This document shows positions 1-64,000 of a stretch of DNA of 64,000 nucleotides, in pieces; position 1 is the first letter of the stretch, and the number at the start of each line of letters is the position of its first letter. The stretch is taken from the NCBI GenBank assembly GCA_019359155.1, contig JAHHHV010000064.1, positions 62,001 to 126,000 on the forward strand. Direction: 5' to 3'. A model generated the notes under the pieces. The model searched no databases. It was not told the DNA's origin and saw only the letters and a list, made by a program, of their open reading frames with translations. The stretch is from Pegethrix bostrychoides GSE-TBD4-15B. Its GTDB lineage: Bacteria > Cyanobacteriota > Cyanobacteriia > Elainellales > Elainellaceae. A program made the translations under genes and the position numbers.

Positions 1-719
1 GGCTCACCGCATCGCGAGCCGCCCAGCCGCTGCGCCAGTCGGTCGCCCCGGTAAACGCGCTGAAAACTCTCCAGCAGCTGGCAGTACTGCTCTAGTTCAG
101 CGGGCATCAGCATTCTGGCCAACAGCCGCCTCAGTCGCTCTGGGGTCGCCTGTAGCAAGAGGCTCCAATCGGTGGCAATGTAAGTGCCGTAGTCTTCTAG
201 CAAAACGTGATTGAGCGCTTTATCCTGCCAGACCAGGCGTTTTGTCCAGGTGCTGAGGTTGCTTTGCTGCGGGTCAAACTGCCGCAAAATTCGCAGCGTT
301 AGCGGCTGGTAGCTGCCCAATTCCGCCATCGGATCCGGATCATCTAACAGGTGAGGATAGAGATCGGCGCGCTTAAAGCCTGCCCGGATGCCAAACTGCT
401 GCTCTAGCTCTAGGCAAGCCCGCTGAATTTGGTGGCAGACAAAGCAGCGCAGACAGGCCAGCGCCAGCCGCATCGTCACCGGATCACCTGCCTGCTTTAG
501 CTGCACCAGCTGCCGCTGCAGATCTCGATCTGCCAGCTCCAGCAGTCCCGGAGTCTCCAGCAGAAATAGTCGCGCCGCGCTCAGCTCGCGGATTTGCAGC
601 CGATCAGATTGCTCCAGTCTCGGGTACGTCCAGTAGCGGTGGGCAGCCTCAATGGCCCGTCCCGGTCTATGCACAGAGCCTCCTCCGGTTCGTTGATCTA
701 GCTCACAGTTTATCGGCAT
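1..719 (-). CDS. Conserved cyanobacterial protein, C-terminus beyond the window edge
   Basis: A frame open from an ATG at 717-719 to the left edge gives 239 codons without a stop, so the gene is real but lacks its 3' end here. The product is rich in Leu, Arg and Gln, with a Cys-rich stretch (CLRCFVCHQ, about residue 90). A later block (FDPQQSNLSTWTKRL, then TDWSLL) follows the same order as FDAQQGFSFKSYA and TDWALL in the sigma-70-like protein at 46779-48053. I infer a distant relation to the same sigma-like family, but no clear helix-turn-helix is visible in the part present. Function unknown. It is transcribed divergently from hemL. Confidence 0.6.
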   Translation of the reverse strand, partial: MPINCELDQRTGGGSVHRPGRAIEAAHRYWTYPRLEQSDRLQIRELSAARLFLLETPGLLELADRDLQRQLVQLKQAGDPVTMRLALACLRCFVCHQIQRACLELEQQFGIRAGFKRADLYPHLLDDPDPMAELGSYQPLTLRILRQFDPQQSNLSTWTKRLVWQDKALNHVLLEDYGTYIATDWSLLLQATPERLRRLLARMLMPAELEQYCQLLESFQRVYRGDRLAQRLGGSRCGE

Positions 720-992
720 TCTTTGACTCACTCTCTGACTCATCTCTCGCCATCTTGAAGTAGCGACTGGCTCCGCGAACCTATGCAGATTGCTGTCAAA
801 TTGCTTGCAGATTCAGGCCAGACTACTTGCAGATAGGTGCAAATAGGCGCAAATCAGGAGTCTAGCGCAGAAGAAAAAACCCCAGCCAAGCGCATGACTG
901 GAGCTTTGATCCCGTTTTACTGCCAGCAATCTATCAGACCAAGCTGAGATTTTGCTGAGCCTGAGCGACCAGAAAATCTCGGTTTTTTCAGG

Positions 993-1059
993 TTAATCGC
1001 TGTCAATCGTGCAGGAGCATGTCACCATAAATAGAGGTTAAAGACCGATTAATCGCTGT
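993..1059. repeat. Direct repeat TTAATCGCTGT upstream of hemL
   Basis: The 358-bp gap 720-1077 holds no gene. It carries two exact copies of TTAATCGCTGT at 993-1003 and 1049-1059, centred 56 bp apart, the second ending 18 bp before the hemL start. Such a pair could be a regulator site, but this is inference. Confidence 0.4.
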
Positions 1060-1077
1060 GGCAAGTAGGAGAGCGTT

Positions 1078-2376
1078 TTGGTTACTACAACTCTTAAGAC
1101 AACCCGATCAGAAGAAATTTTCGCGGCAGCCCAGAAGCTGATGCCGGGGGGAGTCAATTCTCCGGTGCGCGCCTTTAAGTCCGTTGAGGGACAGCCGATT
1201 GTGTTCGACCGGGTGAAGGGAGCCTACATCTGGGATGTGGACGGCAATCAGTATATTGACTATATCGGCACTTGGGGACCAGCCATTTGCGGACATGCCC
1301 ATCCTGAAGTTTTGGCGGCGCTCAGAGATGCGCTGGAAAAGGGCACGAGCTTTGGTGCGCCCTGCTATTTGGAAAACCTGCTGGCCGAAATGGTGATTGA
1401 TGCCGTGCCCAGCGTCGAAATGGTGCGCTTCGTCAACTCTGGTACCGAAGCCTGCATGGCCGTGCTGCGCTTGATGCGCGCCTTCACTGGCCGGGACAAG
1501 GTGATCAAATTTGAAGGCTGCTATCACGGTCACGCAGATATGTTTTTGGTCAAGGCTGGCTCTGGGGTCGCCACGCTGGGCTTGCCCGACTCTCCCGGCG
1601 TACCCAAGTCTACGACCGCCAACACCCTGAACGCGCCCTACAACGATCTGGAGGCTGTGAAGCGGCTGTTTGCTGAAAATCCCGGCGAGATCTGCGGGGT
1701 GATTCTGGAGCCTGTGGTGGGCAATGCGGGCTTTATTGCGCCAGATGCGGGCTTTTTAGAAGGGCTGCGGCTCATCACCCAAGAGGCCGGGGCGCTGCTG
1801 GTGTTTGACGAAGTGATGACGGGCTTCCGGATCGCCTATGGCGGCGCACAGGCGAAGTTTGGGGTCACGCCAGATCTGACCACGATGGGCAAGGTGATTG
1901 GCGGTGGTCTGCCCGTCGGAGCCTATGGCGGACGGCGCGAGATTATGCAAATGGTGGCTCCGGCTGGCCCGATGTATCAAGCCGGAACGCTGTCTGGCAA
2001 CCCGCTGGCGATGACTGCCGGGATCAAAACTCTGGAGCTATTGCAGCGACCCGGCACCTACGAACAGCTCGACCGGATTACCAAGAAGCTGGCTGACGGG
2101 ATGCTGCAAGTGGCGCAGGAAACCGGACATGCGGCTTGCGGCGGGCAGATTAGCGGTATGTTTGGCTTCTTTTTCACGGCGGGTCCGGTGCAGAACTACG
2201 ACGATGCCAAAACTGCCGATACCGCCAAGTTTGGTCGGTTCCACCGGGGGATGCTGGAGCAGGGTGTCTATCTGGCTCCGTCGCAGTTTGAGGCGGGCTT
2301 CACTTCGCTGGCACATACCGATGAGGACGTGGAGCGGACGCTGGCAGCAGCTCGCAGGGTGATGGCGGAGCTGTAG
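1078..2376 (+). CDS. hemL: Glutamate-1-semialdehyde 2,1-aminomutase
   Basis: HemL converts glutamate-1-semialdehyde to 5-aminolevulinate, the precursor of haem, chlorophyll and bilins in the C5 pathway; it is a cytoplasmic PLP enzyme. The 432 residues match the usual family length. The N-terminal [13 protein letters not shown] block and the PLP-lysine motif TMGKVIGGG (Lys272) are intact, as is the SGTEA phosphate-binding region near residue 121. The start is a TTG at 1078, six bases after AGGAG (1067-1071); no closer ATG fits, and cyanobacterial homologues begin with the same VxTTxKTT residues. Monocistronic, followed by convergent hisA. Confidence 0.97.
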
Positions 2377-2417
2377 GCTGTTCTCACTCCATCGAGCTAC
2401 CTGATCACGCTACCCGA

Positions 2418-3191
2418 TCACGCTAACGCCGAGGAGCCAAAGTCGGGCGGGATATCCTGCCAGCGGCCATTGCCCACCGCCCGAATCGCTTCCTGGAGCG
2501 AAACCTGGCCTGTGTAGAGCGCCCGACCCACAATTGCGCCCGTCACGCCCGCTGGCTCTAGGCTGAGTAAATTCAGCAAATCGGTCACCGAGCTAACGCC
2601 GCCTGAGGCAATCACAGGAATCTGCACGGCCTCAGCCAGCTCTCGCAGCGCCTCTCGGTTGGGGCCTTGCAGCGTACCGTCGCGGTAAATATCGGTGTAG
2701 ATCACTGCTGCTGCGCCCAGTGCTGCCATCTGCTGCGCCAGCGGAATTGCCTCGACTTCCGAGGTCTCGATCCAGCCGCGTGTTGCTACTTTGCCCGCGC
2801 GCGCATCAATCCCAATTATGATTTGCCCCGGAAACTCGCGGCAGAGCTGCTCGACCAAGGTAGGCTGCTCCACGGCCACCGTGCCCAAGATCACCTGATC
2901 CACACCCAGCGCCAGCAAATCAGCCACGCTGTTTCGATCGCGCAGCCCGCCGCCTACCTGAATCGGCAGATTGATCGCCTGCCGAATTGCCGTGATTGCT
3001 GCTTGGTTCATCGGCTGCCCCGCCTTCGCGCCATCTAGATCGACCAGATGCAGCCGCGTTGCGCCCTGTGCTGCCCACTGCTGCGCCACAGCTACCGGAT
3101 TTTCGTCGAAAACTTCTGACTGGGCATAGTCTCCCTGATAGAGCCGCACACATCGGCCTGCCAACAGGTCAATTGCTGGAATGACATCCAT
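2418..3191 (-). CDS. hisA: Phosphoribosylformimino-AICAR ribotide isomerase
   Basis: HisA catalyses the Amadori rearrangement of ProFAR to PRFAR in histidine synthesis. It is a 257-residue TIM barrel with the catalytic aspartates visible as AIDLLAG (Asp8) and [15 protein letters not shown] (Asp129), and phosphate-binding glycines in QVGGGLRD and IASGGVSS. The N-terminus [10 protein letters not shown] is canonical, so the start is secure. It converges on hemL with a 41-bp gap and is divergent from ctaA. Confidence 0.97.
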
Positions 3192-3373
3192 CTATTCGTT
3201 CCTTAAATCTCGAAATCACGGTTTGCTGAAGCTGCATTCTATTCCAGCATTCTAAAATCAATCCGCAGCGCTTGGGCGATTTGCCAATTCGTCGCCTAAG
3301 CTCAAAGAAAGCCTGCTTAACTTCGCTTAATCACTTCGTTCAATCAGCGTCACCCGCCACTATACCCGCCACT

Positions 3374-5815
3374 ATGCAAACTGTTTCTAACCCGCAATCT
3401 AGCCCGCAGGCAGATCTGGCCTCTGAATCCAAAACATACATGCTTGATGTATCGGGGATGAAATGCGCGGGCTGTTCGCAGGCCGTTGAGCGCCAGCTTC
3501 TGCAACAGGGCGCTACGGCAGCGGCAGTGAATCTGGTTACGGCAACCGCGATGGTGCAGTGCCCGCCTGCTGCCGATCCAGAGCAGTTTGCCAGCCGCCT
3601 CACCGAAATTGGCTTTCCGACAGCGCTGCGCGGATCTGAGTCTTCTACCGGAGCACCCTCCTCACTCACGCCTGCGGTACAACAACAGCGCGAAGCCCAG
3701 CGGCGCATCCGCCAGGTGGTGATTGCGGCCAGCCTGCTGCTGTTTTCCACAGTGGGACATTTAGATCAGGCGGGCTGGATTGCTGTACCTGGACTCAGCA
3801 ATATCTGGCTGCACTGGGGACTGGCCACGCTGGCACTGCTGATTCCGGGGCGCTCTATTTTGGTTAGCGGCTGGCGCGGTCTGCGGCACAACATGCCCAA
3901 TATGGACAGTCTAGTGGGGCTAGGGGCGCTCACGGCCTACGGTACGAGTCTGGTAGCGCTGCTGCTTCCAAACCTGGGCTGGGAGTGCTTTTTCGATGAG
4001 CCAGTCATGCTGATTGGCTTTATTCTGCTGGGGCGAGCCTTGGAGCAGCAGGCTAGAAGCCGTGCCACTCAGTCTTTTCAAGCTTTGATTGCGCTTCAGC
4101 CCAGCATGGCGCGATTGGTGAGTTCGGCTGAGGTTGACGCTGAGATTCGCGCTGAAACTGGAACTACTGCTGGAACTACCGTAGAGATTCCAGCAGCCGA
4201 GATTCCGGCAGCCGAGATTCCGGCAGCTCAGGTGCGGGTAGGCGAGTGGCTGCAAGTTTTACCTGGCGAGAAGATCCCGGTCGATGGCCAGCTGGTGGCC
4301 GGACAGACGACCGTGGATGAGGCCATGCTGACGGGCGAGGCGATGCCGATCCTGAAGCAGATTGGCGATCCGGTGACGGGCGGCAGCCTCAATCTCTCTG
4401 GCAAGGCGATTATTCAGGCCACCCGCACTGGGCAGGAGACGACGCTGGCGCAGATTATCCAGCTGGTAGAAACAGCTCAGACCCGCAAAGCCCCCATTCA
4501 AGGGCTAGCCGACCGGATCGCAGGCTACTTTACCTACGGCGTGATGACGCTGGCGCTGCTTACGTTTCTGTTCTGGTACTGGATTGGCTTGCCGCTCTGG
4601 TCAGAGACGATTTTTGCTCACCTGCCGGACGGGGCGCTGGGTAACCATATGGGGATGGGGCATATGGCAGCAGCAATGGCTACACCTGAAGCTTCGCCGC
4701 TGCTGCTGAGCCTGAAGCTGGCGATTGCGGTGCTGGTCATTGCCTGTCCTTGCGCGCTGGGGCTAGCTACGCCCACGGCTATTTTGGTGGGTTCCAGCCT
4801 GGGTGCAGAGCGGGGGCTGTTGATTCGCGGTGGGGACGTGCTGGAAAAGGTGCATGAGCTGGATCTGGTGGCGTTTGACAAAACCGGCACGCTCACCGTG
4901 GGTCAGCCCAGCCTCACCGACTGCATTTCGCTGGATTCTGCCTATTCAGAGGCGGAGCTGCTGCAAATTGCGGCCACCGTCGAAAGCGGCACTCAGCACC
5001 CGCTCGCCCGCGCGATTCAGCAGGCGGCAGCAGGGACAGCGCTGCTTTCAGCGCAGGAGTTTCACACTGAGCCAGGGCTGGGGATTGCGGCGGTTGTAGC
5101 GGGTAAGCCAGTCGTGATCGGGACGCGAGTCTGGCTGGAGCAGTCGATGCTGGTTTCTGATGCAGCGGTGGTGCAGGCACAGAGGCTTGCTGAAGCAGGC
5201 AAAACGCCGATCTATCTAGGCATTGCCGGAAAACTGGCGGGCTTGATTGCGGTGCAAGATCAGGTTCGCCCAGAGGCTAAGGCCACCGTTGAGCAGCTGC
5301 GGCAGATGGGGCTAGAGCTGCGGATGCTGACGGGCGACCAGCCAGGGGTCGCGGCGGCAGTGGCGACGGCAGTGGGGTTGAGCGCCACCGAGGTCATAGC
5401 CGAGCTGCGCCCCGACCAAAAGGTTGCCGCAATCCGGGAACTCCAAACCATTGGCTATCAGGTGGCGATGATCGGAGACGGCATTAATGACGCTCCGGCG
5501 CTGGCACAGGCTGAAATTGGCATTGCCCTGACTTCCGGCACAGCAGTTGCCATCGAGTCTGCTGAGATTATCTTGATGCGCGATCAGCTTAGCGACCTAG
5601 TAGCGGCGATTCGGCTCAGTCAGGCTACCTTCAACAAAATCCGCCAAAATCTGTTCTGGGCTTTTATCTACAACGCGCTGGGGCTACCGCTGGCAGCCGG
5701 AGCGCTGCTGCCGCTAGGAATTCTGCTCAGCCCTGCGGCAGCCGGAGCGCTAATGGCGTTCAGCTCGCTGAGCGTGGTCAGCAACTCGCTCTTGCTGCGA
5801 CGGATCCGGCTCTAG
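3374..5815 (+). CDS. ctaA: Copper-transporting P1B-type ATPase, CtaA-like
   Basis: An ATP-driven Cu(I) transporter of the plasma membrane; in cyanobacteria CtaA supplies copper for plastocyanin and cytochrome oxidase. From the ATG at 3374 it has 813 residues: an N-terminal heavy-metal domain (GMKCAGC, Cys31/Cys34), membrane helices, the CPC motif (458-460), the phosphorylation motif DKTGT (Asp502), the TQHPLARA nucleotide-binding motif, TGDQ and GDGINDAP. The final helix SSLSVVSNSLL fits Cu(I) selectivity. The form of the CxxC motif favours CtaA over PacS, but this is a family-level guess. The frame is open upstream to 3272, but that region looks non-coding. Odd points: a 15-bp tandem triplication (4184-4228) in the actuator region, and a Met/His-rich loop just before the CPC helix. 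Confidence 0.9.
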   Translation: MQTVSNPQSSPQADLASESKTYMLDVSGMKCAGCSQAVERQLLQQGATAAAVNLVTATAMVQCPPAADPEQFASRLTEIGFPTALRGSESSTGAPSSLTPAVQQQREAQRRIRQVVIAASLLLFSTVGHLDQAGWIAVPGLSNIWLHWGLATLALLIPGRSILVSGWRGLRHNMPNMDSLVGLGALTAYGTSLVALLLPNLGWECFFDEPVMLIGFILLGRALEQQARSRATQSFQALIALQPSMARLVSSAEVDAEIRAETGTTAGTTVEIPAAEIPAAEIPAAQVRVGEWLQVLPGEKIPVDGQLVAGQTTVDEAMLTGEAMPILKQIGDPVTGGSLNLSGKAIIQATRTGQETTLAQIIQLVETAQTRKAPIQGLADRIAGYFTYGVMTLALLTFLFWYWIGLPLWSETIFAHLPDGALGNHMGMGHMAAAMATPEASPLLLSLKLAIAVLVIACPCALGLATPTAILVGSSLGAERGLLIRGGDVLEKVHELDLVAFDKTGTLTVGQPSLTDCISLDSAYSEAELLQIAATVESGTQHPLARAIQQAAAGTALLSAQEFHTEPGLGIAAVVAGKPVVIGTRVWLEQSMLVSDAAVVQAQRLAEAGKTPIYLGIAGKLAGLIAVQDQVRPEAKATVEQLRQMGLELRMLTGDQPGVAAAVATAVGLSATEVIAELRPDQKVAAIRELQTIGYQVAMIGDGINDAPALAQAEIGIALTSGTAVAIESAEIILMRDQLSDLVAAIRLSQATFNKIRQNLFWAFIYNALGLPLAAGALLPLGILLSPAAAGALMAFSSLSVVSNSLLLRRIRL
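4184..4228 (+). repeat. In-frame 15-bp tandem triplication inside ctaA
   Basis: Three head-to-tail copies of GAGATTCC(A/G)GCAGC(C/T), one substitution each, encode three copies of EIPAA. A shorter duplication of GGAACTAC lies immediately upstream. Confidence 0.9.
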
Positions 5816-5830
5816 TTCAGTAGCAGCAAC

Positions 5831-6424
5831 CTACCAGAGAGCAGGAATCGGGTCAGACGAGTTGCGCTGTGGCGCGACAGGCGCAGGCTCGGCAGCAGGC
5901 TCAGCAGTAGGACGGCGAATTGGCGGCGGGAACATCGGAGCGGCCTCAATGGCATCTTCGACAATCACCAGCGGCGTGGTCAGAACTGAACCCGTGTAGG
6001 GGTTGGGCAGATCAGGCGAGCGCAGCACCGGATCGCTGGCCACCTGCTGGTCTAGCAATTCGCGATAGAGCTGGTTAACTGCACGGCCATCGCGTGAAAT
6101 ATCCTGCTCTGGGTAGGCGGGAATCCCAAGAATCAGCGAAAAGCTTTTCCAAATCTGGCGGTTGTCGAAATAGTTACCGCGTCGGCTGTAGTAGGCGCGG
6201 TTCATGGCACGCGGCACGGTGGGCAGAGGTTGAGCGTTGGCGGGATCAATTTCTGACCCGTCGTAATATTGGGCAATTGTCGTTGGCTCGCTGGCGGAAG
6301 CCTGACTCTGAGCCGACGCAGTCTGAGCGGTTGCTGGACTGCCGCCTGTTGCGCCCAGCATGATCGCCATGCCAAACGTGCTTAAACCAATGCCTACAAT
6401 GCCTAAACTGAGCTTGCTGGCCAT
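5831..6424 (-). CDS. Secreted hypothetical protein
   Basis: A 197-residue product I do not recognise. The N-terminus is a plausible Sec signal peptide: Lys4, a hydrophobic core GIVGIGLSTFGMAIMLGA, then an Ala/Thr-rich cleavage region ending near ATAQTA. The mature part has a conserved-looking middle (NRAYYSRRGNYFDNRQ, then an IPAYPEQDISRDGRAVNQLY region) and a Pro/Ala-rich tail. It is convergent with ctaA (15-bp gap) and divergent from pyrE. Probably exported to periplasm or outer envelope; function unknown. Confidence 0.75.
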   Translation of the reverse strand: MASKLSLGIVGIGLSTFGMAIMLGATGGSPATAQTASAQSQASASEPTTIAQYYDGSEIDPANAQPLPTVPRAMNRAYYSRRGNYFDNRQIWKSFSLILGIPAYPEQDISRDGRAVNQLYRELLDQQVASDPVLRSPDLPNPYTGSVLTTPLVIVEDAIEAAPMFPPPIRRPTAEPAAEPAPVAPQRNSSDPIPALW

Positions 6425-6614
6425 TTGTTGACTCCTCGCGTCGCCTGAGTTGCGATGATTGTGAATATTCTCTCGTCAAATTAATCATAGAGTCTCTGTT
6501 CAAAAAAGACAAAGCAATCGTTCATTTAATTTGGAAATTAATTTGCTCTAGGCTGGTGCTCTAGGCTGGCGCGTCCTCCCCTTAAAATAAATTGATCTCT
6601 TACTCACTGCCGCC

Positions 6615-7211
6615 ATGCAACTTTCCACCTCAGTCATCCAGTCCGACTTGGCTAGCCTGCGTCAGTCGTTGCTCGATCTCTTTTGTCAGGTGGCCTACAA
6701 AGAAGGCGACTTCACGCTCTCCTCCGGGCAGCAGAGTCGCTACTACATCAACGGCAAGCAGGTGACGCTGCACCCGGAAGGCGGCGCGGCGGTGGGGCGA
6801 CTGCTGCTCTCCATGCTGCCCGATGACACGATGGCGGTGGCGGGACTGACGCTAGGGGCTGACCCCATGGTGACAGCAACTAGCGTGGTGGCGCTCTATG
6901 CGGGGCGCTCGATTGCGCCTTTGATTATTCGCAAGGAGGCGAAAGGGCACGGCACGCAAGCTTATATTGAGGGGCTAACGCTCGCAGCCGATGCGCCCGT
7001 GGTGGTGCTGGAAGATGTGGTTACAACCGGGCAGTCTGCGCTGAAGGCGGTGGAGCGACTGCGGGCTGCGGGCTACCGGGTGACGCAAATTCTAGCGCTG
7101 GTGGATCGGCTTCAGGGAGGCGCTGAGCTATATGCCCAGGAGAATATTCCGTTCGAGGCCATCTTTTCTATCCAGGAGATCCAGGCGCGCTGGGCGGAGC
7201 TAAACGCCTAG
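6615..7211 (+). CDS. pyrE: Orotate phosphoribosyltransferase
   Basis: PyrE joins orotate to PRPP to make OMP in pyrimidine synthesis. The 198-residue protein shows the FTLSSGQQSRYYINGK substrate block, a conserved lysine region (IIRKEAKGHGTQ) and the PRPP-binding loop VVVLEDVVTTGQSA with its acidic pair. The ATG at 6615 gives a standard N-terminus (MQLSTSV) without a strong ribosome-binding site. Monocistronic and convergent with glnN. Confidence 0.96.
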   Translation: MQLSTSVIQSDLASLRQSLLDLFCQVAYKEGDFTLSSGQQSRYYINGKQVTLHPEGGAAVGRLLLSMLPDDTMAVAGLTLGADPMVTATSVVALYAGRSIAPLIIRKEAKGHGTQAYIEGLTLAADAPVVVLEDVVTTGQSALKAVERLRAAGYRVTQILALVDRLQGGAELYAQENIPFEAIFSIQEIQARWAELNA

Positions 7212-7300
7212 CGGACGCAAACTTAAGTGACTAGAAAGTGACTAGAAAGCAACTAAAAAACTGCGCCCGACCCCAGCATCTCTGAAGGTTGAGCGCAGCC

Positions 7301-7323
7301 GCAGCTAATCTGAGATTGGCTGC
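7301..7323. terminator. Hairpin between convergent pyrE and glnN
   Basis: GCAGCTAAT, a 5-base loop, then ATTGGCTGC pair over nine positions (one G-U in RNA). It lies in the 118-bp gap between two converging genes, so it may end both transcripts. There is no long T tract on either side, which lowers confidence. Confidence 0.45.
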
Positions 7324-7329
7324 AATTAG

Positions 7330-9501
7330 CTATTTCACAAACAGCATTTCTTGGTAGGTTGGCAGGGGCCAGAAATCGTCGGCGACTTCTCCTTCCAGCG
7401 TATCGGCATATTCCCGTACTTTATCCATCAGCGGACGCACCGTTTGCGCTTCGTACTGCATATGCTCCTCGACCGAGGCAAAATCATGCTGGGTCATGGC
7501 ATCACTGAGCTTGCTGACGGTATCCATCATCAGCTGCATGAGCGAAGCCACGGTTTCGGCGCTGGTTTTGTCCATTTCAATCCCGATGGCTTTGGCGCTC
7601 GCAATCGCCCCAGACAGCTCTGAGAGGTAGCGAATTGCCGCCGGATAGATGATCGTTTTGGCCATGCTGATCACCAGCTTCGCCTCCACTTCAATCGCCA
7701 GGATATACTGCTCGGCATAGACCTCAAATCGGCTCTCCAGCTCCACTGGAGTCAGCACGCCCACTCTCGAAAACAGCTCTTCGATATAGTCGGCCTTCAG
7801 AACCGGCAGCGCGTCGGCTGTGGTTCGCAGGTTTGCCAAGCCCCGCTCCTCGACTGCCATCTTGTGCCAGTTCTCGGAATAGCCGTTGCCGCCAAAGACG
7901 ACATTCCCATGCTTGTCCATCACCTCTTTGAGCACCGTATGCACTGCTGCATTCAGCTCGGCACCTTTGGCCATTTCAGCCTCTAAGCTGTCGGCCATCC
8001 AGGTCAGGGAGTCAGCCAGGATCGTGTTCATCGCCACCAGGGGACCCGAAACCGACTGCCCCGAACCCACAGCCCGAAACTCAAAGCGGTTGCCCGTGAA
8101 GGCGAACGGCGAGGTGCGGTTGCGGTCGCCCGGATCTTTCGGGAAGATCGGCAGCGTATCTACGCCTAGCTCCATCACCCCGGCATGGGCAGAACTCGTC
8201 GGCTCTCCCTTGCTAATCTGCTGATACACCTGCTCAAGCTGCGTGCCTAGATAGACCGAGATGATCGCGGGCGGCGCTTCGTTTGCCCCCAAGCGGTGGT
8301 CGTTGCTGGCCGTGGCGACGACCGCTCTCAGCAGCGGCCCATACTTATGCACCCCCCGAATTACCGCGCCGCAGAACACCAAGAACTGCATGTTGGCATG
8401 AGGGGTATCGCCTGGATCGAGCAGGTTGCCCTGAGTGGCGTTGCCGACTGACCAGTTGACATGCTTCCCAGAGCCGTTGATCCCAGCGAAGGGCTTCTCA
8501 TGCAGCAGACAGACAAAGCCGTGCTTCTTGGCGGTGCTCTTGAGCAGCGTCATCGTCAGCTGCTGGTGGTCGCTCGCCACGTTAGCCGCTTCAAAAAACG
8601 GCGCAATTTCAAACTGGCCGGGAGCGACCTCGTTGTGCCGCGTTTTGGCTGGAATCCCCAGCCGATACATTTTTTCTTCCACATCCTGCATGAACACCTG
8701 GACGCGATCTGGAATCGCCCCGAAATAGTGATCATCAAACTGCTGCCCCTTGGCGGGCGGCTTGCCAAACAGGGTTCTGCCCGTGAGCAGCAGATCGGGA
8801 CGGCTATGGGCAAAGTGGGCATCCACCAAGAAGTATTCTTGCTCTGCACCGCAGCTGGAGTTGACGGGCGCCACCTCTGAATATCCCAGCAGTTTCAGCA
8901 TCCGGGTTGCCGCTTTGTTCATGGCAGCATTCGAGCGCAGCAGCGGCGTTTTTTTGTCGAGCGCTTCGCCTGTCCAGGAGATAAATACCGTGGGAATGCA
9001 AAGGGTAACGCCGTTGTCGGTTTCCATCACGTAGGCTGGGCTGGTAACATCCCAGGCCGTATAGCCACGCGCCTCGAAGGTGGAGCGCAGACCGCCGTTG
9101 GGGAAGGAAGAGCCGTCGGGTTCACCCTGCACCAACACCTTGCCCGTAAATTCTGTGATCACCGTGCCGTCACTCTGCACCGAGATGAAGCCATCATGCT
9201 TCTCGGCAGTGGCGTTGGTCATGGGATAGAAAACGTGCGCGTAGTAGAGTGCGCCCTTGGCGGTCGCCCAGTCTTTCATCGCGGCTGCGACCGTGCCCGC
9301 AACCGAAATATCCAGTTTACCGCCGGTCTGAATCGTATTTTTGACCGACTTGTAGACATCTTTGGGCAAGCTCGCCTGCATCTTGCTGAGCGTAAACACA
9401 TCTGTGGCCCAGAGCGCTTCGAGTCGCTGCGGCACTTTCGGCGGCAGCGGCTGACGATCGGTGACTTGGGAAACAGCTTGAACGCGCAATTCGTGGGTCA
9501 T
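7330..9501 (-). CDS. glnN: Type III glutamine synthetase
   Basis: GlnN makes glutamine from glutamate and ammonium using ATP. At 723 residues it has the GSIII size, well above the roughly 470 of GlnA. Visible blocks are the N-terminal [13 protein letters not shown] region, the [14 protein letters not shown] metal/glutamate site, [24 protein letters not shown] and EFRAVGSG. No glnA, inactivating factor or GS riboswitch lies nearby. In other cyanobacteria glnN responds to nitrogen through NtcA; I found no GTA-N8-TAC site upstream, but two palindromes occur there (9550-9595). Confidence 0.96.
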
Positions 9502-9549
9502 AAGTAGTGATTCCTAGAGTAGTGATCCATAGAGAACATGGGGCATCTG

Positions 9550-9595
9550 TGAGTGTACGACACTCATAATCCTTTGTGGGGATTGATTTAATCCC
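9550..9595. promoter_or_regulatory. Two palindromes upstream of glnN
   Basis: Within the 131-bp glnN leader are TGAGTGT-ACG-ACACTCA (9550-9566; 7-bp arms, 3-bp spacer) and GGGATT-GATTT-AATCCC (9579-9584 and 9590-9595). Either could be an operator or a leader hairpin. The region also follows the ppk2 stop codon (transcribed the same way), so the second could serve as its downstream processing hairpin. Function is inference. Confidence 0.45.
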
Positions 9596-9632
9596 AACGC
9601 AAATATTTAGCGTATGTTTGGGTCAGTACAAT

Positions 9633-10595
9633 CTAATATACCTGCGGCACAAAGAACTGCTCATTGCGCGGGGGACGCACATAGTCATGGGGAGCGCTCC
9701 TACGCGGCGGCAGTTCCAGCGGTTCTGGGGTCATATCCACATAGGGGATTTTGCTTAAGAAATGGCTAATGCAGTTGAGCCTCGCCCGCTTTTTGTCATC
9801 CGCCTCAACGGTAAACCAGGGCGCTTCGGGGATGTTGGTATGGGCAAACATCACGTCTTTGGCCTGCGAATATTCCACCCAGCGATCGCGGGACTCAAGA
9901 TCCATGGGGCTGAGCTTCCAGCGCCTAGCCGGATCGGTGGTGCGGGACTGAAACCGTCGCTCCTGCTCTTCGTCGCTCACCGAGAACCAGTACTTGAGCA
10001 AGACGATGCCAGATTTAACCAGCATCCGCTCAAACTCTGGACAGGTTTGCATGAACTCCTGATACTGCCGATCTGTGCAGAAGCCCATCACATGCTCGAC
10101 CCCAGCTCGGTTGTACCAACTGCGGTCGAAGCAGACGATTTCGCCTGCCGCCGGAAGATGCGGCACGTAGCGCTGGAAGTACCATTCAGTTTTTTCGCGG
10201 TCGCTGGGTGTTCCTAGCGCCACCACGCGACAGCCACGCGGATTCAGCGGCTCGGTGATCCGCTTGATTGTGCCACCTTTACCGGCGGCATCGCGTCCCT
10301 CAAACAGGATCACAATCCGCGTTCCCGTATGTTTGACCCAATACTGCATCTTGACTAGCTCTACCTGTAGGTTGGCTAGCTTTTTCTCATATTTTTTGCC
10401 GGAGAGTTTAGAACTTCCCTCGCCCTCAGTCGTGTAGAGCAGCTTCAGCTCTGGCGCTTTGCTGAAGCTGTCTTTATGCTTCTCTTTTTTGGCCTCTTTG
10501 CGATGATGTTTTTTCTTCGCCTTCTTGCCTTCTTCAGCAAGAGGCTCCAGTGCTTCACTTTGCGGGCTGCTGCCGTTCATAGTTTCGGTATCCAT
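9633..10595 (-). CDS. ppk2: Polyphosphate kinase 2
   Basis: PPK2 enzymes move phosphate between polyphosphate and nucleotides. The core shows Walker A (FEGRDAAGKGGTIKR), the lid and Walker B region (CFDRSWYNRAGVEHVMG) and the conserved KYWFSVSDEEQERRF block. The first roughly 45 residues are a Lys/His/Glu-rich, probably disordered extension (GKKAKKKHHRKEAKKEKHK); such basic tails may bind polyphosphate. The 320-residue length fits a one-domain PPK2. Direction of the reaction cannot be told from sequence. It is divergent from the ars cluster across 10596-10979. Confidence 0.93.
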   Translation of the reverse strand: MDTETMNGSSPQSEALEPLAEEGKKAKKKHHRKEAKKEKHKDSFSKAPELKLLYTTEGEGSSKLSGKKYEKKLANLQVELVKMQYWVKHTGTRIVILFEGRDAAGKGGTIKRITEPLNPRGCRVVALGTPSDREKTEWYFQRYVPHLPAAGEIVCFDRSWYNRAGVEHVMGFCTDRQYQEFMQTCPEFERMLVKSGIVLLKYWFSVSDEEQERRFQSRTTDPARRWKLSPMDLESRDRWVEYSQAKDVMFAHTNIPEAPWFTVEADDKKRARLNCISHFLSKIPYVDMTPEPLELPPRRSAPHDYVRPPRNEQFFVPQVY

Positions 10596-10979
10596 AATAT
10601 TGCCCTCAAAGTCACACTCGCAGTCAGTTTGAACAGCTCATTGGGCAGATACAATCAAGTCATCCAACCAGTCTCATGCTCCGCAGCGCACTGTAGAACT
10701 AATGAAAAATTGGACAGATCTCCAAAAATTCACTATGGGCGCTTTGCGCTCTACATATAATAAGAACAGTAAAAAAAGAAAGTTTGTATCCAAAGATACT
10801 TAAATTAGCAAAAAGAGAAAGTTTTCCTGTCTGGGTATTTGGGACAGCGGATTGAAAAATTAGCCAGTAGAACCAGTATCCTGCCGATCGCGCAGCCGTA
10901 TGAGAGTCGGCTGTTGCCCGCGTGGAATGTTCTGCATGAGGTTCTCCATATATAGCAGGAAGGCATAGCATGAAGCAGA
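10596..10979. promoter_or_regulatory. Divergent ppk2/arsR intergenic region
   Basis: No convincing gene is present in this AT-rich gap. It contains a consensus -10 hexamer TATAAT (10756-10761) and an inverted repeat GTATC-CAAA-GATAC (10786-10799). AGGAAGG (10957-10963) is ideally placed for an ATG at 10970, which opens only an 8-codon frame (MKQNAGLY, stop at 994-996 of the same kilobase, i.e. 10994-10996). That could be a leader peptide for arsR or chance. Confidence 0.4.
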
Positions 10980-11018
10980 ATGCAGGGCTATACTAGAAAA
11001 ACAATTCAACAAAAGTTG

Positions 11019-11342
11019 ATGCAAAATCTAACTGCTGCCTCAGTTCAGTCTGTGGCTCTCGGCTTTCACGCTTTGTCTGAGCCGCTGCGAATCAAAATCT
11101 TAGATCTGCTCCGCAGTCAAGAACTCTGTGTTTGCGACCTCTGCGATGCGCTAGAAACATCGCAGTCAAAGCTATCGTTTCATCTCAAGGTGCTCAGAGA
11201 AGCTGAGCTAGTCCGCGCTCGACAGGAAGGGCGTTGGATATACTACAGCATCAATTTGCCTCAATTTGTGGTTTTAGAGCAATATTTAGCAGAATATCGC
11301 CGCTTCAGCCCAATTCTGACCACCCGCTCTTGTCAAGAGTAG
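11019..11342 (+). CDS. arsR: ArsR/SmtB-family transcriptional regulator
   Basis: A winged-helix repressor expected to release DNA on binding arsenite. From ATG 11019 it has 107 residues, ArsR size: ALSEPLRIKILDLLRS (helix 1-2), then the metal motif ELCVCDLCD in the recognition region, TSQSKLSFHLKVLREAEL (DNA-reading helix) and a wing ending GRWIYYSI. The CVCDLC thiols are the likely As(III) ligands. The frame is also open to ATG 10980, adding 13 residues; neither start has a well-spaced ribosome-binding site. TCAAC-AAAA-GTTGA (11006-11019) abuts the chosen start and could be an autoregulatory site. First gene of the ars cluster. Confidence 0.92.
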   Translation: MQNLTAASVQSVALGFHALSEPLRIKILDLLRSQELCVCDLCDALETSQSKLSFHLKVLREAELVRARQEGRWIYYSINLPQFVVLEQYLAEYRRFSPILTTRSCQE

Positions 11343-11402
11343 GCTGGATTATGTATTTCTGTAAACTTTATTAAATATTCCTCTGGAATGTGTTTTTCTG
11401 GC

Positions 11403-11439
11403 TTGACGTACCAAATTATTTTGATGTATCAATATTTTT
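11403..11439 (+). promoter_or_regulatory. Predicted ars promoter with ArsR/SmtB-type 12-2-12 operator
   Basis: A -35-like TTGACG (11403-11408) is followed after 18 bases by TATCAAT (11427-11433). Over the -10 lies the imperfect palindrome AATTATTTTGAT-GT-ATCAATATTTTT (11414-11439), whose half sites match at 9 of 12 positions with a perfect TTGAT-GT-ATCAA core. This is the 12-2-12 architecture of SmtB/ArsR-family operators. It should drive the PstS-like gene through arsH under ArsR control. Confidence 0.75.
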
Positions 11440-11543
11440 GAATATGTAAGCAATATGTCAGCGCAGAGACTTGCCTTTAACTTGGTCGCAGCACTTTTGG
11501 TCGCAGCATTTCAATTCACAGCATTTCAATTCAAGGAGATTTT

Positions 11544-12614
11544 ATGGTGGTTCAAGCAAAGGCGGTGTTCAGATCTTCGATCGTTTGGGCTACGGCTGCA
11601 TTGGTTGTGTCTAGCTGTAGCGGCACGGTTCAAACTAGCAGCACTGAATCACCCACCCGCTCAACTGCAACTGCGGCATCTACCTCATCGATTAAAATTG
11701 ATGGGTCTAGTACGGTGTATCCACTCACAGATGCAGCGGTTCAAGAATTTAAGCAGAAAAATCCAGAGGCCGAGATTACGGTTGACTTTTCGGGTACGAC
11801 CGGCGGATTTCGGAAGTTCTGCGCTGGAGAAACGGATATCAGCAACGCCTCTCGTCCTATATCAACCGCAGAGGTTGAAGCCTGTCGTCAGGCCGGCCAC
11901 CGCTATATCGAGCTGCCGGTCGCCTTTGATGCTTTAACCGTCGTGGTCAATCCCCAAAACACCTGGGCACAGACGCTGACTGTATCTGAACTCAAGAAGA
12001 TTTGGGAACCCGCAGCAGCCGGTAAAATCACCAACTGGAACCAAGTCCGGCCTGATTTTCCCAATCGCCCGCTGAAGCTCTACGGGGCTGGGGGAGATTC
12101 TGGAACCTACGATTACTTTGCTGAGACCATTGCAGGTGGCACAGAAATCCGCTCAGACTATACGGGCAGCGAAGACGATAACGTGCTGGTGCAGGGGGTT
12201 GCTAATGATCCGGATGCGCTAGGATTCTTCGGCTTCTCGTACTATGAGGCCAACCAAGACAAACTCAAAGCGGTTGCCATTTCAGATGACAGTCAGGGGC
12301 AAACCCGGCAGGCAGTTGCACCTTCTCGTGAGGCGGTAGAAAACGCCACCTACGTGCCGCTGTCTCGGCCTCTGTTCATCTATGTCAACGGCAAAACGGC
12401 ACAGCAGAACGAGAAGCTGCGTGATTTCATCGATTTTTACATGACCAACAGCCGTCAGATTGTTGAGTCGGTCAACTATATTCCCCTACCTCAAGATGCC
12501 TACGACATCAACAAAGTTCATGTCTTCAAGGGCGAATATGGCACCGCCTATGAAGGCAAGCCCCAGCCTTACTTGACGATCAAAGAGGTGCTGCAAAAAG
12601 ATCAAGCGCTCTAG
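11544..12614 (+). CDS. PstS-like periplasmic phosphate/arsenate-binding protein
   Basis: A 356-residue periplasmic binding protein of the PstS family. The N-terminus is a lipoprotein-type signal (ALVVSSC, cysteine near residue 24) followed by a Ser/Thr/Ala linker. The mature part shows [43 protein letters not shown] and NYIPLP, the usual oxyanion-contacting segments. No pstC, pstA or pstB is nearby and it sits between arsR and acr3. I infer that it binds arsenate or phosphate during arsenate stress, as a sensor, a sink or a partner for a distant Pst transporter. The start ATG 11544 has AAGGAG just upstream. Confidence 0.88.
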
Positions 12615-12677
12615 TCGGGTTTGAATTTTGCGTTTGCACTAGAACAATACAACAGGCGTTAGGGTAACCACTGATTT

Positions 12678-13829
12678 ATGGCAAATTACAACCACTCAGA
12701 GCCGGTTCGGGCTGGCAGCAAACTGAGCTTTTTTGAGAAATATCTGACGGTCTGGGTGTTTCTCTGCATCATTGCTGGAGTCATTTTAGGGCGTTTGTTC
12801 CCTAACGTGGCTGTTACCCTTGACTCATTCAGCATCTATCAAGTCTCTATTCCGATTGCGATTTGTCTGTTCTTCATGATGTATCCCATCATGGTGAAAA
12901 TCGACTTCTCGCAGGCCAAGCAAGCTGCTCAAACCCCTAAGCCTGTACTGCTGACGCTGGCGGTGAACTGGTTGATTAAACCCTTTACAATGGTCGCCTT
13001 CAGCCAGTTTTTTATTGGTTGGCTGTTTCGTCCGCTGATCACTGGCACCGAAATCATTCGTGGCGTTGAGGTGCCGCTGGCCGACTCCTATATTGCTGGA
13101 ACCATTTTGTTGGGGATTGCTCCTTGTACGGCAATGGTGCTGATGTGGGGGTATTTATCCTACAGTAATCAAGGGCATACGCTGGTGATGGTTGCGGTCA
13201 ACTCGTTAGCAATGCTGTTTCTCTATGCGCCGCTTGGGCGCTGGCTGCTGGCGGCTAATAGTCTGACAGTCCCTTGGCAAACTATCGTTCTCTCCGTGTT
13301 GATATATGTCGGGTTGCCATTAGTAACAGGCATGTATTCACGCCATTGGATTCTGAGGCATAAAGGTCGTGATTGGTTTGAGCAGCGGTTTGTGCAGTAT
13401 CTCAACCCCGTGGCGATTAGCGCGATGTTGATTACGCTGGTGCTGCTGTTTGCGTTCAAAGGGGAGCTAATTGTTAGAAACCCACTGCATATCCTCTTGA
13501 TTGCTGTTCCTTTGTTCATTCAGACCAACTTCATTTTCTTGATCAGCTACGTGGCAGCACTCAAGCTAAAGCTCACCTATGAAGATTCGGCTCCTGCGGC
13601 CCTAATTGGGGCTAGTAATCACTTTGAGGTAGCAATCGCCACAGCAATTACACTCTTTGGCCTCAATTCTGGAGCGGCACTAGCAACCGTAGTGGGCGTG
13701 CTGATTGAGGTGCCCTTGATGCTGATGCTCGTAGAAGTCTGCAAGCATACGGCATCTTGGTTTCCTCGCGAGCCTGAAAAAGCGACCCTGCCTGATCCGC
13801 GCTGTGTACCCAGTGGTTGGGACAAATAG
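12678..13829 (+). CDS. acr3: ACR3-family arsenite efflux transporter
   Basis: Acr3 exports arsenite across the inner membrane using the proton-motive force. The 383 residues form about ten hydrophobic segments. Family marks are the first helix [44 protein letters not shown] with the essential cysteine of the fourth helix, and [14 protein letters not shown] near the end. It lies 63 bp after the PstS-like gene and 71 bp before arsC, so cotranscription is likely. Confidence 0.96.
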
Positions 13830-13900
13830 CGTCGATGCATTAATTCACTACTTTATCTTCTACTCATTATCTTCTACTCATTCGTTATTTAGGAGTCATC

Positions 13901-14311
13901 ATGAAGCGTGTAATGTTTGTCTGCAAGAAGAATTCGGCTCGTTCTCAAATGGCAGAGGGCTTTGCCAAAACGTTGGGACAAGGCAAAATTGCGGTGACAA
14001 GCTCCGGGCTAGAAGCTAGCCAGGTGAGGCCAGAGGCGATTGCCACCATGAAAGATGCGGGGATTGATATTTCTGATCAAACCTCGAAGGCTTTAAGCGA
14101 GTTCAAGGCTGAAGACTTCGATGCCGTAATCTCACTCTGCGGCTGCGGTGTCAACCTACCGCCAGCATGGTTGACGCGCGATCTATTTGAAGACTGGCAG
14201 CTAGATGATCCAGCCGAGCAGCCCGAAATCTTCCCGCGTGTGCGCGACGAGGTCAAAGAGCGCGTCGAAAAGCTCATTCAAACTTTAGCATCTGAGCCAG
14301 CAGCAGTTTGA
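13901..14311 (+). CDS. arsC: Arsenate reductase, Synechocystis type
   Basis: Reduces arsenate to arsenite for export by Acr3. It has the low-molecular-weight phosphatase fold: the P-loop C-KKNSA-R begins at Cys8, and SLCGCG places the resolving cysteines at exactly 80 and 82. Cys8/Cys80/Cys82 are the catalytic residues described for the Synechocystis enzyme, a hybrid using the glutathione/glutaredoxin system on a thioredoxin-type fold. 136 residues. The ATG at 13901 follows AGGAG. Its stop overlaps the region upstream of the next gene by no more than a few bases, so coupling is likely. Confidence 0.95.
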   Translation: MKRVMFVCKKNSARSQMAEGFAKTLGQGKIAVTSSGLEASQVRPEAIATMKDAGIDISDQTSKALSEFKAEDFDAVISLCGCGVNLPPAWLTRDLFEDWQLDDPAEQPEIFPRVRDEVKERVEKLIQTLASEPAAV

Positions 14312-14319
14312 GGTCAGCT

Positions 14320-14874
14320 ATGCAACCCCAGGTTCAAACCTCTAGCGACTCGCCGATTCAGGTGGATTTTCTACCGTTGGCCGAACTGGGAATACCAGGA
14401 CGCATTGGGCTGACTCTAGCTCCTGGGCAGCTATTCTTGGATTCAACTACCGTCTATGACCGAGATCTCGTCAGCGATCTGAATCGGTTGCGACAGGTCT
14501 ACGGCATCGACCAGTTAGTTTGTCTATTAGAACCAGAGGAGTTAAAAGATCTTGGCATTCCGCATCTGCTCGCTGAGGCTGAAGCAATCGGCATGACCAC
14601 TGCATGGCTGCCCATTTCAGATGAAGGTGTCCCTGCTTCTATGCCTGAGTTTGCGGCGCTGGTGGCGCGAGTTGTGCAGACAGCATCCAACGGCAAATCA
14701 GCTGTGATTCACTGTCGCGGTGGACGCGGGCGTACTGGCATGCTGGCAGCCTGCTGTCTGGTGCAGCTCGGCCATGACCCAGAACTTGCAATTCAAACCG
14801 TGCAGCAGATCCGCACTGGAGCGTTGCAAGCTGAAAATAAGCGTCACTATATCCATCAATTTGCGAGTATCTAA
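14320..14874 (+). CDS. CDKN3-like dual-specificity protein phosphatase in the ars cluster
   Basis: A 184-residue phosphatase of the cysteine-dependent dual-specificity class. It begins with the CDKN3-type entry GIPGRIGLTLAPGQ, has an upstream DRDLVSDLNRL helix and carries the signature HCRGGRGRTG (Cys-X5-Arg-Thr/Ser). I chose ATG 14320, six bases after GAGG; the frame extends only to TTG 14308. It starts 8 bp after arsC and is directly followed by a second phosphatase. Its substrate could be protein, phosphoinositide-like or arsenylated compounds; none can be named from sequence. Confidence 0.88.
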   Translation: MQPQVQTSSDSPIQVDFLPLAELGIPGRIGLTLAPGQLFLDSTTVYDRDLVSDLNRLRQVYGIDQLVCLLEPEELKDLGIPHLLAEAEAIGMTTAWLPISDEGVPASMPEFAALVARVVQTASNGKSAVIHCRGGRGRTGMLAACCLVQLGHDPELAIQTVQQIRTGALQAENKRHYIHQFASI

Positions 14875-15336
14875 GTGGAAGACCAAACGGTTCAGCCCAT
14901 TTCAGACAGCCTCTGGTGGGTAATCCCGCAAAAATTAGCGGGCGTTCGTAAACCAAATTCAGATGAATTAATTGAGCTGCTAACCCTGGGAATTGGCGCG
15001 ATTGTCTCGGTGATGGATGATCCGTCAAACCTGGATCTATATAAAATAGCCAAGCTGCCCTATCTCTGGTTGCCGACCCAGGGCGGAACGGCTCCCAGCC
15101 CAGAGCAAGTTCAAGAGCTAGTTGCCTTTGTAGATCAGCAAAACAAACTGGCTACTGCGGTCGCTATTCACTGCACGAGCGGCAGGCGGCGCACTGGCAC
15201 CATGCTGGCTGCTTATTTAATCAGTAGAGGTGCATCTGTAGATGCAGCGCTGCAGACGATCTTGACAGCAAATCCCCAAGTTGAACTACGGGAAGCTCAA
15301 ATCAACTTTCTCAAAGATTTGGCCAGCGCCAGATAG
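14875..15336 (+). CDS. Second Cys-X5-Arg phosphatase in the ars cluster
   Basis: 153 residues starting at a GTG directly adjoining the previous stop codon (TAA then GTG), so translation is probably coupled. The signature HCTSGRRRTG has the nucleophilic Cys, the Arg and the following Thr. The N-terminal ISDSLWWVIPQKLAGVRKP and IGAIVSVMDDPSNLDLY are typical of small PTP/DSP-like proteins. It resembles the preceding protein only around the P-loop and following helix, so the pair looks like two families or an old duplication rather than a recent one. Confidence 0.85.
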   Translation: MEDQTVQPISDSLWWVIPQKLAGVRKPNSDELIELLTLGIGAIVSVMDDPSNLDLYKIAKLPYLWLPTQGGTAPSPEQVQELVAFVDQQNKLATAVAIHCTSGRRRTGTMLAAYLISRGASVDAALQTILTANPQVELREAQINFLKDLASAR

Positions 15337-15386
15337 AATGACGCAGATCCTAGTGCGCTACTCAACGTTAGTTTTTTCTCAACACT

Positions 15387-16031
15387 ATGACATTTGACCA
15401 CCCGCCCCGGATTCTATTTCTCTATGGCTCCCTGCGCGAGCGCTCCTACAGTCGCCTGCTGGCCGAAGAAGCTGCCCGGATTATTCAAGATTTTGGCGCG
15501 GAGGTAAAGTTCTTTGATCCGCGCGAGCTACCCATCTACGGCAGTGTTTCAGATACTCATCCCAAAGTGCAGGAATTACGCGAGTTAAGCCTCTGGTCAG
15601 AAGGGCAGGTCTGGTCTAGCCCGGAGATGCATGGGCAAATTACCGGCATTCTCAAAAACCAGATCGACTGGATTCCGCTCAGTATTGGGGCTGTTCGCCC
15701 GACACAAGGTCGGACGCTGGCGGTGATGCAGGTGAGCGGCGGCTCGCAGTCATTTAATGCCGTGAACACGATGCGGCTGCTGGGGCGCTGGATGCGGATG
15801 TTCACGATTCCCAATCAGTCCTCAGTGGCCAAAGCCTATCAGGAGTTTGAGGAAGATGGCCGAATGAAAGACTCGGCCTATCGGGATCGGGTGGTGGACG
15901 TGATGGAAGAACTCTATAAATTTACGCTGCTGCTGCGTGACAAAGTAGATCACCTCACCGATCGCTACAGCGAGCGCAAAGAAAAAGCCGCCCAGCAAAC
16001 TGCTGAAGTTGCCCAGCAGGCCGTGAGCTGA
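15387..16031 (+). CDS. arsH: ArsH, NADPH-dependent FMN reductase / organoarsenical oxidase
   Basis: A flavodoxin-fold enzyme; ArsH proteins oxidise trivalent organoarsenicals and reduce FMN-linked electron acceptors. 214 residues with the FMN-binding [18 protein letters not shown] loop, [44 protein letters not shown] split over the active region, and [11 protein letters not shown]. It begins 50 bp after the phosphatase pair and is the last gene of the cluster. The C-terminal helix is highly charged and Ala/Gln rich. Confidence 0.95.
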
Positions 16032-16100
16032 ACGATCGGTGAGATAACTGGCGAGATAGCTGAGGATATCAACTGGGAGATTTGGGCAGCCAATCAACGG

Positions 16101-16300
16101 CTAGCGCATCAGCAGCGTCATATATTTGCCCGGTACCAGCGGTGCCGGAATCATTGGGCTAAACTGGCTGCGGTCGGTGGCGACGCGCTTGACGTAGAAC
16201 TCGTTGATGGTGTGCAGCACCTGCTCGCGGCTAGCCCCTAGAATCTCGACAGGGCAGACTCTGCGAGAGCAGGCCACAAGAAACGGGGATTGAGGGAGCT
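16101..16300 (-). pseudogene. C-terminal remnant of an unidentified gene
   Basis: On the minus strand an open stretch ending at TAG 16101-16103 reads as ordinary protein: SPFLVACSRRVCPVEILG, then REQVLHTINEFYVKRV and a final LVPGKYMTLLMR. No start codon or ribosome-binding site precedes it, and the frame runs into the 3' end of the DUF559 gene at 16330. I interpret it as the last roughly 65 codons of a gene whose 5' part was lost. I do not recognise the family. Confidence 0.5.
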
Positions 16301-16329
16301 GAGAAGGCTTGTGTATACAAGAAGTGTCA

Positions 16330-16698
16330 TTACTTTTGTTCGTGACTAGCGGCTAAAATCTGATGGAGAACGTCTTCTAAATTGGTGATCACGTCTTGAT
16401 TGCTGAACCGCACGACTCGATATCCAAACTGGTTGAGTTTTATTGTACGTGCCATATCATATTCTGTCTGCTGATCGTGAATCTCTCCATCCACTTCAAC
16501 AACCAATCGACATTTTGGGCAATAGAAATCCACAATAAACGCACCCACTGGATGCTGGCAGCGAAACCTCAATCCGCCGATCTGGCGGTTCTTGAGCGCT
16601 TGCCATAGCATCTGTTCAGCAGGTGTAAGATTCTGTCGAAGTCGTTGAGCAGCAGAAACAATATCAGAAGTAGTCCCCCGGATACGGTCAGGTTCCAT
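16330..16698 (-). CDS. DUF559 (endonuclease-like) protein
   Basis: 122 residues with the DUF559 pattern, a Vsr/restriction-endonuclease-like fold: LTPAEQMLWQALKNRQIGGLR is split by the recognition region, then FRCQHPVGAFIVDFYCPKCRLVVEVDGEIHD carries the presumed catalytic Asp and Glu, ending GYRVVRFSNQDVITNLEDVL. Cyanobacterial genomes hold many copies, often in mobile or repeat-rich areas. Here it sits between a gene remnant and an inverted repeat. Its biological role is not established. Confidence 0.88.
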   Translation of the reverse strand: MEPDRIRGTTSDIVSAAQRLRQNLTPAEQMLWQALKNRQIGGLRFRCQHPVGAFIVDFYCPKCRLVVEVDGEIHDQQTEYDMARTIKLNQFGYRVVRFSNQDVITNLEDVLHQILAASHEQK

Positions 16699-16759
16699 CG
16701 TGAGTCTAACTATGGGTATATTATGGATAGACGTAGAATGCCCACTACCAGGGACTTTC

Positions 16760-16839
16760 GCCCCCTAAATCCCCCAATTCTGGGGGACTTCCGAACCATT
16801 CCGGATTAAAGTCCCCCAGAATTGGGGGATTTAGGGGGC
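16760..16839. repeat. 31-bp perfect inverted repeat, MITE-like hairpin
   Basis: Arms 16760-16790 and 16809-16839 are exact reverse complements around an 18-bp centre (80 bp in all). They are built from GCCCCCTAAATCCCCCAATT and CTGGGGGACTT. Such C/G-tract elements recur in cyanobacterial genomes as non-coding repeats; this is from memory. It contains no gene and could also form an RNA hairpin ending transcripts of the flanking genes. Confidence 0.9.
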
Positions 16840-16906
16840 AGATCAACAACTCACCACGCGCCGGAGAGGGTAAAGAAAAGAGCGTAGAGGGCTAAAGGGA
16901 AAAGGG

Positions 16907-19900
16907 CTACCGAGTCCAGGGGGAAAGACAGATTACTCGAAAACCGCTGACATGGTTCTGGCTGTACGGAGTATTCCGAAAGCGGAGAGCAGAGTGGCAG
17001 TAGTCTGGGGCAGGGAACCAGGAACCGCCCCGCAGCAGCCTATATCGATCATCTCCGTCCTTGATCCAAGCGCTCCCGTCAGTTGGTGCTCCTTCATAAG
17101 ACGGATGCCAATGATCTAAGCACCACTCCCAAACATTGCCATGCATATCAAATAGACCAAAGGCATTTACTACGCCAAAACTACCAACCTCAGCAGTTTT
17201 GTTTAGATATTCTCCCTTCTCTCCATCCCCGCAGGTATAGTTACCATTGTAATTGGCAATCTCTGTAGAAAGCGTACCGCCAAAGTGAAACGGCGTTGTT
17301 GTGCCGCCCCGACAGGCATATTCCCACTCGGCTTCACTGGGAAGGCGATAGGTTTTACCCCTATGCTGAGACAATCGGGCACAAAACTCCATCGCGTCAT
17401 ACCAAGACACGGTTTCTACAGGTCGGTTGTCTCCTTTATGGCTGGCTGGATCAAGATTTAGCTCTCGCTCTACTTTGGGTAACGCCGCTACAAACCGCCA
17501 TTGTGCTTGGGTAATCGGATGTTGACTTATGGAGAAAGCTGATACTTTTACTTGATGCTGCGCTTCTACATCCAGACCTTCGGTATCCGGATAAGAACGC
17601 GCATACCAGTCTCTGCTTGCCTCATCAGCAGGAGAACCCATCAGAAATTCTCCAGCTGGAATATTCACCAAGTCCAGCGTCAGGTTCTCGGTTAGTGATT
17701 CTCTCCAAACTGGGATAGATTTGATAATCTGAGGAGGTTCCCCGTTTAGCTTGACTAGCAACATCGGTACAGTTTCACCGCTGGCAGCTCCAATCAAGCT
17801 CAAGGCTCTGGCTGCACCCTGACGGATCGACAAAGGCTGATCATCACTTTCCAGGAGTTGGAGCAGTTCAGGTTGCTTAGCTTTCATCACCCCCAGCGAT
17901 TCTGCTGCACTGCGTCGTAGCGCCAAATCTTCATCGGGGTTCATCAAGAGCGCCAGCAAATTATCAGCACCAATCCCCAGTTTTCCCAACGTTTGAACTG
18001 CTGCTTGTCTCGACTCCATCTCCTGATTGCGATTCTCCATCATCCCAATCAAGTTCCGCCCCGCTTCCCTAGCCGCCATGCCCCGCTTGCCCAATTTTTC
18101 AGCCGCCTCAATCCGAAACTCCAGCTCCGGAGCCGAAAGATCCGAAATCAGCAGGCGAATCCGGCGTTTCTCTTCATCTCGCCGCAATTCTTCAGGATCT
18201 AATCCAGCTCTGCGAGCGAGTTCTTCCGGTACTGCGTCAGGAATTCGCGCTTCCTTCTGATTCACCAGACAGCAATCCCGCACCGCCAGCAAAAATCCCT
18301 GAATCGCGGCAGGCGGATCATTGCTTTGCTGCAAAATTGGATCAATCGACTCCAAAAACCACAGCCAGAAGTCCTCTGAATCTGACGAATTCGTTTGGCT
18401 ACGACTGCGATCAATCAACCAGGTGGCAGCCAAATATTCAGCCAACGGATCCAGCACAATCTTGATCTTGTTGTCTAGGGTTTGCAGCAACAGCAGTCGG
18501 TTCTCTAGATAGTCCAAACTGGCCGCGCTAGCCTTATCTTGAACGGTTAAATCTGCGGCGGGCTGAGTCGCTCGTAGAGCCTGGATTACCCCTTCCCGCA
18601 ACGTCACAGTTGGACGATAGGTCTGCTTCAGGCATTCCCAGGCAATCACCAGCGCATCTTGCCGCACCTGTTGATAATCACGCCGATTCGCAGGTTCAAT
18701 TTGATCGTTGAGCTGCTTCAGATAGCTGAGCATCAAGTCCTGCACAGAAGCCGGAGGCAAGTCTCCAGATCCCTGCTGTTGCCGAATCATCTCTTCCGTA
18801 TAAAGTCGCGCCAGCAATACCGTAATGTTGCCTTGCCGAACCATCCGGCGCAGCCGATCGCAGGCAATCGCATATTCGTCATCTACAAACGGATCATCCT
18901 GTTTGTTTAGCTTCCAGCGTACATAGGCTTGCATAAACCCCAACAGCCGATCCGCTTCAATCCGCTGCGGTCGCAGGATTGTTTTGGGCACTCCGCCCAA
19001 GGACTCTTCCAAGCGAGAAGTAATCACCAAGGCTTTGGCTGGAAACGTCGCCAACTCTGGCGTCACTTGCTTACGAGTTGCCTCACCCGTTTCCGAGAAA
19101 TGATCCACAATCACCAAAATGCGTTGGCGCTGCAAGAGTTTCTCCAGCAGATCAAGCGGCAGATCCTCCGGCTTACTGATCAAAGCATTCAGCTGTCCCC
19201 GAATCGCTTCCACCAGCGTCTTTTTGTCATCCAGTTCCGTCTCAACCAACACAGGCAATAGCCGATGCGAAGCCAGCTGTTTCTGCAAGCCCCACTGAGC
19301 AATCTGGCAAGCCAAACTGGTTTTCCCAGCTCCCCCCTCGCCCACAATCAGCAGCACCGCTGGATTCTTCTGAAAGGTGGCAACCAGATCGTCTCCGCTC
19401 AGCTCATTGATAAATCTCTTCTCCTGTCCCAACGTCACCGGCAGCGAAATATGAATCTGCCGATCCTTCACCGTGTCCAGCGCCAAGAAAGCCCGCTCCA
19501 CCTGTTGCCAATGCTGCTCCACCCAAGCATCCAGCACCCGAGGATGATACTTCAATGGCACCAGCACCTTCAGCGCTCCACTCACAGGCGTTCCCACTGT
19601 CGGAAGCTTGGAGATCGCCTCAATACCCCCATCTGTTAAGTTCAGCAGGCATAGTGGACGAAACCACCACACTGCGCCATAGACAAGCACTACCACAATC
19701 ACCCCAACAACAGTTACTACCAGCCAGGGATTGCTCTGACCCCAAGCCATCGGTTTGTAAACCCACTGATCGGTAATTAGCGCTAGCTGATTGCCCAGCC
19801 CATCGCGAGTTAACCCCAGAGAGATTAAATCTGCTTTTTTATTCGGCCAATCTTTGGCATCTTTCTCTAGTGCAGCCAGCGTCGCATCCAATTGCTGCTG

Positions 19901-20344
19901 ATAGGCTTCGATCGCTTGAATTTCCCCGACATCCCAGCCCCGCAACTGGTCAGCCTGATCTCGAATATCCTGACCAATCTTGCTAAGCGCCTGAACCGCA
20001 CTACTCCGGACTGCTAGATCATTATCTTTGGTTGCCCTGTCCTTGAGGGCTGTTGCTGCTGCTTTTGCATCTTGCCCCATTAGCCCCAATGCCTGAGCCG
20101 CATTACGCCGAATGGCTGTCTTGGGATTAGTCAGAGCAGAAACCAACGGCTGCACTGCTTCCTCACCACAGGTTTGCAGAGCCTTCTGGGCTTCTGGACG
20201 CTTTTGATTATCTTGAAGCTGTTCAACAGACTGCCGCAGAGCCTCAGGCACACAGGTTTGCCCAGAGCCAGCCATCGGTTGCAGCAGTGGTAAAGCCGTC
20301 AAAACTGTGACAGTCGTTAGCACAGACGGAACAGAGAGATGCAT
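16907..20344 (-). CDS. Membrane STAND-like NTPase with HEAT repeats and C-terminal FGE/C-type-lectin domain
   Basis: A 1145-residue multidomain protein. In order: signal-like N-terminus (1-30), HEAT repeats (about 55-125), a transmembrane helix (206-228), a NACHT/STAND-type NTPase with Walker A GEGGAGKTS (335-343), Walker B RILVIVDHF (408-416) and ALVITSR (438-444), an all-helical region, second HEAT repeats (about 735-870), and a SUMF1/FGE-type fold (about 900-1140) with NIPAGEFLMGS, YRLPSEAEWEYACRGG, MHGNVWEW and RLLRGGSW. The C-terminal 45 residues have the layout of diversity-generating-retroelement target proteins. The catalytic cysteine pair of true FGE is not preserved, so a binding role is likely. 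Function (conflict, sensing) is inference. Confidence 0.88.
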   Translation of the reverse strand: MHLSVPSVLTTVTVLTALPLLQPMAGSGQTCVPEALRQSVEQLQDNQKRPEAQKALQTCGEEAVQPLVSALTNPKTAIRRNAAQALGLMGQDAKAAATALKDRATKDNDLAVRSSAVQALSKIGQDIRDQADQLRGWDVGEIQAIEAYQQQLDATLAALEKDAKDWPNKKADLISLGLTRDGLGNQLALITDQWVYKPMAWGQSNPWLVVTVVGVIVVVLVYGAVWWFRPLCLLNLTDGGIEAISKLPTVGTPVSGALKVLVPLKYHPRVLDAWVEQHWQQVERAFLALDTVKDRQIHISLPVTLGQEKRFINELSGDDLVATFQKNPAVLLIVGEGGAGKTSLACQIAQWGLQKQLASHRLLPVLVETELDDKKTLVEAIRGQLNALISKPEDLPLDLLEKLLQRQRILVIVDHFSETGEATRKQVTPELATFPAKALVITSRLEESLGGVPKTILRPQRIEADRLLGFMQAYVRWKLNKQDDPFVDDEYAIACDRLRRMVRQGNITVLLARLYTEEMIRQQQGSGDLPPASVQDLMLSYLKQLNDQIEPANRRDYQQVRQDALVIAWECLKQTYRPTVTLREGVIQALRATQPAADLTVQDKASAASLDYLENRLLLLQTLDNKIKIVLDPLAEYLAATWLIDRSRSQTNSSDSEDFWLWFLESIDPILQQSNDPPAAIQGFLLAVRDCCLVNQKEARIPDAVPEELARRAGLDPEELRRDEEKRRIRLLISDLSAPELEFRIEAAEKLGKRGMAAREAGRNLIGMMENRNQEMESRQAAVQTLGKLGIGADNLLALLMNPDEDLALRRSAAESLGVMKAKQPELLQLLESDDQPLSIRQGAARALSLIGAASGETVPMLLVKLNGEPPQIIKSIPVWRESLTENLTLDLVNIPAGEFLMGSPADEASRDWYARSYPDTEGLDVEAQHQVKVSAFSISQHPITQAQWRFVAALPKVERELNLDPASHKGDNRPVETVSWYDAMEFCARLSQHRGKTYRLPSEAEWEYACRGGTTTPFHFGGTLSTEIANYNGNYTCGDGEKGEYLNKTAEVGSFGVVNAFGLFDMHGNVWEWCLDHWHPSYEGAPTDGSAWIKDGDDRYRLLRGGSWFPAPDYCHSALRFRNTPYSQNHVSGFRVICLSPWTR

Positions 20345-20495
20345 AGGCTTAACTCAGGGGAACAGCAAGCAATCAACCCATTTCAGATCAAAGCATACGT
20401 CAACTACCACGCTTCCATCGCGCCCCTTTTCGCAAAAGCCCAAGAATAACCAGTAACATACAGCTCTTTCAAGTTAGCCTTGAGTGGCATGAGTC

Positions 20496-20532
20496 ATACT
20501 ATATTGAATAGTATTTGGATACTATATTGGAT
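20496..20532. promoter_or_regulatory. Operator-like repeats upstream of the STAND-like gene
   Basis: ATACTATATTG occurs twice (20496-20506 and 20519-20529, 23 bp apart), and the first copy forms the inverted repeat ATACTAT-ATTGA-ATAGTAT (20496-20502, 20508-20514). The site lies about 150 bp upstream of the STAND-like start, in an otherwise AT-rich gap. It may bind a regulator or be part of a degraded repeat. Confidence 0.4.
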
Positions 20533-20637
20533 AAACCAGGAATTTAAAACCGCAGGGGTAAAACCTCATGACCATATAAACTAAAGAGAAGAAAACTTAT
20601 ACAGTCAATGAGTATTTTGAGTTTGAGATAAATTTAG

Positions 20638-20748
20638 ATGTACGCCATGAATATATTGATTGATCAATACGCCATTCATGTCGAGCCATATCCTAAAACT
20701 GACTCTCATCAGTGGATTTTTACTGAAGCCTCTAAGTTTGGCATCTAG
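20638..20748 (+). pseudogene. Uma2-family (DUF820) endonuclease remnant
   Basis: A 36-codon frame from ATG 20638 to TAG 20746-20748. Its central segment, ILIDQYAIHVEPYPKTDS then HQWIFTEASKFG, matches the way I remember the interior of Uma2-family proteins, where LIDQYxIxVEHYxK precedes a W-F/L-TEY strand. Those proteins are about 190 residues, so both ends are missing. The 3' end overlaps that of mutM on the other strand. Not expected to be functional. Confidence 0.5.
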
Positions 20749-21610
20749 GGCAAAAATGAGCCGAACGTCCGGCTAGCTTGGTGCGCTGAATCACAGTCTC
20801 GCAGACCCGACAGGGTTCGCCCCTGCGGTTGTAGACCCAGGCAATGTGGCCATAGTTGCCGTTGATGCCTGAGACATTGCGAAAGTCGCTGAAGGTTGTG
20901 CCCCTGGCATCAATGCTGTCCTGCAAAACCTTGAGCACTGAGCCATGCAGCCGCTCAACTTGAGTGACATCCAGCTGAGAGCTTAAAGTCTGGGGGGCAA
21001 TGCCGCTCAAAAACAGCGCTTCGTCTGCATAGATATTGCCAACTCCGGCCACCAGCGCCTGGTCGAGCAGCGCAGTCTTGATGGCTCGCTGCCGTCCTTG
21101 CAGGCATTGGCACAGGTAGGCAACCGAAAATTCGGGCGAGAACGGCTCTGGCCCCAGCCGCATCAGGCCACTCATCACCTGCTCTGGCGGTATTCCAGAC
21201 GGCACATACCAGAGTTGCCCAAAGGTACGCTGATCGACAAAGCGCAGCTCTTGTCCGTTGGGGAAGCTCAGCCTGACGCGACAGTGCTTCTGAACTGGCT
21301 CCGACTGGGACATCCAAAGCAGTTGCCCCGTCATCCGCAGATGCACGCCTAGCCAGCCGCCGCTCTGCCAGCCTGCTCCAGCTTTTACAGGTTCGTCGGA
21401 CTTCGCAGGCTGGCTCAATTCTGCCAGCAGATATTTGCCGCGTCTATGCCACTGCTGAATCGACAGACCCACCAGAGCCGCCAGAAAACTGCCGGGATGC
21501 GGATGGGCGATGCTGCGATCTAGCAAGATCTCGCCGTCGCGGATCGGCTGAGCCAGCGTAACTTGATTAAGTCCCCGGCGCACAGTCTCAACTTCAGGCA
21601 GTTCGGGCAT
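20732..21610 (-). CDS. mutM: Formamidopyrimidine-DNA glycosylase
   Basis: Excises 8-oxoguanine and formamidopyrimidines and nicks the DNA by beta,delta-elimination. The start is the ATG at 21608-21610, because maturation of MPELPEVETVRRGL exposes the catalytic Pro1 and Glu2; the open frame upstream is not coding. VGVHLRMTGQL, GNIYADEALFLSGI and the H2TH region are present. A C-terminal zinc finger is formed by CRVC and CPRC with the RTKLAGRSAHF segment. It follows the lipoprotein gene at 21627 by 16 bp and is probably cotranscribed with it. Confidence 0.96.
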   Translation of the reverse strand: MPELPEVETVRRGLNQVTLAQPIRDGEILLDRSIAHPHPGSFLAALVGLSIQQWHRRGKYLLAELSQPAKSDEPVKAGAGWQSGGWLGVHLRMTGQLLWMSQSEPVQKHCRVRLSFPNGQELRFVDQRTFGQLWYVPSGIPPEQVMSGLMRLGPEPFSPEFSVAYLCQCLQGRQRAIKTALLDQALVAGVGNIYADEALFLSGIAPQTLSSQLDVTQVERLHGSVLKVLQDSIDARGTTFSDFRNVSGINGNYGHIAWVYNRRGEPCRVCETVIQRTKLAGRSAHFCPRCQT

Positions 21611-21626
21611 TGAGCGGTTTTTGATA

Positions 21627-22487
21627 TCAGGTCGCAGGCACACCAGCAGTCGGTAAGGCAATCGTACCCGACTCTCCCACAGCCCGCACCACCTCGACCC
21701 CAGACTGCTCCAGAATCACGACTGGCTCAGCCCGGTTGAAGTCAATCCGTCTGACCAAGACTTGCCCGCCTGCTAGACGCTGACCTTCCTGAACATAGCG
21801 GCTCGTAGGCTCGTTCGGGGCATTGACAATCGCAAAAGCCTGATTGCCAATCTGCACCACGCCTGTCACCTCAACAGCTTTTGCCAGAACCGGGTCAGGT
21901 CGAGGCACAGGAGCAGTAATTGGGCTGCGAGGCGCGGGGGCTGGAGCTTTGGGTTTGGCCGCCGTGGAGCCGCCGCTAGCACCACCGCCCGCTCTAGAGG
22001 GGTTGGATGCGGTTGAGGTTGATGGGCGATTCGGGGTTCGACCGCCGCCCGTGCCGCCGCCTGCTCTAGCACCGCCGCCTACTGAACCTGGACTGCCACC
22101 GCCTACTGAACCCGGACTGACAGCACCGGGAGCAATACCGCCAGCCGTAGATGTATTAGGCGGTAGCTGAACAGAGGGCGTGGTAGGCAGCAGCGCAAAC
22201 GGATCGTTGCGGGTTCCCTTCACTTGCTGGACGCGCTGATTTGGATCAGTCGAGCTGATCAGATCAGGGGGCAAAATGCCTTTGGGTTCGGCTGTAGCCG
22301 CATCCGGCTGACCAGGAGAGGGCTGACCAGCAACCGGACTGTCCCCCGGAGCTGGAACTGGAATTGCCGTAGCTGAAGGGTCAGTGGTAGTTGTAGTCGT
22401 AGTGCCGCCTCCCGTGAGACCCGAAATAAAGTCACAGCCGGTAACGCTGAGTCCCAAAGCTGCCGCAATTAGTAAAACCTGGCGCAT
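21627..22487 (-). CDS. Lipoprotein with Gly/Thr/Pro-rich linker
   Basis: 286 residues from ATG 22485-22487, chosen because GAGGGG precedes it and the N-terminus MRQVLLIAAALGLSVTGC is a clean lipoprotein signal. A low-complexity region (poly-Thr, then Gly/Ser/Pro) links to a C-terminal domain of about 90 residues (VEVTGVVQIGNQAFAIVN to VVILEQSGVEVVRAVGE) that resembles small beta-rich domains of secretion or pilus proteins. I cannot name the family with confidence. The upstream open frame contains the 12-bp tandem repeat at 22608-22655 and is judged non-coding. Confidence 0.75.
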   Translation of the reverse strand: MRQVLLIAAALGLSVTGCDFISGLTGGGTTTTTTTDPSATAIPVPAPGDSPVAGQPSPGQPDAATAEPKGILPPDLISSTDPNQRVQQVKGTRNDPFALLPTTPSVQLPPNTSTAGGIAPGAVSPGSVGGGSPGSVGGGARAGGGTGGGRTPNRPSTSTASNPSRAGGGASGGSTAAKPKAPAPAPRSPITAPVPRPDPVLAKAVEVTGVVQIGNQAFAIVNAPNEPTSRYVQEGQRLAGGQVLVRRIDFNRAEPVVILEQSGVEVVRAVGESGTIALPTAGVPAT

Positions 22488-22607
22488 ATCCCCTCCCCGA
22501 AAATTCTTCTGCATGAGATCCAGCATAGTTGAGATTTTTCCGACTTGCTCTAACCCGTAGCTTGCCTCCTGTCGAGATGGCGCGAACCCTCTGATTTGAC
22601 CCTGCTC

Positions 22608-22655
22608 AACTTCAAGACCAACTTCAAGACCAACTTCAAGACCGACTTCAAGACC
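22608..22655. repeat. 12-bp tandem repeat, four copies
   Basis: AACTTCAAGACC is repeated at 22608-22619, 22620-22631 and 22632-22643, with a fourth copy (one change) at 22644-22655. It lies 120 bp upstream of the lipoprotein start. Confidence 0.92.
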
Positions 22656-22962
22656 TGATGTTTGATAATGACCGGCCACACAGATAGCCAGTAGATAGCT
22701 AAATGTGGCTAAACAATAGAACAGTAATAAAGAACAGCAATAAATCAGCGTTTTTAACGAACTGCTACTATTTTCCCACTTTCAAAGAAAAATGGAGCTA
22801 TCTAGCTAATTTTTCTAGCTAAATCCATTAAGCAGCGCTTTTATCATGCCCTCAAACCCTTAAAACCTTAAAGAATTGGTGAAGCAAGCTCTAGATGGGC
22901 GAAGTTGGGAAGACTGAGGCGGTAATTACCGTTGCCAAACAAGTTTCAAGCTACTGCACACT

Positions 22963-23322
22963 ATGAACCTCCTCACCCGCTGTCTGCTGACTGGTGTTTC
23001 GCTGACTGGTGTTTCGCTGGCTACACTACCGTTGCCTGCGGCTGCAACTCCGGCATTTGGCGAATCTTCTTACTCCCTCGTGGCCTATGGCGACTATGCC
23101 TATCTTGTCAGTTCTAGCGCGAATTCTCCGATTAACGTGCGCGATGATGCCAGCACCCGTGCCTATGCTCGGCACATTGGCTATGCAGGCGACCGGGTAG
23201 AAGTGCTAGAGCGCAGCATTGGAGAAGATGGCTATATGTGGTACTTCGTGCGATTCACGGTTTCTAATGCTACGGGCTGGGTGCGGGGCGATTTTATCTC
23301 GATCGATAGAGACGATTATTAG
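22963..23322 (+). CDS. Secreted SH3b-domain protein
   Basis: 119 residues with a signal peptide (hydrophobic core to PAAATPA) followed by one bacterial SH3-like domain: PINVRDDASTRAYARHIGYAGDRVEVLE and VRFTVSNATGWVRGDFIS. Such domains bind peptidoglycan or protein ligands in the periplasm. The signal peptide holds an in-frame 15-bp duplication (22986-23015) giving LTGVS twice. Followed by a strong hairpin at 23411-23448. Confidence 0.83.
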   Translation: MNLLTRCLLTGVSLTGVSLATLPLPAAATPAFGESSYSLVAYGDYAYLVSSSANSPINVRDDASTRAYARHIGYAGDRVEVLERSIGEDGYMWYFVRFTVSNATGWVRGDFISIDRDDY

Positions 23323-23410
23323 ACGATTATTAAGATTAGCTCTGTAGCCATAACGCGCTCAGAGTCTAGTCTCTGCGTCTCAAAAATTCTCTGGGTCTCA
23401 AAAATGCCTA

Positions 23411-23448
23411 AAAAGCCAGCAGGGGCTATGCTCTCCCTACTGGCTTTT
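23411..23448. terminator. Bidirectional terminator between the SH3 gene and apcD
   Basis: AAAAGCCAGCAGGG pairs with CCCTACTGGCTTTT around a 10-base loop, with one mismatch. The stem has an A run on the left and a T run on the right, as expected for a terminator serving two converging genes. Confidence 0.85.
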
Positions 23449-23495
23449 AGTTTCTATATGATCTCCTACGCTCAGGGCAGGATCTTAGGACGCTC

Positions 23496-23981
23496 TTAGG
23501 ACATTGACTGGATCACATAGTCAAAGTAGGGCGCTGCGGCTGTCGCATCTTCATCGCTCATCAGCGCCAGGGAGGCCGCCTTGAGACAGCGAATTGACTC
23601 CACCATGCCTGGAACGGGCACGCCAAGCGAGTTGTACATTTCGCGTACGCCAATCAAGCCAATTTTTTCGATCGGCTCTTTGTCGCCAGCCAGCACGCCG
23701 TAAGAAATTAGCCGCAGATACCAGCCGTAGTCGCGTAGGCAGAGGGCGCGCTGCTTTTCACCGTAAGCATTGCCGCCAGGAGCAATAAAGTCCGGGCGCT
23801 TCTTCCAAAGAGACTTACTGGCCTCTTGAACAATTTTCTTTTCGTTGTCGGCCAGAGTTGCCGCAATCCGCGTCCGCTGGCTGCCTGTTTCTAAAAATTC
23901 TTGAATGCTCCTCAGCTCGCCGCTGCTGGGGTAGCGGAGTTCGTCGTCAGCGTTAAGAATAACTTGGGTAACTACGCTCAT
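23496..23981 (-). CDS. apcD: Allophycocyanin alpha-B subunit
   Basis: ApcD is a terminal emitter of the phycobilisome core that passes energy to photosystem I and II. The 161-residue globin-like protein has the chromophore cysteine in [13 protein letters not shown] (about residue 81), [26 protein letters not shown] and APYFDYVIQ. The N-terminus [19 protein letters not shown] is characteristic of ApcD, not ApcA. As usual in cyanobacteria, it stands apart from apcABC. Confidence 0.95.
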
Positions 23982-24162
23982 AATTAACAGGATGACTATT
24001 GCAGTGATTCAGCTATCGGTCGTATTTTAGCGAGTTTGGGGACATGAAAGAAAGAGTGTGCTTGGAAATAGCTACAAATCCGTACAATTCTCCTTACCCG
24101 TTTGATTCGCTGGTTTGCGCTGGTTCACGCCGTTTCGCTGAGCTGCTGCCCGCGCAGCAGTT

Positions 24163-24696
24163 CTAGCGCTTGAGATGCAGCAGATCCTTGAGAGCGGCTA
24201 GCAGCTTAATTTTGAGGCTGACGATTTCGGAACGCTCGTTGACTACAAACAGCCAGCCAACGTTGACTACAAACAGCGGAGCCTGCACCTGCCCAATCAC
24301 CTGAATCTGAGTCATCATCTGAGTCGTCTCAGATAGTGGCTGAGCATCTACAGACTGGACAACCGCCTGCATTCCCTTCGCCTCGGCTTTGAGATACTCT
24401 GCAATCGCTGCCTGCCCCACGATGGCAGATTCAAAAGGGGGCAAAAGCTGACCATCCTCAGCAAACAGCTCGGCGCTAGCGAGAAAGTCGCCTGTATTCA
24501 ACGCTGCAAAGTAGGCTAAAATTTGCTGTTTGGCGGCTTTTGACTGATGGCTCTCAGCTAGCTCGCGCTGGGTCAGTTGGCTATAAGCACTCGGTTGATT
24601 ATAAGCACTATGAGCTAGAGGGTCAGCCAACAGATGGGCAGAAGTAGGAAAAGTAGGATGAGCAGAGGTGGATTGAATATCAGCTTTCATAGTCAA
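24163..24696 (-). CDS. CTDH: homologue of the orange carotenoid protein C-terminal domain
   Basis: An NTF2-fold protein close to the C-terminal regulatory domain of OCP: AYFAALNTGDFLASAELF, PPFESAIVGQAAIAEYLKAEAKGM, NVGWLFVVN and IKLLAALKDLL. CTDHs bind a ketocarotenoid, quench singlet oxygen and pass carotenoid to helical carotenoid proteins. Odd features: a 50-residue Ser/His/Ala-rich N-terminal extension, where CTDHs are usually about 130-140 residues, and no cysteine, unlike the CTDHs that regulate dimerisation by a disulphide. A later start is possible. No HCP or OCP gene is present in the window. Confidence 0.82.
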   Translation of the reverse strand: MTMKADIQSTSAHPTFPTSAHLLADPLAHSAYNQPSAYSQLTQRELAESHQSKAAKQQILAYFAALNTGDFLASAELFAEDGQLLPPFESAIVGQAAIAEYLKAEAKGMQAVVQSVDAQPLSETTQMMTQIQVIGQVQAPLFVVNVGWLFVVNERSEIVSLKIKLLAALKDLLHLKR

Positions 24697-24799
24697 TGCT
24701 TCCAGGGCAATCTGGCTCCAGTACTATTTAGCCAACGACTAGCCAACGAGTATCGAATCTAGCTAATCTGGCTAATGTTAATTTTTGTGTGTCTGAGGT

Positions 24800-25012
24800 T
24801 GCAAACTATTCGACTCTATCAGTCGGGTCAGACTTTTACCTACCCCCTCGGACAGAACTAACCTTGAGCCTTGCAGAACACCAGCTAACTCACGGCAGTT
24901 GGTCAGTTCATCAAGACTTTACGACGGGCTGATGGCAAACAACACGGGACAGGGAATGTTGCAAATAGCACACCATTCAATCAGTGCCCGGTTGTTAAAG
25001 ACCGGGCTTTTC
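24800..25012 (+). ncRNA. Candidate small RNA or attenuated leader upstream of miaB
   Basis: No open reading frame occupies 24700-25161, yet it holds a strong terminator (24986-25012) about 150 bp before miaB. A weak promoter pair, TTGTGT and TATTCG with a 16-base gap, lies near 24786-24813. The transcript of about 200 nt would be the size of a cyanobacterial sRNA. The 5' end is a guess, and the sequence did not match any RNA family I can recall. Confidence 0.3.
24986..25012 (+). terminator. Rho-independent terminator before miaB
   Basis: GCCCGGT and ACCGGGC form a perfect 7-bp GC-rich stem with an 8-base loop, followed by TTTTCTATTT. No gene on the plus strand ends nearby, so it ends either an RNA gene or a miaB leader transcript. 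Confidence 0.85.
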
Positions 25013-25161
25013 TATTTGCTGTTCTGGTTTCATTCCGGTTCCACTCTTGACTAGCCGATTGGTCAAACTCAGAGCCGCAAGCAATTTGCTAAGCTACTAA
25101 AGCGACTTGGACGCTGGGCTGCAAGATTCTGCCCTGAATATGACACTGTCTATGGCACCCT

Positions 25162-26580
25162 ATGGCACTGAACACGGCTGATCACACCGATCACACCACT
25201 GACTGCGCAACTGACTGCATAGCCAATGCTCCGCGCCGCTATCACATCACCACCTTTGGCTGTCAGATGAATAAGGCTGACTCCGAACGTATGGCTGGCA
25301 TTCTTGAAGAAATGGGGTTTCAGTGGACAGAGACAGCCGAGCAGGCAGACTTGGTGCTCTACAACACCTGCACGATCCGAGATAATGCTGAGCAGAAGGT
25401 CTATTCTTATCTGGGACGGCAGGCCAAGCGCAAGCATGAGCAGCCCAACCTGACGCTGGTTGTGGCGGGCTGTGTAGCTCAGCAAGAGGGCGAAGCACTG
25501 CTCAGGCGCGTCCCGGAGCTAGATTTAGTTATGGGGCCACAACATGCTAATCGGCTACGCGATTTGCTAGAGCAGGTCTTTGACGGCAATCAGGTTGTGG
25601 CGACCGAGGCTGCCCATATCTATGAAGATATTACTAAGCCGCGCCGAGACAGTCAGGTTTCGGCCTGGATCAACGTGATCTACGGCTGCAACGAGCGCTG
25701 CACCTACTGCGTCGTGCCCAACGTGCGTGGCGTAGAGCAGTCCCGCCGACCGGAGGCAATTCGCGCTGATTTGGAGGCGTTGGGGCAGCAGGGCTACAAA
25801 GAGGTGACGCTGCTGGGTCAAAATATCGATGCCTACGGGCGCGATTTACCGGGCGCAACGCCAGAAGGGCGGCATCTCTATACCCTGACCGACCTGCTCT
25901 ACTTTCTGCATGACGTACCCGGCATCGACCGCATCCGGTTTGCCACCAGCCATCCTCGCTACTTCACTGAGCGCTTGATTCGCGCCTGCGCCGAGCTGCC
26001 CAAGCTCTGCGAGCATTTCCACATTCCGTTCCAGTCAGGCGACAGCGAGCTGCTGAAGGCGATGTCGCGCGGCTACAGTCGTGAGCGCTACCTGAGAATC
26101 ATCGACATGGTGCGTCGTTATATGCCCGATGCCTCAATTAGCGCTGATGCAATTGTTGGCTTTCCGGGCGAAACCGAGCAGCAGTTTGAGAATACGCTCA
26201 GCTTGGTTGAGCAAGTCGGGTTTGATCTAGTCAATACCGCCGCCTACTCACCGCGTCCCGGGACGCCTGCGGCGCTCTGGCCGAATCAGCTGAGTGAAGT
26301 CGTCAAAGCCGATCGGCTCCAGCAACTCAATCATCTGGTGAATCTCAAGGCCGCAGAACGCTCGCAGCGCTATTTGGGCCGGGTAGAAGAAGTGCTCGTA
26401 GAAGACCAAAACCCTAAAGATCCGACTCAGGTGATGGGGCGAACGCGGGGGAATCGGCTGACTTTTTTCACGGGTGACATCGCTGCCCTCAAAGGCCAAA
26501 CTGTTGCAGTTAAAATTACTACCATCCGGCCTTTTAGCCTGACTGGGGAGCCACTGTCCGTGCCGGAGCTCCGCCGCTAG
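25162..26580 (+). CDS. miaB: tRNA-2-methylthio-N6-dimethylallyladenosine synthase
   Basis: A radical-SAM methylthiotransferase modifying A37 of tRNAs reading UNN codons. 472 residues: the UPF0004 domain ([38 protein letters not shown], three cysteines for the auxiliary cluster), the radical-SAM motif [10 protein letters not shown] (about residues 173-182), [11 protein letters not shown], and a TRAM domain from about residue 400. The N-terminus has a short [13 protein letters not shown] extension formed by duplicated codons. It is followed after 25 bp by the DUF6464 gene. Confidence 0.96.
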
Positions 26581-26605
26581 AATTTGCCGCCCAAGTCAAA
26601 AGCCT

Positions 26606-26953
26606 GTGCTGATCGTGCTGATTGTCATTTTTGGGTTGGCTCCGCCGCTGCTGTCACTGCTCGTGATGCGGCAGCTCAATCAGCGCACGACTCAGCAGCT
26701 GCGAGTCGTAATGCAGCGGTCTGCGGAGCGCCGATTTGCGATTGGTTTGCCGTCAGGGCGATCGCCGGAGCGAGTGAGCAGCGGCGCGTCTCATCCGGCA
26801 GACCACCGCTATGTTGAAGGCATTGGCTACATGATTGGCGATTTAACCTGCCAATTCAACGCCCGCTCTAGCTATCTGCGCTGTGCCGTTAATCCGATGG
26901 GTGACTGCAACCTATGCGCTCAGTATCAGGCTCGGCCTATTGCAGATGACTAA
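26606..26953 (+). CDS. DUF6464 small membrane protein
   Basis: 115 residues from GTG 26606. A single N-terminal helix (LIVLIVIFGLAPPLLSLLV) is followed by a basic stretch and the conserved cysteine region IGYMIGDLTCQFNARSSY, CAVNPMGDC and CAQYQ, which fits cyanobacterial DUF6464 proteins. The four cysteines could bind metal. Likely cotranscribed with miaB (25-bp gap). The start codon is not certain because the first candidates have no ribosome-binding site. Confidence 0.7.
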   Translation: MLIVLIVIFGLAPPLLSLLVMRQLNQRTTQQLRVVMQRSAERRFAIGLPSGRSPERVSSGASHPADHRYVEGIGYMIGDLTCQFNARSSYLRCAVNPMGDCNLCAQYQARPIADD

Positions 26954-26963
26954 TTGCAGGCGA

Positions 26964-27836
26964 CTAATTGCCCACTCGCAGCCGCTGCGTCACGGCTGTA
27001 ATCCCGTCATAGCGCACAACTACCGCCGAAATCCACCGGTCTCCTGCTTCTGGGGGCGCTTCGCCAACCTTGAACAGCCCGCCAGAGGTTAGCAGCTCCA
27101 GCTCAATTGGGGCAGGGTTGAGGTAATTTTCAACCGTGACTGGCTCTTCAAGCGCGGTTCCTAGCAAGACTCGCTCGCCTAGTGGCTCGGTGACGACGGC
27201 ATCAAAGTCAAAGCTCTGGCCGGGAGTGACCTGTTCGGGGAGACTAATCGACAGGCTCGGCGGCTTTTGACCAGAGGACAACTCGCTGCGCTCTGCCAAA
27301 ATCTCCTGCTGGACAATCTGGTTATTTTGAATCTGCTGGCGGGATCGGATGGTTGCCGTCAGCTTCAAATCGCGCCGCTGGTCAGGGTAGCTACCGGTGA
27401 TAGTGGTGGTTGTCACGGTGGAAAACCCATTCGCCTGCGCTTCCCAGCTCTCTAGCTGGGTGCTGTAGGTCAAATCGGGATAGCGCTGCCATAAATCAGA
27501 GAGGGTTTGCTCTAGGGTGCTGCGCGTCAGCCCGTCGCTGCTGGTAAAAGACCGATCGTAAAACCGCATCACCGCCCGCAAGTCGCTCTCTGAAGCAGCA
27601 GCATCAATTTGGCTCAAGGTATCTGTCAGTTCAGGGGGAGGCGGGCTGGTGGGCTGACTGTCTGGAGCCGGAGCCGCCGGAGCTGGAGTAGCCGGTGCCG
27701 GAGCTGACTGAGCCTGAACTTTGCCTGCCGCAAGAGCCAAGCAAAGCAGGGCTAAAATATTCAGCGAGATCTGGAGCGAACGCAGCCGGGGCAGCTTGCA
27801 GGCTGAGCCGATTTGCAGGAGGATGCGGTTATGCAT
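26964..27836 (-). CDS. Secreted NTF2-like hypothetical protein
   Basis: 290 residues with a long signal sequence (LQISLNILALLCLALAAGKVQAQ), a Pro/Ala-rich linker, then an NTF2/SnoaL-like region (AVMRFYDRSFTSSDGLTRSTLEQTLSDLW is one helix-rich part) and a beta-rich C-terminal half (SISLPEQVTPGQSFDFDAVV). Cyanobacteria carry similar exported proteins of unknown role. Converges on the DUF6464 gene with a 10-bp gap. Confidence 0.72.
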   Translation of the reverse strand: MHNRILLQIGSACKLPRLRSLQISLNILALLCLALAAGKVQAQSAPAPATPAPAAPAPDSQPTSPPPPELTDTLSQIDAAASESDLRAVMRFYDRSFTSSDGLTRSTLEQTLSDLWQRYPDLTYSTQLESWEAQANGFSTVTTTTITGSYPDQRRDLKLTATIRSRQQIQNNQIVQQEILAERSELSSGQKPPSLSISLPEQVTPGQSFDFDAVVTEPLGERVLLGTALEEPVTVENYLNPAPIELELLTSGGLFKVGEAPPEAGDRWISAVVVRYDGITAVTQRLRVGN

Positions 27837-28122
27837 TGCGGGGGTCTTGCGGTTAAGGATTGTGAAATTTAGCGAAAGAAGCTAAGGCGCAGATCTCTGA
27901 GGCTTACGGCATTTTACGGTAAATTAGTTGAGCTTTGAGCCAGATTGTGAGTCAAGACTTCAGACTATAGAGTAATCTGTTCAGGAATTCGTGGCAAAGA
28001 TTGCGCTGATTCTTCATAGATGCTGGCACAAACTTGATTCACAAATTGGGTTTATGGATCAACCTCTCAAGTTAAATTTCAAGGCTGAATTTCAAGGCTG
28101 AATTTTACAAAGCTTAAAGCTT
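27837..28122. other. Intergenic region between divergent genes at 27836 and murG
   Basis: No gene is seen. The stretch is AT-rich and presumably holds both promoters. Just before murG is an exact 13-bp tandem duplication of ATTTCAAGGCTGA (28076-28101). Confidence 0.6.
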
Positions 28123-29370
28123 ATGTTTTTCTCAAAGTCTGTTGAGCCGCTTCAGGATCAGGCTGCTCTATCTAACAATCCGGCTCTATCTAATCATCCG
28201 GCTGCTGCAAGCGGAGTAGCTACAGCAGGCCGAACCAACAAGGCTCGGCCTAAACTCCTGATCGCGGCGAGCGGCACAGGCGGACATCTCTTCCCGGCTC
28301 TGGCGACTGCCCAAGCGCTGAGTGACTGTCAAATTGAGTGGCTGGGCGTACCCGACCGTCTCGAAGTCCAGCTTGTGCCCGACTGCTACCCGCTGCATAC
28401 CGTCCGCGCTGAGGGGTTTCAGCAGCAGCTCAGCCTGCAGAGCTTAAGCAGCACGGCTCGAACCGCAAGTCGCCTACTGCTCTCAATCTTTACAGTGCGA
28501 AAGCTGCTACGACAGGGACAGTTTCAGGCTGTGCTAACAACGGGCGGCTATATTGCGGCTCCGGCAGTTGTAGCTGCTCGGTCGCTGGGACTACCCGTGA
28601 TTCTGCACGAGTCGAATGCGCTACCGGGCAAAGTGACACGCTGGCTGAGTCCCTGGTGTACGCAGGTGGCGCTAGGATTTGAGGTCGCCGCTCGCTATTT
28701 GCCCAATGCCCAAACGGTTACGGTGGGAACGCCAGTGCGCGCTCAGTTTCAGACTGATCTGGGTGCGGGTGCGGGTGCAAGTGCGGGTGCTGTGACCAAC
28801 CTGCCGCCGCTAGATCTGCTGCAAGATCTAGATCTTCCGCCAGAGGTGCCGGTAATTTTGGTGGTGGGCGGCAGTCAGGGCGCGGTGGCGGTCAATCGGC
28901 TCGTGCGGCAGGCGGCGGCAGCTTGGTTTGCAGCCGGAGCCTGGGTGGTGCATTTGACGGGAGACAGCGACCCAGAAGCCAATCAGCTCAGCCATGCTCA
29001 GTATCGCGCTCTGCCGTTTTATGTCAACATGGCGGGACTGCTGCGGCGGGCAACGCTGGCGATTAGTCGGGCAGGCGCGGGCACGCTGACCGAGCTAGCC
29101 ATCACCGCTACGCCCGCCATTTTGATTCCCTATCCCTATGCTGCCGAAGATCACCAGACCTACAACGCCAAGGTTTTTGAGGCCGCTGGAGCCGCGCTGC
29201 TGATGCCTCAATCTGACCTGACCGCAGAGCGTTTAGAGCAACAGGTGCTAACGCTGCTCGGCTCACCAGAGCTACAGCAGATGGCTACTGCTGCCCAGCA
29301 GCTGGCTACTCCGGACAGTGCAGAACTGCTGTCAGCTCTGGTGAGGCAGTCAATAACTGCAAAGAATTAG
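28123..29370 (+). CDS. murG: UDP-GlcNAc transferase for lipid II
   Basis: Adds GlcNAc to lipid I on the cytoplasmic face of the membrane, the last intracellular step of peptidoglycan synthesis. 415 residues with the N-terminal GTGGHLFPALATAQAL loop, TTGGYIAAPAVVAA, HESNALPGK, and the C-terminal donor-binding VVGGSQGAVAVN and ISRAGAGTLTELA. There is a 45-residue N-terminal extension with a small duplication (SNNPALSNHPA) and a GAGAGASAGA insertion between the domains, both of the short-repeat kind seen across this window. Confidence 0.94.
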   Translation: MFFSKSVEPLQDQAALSNNPALSNHPAAASGVATAGRTNKARPKLLIAASGTGGHLFPALATAQALSDCQIEWLGVPDRLEVQLVPDCYPLHTVRAEGFQQQLSLQSLSSTARTASRLLLSIFTVRKLLRQGQFQAVLTTGGYIAAPAVVAARSLGLPVILHESNALPGKVTRWLSPWCTQVALGFEVAARYLPNAQTVTVGTPVRAQFQTDLGAGAGASAGAVTNLPPLDLLQDLDLPPEVPVILVVGGSQGAVAVNRLVRQAAAAWFAAGAWVVHLTGDSDPEANQLSHAQYRALPFYVNMAGLLRRATLAISRAGAGTLTELAITATPAILIPYPYAAEDHQTYNAKVFEAAGAALLMPQSDLTAERLEQQVLTLLGSPELQQMATAAQQLATPDSAELLSALVRQSITAKN

Positions 29371-29617
29371 TAAGGCATTACGAACAGTCTTCTGTACTGA
29401 CTTTATACTGAAAGCATAGCTTCAACTCACTCATGAACGGTTCAGTCTATGAACGGTCAAGTGACTGAAGCTAGCTAGTTCTCAGCGTTCAGTTCCAGAG
29501 CAGAGTCTAAGCGTAGAGCAGCTCTTGTCATCAGAGTTGGATCGGATCGATAAAAATTGGCTGTTCGGAAAGCTTAGCGTGGCTCATTCTCACCTAGTTT
29601 TATCACCGGAGGTCAGC

Positions 29618-29791
29618 ATGAATATTTTGAAGCGGCTCAACGACGCAATCCTCTATCTCTCTGAAGGGGCAGCGATGCTGTTTAGCCCCAGCCAGGATGA
29701 TTATCCCAACATTGGGTTGCAGCCCTACGATGGCGATCCTTATTCAGAGTGGGTATACCTCTCAAATCGCGATCTCCTCAATAGCCCGTGA
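29618..29791 (+). CDS. Small conserved cyanobacterial protein
   Basis: 57 residues beginning MNILKRLNDAILYLSEGAAMLF, then an acidic tail (SPSQDDYPNIGLQPYDGDPY). I chose ATG 29618 because GGAGGT (29608-29613) precedes it; the frame opens earlier, at 29525, without a site. The amphipathic N-terminal helix suggests membrane association. Function unknown. Confidence 0.7.
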   Translation: MNILKRLNDAILYLSEGAAMLFSPSQDDYPNIGLQPYDGDPYSEWVYLSNRDLLNSP

Positions 29792-29917
29792 GATCAGCCC
29801 GTGAGATGATGGCGCAGCGCAGCTACACGGCACGACGAGACGGCACGACGAGATAGAGCGCTGAGTAAAGGTATCGGATGGAAAGAGGGTGCTGGATGGA
29901 AAGAGATTCGGGGACGA

Positions 29918-30163
29918 TCAAAAGCCGGGAACCGGATTGCGCTGGTCGCGCTCGGCCTTGCGGCGACTTTTCATCCAGACGACCTTGCTTTGATCGGCTA
30001 ACGTCTTCCAGCCTGCCAGCTCCAGCTTGTCAGGGTCGGCAGTCGTCACCATTTCGTAGCGAGGGCAATAGATCACAACCATATGCTGGTTGCTCATCGT
30101 TACAAAGCAAGGTCCCCAGTCTAGACCTTCGCATTCAACACGCTGTCCTTCTTGCCAGTTCAT
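29918..30163 (-). CDS. Small conserved hypothetical protein
   Basis: 81 residues. The start is well supported: GGAGGT lies eight bases before the ATG at 30161-30163. The N-terminal half (WQEGQRVECEGLDWGPCFV, MVVIYCPRYEMVTTADP) looks like a small beta-barrel; the C-terminus is basic (KSRRKAERDQR). I cannot assign a family. Confidence 0.68.
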   Translation of the reverse strand: MNWQEGQRVECEGLDWGPCFVTMSNQHMVVIYCPRYEMVTTADPDKLELAGWKTLADQSKVVWMKSRRKAERDQRNPVPGF

Positions 30164-30444
30164 AGCCTTACCTCCAACTCTGCCTGTAACTATAGGGGGA
30201 GATCAGCGGCCTCAACTTCCTTCTGCTATGTCAGCCATTCGGATGACCTAGAACCACTTCTCTGCCTATATCATCGCAAAAATTAGCAGTAAATCAAGAA
30301 TTTGTGTTGCCCGATACAATGAAAATTGACATTCCGGCTGGTTGTCAAGGTTGGCTCTTAAGGCTGGCTGAAGGCTGACTCTTGAGGCTGTTTCGCGAGC
30401 TTTGGCGGCGCTAGATGAGACTGAATCCAGATGCAACCTGCGGT
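30164..30444. other. Intergenic region upstream of the 81-residue gene and 3' of pta
   Basis: Nothing coding is seen. A short stretch near 30345-30395 repeats AAGGCTG and TTGAGGCTG variants. It should contain the promoter for the small minus-strand gene. Confidence 0.5.
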
Positions 30445-32553
30445 TTAGCTAGCCTGAATCGCCTGAGTGTGAATTGCCTGAGCCTGAATCGCGGTAATCG
30501 CTACCGTATTGACAATATCGGTGACGGTGCAGCCCCGGCTCAAATCGTTGACGGGCTTCCGCAAGCCTTGCAGCACCGGGCCAATCGCCACCGCGTTTGC
30601 CGAGCGCTGGACGGCCTTGTAGGTGTTGTTGCCTGTGTTTAAATCCGGGAAGATAAACACCGTTGCATGCCCTGCCACCTCGCTTCCCGGCAGCTTGGTC
30701 TGAGCCACACTTTCATCAACTGCCGCATCATACTGGATGGGGCCTTCGATTTTTAAGTCAGGCCGCATGGCTCTGGCCAGCCGAGTCGCTTCTTTGACCT
30801 TTTCCACCTCCGCTCCCTGCCCCGACTCGCCCGTGGAGTAGGACAAGATTGCCACCAGTGGCTCAATGCCAAACTGCTCTGCCGTCATAGCTGAGCTAAT
30901 CGCAATGTCGGCTAGCTGCTGCGGGTTGGGGTTGGGATTCACGGCACAGTCGCCATAGACCAGCACCCGGTCTTCTAGCCCCATCAAAAACACGCTAGAG
31001 ACAATTGAGACACCGGGCTGGGTGCGGACAAATTCCAGCGCGGGGCGAATCGTATGGGCGGTGGTATGGACTGCACCTGACACCATCCCGTCTGCTGCGC
31101 CTTTGTAGACCATCATCGTGCCAAAGTAGCTGGGGTCGAGCAGCAGGTCGTGGGCGTAGTCCTTGGTAATGCCTTTGTGCTTGCGGAGTTCAAAGTAGGT
31201 GGCGGCATAGTCTTCCTGCCAGGGAGAATGACGCGGATTGATGATCTGCGCCGGGTCGAGGTTGATGCCTAAGGCGGCAATCTGGCTGCGGATCTCTGAC
31301 TCGTCGCCCAGCAGCGTCACGTCGGCTACGCCCCGGCGCAGCAAAATTTCGCTGGCTCGCAAAATCCGCTCCTCGCTGCCTTCTGGTAGGACAATATGCT
31401 GTCGGGACGCTTTGGCACGCTCCACCAGCTCATATTCAAACATCAGGGGTGTCATCCGAGTTGAACGCGAGACGGCAATCCGCTCGCCCAGCTTAGCGCT
31501 GTCTACATGCGTTTCAAATAGCCCTAGCGCCGAGGCGATTTTGCGTGGGTTGTCGGGCGTAATTTCGGCGCGCACGGCGCTGATTTTGGCGGCGGTTTCG
31601 TAGGTGTCGCTCTGCACGCTCAAAATCGGCACCGTCCAGCGCGAGCCGTCAATCACCGTCTGAATCCGCGTATCTAGCCCCAGTCCGCCCGTCAGCACCA
31701 GCCCTGAAACGCTGGGTGACTGGTCTGAGAGCGTCGCGGCTAAGCAGCCCAGCACCACGTCTGAGCGATCTCCCGGCGTGATGACCAGACTGCCTTCCTG
31801 CAAGCGCTCTAGAAAATTGGGTAGATGCATGGCGGCAACCTTGATGTTCAGCACCTCTCGACTCAGCCGCTCTGCATCCCCCCGAATCAGCTCGCCCTGG
31901 ATTGCTTTAGCAATTTCCGCCACGGTCGGCTTCAGCAACAGCGCGTCATCAGGCAAGACAAAAACCGGATCGGGATAAGTCCAGACGGTTTGCAGCCCTG
32001 CCTTCACTTGCGCTAAGTGGTCAGGCGCGACCCGATTGACGATTGTTGCCACCAGCGCACAGCCCTCTTCGGTAAACGCTTCGCGCTCAGCTCGGACGGC
32101 ATTCACGACTTCGTGGGGGGCTTTGCCGCCGCCGTTGGTTACTAGCAAAATCGGGGCGGCAAGATGGTTGGCCACCCGGCTGTCAAAATTATCGACAAAG
32201 GCTGGATCGATGTTGGTAGCATCAATGCCTTCGCAGACAATAAAATCACACTGCTGCTCTAGGGCTTTATATTTCTGAATAATTTGCTTCAGCAGCTCGC
32301 TGTACTGACCCGTGGCAATCAGATGATTGGCAGCCTCGTGGGTGAGGGCATATTGCGCCTCGTAGGGCAGATCCAGCTGATAGCGGCTGAGCACGAGCTG
32401 AATATCGTTATCGAGGTCGCTGCCGTCGTGAATCACCGGGCGAAAAAAGCCGAGCTTGCGAATCCGCTTTGAGAGCAGTTCCATGATGCCAAGCAGCACC
32501 AGCGATTTGCCGCTTCCTGGCTCAATCGCCACAATATACAGGTTCTTTAGCAT
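30445..32553 (-). CDS. pta: Phosphate acetyltransferase, long form
   Basis: Converts acetyl-CoA and phosphate to acetyl-phosphate for overflow metabolism. About 702 residues: an N-terminal P-loop domain of the CobQ/dethiobiotin-synthetase type (EPGSGKSLVLLGIMELL), a central DRTGG regulatory domain (about 215-330), and the C-terminal catalytic PTA domain with VLPEGSEERILRA and SYSTGESGQGAEVEKV. I chose ATG 32551-32553, six bases after GAGGAG; a TTG at 32568 is less likely. The last codons are a short imperfect repeat (IQAQAIHTQAIQ). No ackA is nearby. Confidence 0.94.
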   Translation of the reverse strand: MLKNLYIVAIEPGSGKSLVLLGIMELLSKRIRKLGFFRPVIHDGSDLDNDIQLVLSRYQLDLPYEAQYALTHEAANHLIATGQYSELLKQIIQKYKALEQQCDFIVCEGIDATNIDPAFVDNFDSRVANHLAAPILLVTNGGGKAPHEVVNAVRAEREAFTEEGCALVATIVNRVAPDHLAQVKAGLQTVWTYPDPVFVLPDDALLLKPTVAEIAKAIQGELIRGDAERLSREVLNIKVAAMHLPNFLERLQEGSLVITPGDRSDVVLGCLAATLSDQSPSVSGLVLTGGLGLDTRIQTVIDGSRWTVPILSVQSDTYETAAKISAVRAEITPDNPRKIASALGLFETHVDSAKLGERIAVSRSTRMTPLMFEYELVERAKASRQHIVLPEGSEERILRASEILLRRGVADVTLLGDESEIRSQIAALGINLDPAQIINPRHSPWQEDYAATYFELRKHKGITKDYAHDLLLDPSYFGTMMVYKGAADGMVSGAVHTTAHTIRPALEFVRTQPGVSIVSSVFLMGLEDRVLVYGDCAVNPNPNPQQLADIAISSAMTAEQFGIEPLVAILSYSTGESGQGAEVEKVKEATRLARAMRPDLKIEGPIQYDAAVDESVAQTKLPGSEVAGHATVFIFPDLNTGNNTYKAVQRSANAVAIGPVLQGLRKPVNDLSRGCTVTDIVNTVAITAIQAQAIHTQAIQAS

Positions 32554-32708
32554 CAGCAGTCTCCTCAATGCTTGGCGTTTAGGCTTGGCGTTTGGGCTTT
32601 CTCCTGAGCCTGCCAGTACCGTACCGCAGAACTGAGACTGACAAGTGTATAGAGCAGAGCAATTCCCGCCAAGGCTGAGGAAATCCCCCAGAGCTGCTTG
32701 AGCCAGCT
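32554..32708. other. Gap between pta and the HxlR gene, with a tandem duplication
   Basis: A 13-bp tandem duplication GCTTGGCGTTTAG/GG spans 32570-32595. On the minus strand a 47-codon frame between stops reads as one hydrophobic helix (ISSALAGIALLYTLVSLSS) and a polar tail, but has no plausible start, so it is not called as a gene. Confidence 0.45.
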
Positions 32709-33065
32709 CTATGCCAATGCCTCGTCAGAGGGCTGGGCAAATAGGTCAATGTTCGCATCACCCCAAGTTTTTAATGCCAGCAGCACGGGTTCCAAGCTAC
32801 GTCCAAGCGGCGACAGGCTGTACTCCACTTTGGGGGGAACCTGCGGATAGACCTTGCGGATAATTAGCCCGTCTGCTTCCAACTCTCGGAGTTGGTTGGT
32901 CAGCATTCGCTGCGTCACGTCCGGTACGCGCCGCCGAATTTCGTTAAAGCGAGCCGTGCCGCCCAAAAGGTGGAACAAAACAACGCATTTCCACTTGCCG
33001 TCAATCAGGCTAATCGTGGCCTCGACCGAACAGCCCAGATTGCAATCGAGTCGGGACTGTCGAAT
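32709..33065 (-). CDS. HxlR-family transcriptional regulator with no canonical start
   Basis: A winged-helix regulator; the conserved domain runs CSVEATISLIDGKWKCVVLF, HLLGGTARFNEIRRRVPDVT, MLTNQLRELEADGLIIRK and VEYSLSPLGRSLEPVL. The first possible ATG/GTG/TTG in frame lies inside helix 2, which would delete the first helix and the GGKW-type block. The domain continues upstream in frame to about 33065-33074, where only ATT or ATA codons are available before a TGA at 33081-33083. Either a rare start is used or the 5' end was damaged by the duplication at 33071-33098. It is divergent from the oxidoreductase it probably controls. Confidence 0.75.
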   Translation of the reverse strand: MRQSRLDCNLGCSVEATISLIDGKWKCVVLFHLLGGTARFNEIRRRVPDVTQRMLTNQLRELEADGLIIRKVYPQVPPKVEYSLSPLGRSLEPVLLALKTWGDANIDLFAQPSDEALA

Positions 33066-33070
33066 TTTGG

Positions 33071-33098
33071 GTATTTGATTTCAGGTGTTTGATTTCAG
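33071..33098. repeat. 14-bp tandem duplication at the HxlR gene 5' end
   Basis: GT(A/G)TTTGATTTCAG occurs at 33071-33084 and 33085-33098, followed by GTATTT. The copy contains the in-frame stop that closes the HxlR reading frame upstream. Confidence 0.9.
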
Positions 33099-33217
33099 GT
33101 ATTTACAGCAGCTCTCTTGGCCGTACCTTTTTCGACACGATGTGCAAAATATGAGCGGACTTCACAAGCTTGATGATAGCTTCTACGATGCTGGCATAGC
33201 GAATTAGAGGTCTACAT

Positions 33218-34264
33218 ATGCAAGCCATTGGTTTTCAGCAGCCTGGAAGCATCGATCGCGATGAATCCCTGGTCAATATTGAACTGTCAACGCCAACCCC
33301 CACAGGCCGAGATCTGCTAGTCGAGGTCAAGGCGGTGTCGGTCAACCCGGTCGATGTCAAAGTTAGGCGGAGCGCCCAGCCTGACTCCGGAGAGTGGAAG
33401 GTACTGGGTTGGGATGCTGCGGGTGTTGTGGTTGGCGTTGGGGCTGAGGTGACGCTGTTCCAACCAGGCGATCCGGTATTTTATGCGGGGGCAATTGACC
33501 GCCCTGGCAGCAACGCTGAATATCATCTAGTTGATGAGCGGATCGTTGGCGCGAAGCCACAGAGCCTAGATTGGGCTGCTGCCGCCGCGCTGCCGCTGAC
33601 TTCAATTACAGCTTGGGAGATGTTGTTGGATCGGCTGGATGTGAAGCAATCGGTGCCCGGAGCGGCTCCCGCTATCCTGATTATTGGTGGAGCCGGAGGG
33701 GTTGGCTCGATTGCAATCCAGATCGCGCGCGCCCTGAGCGATCTGACGGTGATCGCCACTGCTTCGCGACCAGAGACGGTGGCTTGGGTGCAAGATATGG
33801 GAGCGCATTATGTGATTGACCACAGCTTGCCCCTAGCCCAACAGGTTGCTGCGCTCGGATTAGGCGCACCTGCTTTCGTCTTTTCCACCACGCATACCGA
33901 CCGTCATCTCGATCAAATTGCTGAATTGATTGCGCCACAAGGTCGCTTTGGCCTGATCGATGATCCTGAAATTCTCGATATCAAACCATTTAAGCGCAAG
34001 TCTGTATCGGCTCACTGGGAGCTGATGTTCACGCGCTCGCTTTTTAACACCGCCGATATCGACCAGCAGGGAAAACTTCTGAATCAAGTCTCGCGTCTTG
34101 TGGATGAGGGCATCCTGCGGGCAACTATCACAGAGCGATATGCGCCGATCAATGCGGCCAATCTCAAGCAGGTTCACAGGATAATTGAGAGCGGCAAGGC
34201 GCGGGGCAAAATCGTCCTAGAAGGCTTTGATACTGTGAGATCAAGAGCGCAAAAGAGAGTTTGA
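33218..34264 (+). CDS. Zinc-type alcohol dehydrogenase-like / quinone oxidoreductase
   Basis: A 348-residue medium-chain dehydrogenase/reductase. It has the GroES-like N-terminal domain (VSVNPVDVKVRRS, GWDAAGVVVGVG, GDPVFYAG), and an NADPH Rossmann motif (IIGGAGGVGSIAIQIARAL near 150). The catalytic zinc ligands of true alcohol dehydrogenases are missing, as in zeta-crystallin-type enone or quinone reductases. Divergent partner of the HxlR regulator; such pairs often respond to quinones or electrophiles. Confidence 0.88.
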   Translation: MQAIGFQQPGSIDRDESLVNIELSTPTPTGRDLLVEVKAVSVNPVDVKVRRSAQPDSGEWKVLGWDAAGVVVGVGAEVTLFQPGDPVFYAGAIDRPGSNAEYHLVDERIVGAKPQSLDWAAAAALPLTSITAWEMLLDRLDVKQSVPGAAPAILIIGGAGGVGSIAIQIARALSDLTVIATASRPETVAWVQDMGAHYVIDHSLPLAQQVAALGLGAPAFVFSTTHTDRHLDQIAELIAPQGRFGLIDDPEILDIKPFKRKSVSAHWELMFTRSLFNTADIDQQGKLLNQVSRLVDEGILRATITERYAPINAANLKQVHRIIESGKARGKIVLEGFDTVRSRAQKRV

Positions 34265-34290
34265 AATAAGAAATAAATGCTTATTTCGCT

Positions 34291-34338
34291 CAGTCAATTC
34301 CTGGTGCAGTCAATTCCTGGTGCAGTCAATTCCTAGTG
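34291..34338. repeat. 16-bp tandem repeat, three copies, upstream of ureC
   Basis: CAGTCAATTCCTGGTG occurs at 34291-34306 and 34307-34322, with a third copy carrying one change at 34323-34338. It lies 130 bp before the ureC start. Confidence 0.93.
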
Positions 34339-34468
34339 CAGTTCCTTCGCGAGTAATTGTAGGGGTGATTCTGTGCGTAATTTTGTGAGTGATTGTGCGA
34401 TTGATTGCCGAAGCCGCGAGACGGTGCTACTCTTTGCATGAAGATTGAGCTGGAATTGGGGACAAGCC

Positions 34469-36178
34469 ATGAGCTATCGGATGAACCGCCGCGCCTATGC
34501 CGAAACCTTTGGCCCAACGGTGGGCGATCGCGTACGGCTGGCTGATACCAATTTGATCATCGAAGTCGAGCGTGACTACAGCAGCTACGGCGATGAGGTC
34601 AAGTTTGGTGGCGGCAAGGTGATTCGAGACGGCATGGGGCAGTCGCCAATTGCTAATGCAGATGGCGCAGTTGATGCGGTGATCACCAACGCGCTGATTC
34701 TCGACTGGTGGGGCATCGTCAAAGCTGACGTGGGCATCAAAGACGGCAAAATCGCGGCGATTGGCAAAGCGGGCAATCCCTATATCCAGAACGATATCGA
34801 TATCATTATCGGCCCCGGCACGGAAGCGATCGCGGGCGAAGGCATGATTCTGACAGCCGGCGGCATTGACTCACATATTCACTTTATCTGTCCGCAGCAG
34901 ATCGAAGTGGCGATCGCGTCCGGCATTACCACGATGATTGGGGGCGGTACTGGCCCCGCCGCAGGCACCTATGCCACCACCTGCACCCCCGGCCCCTGGA
35001 ATATCTACCGAATGCTGCAAGCGGCTGACGCTTTCCCAATGAACATTGGCCTGATGGGTAAGGGCAACGCCGCTCAGCCGCAGGGTTTGGTCGAGCAGGT
35101 GGAAGCAGGCGCAATGGGCCTAAAGCTGCATGAAGACTGGGGCACCACCCCCGCTGCTATCGACACCTGCCTCTCAGTGGCAGACGACTACGACGTGCAG
35201 GTGGCCATCCATACCGACACGCTCAACGAAGCGGGCTTTGTCGAAGACACGATTGCTGCATTCAAAAACCGGGTAATTCACACCTACCACACCGAAGGCG
35301 CAGGTGGCGGACATGCCCCCGACATCATCAAAGTTTGCGGCGAGGCCAACGTGCTGCCTTCTTCCACGAACCCCACCCGACCCTATACAGTGAACACGCT
35401 GGAAGAGCATCTCGACATGCTGATGGTCTGCCATCACCTCAGCCGCAGCATCCCCGAAGACGTGGCCTTTGCCGAATCCCGCATTCGCCGCGAGACGATT
35501 GCCGCCGAGGATATTCTGCATGATCTGGGCGCGTTCAGCATGATCTCCTCTGACTCGCAGGCGATGGGGCGCATTGGCGAGGTGATTTTGCGAACCTGGC
35601 AGACGGCGCACAAAATGAAGGAGCAACGGGGCGCACTGAGCCAGGATAGCGACCGCAACGACAATACGCGCGCCAAACGCTACATTGCTAAGTACACGAT
35701 CAATCCGGCGATCACCCACGGCATTGCTGACTATGTTGGATCAGTAGAAGTGGGCAAAATTGCCGATCTTTGTCTCTGGCGACCTGCTTTTTTTGGCGTG
35801 AAGCCGGAAACGGTGATCAAGAGTGGGCTGATTGCCTGGGCGCAGATGGGTGATGCCAACGCCAGCATTCCGACACCGCAACCCGTGCATATGCGCCCGA
35901 TGTTTGGCAGCTTTGGCGGGGCGATGCAGTCTACCTCGTTTACCTTTATGTCGCAGGCGGGGATCAAGCAGGGCGTGCCAGAGCAGCTCAACCTGCAAAA
36001 AACGGTGCTGCCCGTGGCCAACATTCGCCAGCTCACTAAGCGCGATCTGAAGCTGAACGACGCGCTGCCGACGATTGAGGTAGACTCTGAAACCTACGAG
36101 GTGCGGGCGGATGGCGAGCTATTGACCTGTGAACCCGCCACGCTTTTACCAATGGCGCAGCGCTATTTTCTGTTTTGA
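34469..36178 (+). CDS. ureC: Urease alpha subunit
   Basis: The catalytic subunit of the nickel enzyme that splits urea to ammonia and carbon dioxide. 569 residues from ATG 34469 ([20 protein letters not shown]). Active-site features are complete: [10 protein letters not shown] (two His), GLKLHEDWG (carbamylated Lys), [28 protein letters not shown] (catalytic His) and SSDSQAMGR (Asp). No ureA, ureB or accessory gene flanks it; scattered urease genes are common in cyanobacteria. Three HIP1 octamers lie in its first 450 bp. Confidence 0.96.
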
Positions 36179-36404
36179 TTTTTATTCTGAACAGCTTACC
36201 TGACTTGATGCAGCCTTGATGCAAACTCTCGATGTAGCATAACCACCCCGCAAATCTGCTGTTTTGTGCGATCATCGTTCAGGGGTGTTCGTTGAGGCTA
36301 ATTTCAAGCTGTTTTTAATTTTAGACAGCAAAAAGGCTTTAGAACTCCAACGTGAACGCCCTATTAGATGAATAGATGAGTTTAGTCACAAGTTGGGAGG
36401 GTAG

Positions 36405-37223
36405 GTGATTGTGGTAGAGCGTCCAATTAAAAAATCTGAGCGGCAGCAGGCCGAAGCTGCGTCCGCCGAGGCAACTCCACAGCCGACGAGTCAGCCGACT
36501 AATCAGCCGACGAGTCAGCCCACAGTCAATCGTGAGCGCCCTGCTCCTCCGACTCCCAAAAGCCAAAAAGAGCGGTCTGAAGGGTCAAGCGACGACCGGG
36601 GCGACCGGGGTAGCCGAGGTGGCGACCGAGACCGAGACGGAGATCGGGGCAAAGGGCGCGGCAAGGGCAGAGGCCGAGATGGCGATCGGGATACCGAGAA
36701 GAAGCCCGTTAACATGGCGCTGATGCGCGGCCCCAAACCCGTTCCACCCAAGCCTGTCGTTGAAGAACCTGTTGTAGAGGAAACGCTAGCAGAAGATTTG
36801 CAGCCGGAAGAAACGGCCGAGGAAGCTGTGGCCGAGGAAGCTGTAGTCGAGGAAGCCGTAGCCGAGGAAGCCGTGGCCGAGACTCTAGTCGAAACGCCAG
36901 CTGAAGAACCTGCACCCGTTCCGGAAGCGCTTGAGGAACCTGCACCCGAACCTGTGGCAGAAGCCCCTGAAGAAGCCACATCCGAACCCGCGAGCGAAGC
37001 AGCCGTGGCGGAACTTCCCGTCACCTACTCACCCGCCGTTACGCCGGTCGAAGCCGCGCTCGAAAACTCGATGCCAATGCCCGAAGAAGCCGCCGCAGAG
37101 CTGCATTCAGAGGACAACGAGCCGATTGCCACAGAGCCTGCTGCCACAGAACCTGTGGAAGATCCAGCAGTGGAGCCAGCCGAAGCGGAATCAACCGAAA
37201 AGGTCGCTTCAGCCGACAGCTAA
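36405..37223 (+). CDS. Intrinsically disordered RGD/acidic-repeat protein
   Basis: 272 residues of extreme composition. An N-terminal VVERPIKKSER leads into a PTSQ/PTNQ repeat, then an Arg/Asp/Gly-rich block (DRGDRGSRGGDRDRDGDRGK) like RGG RNA-binding tails, a short ordered-looking MALMRGPKPVPPKP, and a long acidic half of VAEEAV and EEPAPEP repeats. GTG 36405 follows GGGAGG; GTG 36411 is an alternative. A clear terminator follows. I know of no assigned function; RNA binding or condensate formation is a guess. Confidence 0.78.
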   Translation: MIVVERPIKKSERQQAEAASAEATPQPTSQPTNQPTSQPTVNRERPAPPTPKSQKERSEGSSDDRGDRGSRGGDRDRDGDRGKGRGKGRGRDGDRDTEKKPVNMALMRGPKPVPPKPVVEEPVVEETLAEDLQPEETAEEAVAEEAVVEEAVAEEAVAETLVETPAEEPAPVPEALEEPAPEPVAEAPEEATSEPASEAAVAELPVTYSPAVTPVEAALENSMPMPEEAAAELHSEDNEPIATEPAATEPVEDPAVEPAEAESTEKVASADS

Positions 37224-37241
37224 GCAGCGTGATTTTCTAAA

Positions 37242-37272
37242 AGAGACGACGGCTGCAGCCGTCGCCTCTTTT
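37242..37272 (+). terminator. Terminator after the disordered-protein gene
   Basis: AGAGACGACGGC, loop TGCA, GCCGTCGCCTCT, then TTTTG: a 12-bp stem with one mismatch and a T run. It also lies 40 bp past the leuA stop on the other strand. Confidence 0.88.
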
Positions 37273-37314
37273 GTATCTATGGGGTATCTATGGGCTGTAT
37301 CTATGAGTCGGTTA

Positions 37315-38967
37315 CTAGCCCACGGGCTGCACTTCATCATGCTGAGGATGCAGCACCTTACCGCTCTGTAAGCTATCCGAAAGCCGATTCAGCGCGTTCA
37401 TGTAGGCCAGCGCTGAGGCCACAATAATGTCGGTATTGGCTGCGTGACCGGAGAAGATCCGGTCTTCGTGCTTCAGCCGAATCGTCACCTCGCCCAGCGC
37501 GTCGATGCCCACCGTCACTGACTGAACCGAATATTCGATTAGCTCGTTGGGCACGTTCACGACGCGATTGATGGCGCGGTAGACTGCATCAACTGGCCCC
37601 GTGCCAATGGCCGCATCGGTGAGCTCTGCTCCAGAAGGCGTGCGAATCGTCACGGTTGCGGTTGGGCGCGAGTGATCGCCACAGGACACCTGCACATGCT
37701 CCAGCTTAAATAGCTCTGGAGCCTGCTGCGTCTCGTCGTTGATGATCGCTTCGAGATCCCAGTCGGTAATCTCTTTTTTCTTGTCAGCCATTTCCTTAAA
37801 GCGCAGGAACGCTCGATTCAGCTCCTGATCTCCAGGTTCAAATCCTAGCTCTTTCAAGCGTGACCGGAAAGCGTTGCGCCCCGACAGTTTGCCCAAGACG
37901 ATCTGGTTGTCATTCAGGCCAATTGACTGAGCATCCATGATTTCGTAGGTCAGTTTATGCTTCAGCACGCCGTCTTGATGAATTCCCGACTCATGCGCGA
38001 AGGCATTCGCCCCGACAATTGCCTTATTGGGCTGCACCAACATTCCGGTTAGGTTAGACACCAAGCGCGAGGTTTTGTAGAGCTGTCGCGTGTCGATGTT
38101 GGTCAGCGAAGCCTCGGATTCTGGGGCGCGTCCCAAAAACGGATTGTAATATTGACGGCGCACATGCAGCGCCATGACCAGCTCCTCAAGTGCCGCATTG
38201 CCAGCCCGCTCGCCAATGCCGTTAATCGTACATTCTAGCTGCCGCGCTCCGTTCTTTACAGCCTCCAGGAAGTTGGCCACAGCTAATCCTAAATCGTTGT
38301 GACCATGTACCGAAATAACTGCTTGATCAATATTTGGCACGTTCTCTTTAATGCCTTTAATCAAGCCGCCAAATTCCGCAGGCGTTGTGTAGCCAACGGT
38401 ATCTGGAATATTTACCGTAGTTGCACCCGCAGCAATCGCTGCCTCCAACACCTGGTAAAGAAACTCTGGGTCAGAACGTCCGGCATCCTCTGGCGAAAAC
38501 TCCACGTCGTTCACAAAGCTCTTGGCGTAGGCCACCATTTCTGGCGCAATGGCCAGCACCTCAGCCCGCGTCTTTTTCAGCTTGTACTCCAAATGAATAT
38601 CAGAAGTCGCCAGAAAAGTATGAATCCGGGGCTTGGCGGCGGCAGAGAGCGCTTTGGCAGCAGCCTCAATATCTGGCCGAGTCGCACGCGCCAGTCCGCA
38701 AATCGTGGGGCCACCCGGACTGCCCACCTGCTGGGCAATTTTGCTTACTGCCTCAAAGTCGCCCGGACTGGCAAATGGGAAGCCTGCCTCAATCACGTCC
38801 ACGCCCAGCCGCGCCAACTGCCGAGCAATCGTCAGCTTTTCTTCCACGTTCAGCGTCGCGCCCGGAGACTGCTCGCCGTCCCGCAGCGTTGTGTCAAAGA
38901 TAATGATCCGGTCTTGGGCAGGAGCTTGGCCAGAAGCTTGAGCAGAGTCTTGGGCAGCGCTATTCAT
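37315..38967 (-). CDS. leuA: 2-isopropylmalate synthase
   Basis: First committed enzyme of leucine synthesis, joining acetyl-CoA and 2-ketoisovalerate. 550 residues: the TIM-barrel domain starts [19 protein letters not shown] (metal Asp, Arg), with [18 protein letters not shown] split across the metal site (HxH) and [10 protein letters not shown]; the C-terminal regulatory domain (about 400-530) binds leucine. A 20-residue Gln/Ala/Ser-rich N-terminal tail precedes the core ([14 protein letters not shown], another short repeat). Confidence 0.96.
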
Positions 38968-39202
38968 GACGGTTAAGGCGAAGTGAGTATGACTTACCAG
39001 AAATCATAGCAGGAATACCCCATTTTAGAATTTGGCTGGCGCAACTGGGTGCAACTGGGCGTAACTTTCTAGGCTCTCAGCTCAGGGTTTCCTGACTTGC
39101 GGCGAGAGAGCCAATCGTGCGATTTGTCTCTCAGCATATTCTCAAGCAAACAGGCAGAAAATATAATAGCCTGGATCTGGTAGTTTTTGCGGGGCATTAC
39201 CT

Positions 39203-39937
39203 GTGCTGAAAACCGGGCTGGCGACGCTAAGAGACGACTTCAAAATTATTTTCGACCGCGATCCTGCTGCCCGCAACTGGCTAGAAGTGCTGGTTTGCTA
39301 TCCCGGCTTGCAGGCGCTGATGCTCTATCGGGTTGCTCACCAGCTCCATGGTCTGAACTTGCCCTTCATTCCGCGCCTGATTTCCCATATCGCTCGCTTC
39401 CTGACGGGGATTGAAATCCATCCCGGCGCGACAATTGGCCGAGGCGTATTTATCGACCACGGCATGGGAGTTGTGATTGGCGAAACGGCAATTGTCGGCA
39501 ACTATGCGCTGATCTACCAGGGCGTGACGCTGGGCGGGACGGGCAAGGAAACCGGGAAGCGCCACCCCACGCTGGGCGAAAACGTGATCGTTGGTGCAGG
39601 CGCAAAGGTGCTGGGCAATCTGACGCTGGGCAACAACGTGCGGATTGGTGCGGGTTCGGTGGTGCTGCGCGATGTGCCCTCTGACTGCACTGTCGTCGGC
39701 ATTCCTGGCCGGATTGTCTATCGGGCGGGCGAGCGGGTGGAGCCGCTAGATCACGCGCAGCTGCCGGACTCAGAGGCGCAGGTGATCCGAGTCTTGCTCG
39801 ATCGAATCGAGACGCTGGAGCGGCAGATGCAGGCGATTCAGCAGCAGACTCCTGTCGAACCGCGAGTGCTGGTGACAGCAAGCTGTCAGCTCAACGATAA
39901 GATTATTGAGCAGTTTTTGGATGGGGCAGGCATTTGA
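39203..39937 (+). CDS. cysE: Serine O-acetyltransferase
   Basis: Makes O-acetylserine for cysteine synthesis. 244 residues from GTG 39203: an N-terminal helical domain (DPAARNWLEVLVCYPGLQAL), then the left-handed beta-helix with IHPGATIGRGVFIDHGMGVVIGE, GVTLGGTGKETGKRHPT and AGAKVLGN hexapeptides. The catalytic His of the IDHGMG segment is present. It has a longer C-terminal tail than E. coli-type CysE. The glycosyltransferase gene begins 19 bp after it. Confidence 0.95.
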   Translation: MLKTGLATLRDDFKIIFDRDPAARNWLEVLVCYPGLQALMLYRVAHQLHGLNLPFIPRLISHIARFLTGIEIHPGATIGRGVFIDHGMGVVIGETAIVGNYALIYQGVTLGGTGKETGKRHPTLGENVIVGAGAKVLGNLTLGNNVRIGAGSVVLRDVPSDCTVVGIPGRIVYRAGERVEPLDHAQLPDSEAQVIRVLLDRIETLERQMQAIQQQTPVEPRVLVTASCQLNDKIIEQFLDGAGI

Positions 39938-39956
39938 TTCGCCTGTCTGGGGATTA

Positions 39957-40964
39957 ATGCGAAAGCTCTACTTTCTGCTGCCGGGGACGACGGGAAAATT
40001 TGCCTGCGGCGGACTCTGGGCGGAGCTAAAAACGCTGAAGCTGACTCAGCAGCTCTGCGAGGCCGAAGTCGTCACCTATCGTCAGCGCGAGCCAGAGCAT
40101 TTGTTCTTGGCAGACCTGCTGGCAGACCTGCTGGCGCTACCGCAGCCTGACCAGAGTGTTTTCGTGGTGAGCTGGGGGTTTGATGTTGCCAAGCTGGTGC
40201 CGCAGCTCCGCTCGAAGAACGTGCTCTACCACGCCCACAGCGCTGGCTACCGCCTCAAGCTGCCTGCCGATATCCCGATTGTTACCGTCAGCCGCAACAC
40301 GCTGGGCTATTGGGGGCAGCAGGCGCCGCATTCGCCGATTTACTACCTGCCCAACCAGATTTCCGACGAGTTCTATAATCAGCAGCAGCCGCGCGAGATC
40401 GATGTGCTGGTGCAGGCGCGTAAGTCTTCGACCTATTTAATGCAGCAGCTCGTTCCGGCTCTGCAAACCCGCTGCAAGGTGACGGTGGTGAATCGCTATG
40501 TTGAAGATCTGCCGGGGCTATTTAACCGCGCCAAAGTCTATCTCTATGACTCTGCCGAATATTGGGCGATGCAGTCGGTGAGCGAAGGGTTTGGGCTACA
40601 GCCGCTGGAAGCGATGGCCTGCGGAGTGCGCGTCTTTTCTAGCGTCAATGGCGGCCTGTCAGACTATCTTGATCCCGGCTTCAATTGCGACAAAATTGCG
40701 GTCTACTCGCAGGCTTACGACCTTCAGCGGATTCTGGCGGCGCTGAATCACCCCGATCCGGCTCCCGTGATCGATCTGAGCGAATACCGCACTGCCCCTA
40801 TCCTAGAGCGGCTTCAGGTGATTCTGAGCGAAGTCAACAGCTTCTTTGATCACAAAGCCCAGCAGCCTGCGGATATTGCGCCACTCGACCCACTGCGGCT
40901 GACCCAGCTGCGAGGCCAGAAACTCTGGCGCAAAGTCCAAAAGCGCTATCTCAGCCGTTCTTGA
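39957..40964 (+). CDS. Glycosyltransferase, GT-B fold
   Basis: 335 residues from ATG 39957 (MRKLYFLLPGTTGKFACGG), chosen because the upstream frame lies inside cysE. The N-terminal half has a GGLWAELKT glycine loop and HAHSAGYRLKLP; the C-terminal half has the GT4-like EGFGLQPLEAMACGVRVF with acidic nucleotide-sugar contacts, followed by SVNGGLSDYL. Donor and acceptor are unknown. A 12-bp in-frame duplication (40109-40132) gives ADLL twice. Confidence 0.85.
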   Translation: MRKLYFLLPGTTGKFACGGLWAELKTLKLTQQLCEAEVVTYRQREPEHLFLADLLADLLALPQPDQSVFVVSWGFDVAKLVPQLRSKNVLYHAHSAGYRLKLPADIPIVTVSRNTLGYWGQQAPHSPIYYLPNQISDEFYNQQQPREIDVLVQARKSSTYLMQQLVPALQTRCKVTVVNRYVEDLPGLFNRAKVYLYDSAEYWAMQSVSEGFGLQPLEAMACGVRVFSSVNGGLSDYLDPGFNCDKIAVYSQAYDLQRILAALNHPDPAPVIDLSEYRTAPILERLQVILSEVNSFFDHKAQQPADIAPLDPLRLTQLRGQKLWRKVQKRYLSRS

Positions 40965-41031
40965 CTGGCCTCAGCTGAAACTTTAGTCAATGTGACAAGA
41001 TGGGGAACAGTAGCTACCGTCTTGTGAATCG

Positions 41032-41436
41032 ATGACTTCTCCTTCTTCTCTCGATGCGTTTCAGCGTCTGCGCGATTTTCGGGCAGTACTGCTGCGGCTC
41101 CATCGCGCCCTGCTCAACTCGGAGCGCGTCGTGTACGAACAGTTTTATGGACGAATTCCCTCCAACGCCGAATTTTTTCGGCTGGCGCTGGAGCATGATT
41201 GGTTTAGCTGGCTGCGCCCGATGTCGCAGCTGATTGCTGAAATTGACGAAGCGCTCAGCCCCAAAGAGCCAGCTACGCTCGGGCAGGTTGAAGCCCTGCT
41301 CGCCAAAGCTAGCCAGATGCTTCAGCCCGCCGCCGAAGGCACAACCCTAGAAAAGCAGTATTACCGAGCCATCCAGCGCGAGCCAGAGATCGCCCTGATG
41401 CATTCTGAGGCCAAAAAGCTGCTGCATCAAGACTAG
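41032..41436 (+). CDS. Conserved hypothetical protein
   Basis: 134 residues, mainly helical: RLRDFRAVLLRLHRALLNSER, FYGRIPSNAEFFRLALEHDWFSWLRPMSQLI is the most conserved-looking part, and a C-terminal helix ends LMHSEAKKLLHQD. Homologues occur outside cyanobacteria as unnamed proteins. No catalytic motif is seen. It precedes the signalling operon by 76 bp and may be transcribed with it. Confidence 0.7.
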   Translation: MTSPSSLDAFQRLRDFRAVLLRLHRALLNSERVVYEQFYGRIPSNAEFFRLALEHDWFSWLRPMSQLIAEIDEALSPKEPATLGQVEALLAKASQMLQPAAEGTTLEKQYYRAIQREPEIALMHSEAKKLLHQD

Positions 41437-41512
41437 CGCTGCGCGCTGGCGGCTGGGTTTTCTGGGGCAATGCGGGAAATCTGATCTCATCCAGCCGTCT
41501 TCCATTACCGCC

Positions 41513-43918
41513 ATGACTAAGCGACTGCTGTCCAACCCTGCTATCTGCCTTCCGCAGACTCGCCGCCAGCGATTGGGGCGCATGAGTCTGCGGAAGGTGT
41601 TAATCCTACCCTTCGTGTTGCAAATTGTCGGCACGGTCGGGCTGGTGGGCTACCTATCGTTTCGCAACGGTCAGCAAACGGTGAATCAGCTGGCCTATCA
41701 GCTGATGCAGAAATCTAGCAGCCTGGTGGAACAGCATCTAGATGAGTATTTGGGCGTACCGCATCAAATCAATCAGGTGAATTTGGATGCCGTGGAGCTA
41801 GGGCTGCTTGACCTGCAAAACTTTCAGAAGATGGGGCAGTTCTTCTTCCGGCAGATGCAGGTTTTCAATGTCGGCTATATCAACTTTGCCAACCCGACGG
41901 GCGAGTTTATTGGGGTTGAGCGGCTCGAAAACAGCCAGTATTTGATCAACGAAACCCTGCGGTCTGATCTAGGCCAGCTCTCGATTTACTCAACTGATCC
42001 AAAAGGCAATCGACTCAGTTCGACAATTGAGGAAGATCAACCTCCCATTCAAGACGAAGCCTGGTATGCCGATGCGGTCGCGGCCAAACGCCCTGTCTGG
42101 AGCCAGATCTACTCCTGGGATGACAAGCCAGAGGTGATGTCCATCTCGTCGAGCTACCCGGTTTATGGCCGCAATCAGCAGCTGTTGGGCGTGATGGGAG
42201 TGGATTTGCTGATCTCTAACATCGGCGAGTTTTTGCAAAGCATCAAGTCGAGTCCAGCGACCCGAATTTTTATTGTGGAGCGCAGCGGGGCAATTGTCGC
42301 AGCCAGCAGCGGAACGCCTTACGCAATTGTAAACGGTGAAGCCCAGCGGCTCAGCGCCACAGAGAGCGAGGATCCAATTGTTCAGATGATTGCTCGCCAG
42401 ATTCAAGCCGATTTCGGTGGGTTTCAGGCCATTCAAAAGCCGCAGAAGCTCAGCTTGCAGCTAGAGGGCGAGCGTGAGTTTGTGCAAATTGCTCCCTGGC
42501 AGGATGATTTCGGCCTCAGCTGGCTGGTGGTAGTGGCCGTGCCCGAAGCTGATTTTATGGCGCAGATTAACCACAACACGCGCGTCACTATTTTGCTCTG
42601 TCTTGCCGCTCTGCTCTCGGCCATTTTGGTGGGGATTGCGACAGCGCGCTGGGTCAGCGATCCCATTTTGCGGCTGAATCGAGCCGCTAAAGAAATTACG
42701 GCAGGCAACTTAGACCAAACCATTCATCTGCGCCGAATTGACGAGCTGACCGATCTGGCCAACTCCTTCAACGGCATGGCTGCCCAGCTGCGCGCTTCCT
42801 TTGCCGAGTTGGCTGCCACCAACCGCCAGTTAGAGCAGCGCGTCGCCGAGCGCACCGCTGACCTTAACGCCAAAAACAGCCAGCTTACCCAAGCCCTCCA
42901 AGAGTTGCAAACCACCCAAACCGAGCTGATTCAGTCTGAAAAAATGGCGGCGCTGGGGCAGCTCGTCGCGGGCATCGCCCATGAGGTGAATACGCCGCTA
43001 GGAGCCATTCAAGCCTCAATTGGCAATATTAGCGCTGCGCTGGAAAGCTCGACTCAGCAGTTGCCCAAGCTGTTTCAGCTCTTGCCGCCGGAACGCTTGG
43101 CCGACTTTTTTGCCCTGCTAGAGTTGGCGCAGCAGCCGAGAGAGATGCTCTCCTTCCGCGAAGAGCGTCAGCTCAGACGGAGTCTCAAGCAGGCGTTGAG
43201 TGAGCGCTCCATCCAAAATGCAGAGGCGATTGCCGACAGCTTCAGCAAAATGGGGATCAGCCCAGATCTAGACGCGATGCTGCCGCTGCTAGCGCTAGCC
43301 GAGAACCGCTTTGTGATTGAAACGGCTTACCAGCTCTCGATTGTCCAGAACAACAGCCAGAACATTATGCTGGCGGTCGAACGAGCCACCAAGATTGTGT
43401 TTGCCCTGAAAAACTACGCCCGTCAAGACAGTTCTGGCCAAAAATTCGAGGCGGCTGTGACTGACGGGATTGACACCGTGCTGACGCTCTATCAAAATCA
43501 GCTTAAGCGCGGGGTTCAGCTCCAGAAGCGCTATGCTGCCGTCCCCAAAGTTCTCTGTTATGCCGAAGAGTTGACTCAGGTTTGGTCAAATCTGATTCAC
43601 AACGCCCTGCAAGCTATGGACGGTCAAGGGCTTTTAGAGATCACGGTGACTCAGCAAGAGCAGCAAATCTTGGTGCAAATCACCGACTCCGGCGGCGGAA
43701 TTCCCGCAGATATCCAGAACCGCATTTTTGATCCCTTTTTCACCACCAAACCAATGGGCGAGGGGACAGGGCTGGGTCTAGATATTGTGCGGCGGATCGT
43801 GGCCAAGCATCAAGGCCGGGTGGAGTTGCAAAGTCAGGCTGGGCATACTACGTTTAGCGTCTGGCTGCCGATTGAGTCTGCCCCCGCTGCTTCAGAGTTA
43901 CCAATCAGCGCCGTTTGA
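41513..43918 (+). CDS. Membrane sensor histidine kinase with Cache and HAMP domains
   Basis: 801 residues. A first transmembrane helix (about 30-50), an extracytoplasmic double-Cache-type domain (about 60-345; [43 protein letters not shown]), a second helix (about 360-380), HAMP ([17 protein letters not shown]), a coiled coil, and the kinase core with H-box [13 protein letters not shown] (His490), N-box [24 protein letters not shown] and [12 protein letters not shown]. About 120 extra residues separate the phospho-His helix from the rest of the dimerisation region. It should sense a small extracellular ligand and phosphorylate the receivers that follow. Confidence 0.93.
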
Positions 43919-43927
43919 AGTTCGAGA

Positions 43928-44344
43928 GTGATGTCTAACCAGGCTATTTTATGCGTCGATGATGAGCGAATTGTCCTGCTCAGCTTGCGGGATCAGATCA
44001 CCAAATATTTTGGCGATCGGTATCGCTACGAATTGGCTGAAAGCGTGGATGAAGCCTGGGAAGTGATCGACGAGCTGTGCCTAGATGAGATTGATATTTT
44101 AATTATTGTCTCTGACTGGCTGATGCCCGGTATGCGCGGCGATCAGTTTTTGGCTCAGGTGCATCAGAGGTTCCCGAAAATCGTCACGGTTTTACTGTCA
44201 GGACAGGCAGATGAAACGGCTATTGACAACGCCCGTCAGGTCGCCAATCTCTATGCCTACATTCCAAAGCCGTGGGAAGAACAGACGTTAATTAACGTGA
44301 TTCGCAGCGGATTGGAGCAGTTCGATGAGCAGTTTAATGAATAG
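43928..44344 (+). CDS. Single-domain response regulator
   Basis: 138 residues with one receiver domain: acidic pair in CVDDERIVLLSLRDQ, phosphoacceptor Asp63 in IVSDWLMPGMRGD, Ser in LLSGQAD and Lys in IPKPWEEQ. The KPW motif is typical of receivers attached to HD-GYP or GGDEF outputs. It starts 10 bp after the kinase and its last 20 bases overlap the next gene, so the three genes are one operon with translational coupling. Confidence 0.94.
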   Translation: MMSNQAILCVDDERIVLLSLRDQITKYFGDRYRYELAESVDEAWEVIDELCLDEIDILIIVSDWLMPGMRGDQFLAQVHQRFPKIVTVLLSGQADETAIDNARQVANLYAYIPKPWEEQTLINVIRSGLEQFDEQFNE

Positions 44345-46472
44345 AAAAACAATTGTCTGCGTAGACGATGAGCGAGTGGTTTTGCTTAGTCTACGCGATC
44401 AGCTGATGCGATCGCTTGATGATTACTATGAGATTGAACTGGTCGAGAGTGGAGAAGAGGCGTTAGAGCTCTTTGAGGAGCTGACTCAAGCTCAGTTGGA
44501 AATCCCGCTGATTATCTGCGACCAAATCATGCCGGGGATGACAGGCGATCAGCTGCTGATTCAAATTCACAGCCTCTATCCGCAAACTCTGAAAATTCTG
44601 CTGACTGGGCAAGCCCGCCTAGAAGCCGTCATTAACATCATCAATACCGCCAGCCTCTATCGCTACGTTGCCAAGCCCTGGGATGAAACCGACCTGTCGC
44701 TGACAGTGCGAGAAGCCCTACGCAGCTATGAGCAAACTCAGCAGCTGCAAGCCCAACATTTGGCTTTGACCCAGAGCGAAGCTCAGCTGCGGCAGTTTTT
44801 GGAAGCGATGCCGGTTGCGGTTGGCGTTCATGACCCGGCGGGCAACAGCTACTATGCCAATCGGCTGGCGCGCGAGCTGTTGGGCGACCAAGCAGCCAGT
44901 GCGCCGCTCCATGCCTCGGAATATTTGACTTATGTGGCTGGGACGCAACAGCAGTATCCCTCTGCACGGCTGCCGATTTTGCGGGCACTCCAGGGAGAGG
45001 CTTCGACCGTTGACGATCTGGAGCTGGAGCGCGGTCACCAGCGAATTCCGCTAGAGGTGTCGGGAGTGCCAATCTACGATGCATCTGGCGAAATTTCCTA
45101 CGCCATTATTGCGTTTCAGGATATTACTGAGCGCAAGCAGTCCCAAGAGAGACTGCGCTACGGGGCGTTTCACGATACTTTAACGGGTCTGCCCAACCGA
45201 GCCGCTTTTATGGCGGCCTTAGAATCCTCCATTGCCCAGACGCGGTGGGATCAAAATCAGCGCTTTGCCGTTTTTCTGCTGGACTTAGACTCCTTCAAGC
45301 TAGTCAACGACAGCTTGGGGCATGAACAGGGCGATCATCTGCTAAAAATCGTGGCGCAGCGCCTCACAGACTGTCTGCCAGAGCAGGCGTTTTTAGCTCG
45401 CTTTGGCGGCGATGAGTTTACGATCTTGCTCAAGCATACGCCGGATCTGGAGTCGGCGACCCAGGTGGCTGACTCGATCTTAAGGACAATGGCGCAGACG
45501 TTTAATCTAGACGGCTATGAGGTCTTCTTGAATACGAGCATTGGGATTGTGCTCAGCAGCAACGGCAGACAGTCGGAAGATTTTTTGAGAAATGCCGATA
45601 TTGCCATGTATCGCGCCAAAGCAGAAGGCAAATCGCGCTACTCGGTGTTTGACACCGTCATGCATTCACAGGTGTTGCAGAGGCTGCATCTAGAGACAGA
45701 TCTGCGGCTAGCCATTGAGCACAACGAGCTACAGCTTTACTATCAGCCGATTCTGGAAATCAAGACCTATGAGATTGTTGGCTTTGAGGCGTTGCTGCGC
45801 TGGCAGCATCCCACGCAGGGCTTTATTTCGCCAGCTGATTTTATTCCAATTGCTGAAGAAACCGGGCTGATTATGCCGCTAGGCCGCTGGATTCTCTCAG
45901 AGGCTTGCCATCAGATGCAGCGCTGGAAAGCCCAGTTTCCGACCGGTAGCCTGCGCTATATGAGCGTGAATCTATCAGGCCGCGAGCTGCTTCAGCCGAA
46001 TATTATCGACCAGATTACCCAAACACTGGCTGAAACCCAGCTCGACCCACAGCACCTGAAGCTAGAAGTCACCGAAAGCTCGCTGATTACCAACACCGAA
46101 GTCGCCGGCGACAGGCTCAAGCAGCTCAGCAATACCGGGATTCAGCTCAGCTTGGATGATTTTGGCACTGGCTACTCTTCGTTGAGCTATCTGCATCGGT
46201 TTCCGGTGAATCACCTCAAGGTCGATCGCTCGTTTGTTAGCGATATTTGCAACAACAAAGAGAGCTTGAAAATTACCGAGTCGATTATTGTCTTGGCGCA
46301 TAGTCTGAGCATGAAGGTGATTGCTGAGGGGGTGGAAACTCACGCCCAGCTCAAACAGCTCTGTGAACTCAACTGCGAATATGTGCAGGGGTTTCTGTTC
46401 TCTCCGGCAGTTCCGGCTGATGTGGCTACGACACTGCTCAGAAACGGCATGATGGTGGCGCTCTGCGGCTAA
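44325..46472 (+). CDS. Receiver-PAS-GGDEF-EAL cyclic-di-GMP enzyme
   Basis: 715 residues: receiver (1-125, Asp66 in ICDQIMPGMTGD), PAS (about 150-265), diguanylate cyclase with intact GGDEF (361-365) and phosphodiesterase with intact EAL (488-490), DDFGTGYSSL and KVDRSF. Both catalytic signatures are complete, so it may make or degrade cyclic-di-GMP depending on phosphorylation. No RxxD inhibitory site is seen five residues before GGDEF. The receiver is about as similar to the preceding one as tandem duplicates are (CVDDER-VVLLSLRDQL). The start overlaps the previous gene by 20 bases. Confidence 0.95.
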   Translation: MSSLMNRKTIVCVDDERVVLLSLRDQLMRSLDDYYEIELVESGEEALELFEELTQAQLEIPLIICDQIMPGMTGDQLLIQIHSLYPQTLKILLTGQARLEAVINIINTASLYRYVAKPWDETDLSLTVREALRSYEQTQQLQAQHLALTQSEAQLRQFLEAMPVAVGVHDPAGNSYYANRLARELLGDQAASAPLHASEYLTYVAGTQQQYPSARLPILRALQGEASTVDDLELERGHQRIPLEVSGVPIYDASGEISYAIIAFQDITERKQSQERLRYGAFHDTLTGLPNRAAFMAALESSIAQTRWDQNQRFAVFLLDLDSFKLVNDSLGHEQGDHLLKIVAQRLTDCLPEQAFLARFGGDEFTILLKHTPDLESATQVADSILRTMAQTFNLDGYEVFLNTSIGIVLSSNGRQSEDFLRNADIAMYRAKAEGKSRYSVFDTVMHSQVLQRLHLETDLRLAIEHNELQLYYQPILEIKTYEIVGFEALLRWQHPTQGFISPADFIPIAEETGLIMPLGRWILSEACHQMQRWKAQFPTGSLRYMSVNLSGRELLQPNIIDQITQTLAETQLDPQHLKLEVTESSLITNTEVAGDRLKQLSNTGIQLSLDDFGTGYSSLSYLHRFPVNHLKVDRSFVSDICNNKESLKITESIIVLAHSLSMKVIAEGVETHAQLKQLCELNCEYVQGFLFSPAVPADVATTLLRNGMMVALCG

Positions 46473-46778
46473 GCTACTCCCTTAAATCGCGGTCACTATC
46501 TATTAGCATTACTAGTAGCATTACTAGACTATCAGCATTACAGACTCATCTACGCTCTGCCGTCTAGTCCTCCAGTGGGTACTGTTTGGCAGCTGATACG
46601 CGCGACATAAAAATTATCTGATTCAAAGCGCAGTTTTTCCGAATCAAGCCTTCAGATCCCTGAATCTGTAGTTACAGCTTGGTGCAGATCTGCGTGGTTT
46701 AAGAGTCCTGATTTACAAGTCCTGATTTAGCAAGTCGGGGCTGACTGAGCCTATCGTCACTTTATTGAATAACAACTC
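46473..46778. other. Intergenic region before the sigma-like gene
   Basis: No gene is seen in 306 bp. It contains close repeats of AGCATTACTAGT/A (about 46505-46530) and of AAGTCCTGATTTA (about 46700-46730), more of the short duplications found across the window. Confidence 0.5.
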
Positions 46779-48053
46779 ATGCGCCCTCGTCACAGCCCCA
46801 CTGAGCTATTTTCTACGTTTTTAGAGTTTGATTGCGATCAGGTTCAAGGCTGGGCGGTTGACCCCAACCTGCGTCGCAGCATGGAGCAGGCAATCGCTCA
46901 AGCCGCTGGAGTGACTGATGGAATGACTGATTTAGGAGAGAGCTACTGGACGCTCTACTGGTACAAAATCTGGCAGGCCAACGCAACTGTACCGGGGGCA
47001 AGTTTAGCGCGGGGGCATCTGATGGCCTACATCCAGGAAACCTGCTACTGGATCGCGCAAAAGACCGCCAGCAGCTTTAGCAATCTGCACTACAGCCCTG
47101 CCGATCTGTTTCAGCTGGCCATTGCCCAGGTTGACAAGGTTTTGAAAGGCTTCGATGCCCAACAGGGCTTCAGCTTCAAGAGCTACGCCAGCGTCACGCT
47201 CCATAACCTGATCCGCGAAAGTCTGCGTCAGCGCCAAGAAGTCGATATCTGTACCGACTGGGCGCTACTCCGCAAGCTGAGCCAGAAGCGGCTGGTGGAG
47301 GCACTGCAAGCTGTGGGACTATCGGGCGAGCCGCACTACCTGCGGGCTTGGAACTGCTTCAAGATGCTCTATGTCCCCCAACAGGCCACCAACTCCCGTC
47401 AATTAGCCAAACCTGAGCCTGTGGTCTGGGAAGCCATGACTCAGATGTATCGGCAGATCTCTAGACAGCAAGACCCACAGCAAGATCCACAGCAAAACCC
47501 CGCCCACCCAACTAGCGTTGCCCAAATGGAGCAGTGGCTGACCACCTGTGCCAAAGCAGCGCGCGCCTATCTCTTTCCGAATCTCCTGTCGCTCAACAGT
47601 CCCAAACTGGGCTACAAGTCGGGGGAACTGCTAGATGATCTGTGCGAAACCTGCCTGAGCGAGACTTGCCAGACTGAGTCACTATTGAGCCAGTTGATTT
47701 CTGCTGAAGAAATGCAGGAGCGTCAGCAGCAGCAGCAGCAGCTCAGTGAGCTGTTAAGCAACGCCATCCAGCAGTTTGATCCGGAGTCACAGGAGCTGAT
47801 GCAGCTTTACTACCAGGCAGGCTGGACGCAACAGCAGCTAGCAGAGCAGATGCAGCTGAAGCAATGTACGGTCTCACGGCGTTTGGCCAAGCTGCGCGAA
47901 TCGCTGCTGCTAATTCTGGCAAAATGGAGCTGCCTGCATATTTCGCCTAGCATAGCCCTATTAGCTCACACCAGTTCAGCGCTGGACGAGTGGCTGCAAG
48001 CGTACTATGCTCAACCCAATTTTCAGCCTAATCAGCCCTACTGCACAAGCTGA
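46779..48053 (+). CDS. Sigma-70-family RNA polymerase sigma factor, cyanobacterial divergent type
   Basis: 424 residues. The N-terminal part (SPTELFSTFLEFDCDQ, ESYWTLYWYKIW, YIQETCYWIAQKT, FQLAIAQVDKVLKGFDAQQGFSFKSYASVTLHNLIRE in two blocks) fits the diverged region 2 of cyanobacterial sigma factors. The C-terminal part (IQQFDPESQELMQLYYQAGWTQQQLAEQMQLKQCTVSRRLAKLR) is a region 4 helix-turn-helix. Between them are Gln-rich runs (QQDPQQDPQQNP, QQQQQQ). It is followed after 31 bp by a DUF1822 gene, a frequent pairing in filamentous cyanobacteria. Its promoters are unknown. Confidence 0.82.
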   Translation: MRPRHSPTELFSTFLEFDCDQVQGWAVDPNLRRSMEQAIAQAAGVTDGMTDLGESYWTLYWYKIWQANATVPGASLARGHLMAYIQETCYWIAQKTASSFSNLHYSPADLFQLAIAQVDKVLKGFDAQQGFSFKSYASVTLHNLIRESLRQRQEVDICTDWALLRKLSQKRLVEALQAVGLSGEPHYLRAWNCFKMLYVPQQATNSRQLAKPEPVVWEAMTQMYRQISRQQDPQQDPQQNPAHPTSVAQMEQWLTTCAKAARAYLFPNLLSLNSPKLGYKSGELLDDLCETCLSETCQTESLLSQLISAEEMQERQQQQQQLSELLSNAIQQFDPESQELMQLYYQAGWTQQQLAEQMQLKQCTVSRRLAKLRESLLLILAKWSCLHISPSIALLAHTSSALDEWLQAYYAQPNFQPNQPYCTS

Positions 48054-48084
48054 TGCGCTGGCCTAAAGCGACTCTGAGGCAATC

Positions 48085-48825
48085 ATGATTCCAAATGCGG
48101 CTCTGTTCGACTCTATCTCGCTCTTACCGATTGAACCGCAGATTCAGGCTGCAGCATGGCAGCAGAGCCGCCGATTTTCGACCGCTGCCGCTCAGTGGAA
48201 CGCCTATCTCAATCAGCTCTGTCTGCAAACGCTCCTGCCCTACCTGCGCGAGGATGCCCCCCAGGCCAATGTCGCGCCAACTGCCGCCCGGAACTGGGAG
48301 TTTGTCAACGGCTCGGCAGTGGTTTGGGAGCAGCAGGGCTATCAGCAGCGGCTAGTGCTGGTTCCCACTGAAACAATTGACCTGGACGAAATTCGGATTT
48401 CGCAAGAATGGGTGGACATTCCTCGCTGGGTCGCAGACTATTATTTAGCAGCACAGGTCAACCCTGACGAATCCTGGGTGCGCTTGGGCGGATTTGTGAC
48501 GCATGATCAGCTGAAGCAGCGCGCGTCGCTCGATGCCATCGACCGCACCTATTGCTTGGACGGTGTAGATTTAATTCCTGATGTGAGCCTGCTCTGGCTG
48601 TCGCAGCGACTCGGCAGAGAGTCTGGACAGCGTGAGGTGACGCGGGCTGAGCTGCCTGAGCTGCCTCGGCTCTCGGTTGCTGAGCTGGATGATTTGGTGC
48701 AGCAGCTGAACGGTCTGGAGCCGAGCCATTTGCGGTTGGCCGTCGCGTTTGAGCGCTGGGCGGCGCTTTTGGAACATGATGACTGGCAGCAGCGGCTAAG
48801 CAGCTCTGAACCAAAGCAGCTCTGA
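48085..48825 (+). CDS. DUF1822 family protein
   Basis: 246 residues matching DUF1822: an N-terminal AAQWNAYLNQLCLQTLLPYLRED helix is split, followed by WEFVNGSAVVWEQ, LVLVPTETIDLDEIRISQEWVDIPRWVADYYLAAQVNP in segments, LGGFVTHDQLK and RTYCLDGVDL. The role is unknown. Its constant place beside the sigma-like gene suggests it acts in the same regulation, perhaps as a binding partner; this is inference. Confidence 0.85.
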   Translation: MIPNAALFDSISLLPIEPQIQAAAWQQSRRFSTAAAQWNAYLNQLCLQTLLPYLREDAPQANVAPTAARNWEFVNGSAVVWEQQGYQQRLVLVPTETIDLDEIRISQEWVDIPRWVADYYLAAQVNPDESWVRLGGFVTHDQLKQRASLDAIDRTYCLDGVDLIPDVSLLWLSQRLGRESGQREVTRAELPELPRLSVAELDDLVQQLNGLEPSHLRLAVAFERWAALLEHDDWQQRLSSSEPKQL

Positions 48826-49046
48826 AATAGGCAGCTTGAAAGAAACCAAAAATGTAATTGCTCATAAATCAGATCATTACCCTCAGCGTTCAAGCTCGCA
48901 TTCGCCTTGTGTAAGTATCAAAGACGAAGTCTAGGGCAATGATGGCAAGTTCTGGTGGTGGTTGGAGCAGCAGGATCACCTGCTGAGACCAACTTGGAGG
49001 AGATGGTATTGGAGGATAATGGTATTCGTCGCGGGAGCGTCGTAGC

Positions 49047-49880
49047 CTATGCCTTGCAGCCCTGCACATACTGCCCTGGCGTTACGCCCACCAGTCGTTT
49101 GAAGTGGCGATTCAGGTGGCTTTGGTCGGTGAAGCCGGTATCAAAAGCAGCTTGGGCAATTGGCAGACCTGCGGCCAGCAGCTTTTTAGCCTGCTCGACC
49201 CGCATCTGCACCAGATAAGAATGCGGCGGCAGTCCTGTGGCTCGCTGGAAGACACGCAGAAACCGCAGCGGCTTGAGCTGAGCAATATTCGCCAAATCGT
49301 TGAGTGAAACTGCATGGGCGTAGTGGACGCTGAGATAGTCGAGAGCCTGCCGCACGGCCAGAGTCTCGAGACCGCTGCCGAAAGTCTGAGGCCGATGTTC
49401 GGCATAGCGCGACAGGAGCTTGGAAAATGTCCAGAGGAAGCGGCAGTCGGCTTCGAGCCTAGAGTCTGCCGATTCGAGCGCCAAATGCAGCCGCCGCAGC
49501 TCTTCAGCTAGCTCCTGATCCTGAATCACGGGCTGTGGAAAGTAGGGAACCGAGCGGCTCAGCTCACCCTGTAGCAGAGCCACCGAGGGATAAAACATCC
49601 GATATTTCCAGCCGTCCGGCACGCCTGCATGCCCTGTATGCACCTCACCCGGATGCACAATCACAATGTTGTTAGCGGTGGCCTGATGCGTTGCGCCCTG
49701 ATAGGCAAACTCCTCAACGCCCGCGTCAATTACACCAATCGCATAGCCCTCATGCGTATGTCGCGCAAATGAGTGCGTGATGTAGGTAGCGCGCAACAGC
49801 TCCATCCGCAGGGCGGGGTCGCGCCAAAATTTGGTTTGTTCGGTGCTGCGCTGAGGCGCACTCCGGGTTGCCAGCATCAT
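49047..49880 (-). CDS. AraC-family transcriptional regulator
   Basis: 277 residues: an N-terminal cupin-like ligand domain (THSFARHTHEGYAIGVID, HPGEVHTGHAG) and a C-terminal pair of helix-turn-helix motifs (SLNDLANIAQLKPLRFLRVFQ and PIAQAAFDTGFTDQSHLNRHFKRLVGVTPGQY in two segments). The inducer is unknown. No transporter or enzyme gene is adjacent on the same strand, so its target cannot be guessed. Confidence 0.92.
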   Translation of the reverse strand: MMLATRSAPQRSTEQTKFWRDPALRMELLRATYITHSFARHTHEGYAIGVIDAGVEEFAYQGATHQATANNIVIVHPGEVHTGHAGVPDGWKYRMFYPSVALLQGELSRSVPYFPQPVIQDQELAEELRRLHLALESADSRLEADCRFLWTFSKLLSRYAEHRPQTFGSGLETLAVRQALDYLSVHYAHAVSLNDLANIAQLKPLRFLRVFQRATGLPPHSYLVQMRVEQAKKLLAAGLPIAQAAFDTGFTDQSHLNRHFKRLVGVTPGQYVQGCKA

Positions 49881-50007
49881 AGGCTCACATCATAGGCTCA
49901 AAGGAATTGCTGCTGTTCAGCTGACTGCATCAGCTTGCCAAATCTCAGCTTAGCGAACCTAGCGCTGCCTGTCTTGGATGTTTTTGCACTTTGTTGGTTG
50001 CCCCCGG

Positions 50008-50502
50008 CTAATCCAGCCCAGGCAGGTAAGGCAGATCACTCACGCCGGGATCATAGCCTAGCTGGCTGAGGATTGTGGTGAGCTGGCCGCGATGGTGTGT
50101 CTGGTGGTTGAATAGATGCGCCAGCAGCAGCCAAGCGGGTCGGGTCATGGCTTGCCCAAATGAGTTTGTATAGCTGAAGGGCTGCTCTAGCCAGTCTGGG
50201 GAGAGCGCTGTCACCCAGTCGAGCATAGCCTGATCGGTTTGCTGGCGGGCTTGCTGCAAATCAGCAAAATCTGAGTACAGCTCTTGATTAAGCTGGGCAG
50301 CAAACGGCTGATCCAGAAATCGCCCCATCCAAATCCGATCGGCGACTAGCAAGTGATTTAATGTTCCGTGAATCGACTTAAAGAATGCACCCCGATCTTC
50401 TCGCCGCTGCTCGTCGGAAATATCTTCACAAATCCCGTAGAGCTTCTGATTCATCCACTGGTTGTATCTTGCCATCGTCAGACAGTAGCTAAACTGCGAC
50501 AT
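50008..50502 (-). CDS. DinB-family protein
   Basis: 164 residues of the DinB/YfiT four-helix fold. The three metal-binding histidines are visible: GTLNHLLVADRIW (first) and HLFNHQTHHRGQ (second and third). Members act as thiol transferases or remain uncharacterised. The start ATG lacks an evident ribosome-binding site. 50 bp upstream of it on the other side is the ROK gene, transcribed the same way. Confidence 0.9.
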   Translation of the reverse strand: MSQFSYCLTMARYNQWMNQKLYGICEDISDEQRREDRGAFFKSIHGTLNHLLVADRIWMGRFLDQPFAAQLNQELYSDFADLQQARQQTDQAMLDWVTALSPDWLEQPFSYTNSFGQAMTRPAWLLLAHLFNHQTHHRGQLTTILSQLGYDPGVSDLPYLPGLD

Positions 50503-50552
50503 TTCCGTGACATCCCTACGATACTTCCATTTCCCCTCAGCTCATCCTGCCG

Positions 50553-51278
50553 CTAGTCTTTCCAGAGGGCAATCCCGCCCAGCAGCCCGGTGACGTTGGG
50601 CACAATTTTGACATTGACCGGCAGCACAAAGTCAATCTTTTTGGTGTTGCCGCCGCCTAGATAGAGACTGTCATAGTTGAAAATCCGCTCTAGCAGGTCA
50701 ACGGCGCGCTCTAGACGATTATTCCAGCGGCGTTTGCCAATCTCGTCTAGCGCTGCTCGTCCGAGCTGCTCTTCATAGGTTTCGCCCTTGCGAAACGGAT
50801 GATGCCCCAGCTCCAGATTCGGAATCAGCCTGCCGTTGAGGAACATCGCCGCCCCAATGCCCGTACCCAGCGTGATCACTAGCTCAACCCCTTCACCGGC
50901 CACCGCCCCTAAACCCTGAATGTCAGCATCATTGGCCACTCGAACCGGCTTGCCCAGCTGTTGAATTAATGCGCCTGCTAGGTCGAAGCCGATCCAGTCT
51001 GGATGCAGGTTGGCAGCCGTTTCGGTGACGCCGCGCCGCACCACGCCTGGAAAACCCACCGAAACGCGGTCAAAGGTTTTTCCCGCTGCCAGCTGCTGCA
51101 AAATTTCTAGCACGGCTTCAGGAGTCGGCACTGCGGGTGTGTCAATGCGGTCGCGCTCGCTGAGTGGATTGCCCTGATGGTCTAGCACCATCACTTTGAT
51201 GCCGCTGCCGCCAATATCCACCGCCAATGTGGCTATGGCTAACGTTTCGGTGGCCAACGTCTCGATTGCTTCACCCAT
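50553..51278 (-). CDS. ppgK: ROK-family polyphosphate glucokinase
   Basis: 241 residues. AVDIGGSGIKVMVLD is the phosphate-binding loop, VGFPGVV and RVANDADIQGLGA hold the catalytic Asp, and TLGTGIGAAMFLNGRL, LELGHHPFRKGETYEEQLG and LYLGGGNTKKI are characteristic of polyphosphate-dependent ROK glucokinases, which phosphorylate glucose from polyphosphate. Together with ppk2 (9633-10595) this suggests active polyphosphate use. Its N-terminus has a short ETLATETLAIATLAV repeat. Substrate specificity is family-based. Confidence 0.85.
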   Translation of the reverse strand: MGEAIETLATETLAIATLAVDIGGSGIKVMVLDHQGNPLSERDRIDTPAVPTPEAVLEILQQLAAGKTFDRVSVGFPGVVRRGVTETAANLHPDWIGFDLAGALIQQLGKPVRVANDADIQGLGAVAGEGVELVITLGTGIGAAMFLNGRLIPNLELGHHPFRKGETYEEQLGRAALDEIGKRRWNNRLERAVDLLERIFNYDSLYLGGGNTKKIDFVLPVNVKIVPNVTGLLGGIALWKD

Positions 51279-51393
51279 TGCCTGATAGTCCTTATCCTAA
51301 TAAACCCTTATTCTATGAACCTTGCTCTATTGCCCCTGCTCAAGTCTCTGCTTAAGACACCTGATTAGGAACATGAGCTTTAATCTCAACCTT

Positions 51394-51438
51394 TTGCTCT
51401 AAATCTAATTGCTCTAAATCTAATTGCTCTAAATCTAA
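51394..51438. repeat. 15-bp tandem repeat, three exact copies
   Basis: TTGCTCTAAATCTAA is repeated without change at 51394-51408, 51409-51423 and 51424-51438, about 70 bp before the leucine-rich-repeat gene, in the leader region shared with ppgK. Confidence 0.95.
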
Positions 51439-51505
51439 CGAGCCTCTTGAATTTTGAGCAAAATTGGATCGAATTCGTCACTCTGCTAAATTGAATCAGG
51501 TTTAG

Positions 51506-52546
51506 ATGGATGCAAACAGGGCAGTCATGGTTCAATTTCCGCTCCGCTCCGCTCTTCTGCTTGGGGTTACGGTAGCATGGAGCCTGCCGCTCGCCAAGAT
51601 AGTCGCCGCCCAGCCCGCCAGCTTTGCGGATCTCTGTAATCAGCGGGATGCCCTGTCGCGGCAAGCCAGAGCGACAGTTAAGGTGCTGTTGGAAAAAGTT
51701 AAGACCGAAGACTGCGCGGAGGCAGAGCAGATCCTGACTGATCGCAATATTCTCGATATCAGCAGCAGCGGCATCTCAGATCTCTCACCGCTCCAGTCTT
51801 TGCTACACCTAAAGCAACTCAACCTCTACGACAACAAGGTTGCAGATCTGACCCCGCTGCAAAGTCTGCCCAACCTGACGGTACTCAGCCTCAGCCTCAA
51901 TCAGATCCGCGATCTACGCCCCCTGCAAAACCTCACCCAGCTGACCAGCCTGAACCTAGATGGCAACCAGATTACAGATGTCAGCCCTCTGCAGAGCCTC
52001 ACGGGTCTGAACGCGCTGGACTTGAGCGACAATCGCGTCAGCGATGTCGCGCCGCTGAGCACCCTCACCCAGCTTGATTTACTCAGCCTCAACGCCAATC
52101 GCCTCACGGATATCACGCCGCTGCGTCCCTTAACCAATCTGTCGCTGCTGGGTCTGAGCGACAATCAGATTCGCGATCTCTCGCCGCTGCAAGACTTGAC
52201 CAATCTAGCCGCCCTGAGCGCTATTAACAATCAGATCAGCGACCTCAGCCCGCTCCAGTCGTTGCCCCGCCTCACCATTCTGGGGCTAGATGGCAATCAA
52301 ATTAGCAGCCTCAACGGACTCCAATCGCTGACCGAGATTGACACGCTCGGCCTCAGCGACAACAAAATTAGCGACCTGTCCCCCTTACAGTTGCTAACCA
52401 ACTTGACTGCCCTCGACCTGAGCCGCAACGATGTCAGCGATTTAACGCCGCTTACCCCCCTGAAGAATTTGCAAATTCTCAACTTGCAGCGCAACAAAAT
52501 CCGCGACAAGACTTGCCCGGTGAGTCCAGAGGTTTGTGAGTTTTAG
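51506..52546 (+). CDS. Secreted leucine-rich-repeat protein (internalin-like)
   Basis: 346 residues: a signal peptide (LLLGVTVAWSLPLAKIVAAQ), a small N-cap region, then about ten LRRs of 22 residues with the SDLSPLQSLxxLxxLxLSxNQI pattern typical of SDS22/internalin-type repeats. Several have DLSPL or DLTPL at the turn. It ends without a membrane anchor (RNKIRDKTCPVSPEVCEF, two cysteines). Predicted to be exported and to bind protein; the partner is unknown. Confidence 0.92.
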   Translation: MDANRAVMVQFPLRSALLLGVTVAWSLPLAKIVAAQPASFADLCNQRDALSRQARATVKVLLEKVKTEDCAEAEQILTDRNILDISSSGISDLSPLQSLLHLKQLNLYDNKVADLTPLQSLPNLTVLSLSLNQIRDLRPLQNLTQLTSLNLDGNQITDVSPLQSLTGLNALDLSDNRVSDVAPLSTLTQLDLLSLNANRLTDITPLRPLTNLSLLGLSDNQIRDLSPLQDLTNLAALSAINNQISDLSPLQSLPRLTILGLDGNQISSLNGLQSLTEIDTLGLSDNKISDLSPLQLLTNLTALDLSRNDVSDLTPLTPLKNLQILNLQRNKIRDKTCPVSPEVCEF

Positions 52547-52625
52547 CAGCTTGTGAGTTTTGGCGGCTTGAAATCCCAAATTGCTCTGGTCTAGCCGCAG
52601 TGGTACGCTGGGATGCAGCTACAGT

Positions 52626-52651
52626 AAGCTCAGCAGTTGGTCGCTGAGCTT
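52626..52651 (+). terminator. Hairpin between the LRR and epimerase genes
   Basis: AAGCTCAGC and GCTGAGCTT form a perfect 9-bp stem with an 8-base loop, followed by only TT. It lies 33 bp before the next start and could be a weak terminator or a leader hairpin. Confidence 0.5.
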
Positions 52652-52683
52652 TAGCGTCCTGTGCAGCAATATTCCAGTAGCCT

Positions 52684-53724
52684 ATGCAGATCCAATTTGA
52701 GCCGTTTGCCGTCCATAAGCGCGTACCGCTGACCATTAGCCGAGGCACAACCGCCCAAACCGAAAACATCTGGCTGCGGATTCAGCAGGATGGCATTGAA
52801 GGCTGGGGGGAAGCTTCGCCGTTTTCCGTTGGCCAGCGTCAGTCTACCGAGGATATTCTAGGGGCGCTGCAAGCCTTAGCCCCCCAACTCGCAGCCTACT
52901 CGCCGCTCGATCGCCAGCAGATTGAACAGCTGATCGCGCCGCAGCCCTCAGCTGTTCGTACCGCTGTTGATTTGGCGCTGCATGACTGGCTGGGCAAACG
53001 GGCAGGCTTGCCGCTCTGGCAGCTCTGGGGGCTAGACCGGGCTAAAATCGTTCCCACCTCAGTTACAGTCGGGATCGGTACACCAGAGGCAGCTCAGCAG
53101 CGAATGCGCGACTGGATGCAGCAGGGTGAGGTGAAGGCGGTGAAAGTCAAGCTGGGCAGTTCGGCAGGGCTTGAGGCCGACCAGGCGATGCTGACAGCCG
53201 TGCAGCAGATTGCGCCCCCAAATGCCAAGTTTAGCGTCGATGCCAACGGCGGCTGGTCGCTAGCTGAGGCTCAGCAGATGAGCCACTGGCTCGCCGAACA
53301 AGGCGTAACCTATCTTGAACAGCCGCTGGCAGAAGGTCAGGAGGCGCTGTTGCCCGAACTCTATCGGCAGTCCCCCCTGCCAATTTTTGTAGACGAGAGC
53401 TGCTTTACGAGCCGCGATATTCCGCTGCTGGCAGATCGGGTGCATGGGATCAACATCAAGCTAATGAAGGCTGGCGGCTTGGGCGAGGCGCTGCGAATGG
53501 TGCATACCGCCAAAGCTCACGGCTTGCAAATCATGTTCGGCTGCTACTCTGACAGCGCACTTGCCAATACTGCGGCTGCTCAGCTCGCGCCCTTTGCCGA
53601 CCATCTCGATCTCGATAGCCACCTCAACCTGCGCGACGATCCGTTCGTGGGAGCCAGCTTCGAGGCGGGTTGTCTAATCCCAAATCAACAGCCAGGACTG
53701 GGGGTGACGCTTGCTGAGTCCTAA
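52684..53724 (+). CDS. Enolase-superfamily dipeptide epimerase (DgcA/Ala-Glu epimerase-like)
   Basis: 346 residues of the muconate-lactonising subgroup. Catalytic pieces: KAVKVKLG (KxK), DANGGW, EQPL and VDES (metal ligands), INIKLMKAGG (second base) and the LDLDSHL (DxD) motif of L-Ala-D/L-Glu epimerases. Usual role is murein-peptide recycling. It overlaps the DUF1611 gene by 14 bp; in other bacteria and archaea this pair (dgcA-dgcN) is reported to convert D-glutamate to L-glutamate through N-acetyl intermediates. I recall that from the literature and cannot check it here. Confidence 0.9.
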   Translation: MQIQFEPFAVHKRVPLTISRGTTAQTENIWLRIQQDGIEGWGEASPFSVGQRQSTEDILGALQALAPQLAAYSPLDRQQIEQLIAPQPSAVRTAVDLALHDWLGKRAGLPLWQLWGLDRAKIVPTSVTVGIGTPEAAQQRMRDWMQQGEVKAVKVKLGSSAGLEADQAMLTAVQQIAPPNAKFSVDANGGWSLAEAQQMSHWLAEQGVTYLEQPLAEGQEALLPELYRQSPLPIFVDESCFTSRDIPLLADRVHGINIKLMKAGGLGEALRMVHTAKAHGLQIMFGCYSDSALANTAAAQLAPFADHLDLDSHLNLRDDPFVGASFEAGCLIPNQQPGLGVTLAES

Positions 53725-54769
53725 CGACCGCATTGCGATTTTGCTGCATCAGGGCACCCAAAGCTCGCGCGGCAAAACGGGACTCTCTCTGCTGCGCTAC
53801 AGCGCGCTGCCGATTGTCGCCGTGATTGATCAAGACTGCGCGGGCGGAGAGTTGGCTAGCCTCACGGGCATTCAGCGCTCGGTGCCCATCGTCGCTTCGG
53901 TTGCAGCGGCGCTGGCCTACCAGCCTACGGCTCTAGCGATTGGCCTTGCGCCATCGGGCGGAGCCTTGCCGCAGCCCTGGCAGCAAGAAGTGCAGCAGGC
54001 GGTTGCCGCAGGGCTATCGGTCGTCAACGGTTTGCATACGCCGATGTCAGAAGATCCGGCGCTGACTGCGCTGCTGCATGATCAGGCCTGGATCTGGGAC
54101 GTACGCCGCGAGCCAGCAGGTTTGACAGTCGGCAGCGCCCAGGCCCGATTGCTCAGCTGTCTGCGAGTCTTGACCGTCGGCACCGATATGAGCATTGGCA
54201 AAATGTCAACCAGCCTAGAGCTACACCGAGCGGCAAGAGCCAGAGGACTCAAATCGCGGTTTCTGGCGACCGGGCAGACCGGGCTGATGCTGGGCGAGGA
54301 TGGCGTGCCGCTGGATGCCGTGCGGATTGATTTTGCGGCTGGAGCCGTTGAACAGCTGGTGATGCGCTATGGCTCCGACTACGATATTTTGCAGATCGAA
54401 GGGCAAGGTTCGCTGGTCAATCCGGCCTCTACCGCGACTCTGCCGCTGCTGCGTGGCAGTCAGCCGACGCACTTAATTCTGGTGCATCGCGCTGGACAAA
54501 CTCAGATCCAGAGCTTTCCGCACATTACAATTCCGCCTCTGCCCCAGGTGATTGAGCTATACGAGACGGTGGCGGCAGCTGGCGGCGCGTTTGCGGCTGC
54601 CAAAATTACCGCGATTGCGCTGAATACGCATCATTTGAGTCAGGTCGCCGCCCGTCAGTCCATCGCGGCAGTAGAGCAGGAAACGCACCTGCCCTGCACC
54701 GACCCAATTCGGTTTGGCGCTGAGCCGCTGCTGGAGGCAATTTTGGCTGCTCCATCAGCTCGGCTTTGA
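53711..54769 (+). CDS. DUF1611 P-loop family protein (DgcN-like)
   Basis: 352 residues: a Rossmann-like N-terminal domain (PIVAVIDQDCAGGELASLTG, GLAPSGGALPQPW, VVNGLHTPM) and a P-loop C-terminal domain (LTVGTDMSIGKMSTSLEL with GTDMSIGKM at the nucleotide site; EGQGSLVNPA). The TTG start at 53711 overlaps the epimerase stop by 14 bp, implying coupling. Members include the D-glutamate N-acetyltransferase DgcN. The C-terminus overlaps ccaA tail to tail by 15 bp. Confidence 0.88.
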   Translation: MLSPNDRIAILLHQGTQSSRGKTGLSLLRYSALPIVAVIDQDCAGGELASLTGIQRSVPIVASVAAALAYQPTALAIGLAPSGGALPQPWQQEVQQAVAAGLSVVNGLHTPMSEDPALTALLHDQAWIWDVRREPAGLTVGSAQARLLSCLRVLTVGTDMSIGKMSTSLELHRAARARGLKSRFLATGQTGLMLGEDGVPLDAVRIDFAAGAVEQLVMRYGSDYDILQIEGQGSLVNPASTATLPLLRGSQPTHLILVHRAGQTQIQSFPHITIPPLPQVIELYETVAAAGGAFAAAKITAIALNTHHLSQVAARQSIAAVEQETHLPCTDPIRFGAEPLLEAILAAPSARL

Positions 54770-55678
54770 GGGACTGCCGCCGTAAATCCGCTGTGCCTGC
54801 TCAGGAGAAAGCCAGAGCGGAGCCAGTTCTGGTAATGATTCTGGCAGGGGCGCGGGCGATGCAGCCAGTGGCTTGGCTTGGCCATTAGCGGCGGCTGGCT
54901 GAAGCGGCTGGACTGGCCGAGATGGCTGATAGATCGAACTACGACTCAGCTCCTCGGCATGGATTGCAGGCAGCTCACAGGCCACGGGCGGAGCCTGGGT
55001 TTTGGCATAGTGTCGGGGCTTTGGCACAATTCCATCGGCCTGCTCATGGTAGTCCAGCTGGCTTTGGGGCGGAATATAGGCATGTTTATCAATGTCATAG
55101 GCCAGCACTTCGCCCGTTTCTAGCAGATAAATCCAGCCGTAGAGCTTCAGCTTGCCCTGATAGATGCGTGAATGGACGACTGGATAGGTTTGGAGGTTCT
55201 TCATCTGGGTCAGCACGTTTTCCGCAATCGTGATTTCCAGCAGCTCTTCGCCCTGATAGTCGGGGTAGCTTTCAGTCACCAGACGGCGCGTGGCCTCGGC
55301 ATGTTTGAGCCAGTCGTAGACGAGCGGCATCTGCGTCTCAAGCTTGCCAATCTGAAGCAGCCCCTTCATCGCGCCGCAGTGCGAATGACCGCAAACCACA
55401 ACTTGCTCAATCCCTAGCGCTTGGATTGCATATTCAATTGCCGCGCCCTCGCCGCCGTTGGCTGCGCCGTAAGGTGGCACAATGTTGCCAGCATTCCGGA
55501 TCACAAACAGCTCGCCAATATCGGTCTGGGTGATCAAATTTGGATCAATGCGGGAGTCAGAGCAGGTGATGAATAGCACACGCGGCGCTTGGCCATGTGC
55601 AAGCTGCTCAAGCTGTTCGCGGTGAGTCGAGACATAGTTAGAGCGAAAGCTCTGCAAGCCCGTAATCAGTTTTTTCAT
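54755..55678 (-). CDS. ccaA: Beta-carbonic anhydrase, carboxysomal CcaA-like
   Basis: Interconverts bicarbonate and CO2; CcaA does so inside carboxysomes. 307 residues from ATG 55676-55678 (MKKLITGLQSFRSNYV); a GTG at 55729 would add 17. Zinc ligands are in FITCSDSRIDPNLI and CGHSHCGAMKGLLQ, with the RNAGNIVPPYG loop. About 90 residues follow the catalytic domain, Pro/Ala-rich and ending LWLSPEQAQRIYGGS; a C-terminal tail is how CcaA is recruited by CcmM, and the terminal motif may be that contact. No ccm genes are nearby. Confidence 0.9.
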   Translation of the reverse strand: MKKLITGLQSFRSNYVSTHREQLEQLAHGQAPRVLFITCSDSRIDPNLITQTDIGELFVIRNAGNIVPPYGAANGGEGAAIEYAIQALGIEQVVVCGHSHCGAMKGLLQIGKLETQMPLVYDWLKHAEATRRLVTESYPDYQGEELLEITIAENVLTQMKNLQTYPVVHSRIYQGKLKLYGWIYLLETGEVLAYDIDKHAYIPPQSQLDYHEQADGIVPKPRHYAKTQAPPVACELPAIHAEELSRSSIYQPSRPVQPLQPAAANGQAKPLAASPAPLPESLPELAPLWLSPEQAQRIYGGSPSKPS

Positions 55679-55851
55679 AGCCGATGGTTCACTCTCTGCT
55701 GCACTGTCTGATTTCACTCCCTGATTCACTCAGAGCCAGTTTCTCAAGTTTGACCTTGGACTCAAGCGATGGCAGGCAGATCTGGCAGGTTTAAAGATTT
55801 CAATGAACCATCTTGGCACAAATTAAGCGCCAATTTGTGCGTCCTAGAAAG

Positions 55852-55925
<74 letters not shown>

Positions 55926-56050
55926 AGGCTATTAGCCGAATCGCACTGACCAAATCGCACCGGCCAAGTTGCTTTAGCCAAGCTTTGCGTCAATCAAATC
56001 ATGCCAAAGCGCTCTGAGACCGAGCAGGTTGGTTATGATTTGACTAATTC

Positions 56051-56806
56051 TTGGGCAATCTAAAGTCTGAATCAGAGCTTTATGAGTCCCTGCACCACTA
56101 TAACATCAGTGCCCAAAGGCAGGAGTCGCGTGGTCGCACCATGTTCATTTTGAAACGGCAGGATGTTGAAATCTACAGCATTCAGCATCCCAAAAAAGAC
56201 CAGCAGGTTCCGGTATTGCGCTACCAAACGCAGAATTTTCGGCTGATTAGCGTCTTTAGCGCCGCCCAAGAGGAAGAAGCCAAAGCGCTTTGGCGAGACT
56301 TAACCGACAACCGGGGCAAAGCCTGCGTGCTGCTCGAAGAGCCAGAGCGCTACAGCGTCTGGGGGAAAATTCGGCTAGAGCAGCTTGAGGAATCCGTCGC
56401 GCCGACTGCGGGGGAGCTGCCAGCTTGCTCTGTGCAGGCCAGCTTGCTGCTGCTCCAGGCTGTCTATCTTGATATTGAAGATATGTTGGGTGCAAGGCAG
56501 GTCGCTGCTTTTCGTAAAGAGCTATTCGAAGCTTTCCGTCAGCATCAGCTCCCTCAAGCGAACCTGCCGGAAGCCATTGAACAGCTGCTTGTCGTTAACC
56601 CGCTGGCGCTGGTGCAGGTTCCCAACTGGCAAGAGCATCAGCTCCAGGGGCTGCTTCAGGCGTTGCACCGCATCGGCAAACAGCATTTTGGCAACGCCAA
56701 TTTTGTAGAGCGCGCCATGGAATCGCTTCAGGAATTACCCCACCAAGACCGAGAGGCTTTCTTAAAATGGCTGAAGCGCTCTCAGCTGGCGGAGCGGTGG
56801 CATTGA
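56051..56806 (+). CDS. Conserved cyanobacterial hypothetical protein
   Basis: 251 residues from TTG 56051; an ATG at 56141 (MFILKRQDVEIYSIQHPKKD) may be the true start, as the conserved part begins there, giving 221. The middle (LWRDLTDNRGKACVLLEEPERY, VWGKIRLEQL) looks like a small beta-domain, followed by a helical C-terminal region (FVERAMESLQELPHQDREAFLKWLKRSQ in two helices). I associate it weakly with an unnamed cyanobacterial family. Function unknown. Confidence 0.7.
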   Translation: MGNLKSESELYESLHHYNISAQRQESRGRTMFILKRQDVEIYSIQHPKKDQQVPVLRYQTQNFRLISVFSAAQEEEAKALWRDLTDNRGKACVLLEEPERYSVWGKIRLEQLEESVAPTAGELPACSVQASLLLLQAVYLDIEDMLGARQVAAFRKELFEAFRQHQLPQANLPEAIEQLLVVNPLALVQVPNWQEHQLQGLLQALHRIGKQHFGNANFVERAMESLQELPHQDREAFLKWLKRSQLAERWH

Positions 56807-56993
56807 GTTCTGCAGGTTTCTGCTATGCCAAGTATTCTAGTGAGATCGAGTTCTAGCCAGATTGAGAAACCGGATTGAGAAACCGGATTGAGAAAACAGT
56901 CCAAGCCATTTCCCCGACTTTGGGCATAATAAATGAAGCCTCAGAAAGCTAGAGCGCTATTTAGGCAGTCATCACAGCTTCAGGAGCGGGCTA

Positions 56994-57941
56994 TTGAATA
57001 AAAAAATTGCTCTGTCTGGTTCATCTCTACTCTCTGCCCGCAATGTTGTAATTGCCGCAGTGGCCTGGGCTGTGATCGCGCTGCTATTTTTCTTGACGTT
57101 CAGCGTTACGGCTCCAGGCACAGAGCGACCGGACTGGTATCAGAAAATTACCTATATCTTAGAAAATGGCGCTTTCTTGGCCGCTGCGTTTCTGTGCTTC
57201 CGTAACTGGCGCAGCGGCCAGATCGTCAGCGGCGGCACGGTTTGGTTAGCGTTAGGGCTGGGGATGCTGTCATATTTTATTGGCAACCTGCTGCTGGCCT
57301 ACTGGGAGATCAATTTAGGGCAAGAGCCTGCTGTCTCACCCGGCGACTTCTTTTTTATCCTGACCTATCTCTTCATGGGCTGGGGCATGCTGCGAGCCGT
57401 GATCTCTAGAGAGCTAAACCTGACTGCGTTACAGTGGCTGCTGGTGGCAGTGATCGGGGTTTTTGGCATCGTCATCGCAGTTTTCTCTAGCATTCCGCCC
57501 GATGCGGCAGGTGAGCTGGCGGGTGAAGTGGCGGGTGAAGTGGTAGGAGCTGTCGAGGCTCTACCTGATGCTTTACCTGATGCCACCGCGACCGTTCCGG
57601 CTTGGGCGACGGCAGTTGAAGTCTGGCTGAGTCCAATTGCAGAGCCGATCAAGTGGCTCTATATCATGGGCGATGTGATTCTAGTCGGGATGGCTTCGAT
57701 GCTGCTGTTAGCATTTTGGGGCGGGCGATTTTCGCTCTCCTGGCGGTTCATTGCCCTGTCGGCTTTCTCCTTTTACATTTCCGACATTTGGTTTAACTAC
57801 GCTACAAACTACATTCCTGATTACCAAACGGGTGCATTGCCGGAAGTTTTCTGGATTTTCAGCGCTTGCTTCATGGCGATTGGAGCTGCGTTAGAATATG
57901 ACCTCTCGACTCGGCGGCAGAGTCGGCGGAAGCGAGCTTGA
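56994..57941 (+). CDS. Multi-spanning membrane protein
   Basis: 315 residues from TTG 56994 with seven or eight predicted helices, for example VVIAAVAWAVIALLFFLTF, GTVWLALGLGMLSYFIG, LLVAVIGVFGIVIAVF and ILVGMASMLLLAFWGG. A 45-residue periplasmic or cytoplasmic loop contains a 12-bp in-frame duplication (57518-57541, AGEVAGEV) and an ALPDALPDA repeat. The C-terminus is basic (STRRQSRRKRA). No catalytic motif; function unknown. Confidence 0.78.
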   Translation: MNKKIALSGSSLLSARNVVIAAVAWAVIALLFFLTFSVTAPGTERPDWYQKITYILENGAFLAAAFLCFRNWRSGQIVSGGTVWLALGLGMLSYFIGNLLLAYWEINLGQEPAVSPGDFFFILTYLFMGWGMLRAVISRELNLTALQWLLVAVIGVFGIVIAVFSSIPPDAAGELAGEVAGEVVGAVEALPDALPDATATVPAWATAVEVWLSPIAEPIKWLYIMGDVILVGMASMLLLAFWGGRFSLSWRFIALSAFSFYISDIWFNYATNYIPDYQTGALPEVFWIFSACFMAIGAALEYDLSTRRQSRRKRA

Positions 57942-58054
57942 TAGCAACTGGGGCAGGCTGCATCGCGGGTTCGAGTCGAAAGATGCTAGAAAAGATCTCA
58001 AAGAATATTCCTCAAGAATATTTCGTTTGCCCAAACAGCGCATAAAATGCGAAA

Positions 58055-58072
58055 AGCCTGAGCGCACAGGCT
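58055..58072 (-). terminator. Hairpin upstream of the HTH-protein gene
   Basis: Read on the minus strand, AGCCTG, a 6-base loop, CAGGCT, then TTTTCGCATTTT has terminator shape, but no minus-strand gene leads into it. On the plus strand it would lie in the leader of the 58143 gene. Confidence 0.3.
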
Positions 58073-58142
58073 GGGAAAAGCCGAAGGCAAGCTGTTGTGC
58101 TTGCTACAATTTGATAGCTGATGACCGTTTGGAACTTCCGGA

Positions 58143-59285
58143 ATGCCTCCTAAAAAACTGTCTGACTCTGATAAGCAAGAAATCCTCAGCCAATACCGTA
58201 ATTCAGATGAAACGACAGTCTCGCTGGCCGTGCAGTATGGCGTCAGCACCAGCACAGTTAGCCGTTTTTTGAAGCAGTATCTTGCCGAATCTGAATATGA
58301 GGCGCTGGTGCAGAAAAAGCGGAGCGGTGGCAGAAGCCCTGCTGAACCCGCCAAGAGCCAGGTTAGTCAGGCGACGCTGCCCGGTTTGGCTGACGCGGCG
58401 CGCCCGACCCGGAAATCAGCAGAGCGCGTGGCTTTTCCGTCGGCTTCTGAAGCAGCCGATCCAGAATTTCTCGCCGATCCAGACGCTGAGGATCTTGATA
58501 AACCTCAGCGTCGTCAGCGCCGTCGCGTCACCGCCGGCTTAATCTCAGCAGAACAGCTGGCGGCTTCAGTAGCGCATCTTTCTCAGCTGGAGCAGGCTCC
58601 CATCTCCAAAGGCTCGGCAGATGAAGCGTTGACACTGGAGCTAGATGCAGACGATGAGTTTGATCTAGACGAGCTGGAATCAACTCAACCTGAACACGAG
58701 CAGCTTGGCTCAACCGAGCGCAAATCAGTCAGTCCAAAACTCGTAATTCCTGCACCCACTCGTCCGCTGCCCGTGCCCAAGACAGCTGTGGTGCTGGAAA
58801 TGAACGAGAGCGACGAGGGCGATGACCTTACGGATCTTGCCGACCTCGATGATGACGATCTCGATGATCTAGATGACGAGAACGATGACGATGACGATCA
58901 AGGAGATGAAGAGGGCTTCGATGAGGCTGACTCGCTCTCTGCCTTTGATGCAATGCAGCTTCAGTCCGGCGGCAATCTTCAGATCCTGCCGCTGCCAGAC
59001 AACGCTTTGCCTCGAACCTGCTACGTCGTCGTTGATCGCTCTTCGGAGCTGATTACTCGCCCCCTCAAAGAATTTGCCGATCTAGGTCAGATTCAGAACC
59101 AGGAAACGCAGGACAAAACGCTGCCAATCTTCGACAACCATCGGGTCGCCAAACGTTTTTTGCGGCGGATGCAGCGGATTGTCAAAGTCCCAGATGGTCG
59201 CATCTTCCAGAAGGTAAAGCCCTATCTACAGGCCAAAGGCATCACGCATCTGCTGATTGACGGTCAGATCTATTCGCTGCAATAG
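58143..59285 (+). CDS. Cyanobacterial helix-turn-helix protein with acidic linker
   Basis: 380 residues. The N-terminal 60 form a transposase-like HTH (SDSDKQEILSQYRNSDETTVS, QYGVSTSTVSRFLKQYL). A long disordered middle has a pure acidic tract (DDDDLDDLDDENDDDDDQ). The C-terminal 100 residues are an ordered, conserved-looking domain (ALPRTCYVVVDRSSELI, RVAKRFLRRMQRIVKVPDG, GITHLLIDGQIYSLQ). It is found in many cyanobacteria and is not a transposase, as no catalytic domain is present. Role in gene control is likely but unproven. Confidence 0.78.
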   Translation: MPPKKLSDSDKQEILSQYRNSDETTVSLAVQYGVSTSTVSRFLKQYLAESEYEALVQKKRSGGRSPAEPAKSQVSQATLPGLADAARPTRKSAERVAFPSASEAADPEFLADPDAEDLDKPQRRQRRRVTAGLISAEQLAASVAHLSQLEQAPISKGSADEALTLELDADDEFDLDELESTQPEHEQLGSTERKSVSPKLVIPAPTRPLPVPKTAVVLEMNESDEGDDLTDLADLDDDDLDDLDDENDDDDDQGDEEGFDEADSLSAFDAMQLQSGGNLQILPLPDNALPRTCYVVVDRSSELITRPLKEFADLGQIQNQETQDKTLPIFDNHRVAKRFLRRMQRIVKVPDGRIFQKVKPYLQAKGITHLLIDGQIYSLQ

Positions 59286-59340
59286 GCTCGCTAACAGGTC
59301 TGCAGCGAGAGATGCGCTGCCAGCACAATCGCTGCTGGCT

Positions 59341-59553
59341 CTAAAACGTGCGAGTCGCCTGCCAGAATCCGATGGCCAAGGCTGCTCCTACCATCCCTAC
59401 CGAAGCGCTAAAGGCCAAGACCAGCCCCAGCGGGATTGCCACTGACTGAACGGTGAGAAACTGCAAAACGACGGGTGTAGCGTTCTGAATCGCAATCAGC
59501 GCTACAGCGCTAATCCAAATGGCCAAAACGAGCGAGGTGATAAAGCGCGTCAT
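59341..59553 (-). CDS. Small LapA/DUF1049-like membrane protein
   Basis: 70 residues with two helices: FITSLVLAIWISAVALIAIQN and VAIPLGLVLAFSASVGMVGA, separated by the short ATPVVLQFLTVQS strand. This two-helix pattern matches LapA-domain (DUF1049) inner-membrane proteins. It lies 51 bp from the lipoprotein gene on the same strand and may be cotranscribed with it. Confidence 0.78.
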   Translation of the reverse strand: MTRFITSLVLAIWISAVALIAIQNATPVVLQFLTVQSVAIPLGLVLAFSASVGMVGAALAIGFWQATRTF

Positions 59554-59604
59554 AGGATGCGAGGGGCAGGGTGGGCTAATTACTGGCTAATTGCTCTAGT
59601 GTAC

Positions 59605-60327
59605 TTAAGGGTTGGGAGATTCAGAGGAACAGTCTTCGGTGAGACAAACCACCAAGACCGACTGGATCACCGCATCTTCGCGGAACTGCTGGGTTTCGTT
59701 GTAGCTAGCTTGTGGAGTCGCGTAGATTCCGGCAGGCGAGGCGTTGCCGTTACCCGTGCCAAACGACAGAGCCGGGGGCTGCTTGGCAAACCGAGCATAT
59801 TCTCTCGACTCGTTTTGGGTGTTGTAGGAGAGCGTTGCCTGTCCGTAGACTTGCTCTGCTTCAGAAATCGGAGTCTTCGTGCCGATATTTTCAGCAGTGC
59901 GAAATTTTGGGTTGTCGGTCAAAATGCCCTGAATTGGATCGCTGTCGCTCAGCGTTTGGCCGCTCAAATAGAGAATGTAGTACTGCACTTCGCCCGCTTG
60001 GCGAATGGCCACAGCGTCAAAGTCAGCAATGAAGGGTGACTTGACCGCAAGTTCAGCATCGGCTCCCAGCGTTCGCTTCAGGTCGCCGTAGGTCATACCG
60101 AGCCGTGCTGCGCCAATCCCCTGCGCCGAAATCAGGCTGGTTTCTGGACTGGGGCTAGGACTGGGCGTGGCGCTCACCTGCGGACTAGAGGTCACCGGTG
60201 ACTGAGGGCTTGCTGAAGCCGCTGGACTAGGAGCTGAAATCTGGGAATCAGAGCTACCGTTACAGCCCGCCAGCGTCAGCAGCAGCAGCGCACCGGCGGC
60301 AAGAGAGGAGGGAGCAGAAAAGACCAT
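59605..60327 (-). CDS. Lipoprotein of unknown function
   Basis: 240 residues from ATG 60325-60327, chosen because it gives a clean lipoprotein signal ending LTLAGC; GAGGAG lies upstream. A Ser/Pro-rich spacer follows, then a domain of about 150 residues beginning IGAARLGMTYGDLKRTLGAD, which resembles small secreted domains common in cyanobacteria and other bacteria. Two cysteines near the C-terminus (VVCLTEDC) may form a disulphide. Function unknown. Confidence 0.75.
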   Translation of the reverse strand: MVFSAPSSLAAGALLLLTLAGCNGSSDSQISAPSPAASASPQSPVTSSPQVSATPSPSPSPETSLISAQGIGAARLGMTYGDLKRTLGADAELAVKSPFIADFDAVAIRQAGEVQYYILYLSGQTLSDSDPIQGILTDNPKFRTAENIGTKTPISEAEQVYGQATLSYNTQNESREYARFAKQPPALSFGTGNGNASPAGIYATPQASYNETQQFREDAVIQSVLVVCLTEDCSSESPNP

Positions 60328-60530
60328 GCAGGTTGCATATCCGTTGAACATCAACAGCGAGAGACAGGCTAAGGAACGCAAATTATGGCTAGACAGAGCC
60401 AGCCGACAGGTTGCTTCAGCCGCATGTCCAGCCTTAACGATTTTAATTGCTGAGTGGCTAGCCTGACTAGCTCTTCCAGTCCAGTGAACCCGATGCAGCT
60501 AGGCCAAGATCGCTGGCTGACAATCGGTCG

Positions 60531-60911
60531 CTAGCAGTAGGAGCCGATATCCTCACCGCATTCATCGACCAGATAGCAGAGCGCCCGAAATCGCAGCATC
60601 ACTAGCTGATCGTAGAAGGGGTTGAGCTTGCAGAGCGGCGGAATATGCGCCAACGTGCGGCCTAAGAGCTTCACGTCACGCTCAAACGGGCAGTGGGCTG
60701 GAATCAGCTTGGCAATCCAGCGGGCGGTTTTGGGATTTCGCACGTTGAATTCATCTAGCCAGCGGCGAATGGGGCGCAGCGGGCTGTAGCTTGCGGGCTG
60801 AGTCGAGCTGCCTGTCGAGCTAGGTTGGGTAAAAGCTGCTGGGCTGGCTTGAGATGAGCTTGAGTTGGGTGAGCTTGAGTTGGGTGAACGGAGCGTTGAT
60901 GAAGTGTCCAT
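60531..60911 (-). CDS. Mo-dependent nitrogenase C-terminal-domain protein
   Basis: 126 residues. A Ser/Pro/Asn-rich head with a 15-bp in-frame duplication (60856-60885, SSPNS repeated) precedes the conserved domain: LRPIRRWLDEFNVRNPKTAR, LIPAHCPFERDVKLLGRTLAHIPPLCKLNP in two blocks, and RALCYLVDECGED. This is the Mo-nitrogenase C-terminal domain (Pfam Mo-nitro_C), widespread as a stand-alone protein in cyanobacteria, including non-fixers. No nif gene is in the window, so a link to nitrogen fixation is not supported here. Confidence 0.85.
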   Translation of the reverse strand: MDTSSTLRSPNSSSPNSSSSQASPAAFTQPSSTGSSTQPASYSPLRPIRRWLDEFNVRNPKTARWIAKLIPAHCPFERDVKLLGRTLAHIPPLCKLNPFYDQLVMLRFRALCYLVDECGEDIGSYC

Positions 60912-60933
60912 ACTTTCGCGTTCTAGTTTATCG

Positions 60934-60962
60934 ACCGAGTGACCACTTAACGATCACTCGGT
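60934..60962. promoter_or_regulatory. 9-bp palindrome ACCGAGTGA-N11-TCACTCGGT
   Basis: Perfect 9-bp arms around an 11-bp centre, 22 bp upstream of the Mo-nitro_C-domain start. The shape suits a TetR-type operator at the promoter. The 400-bp gap 60912-61313 otherwise shows no convincing gene. Confidence 0.55.
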
Positions 60963-61313
60963 AGTTATGAACTGGTCTTGCCTTCAGCATAGGCAGGGGA
61001 TCATAAGAAGTTATTAAAGGAAGTAAAAATCCTGGGTAATTTCACGAAAGTTTCATGAAACTTCCAGGGCACTTTGAACAAATTTGGCGCATTCGGTGAA
61101 TTGCCAAACTGTGAATTGATACCTGCTGCGAGTTGGTGATTATAGAGTCTATGACTGTCAACGATTTATAGATGTTCAGATTTGACCGTTTGACTCAGCA
61201 AGTTGTGGCGGACGAAAGTAACGTGTTGAGGAGATACGGCGCGCTGGTGTATTGCGCTAGGTCATTGGTCTGGGGCGTTTGGCGCAGCAGTCAAATTGGC
61301 TGGGTCGTCTGGG

Positions 61314-62087
61314 TTAGGGTGAACTGGGCTGCCAGGGAAGATCGGCAGGCGTATGCTGCCGTCGTAAGTATACCTCAAGTGCATGAGCAACGTCTCCTCT
61401 GGTCATTGGGTCAAGTGGGGCAATCTTCTGCGTGGGTTTGAGGTTGATAAAGCCTTCGTAGAGCGCGGTTGCCATGGATTTTCTTGCCCAGCCGGGAATG
61501 TCAGAGGCATCGCTGTAAGGCTGCAAAATCTGAGCGATGGTCGCATCGGGAAACTGAAATACGCCGTAGGCTTGGGCAATAATTGAAAAGGCTTCGGCAC
61601 GGGTGACTCGCTGCTCTGGGAAAAAGCGACCGGCTCGATAGCCCGACATGATCTGATGGCGCAGCACCGTCTGGATGTCGGCATAAGCCCAGTGAGAGGG
61701 CGGTAGATCTTGGAGCTTTTGGGCTGATTGGCTGGCTGATTGATTAGGTGGCTGATTAGCTGGCTGGCGCTCGTTGAGCCGAAAAGCCTTGACCAGAATG
61801 CTGGCTAGCTCTGCTCGACTCAGCGCCCGCTCTTCCTGAAAACTGCCGTCTGACTCAAGACTCATCCAGCCCGCAGCGACAACGTCAGCAATCGCCTGGT
61901 TGGCCTGGTTGCGATCTGGCTCTGGGGGCTGGGAATCTGGATTGGGATCTGGACTTGGGAACTGGTTAATCAGCTGATTGGACAGCGAGTTGGAGGCTTG
62001 ATCAGGAAACTGAACCTGCGCCACCGCGCTCAGGCTGGTTAGCAGCAGGGTTAGAGACAGCGCACTCAAAAATCGCTCTTTCTTCAT
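61314..62087 (-). CDS. SLH-domain envelope protein
   Basis: 257 residues from ATG 62085-62087 (after AGGAG), with a signal peptide (FLSALSLTLLLTSLSAVAQ). A Pro/Asn/Gln linker is followed by two to three SLH-like segments: ADVVAAGWMSLESDGSFQEERALSRAELA (in pieces), LPPSHWAYADIQTVL with GYRAGRFFPEQRVTRAEAF, and ARKSMATALYEGFINL with DPMTRGDVA. SLH domains anchor outer-membrane porins or surface proteins to peptidoglycan. No porin barrel follows. Confidence 0.88.
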   Translation of the reverse strand: MKKERFLSALSLTLLLTSLSAVAQVQFPDQASNSLSNQLINQFPSPDPNPDSQPPEPDRNQANQAIADVVAAGWMSLESDGSFQEERALSRAELASILVKAFRLNERQPANQPPNQSASQSAQKLQDLPPSHWAYADIQTVLRHQIMSGYRAGRFFPEQRVTRAEAFSIIAQAYGVFQFPDATIAQILQPYSDASDIPGWARKSMATALYEGFINLKPTQKIAPLDPMTRGDVAHALEVYLRRQHTPADLPWQPSSP

Positions 62088-62351
62088 ATGGATCACTCCT
62101 GCGAACGGGCACAGCCGAACTTACCTGTAAATTTAACCGATAGCTGGCTTAACAACTAGCGGCCTCTAGACTCAAGCTCTCTGTGACTGAAAAGCCGCCT
62201 GTTTTGTTCGCCTCGTAGAACAAACATCTCAAAATTTTAGAAATTGTACAGAATTCTCAAAAAGGTGAGACGTATTCAGCGACGTATTCAGCGCTGATTC
62301 TGCTGTGATCCCCAACATTAAGTTGCGATCCCCAGTTAATCTCCGGTATTT
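62088..62351. other. Intergenic region between the SLH gene and the hybrid kinase
   Basis: No gene is seen. It contains AT-rich sequence (TCTCAAAATTTTAGAAATT) and a close duplication of GACGTATTCAGC (about 62270-62290), and should hold the SLH promoter. Confidence 0.5.
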
Positions 62352-64000
62352 CTAAGCTTGAGCGTGGCCTGTGAGTTCAATAATTTTCTCCAGATAGAAT
62401 TCATCGACTAGCTGAGTCAGCGCCTGAGCCAGGGTTGGATGCTCAGCCGCAATCTGACTAATCAACTGCAAAATCAGCTCCTCATCCGCAATTTGAGCGG
62501 CTCGATGCAGTTGACTCAGCCAGTCTGCGGACAGCGTTTTTAGCGTCTGCCATAATTCAGACTCAGCCAGAGCGGGCTGCGGCTCAGCGTCCTCCAATTC
62601 AGCTGCGTAACAGTAGCGCACGCCCAGATAGCTAGCCATTTTCTCAAATAGCAGCTCTTCTGAAACAGGTTTTCGCATAAAGTCATCGCAGCCAGTTGCC
62701 AAAATAGCCAGCCGCTCTTCTTCAAAGACGCTAGCCGTCAGAGCAATGATCACGGGAGCTGAGTCAGATGCCGCCAGACTGCGGATTTGGCGCGTTGCCT
62801 CATAGCCATCCATCACCGGCATCCGGATATCCATCCAGATCAAATGCGGCGACCAGTCCTGCCAGCGCTCAACCGCTTCCTGGCCATTTTGAGCAATTTT
62901 GACCGCAAATCCGACAGTTTGCAGCAGCTGAACCAGCAGCTCTCGATTTGCCCAGTTGTCCTCGGCGATTAAGATCCGGTAGGTAGGCTGATTGGGCTGA
63001 AGTCCCACCACCCGCAGGTTTTGGCTCAGGTGCGGCGTAATCTCGCTCACGACTTGCACCGGCAGCGTGAAGCAGAACTGACTGCCTTCTCCCAAGCAGC
63101 TAGACAAGCTGAGTTCGCCGCCCATCAGCTGCACAAATTCGCGGCTAATCGGTAGCCCTAGCCCGGTGCCTTCTTGTGATTTCAGTCCGGTTTCGGTTTG
63201 GACGAATGGTTCAAATAGCAGTGCGAAGTCAGCTTCAGCGATGCCTGCACCTGTGTCGGTCACCGTAAACCAGAGCGTGATACAGGTATCTTGTGAGATT
63301 GGGTCTTGTGAGATTGGGTCTGGGGCAAGTTGGCAGCCAGCCTGAAGCGTCACCTGCCCCGATTCAGTAAATTTGATGGCGTTGCTGAGCAGATTTAGCA
63401 GCACTTGCTTGAGCTTGCTCTCGTCGGTGTAGACAAAGTGGGGCAGATTTTCCGTCTGATCAATCACGAGCCGCAGTCCTTTGGCGCTAGCCTTAAGTTG
63501 GAACATTTCGCCGATGCTCTGGATCAGCCGAGGCAGGTCAAACGCCGTTGGGTTAAGGGCGGCGCGTCCGGCTTCGATTTTTGACATCTCCAGAACAGTA
63601 TTGATGAGATGCAGCAAATGCTCGCCGTTGCGGTTGATGATGCCAAGCTGCTGCTGCTGTTCGCGAGGGAGTGAGCTATCCCTGGCCATGAGCTGGCTGA
63701 AGCCCAAAATGGCGTTGAGTGGCGTTCGGAGTTCGTGACTCATGTTGGCTAAAAACAAACTCTTGGCACGATTGGCGGCTTCGGCGGCTTCTTTGGCCTG
63801 AATCAGTTCGGTGGTACGCTGCTGGACTCGCTGCTCTAGCTGACTGTTGGCCTGCTGAAGCGCAATTTCGGCCTGCTTGCGCTCGCTGATGTCGCGCATG
63901 ATCGTTGAGAAGTAGCGGACGTTATGCTCAGGGTCGGTATGGCGCAAAATCAGCTGCGACATGGGAACTTCTTGACCTTCCGAGTCAAGCAGCGCTGTCT
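62352..64000 (-). CDS. Hybrid PAS histidine kinase/response regulator, N-terminus beyond the window
   Basis: The frame stays open to the right edge ([14 protein letters not shown] before the Met at 63962), so the gene is cut at its 5' end. Visible order: the end of a PAS domain with PAC ([17 protein letters not shown]), a coiled coil, HisKA with [19 protein letters not shown], HATPase ([26 protein letters not shown]), a receiver ([17 protein letters not shown]; phospho-Asp) and a C-terminal tail resembling a partial Hpt-like helix. A 15-bp tandem duplication (63289-63318) inserts QDPIS in the HATPase domain. Ligand unknown. Confidence 0.93.

Follow-up and report, generated by a model that had tools for sequence, protein, structure and literature searches.

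Remote variable proteins of diversity-generating retroelements (DGRs) have been described in cyanobacteria, where C-type-lectin (CLec) targets lie away from the reverse transcriptase (RT) and a few have a signal peptide or a transmembrane segment (Vallota-Eastman et al. 2020, PMC7517822). Transposases were found near such dispersed targets, and the word "NTPase" does not occur in the main text of that study (PMC7517822). In Thiohalocapsa PB-PSB1, degenerate and trans DGR loci were reported with NACHT plus CLec targets, some of which have a transmembrane segment (Dore et al. 2024, PMC10907252). The machinery of these loci is missing or broken, and their targets were proposed to be antigen sensors (PMC10907252). 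Here we analysed a stretch of 64,000 nucleotides from contig C64 of the cyanobacterium Pegethrix bostrychoides GSE-TBD4-15B, which is called the window. It contains a gene that very probably encodes a membrane NACHT receptor with a DGR-diversified lectin domain, orphaned from its retroelement and probably frozen in its specificity.

The domains of the encoded protein follow each other in the order signal-like head, HEAT repeats, transmembrane helix, NACHT, NCH4, HEAT repeats and FGE-type CLec domain (Table 1). The sequence-only reading of this DNA had described the same succession around one membrane helix and a P-loop NTPase, and the exact open reading frame, the Pfam matches and the hydropathy scan agreed with it. 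The C-terminal ending it had given was also present in the protein, which reads RLLRGGSW...CHSALRFRN...GFRVICLSPWTR. The NACHT P-loop NTPase, the NCH4 helical domain and the FGE/CLec C-terminus as the sensor are features of a STAND/NACHT receptor. This architecture did not arise by chance, because the orthologs of G303 and G312 align near full length at 56% and that of G027 over residues 5-640 at 54%. The split of the HEAT repeats across the membrane helix, which had been called unusual, is real but is not an oddity of a single gene, since the scaffold is conserved in many cyanobacteria. The NACHT core was found in 41 of 388 searched genomes of the class. One large family has proteins of this signal-HEAT-TM-NACHT type that terminate with HEAT repeats and lack the FGE domain. 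Without the lectin domain, the scaffold occurs widely among cyanobacteria. No effector gene was seen next to the receptor gene. A small open reading frame with a DUF559-like sequence lies just downstream (window positions 16330-16698, minus strand). PADLOC gave weak matches only, and these were over the NTPase region (Avs2, E 9e-4).

Table 1. Features of the receptor locus (positions in the window)
Feature	Position	Strand	Basis
Variable-protein gene, 1145 aa, ATG start	16907..20344	-	ORF list and Pfam
Signal-peptide-like head, ~residues 1-29	20258..20344	-	Hydrophobic start, the weaker, signal-peptide-looking stretch in the Kyte-Doolittle scan; orthologs with similar heads
N-terminal HEAT repeats, residues 35-121	19982..20242	-	Pfam HEAT_2, best stretch; a second stretch lies further on
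Membrane helix, ~residues 206-229	19658..19729	-	Hydropathy scan (Kyte-Doolittle), single strong hydrophobic stretch
NACHT P-loop NTPase, residues 330-425, Walker A GEGGAGKTS	19070..19357	-	Pfam, 27.4 bits, marginally above the cut-off of 26.7
NCH4, NACHT C-terminal helical domain, residues 674-717	18194..18325	-	Pfam, 74.5 bits
C-terminal HEAT repeats, ~residues 735-855	17780..18142	-	Pfam; approximate boundaries, read from sequence
FGE-type C-type-lectin domain, residues 891-1138	16931..17674	-	Pfam FGE-sulfatase, 171.6 bits; model
Variable repeat core, residues 1110-1133	16946..17017	-	Congener differences cluster at template-A sites; constant codons without synonymous change
IMH-like TGGACT, 3' end of the variable repeat	16913..16918	-	Templates have TGCACT in the same position
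Perfect 31-bp inverted repeat, 18-nt loop, MITE-like	16760..16839	none	Directly downstream of the receptor gene

A structure prediction had been suggested for residues 900-1145. The model of residues 870-1145 (pLDDT 93) showed a C-type-lectin fold, and the nearest solved folds were PvdO (Z 32.7) and TvpA (Z 31.2), with TaqVP (Z 14.2) and Mtd (Z 13) further away. TvpA (PDB 2y3c), the Treponema DGR variable protein, has the fold in common with the window protein (1.8 A over 226 residues) and also a C-terminal variable region. The identity across the aligned part is 31% and TvpA, in contrast to the window protein, is no NACHT receptor. The formylglycine-generating enzyme has two catalytic, copper-binding cysteines, C336 and C341 in the human protein. 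In the phmmer alignment the second catalytic cysteine was missing and S1118 was found at the aligned position. Because this cysteine is absent, a binding fold is a more probable reading of the lectin domain than a formylglycine-generating enzyme.

The variable repeat (VR) was compared with the ortholog of a species of the same genus (G001:C120), which is 74% identical, lacks the N-terminal part and has a transposase at the contig end. From residue 1108 to the stop (39 codons including the stop), differences at fourfold sites were 0/14 versus 153/288 elsewhere (p ~2e-5), and conserved codons were identical in 25/25 cases versus 358/597 elsewhere (p ~4e-6). Twelve codons differ within residues 1110-1132. 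When the differences were scored on a composite template, with the 5' half of the G031 template and the 3' half of contig C87 (both described below), they fell on 11 of the 26 template-A sites and on 5 of the 67 other sites (p 2e-4). The A-restricted variation that a comparison with relatives had been expected to reveal was therefore seen, here between two species. Eight codons had been listed as variable; AAT1124, TAC1127, AGC1128, AAC1130 and CAT1131 do vary between the orthologs, whereas GAC1114, TAC1115 and CAG1129 are constant. Variable codons absent from that list are TTC1110, CCT1111, GCC1112, CTC1120, TTT1122 and GTC1132.

The low synonymous divergence of the tail might also stem from a gene conversion or transfer that took place recently between the two species, instead of DGR homing. 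Codons 1093-1105, just upstream of the VR, are also fairly alike, and the G001 assembly contains no C87-type template, so that the near-identity of these species in the constant codons depends on a donor unseen in G001. However, conversion would not place 11 of 16 differences on template adenines, and the sharp shift in synonymous divergence coincides with the VR. We regard a conversion or transfer as very unlikely.

Intact DGRs were found beside several orthologs. In G031, which belongs to the same family, the variable protein, Avd (NF033474), RT and template lie in cis, and the VR differs from the template at 12/24 A and 0/69 non-A positions. Intact cis DGRs are also present in G373 (mismatches at 10/28 A and 0/80 non-A) and in G278 (18/29 A and 1/79 non-A), and in G312 an Avd gene adjoins the ortholog at the contig end. 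At the window gene, the inverted repeat occupies the place of the Avd-RT-template segment in the relatives. In the single-contig genome G030 the receptor gene is split by a transposase-like gene and no DGR is adjacent. Its VR is A-diversified, with 14/24 A and 2/69 other positions differing from the G031 template. In the whole of this genome no template copy was found, and the only RT match has a frame of 791 aa, whereas DGR RTs are short. In G303 the receptor is present, and no RT or Avd was found in the fetched stretch. The orthologs came from whole-genome searches; a scan of the contigs was swamped by FGE-domain relatives, the best matches covering hardly more than the FGE domain.

In a tree of the NACHT cores, mid-point rooted so that the root does not fix the direction of change, the window gene grouped with G001 (100/99) within an eight-member set (100/96), three of whose members have a DGR in cis. 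The orphans are interspersed in the tree, showing that there was more than one loss (or capture) of the DGR. Two additional loci were noted in congeners. A second DGR of G001 (L062, G001:C241:19000-35000) has a template of its own, NNNPQNCRSADRNNNSRDNRNNNIGFRVCC, and three C-termini that bear a VR. In another congener (L102:5335-5615, G003:C88), a piece matching residues 247-313 is directly followed by a VR-like tail and is apparently a remnant of the receptor gene.

The sequence-only reading had placed the template repeat and the RT elsewhere in the genome. Two RTs were found, on contigs C56 and C44. The C56 enzyme was rejected as a DGR RT, since its QGGVISP motif and maturase-like length, as read from the sequence, point to a group II intron. 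The C44 RT has the DGR motif IGNLTSQ, adjoins an Avd (NF033474, PF22296) and is 69% identical to the RT of G031. It is part of the sole DGR RT/Avd pair found in the genome, with its own template and two local targets. These targets differ from the C44 template at 16-17 of the 30 A positions and at 1 of the 93 other bases, which is the IMH base (AGCACT in the template, AGGACT in the targets). The locus (L003:3894-14136, G000:C44, where G000 is the genome of the window) is an apparently intact DGR with Avd, RT, template and two FGE targets, and CHAT, MoxR-type AAA and vWA/CoxE genes lie upstream. The window gene was rejected as a target of the C44 template, as the mismatches were 18/30 at A and 32/93 at non-A positions. 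Further FGE-type C-termini with VR-like sequence occur at L008 (G000:C64:195762-196478), L010 (G000:C2:52750-53460) and L014:124-279 (G000:C78), the last being a 51-aa fragment only. Those on C2 and C78 disagree with the C44 template (non-A mismatches 33/93 and 25/93, respectively), and the one on C64, which is one codon longer and unscored, has no apparent match to it. All three are possible further orphan targets.

The search with the C44 template also picked up C87:15287-15329. This relic reads AAC CGC AAT CGG AAT ACA CCG CAC AAC CAG AAC AAT AAC AGC GG, and the aligned VR of the window gene reads CTC CGC TTT CGG AAT ACT CCG TAC AGC CAG AAC CAT GTC AGC GG. Over 45 bases, which cover the 3' half of the template only, the mismatches were 9/19 at A and 2/26 at non-A positions; taken alone, this test on a short VR is modest (p 0.003). 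C87 retains 17/17 A's of the overlapping G031 template and differs at 14/49 of the other bases, showing that it is a template and not a VR. It has TGCACT where the window VR has TGGACT, and the G031 pair shows the identical C/G contrast, corresponding to IMH* and IMH by sequence. The non-A changes of the window VR, two in the 3' core and more nearer the 3' end, show that the relic does not correspond exactly to its present template. The 5' half has no copy in the genome within 3 mismatches, and C87 is intact only in the 3' half and the downstream RNA. With tblastn, no convincing RT or Avd remnants were detected adjoining C87 or the window gene. A template-like copy and a DGR RT thus exist elsewhere in the genome, as had been anticipated, but the copy is a 3' half without an RT and the RT on C44 has a different template.

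The region downstream of the C87 repeat can be aligned to the corresponding 3' parts of DGR RNAs from intact loci. A consensus fold of six sequences had 44 pairs, 20 of them with at least one compensatory change. The single-sequence folds were unremarkable (z ~ -1) with the exception of C92 (-2.6), and the covariation is visible only in the alignment. The scores to Rfam RT-14 (RF02921) were all below the gathering score of 48.1 bits, with 33.4 for C87 (E 0.02 for the genome) and 45.6 for C92, and this also applied to the RNAs of intact copies (G031 36.8, G001 C248 35.9). The C92 region (L083:547-688, G000:C92:547-688, plus strand) is a third DGR-RNA 3' region, with no template repeat visible ahead of it, and is another DGR relic of this genome.

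If the window protein were an ordinary member of the FGE family whose loop residues evolve fast and which never had a retroelement, its RGGSW...GFR ending would be explained, as this is common to the family, and the genome also has FGE paralogs without a matching template. The clustering of the changes at template-A positions with zero synonymous change around them, and the intact cis-DGRs of the orthologs with matching templates, stand against this, and with a template relic in the same genome all template matches would need to be coincidence. We consider such an origin extremely improbable. The reading of the gene as a DGR target is supported by the A-restricted divergence, the cis DGRs of the relatives and the C87 relic.

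Diversification could still be ongoing in trans, with the RT/Avd of C44 using either the C87 RNA or a complete template that the assembly lacks, and changing the 3' half of the VR or more of it. The genome does contain a DGR-motif RT with Avd, the RT being 69% identical to that of G031; C87 has lost none of the template A's of its 3' half and has the conserved fold downstream; the window VR has an undamaged IMH-like TGGACT, and its constant codons are without synonymous divergence from the congener. However, the 5' half of C87 is lost with no other near copy, and the window VR differs from C87 at several non-A sites, whereas the C44 targets fit their own template at all non-A sites but the IMH base. 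Ongoing diversification in trans is unlikely, and we give rather little credence to a three-locus DGR in which C87 is a free-standing template RNA, used in trans by the C44 RT/Avd to rewrite the 3' half of the VR only. Since the C87 template is half lost and the C44 RT has another template and other targets, the window gene is an orphaned DGR target. It is a target by descent, for which complete present activity is unlikely.

We propose that the FGE-type lectin domain is the ligand-binding part of a membrane-anchored STAND (NACHT) receptor. In the DGR, the template RNA would be reverse-transcribed with random bases at the template adenines and retrohomed into the gene's final ~120 bp. The target would have been split from the retroelement in this lineage, with the receptor on C64, the 3'-half template and the RT-14-like RNA on C87 and the RT/Avd on C44. 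A mobile-DNA rearrangement could plausibly have separated the two, and an inverted repeat adjoins the gene. The DGR is presumably inactive at the window gene today, and the receptor probably retained one fixed binding specificity. The signal-peptide-like head suggests that the N-terminal HEAT repeats are periplasmic and the NACHT and lectin domains cytoplasmic, so the sensed ligand would be intracellular. In STAND receptors, ligand binding releases the oligomerisation of the NTPase (NACHT). By analogy, binding of a ligand to the lectin domain may lead to NACHT oligomerisation, and the oligomer might cause an anti-phage or cell-death output, e.g. membrane damage, via the membrane or N-terminal part. 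From its domain content, the receptor may have a role in defence.

The orthologs of this one receptor show stages of DGR loss, from the cis arrangement (G031, G373 and G278) to only a decayed template elsewhere in the genome (the window gene) and to none (G030). These stages make it testable what becomes of a hypervariable immune-type receptor without its mutator, whether its specificity persists as a fixed repertoire, and whether the remaining RT of a genome can serve orphan templates. The gene further shows a lectin domain varied by a DGR at the end of a membrane NACHT scaffold that is conserved in cyanobacteria and elsewhere terminates with HEAT repeats.

Published precedents exist both for remote cyanobacterial DGR targets (PMC7517822) and for NACHT-CLec targets at degenerate or trans loci (PMC10907252). 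The remote targets of the former study were assigned to a DGR by >50% template identity, whereas the matching template of the window gene is a separate decayed relic. The ternary conflict systems with a DGR (Kaur et al. 2020, PMC7159879) are similar to the C44 DGR, which lies amid CHAT, MoxR-type AAA and vWA genes and FGE targets; the window gene, unlike the C44 DGR, has no such partners adjoining. With Thiohalocapsa PB-PSB1 (PMC10907252) the window gene shares the NACHT-CLec type of target, the transmembrane segment and the incomplete machinery. It differs in its HEAT-TM-NACHT-NCH4-HEAT scaffold, in its cyanobacterial host and in that the stages are seen across the orthologs of one gene. New here is a well-resolved case in which the intact, half-lost and fully lost stages occur among the orthologs of one receptor.
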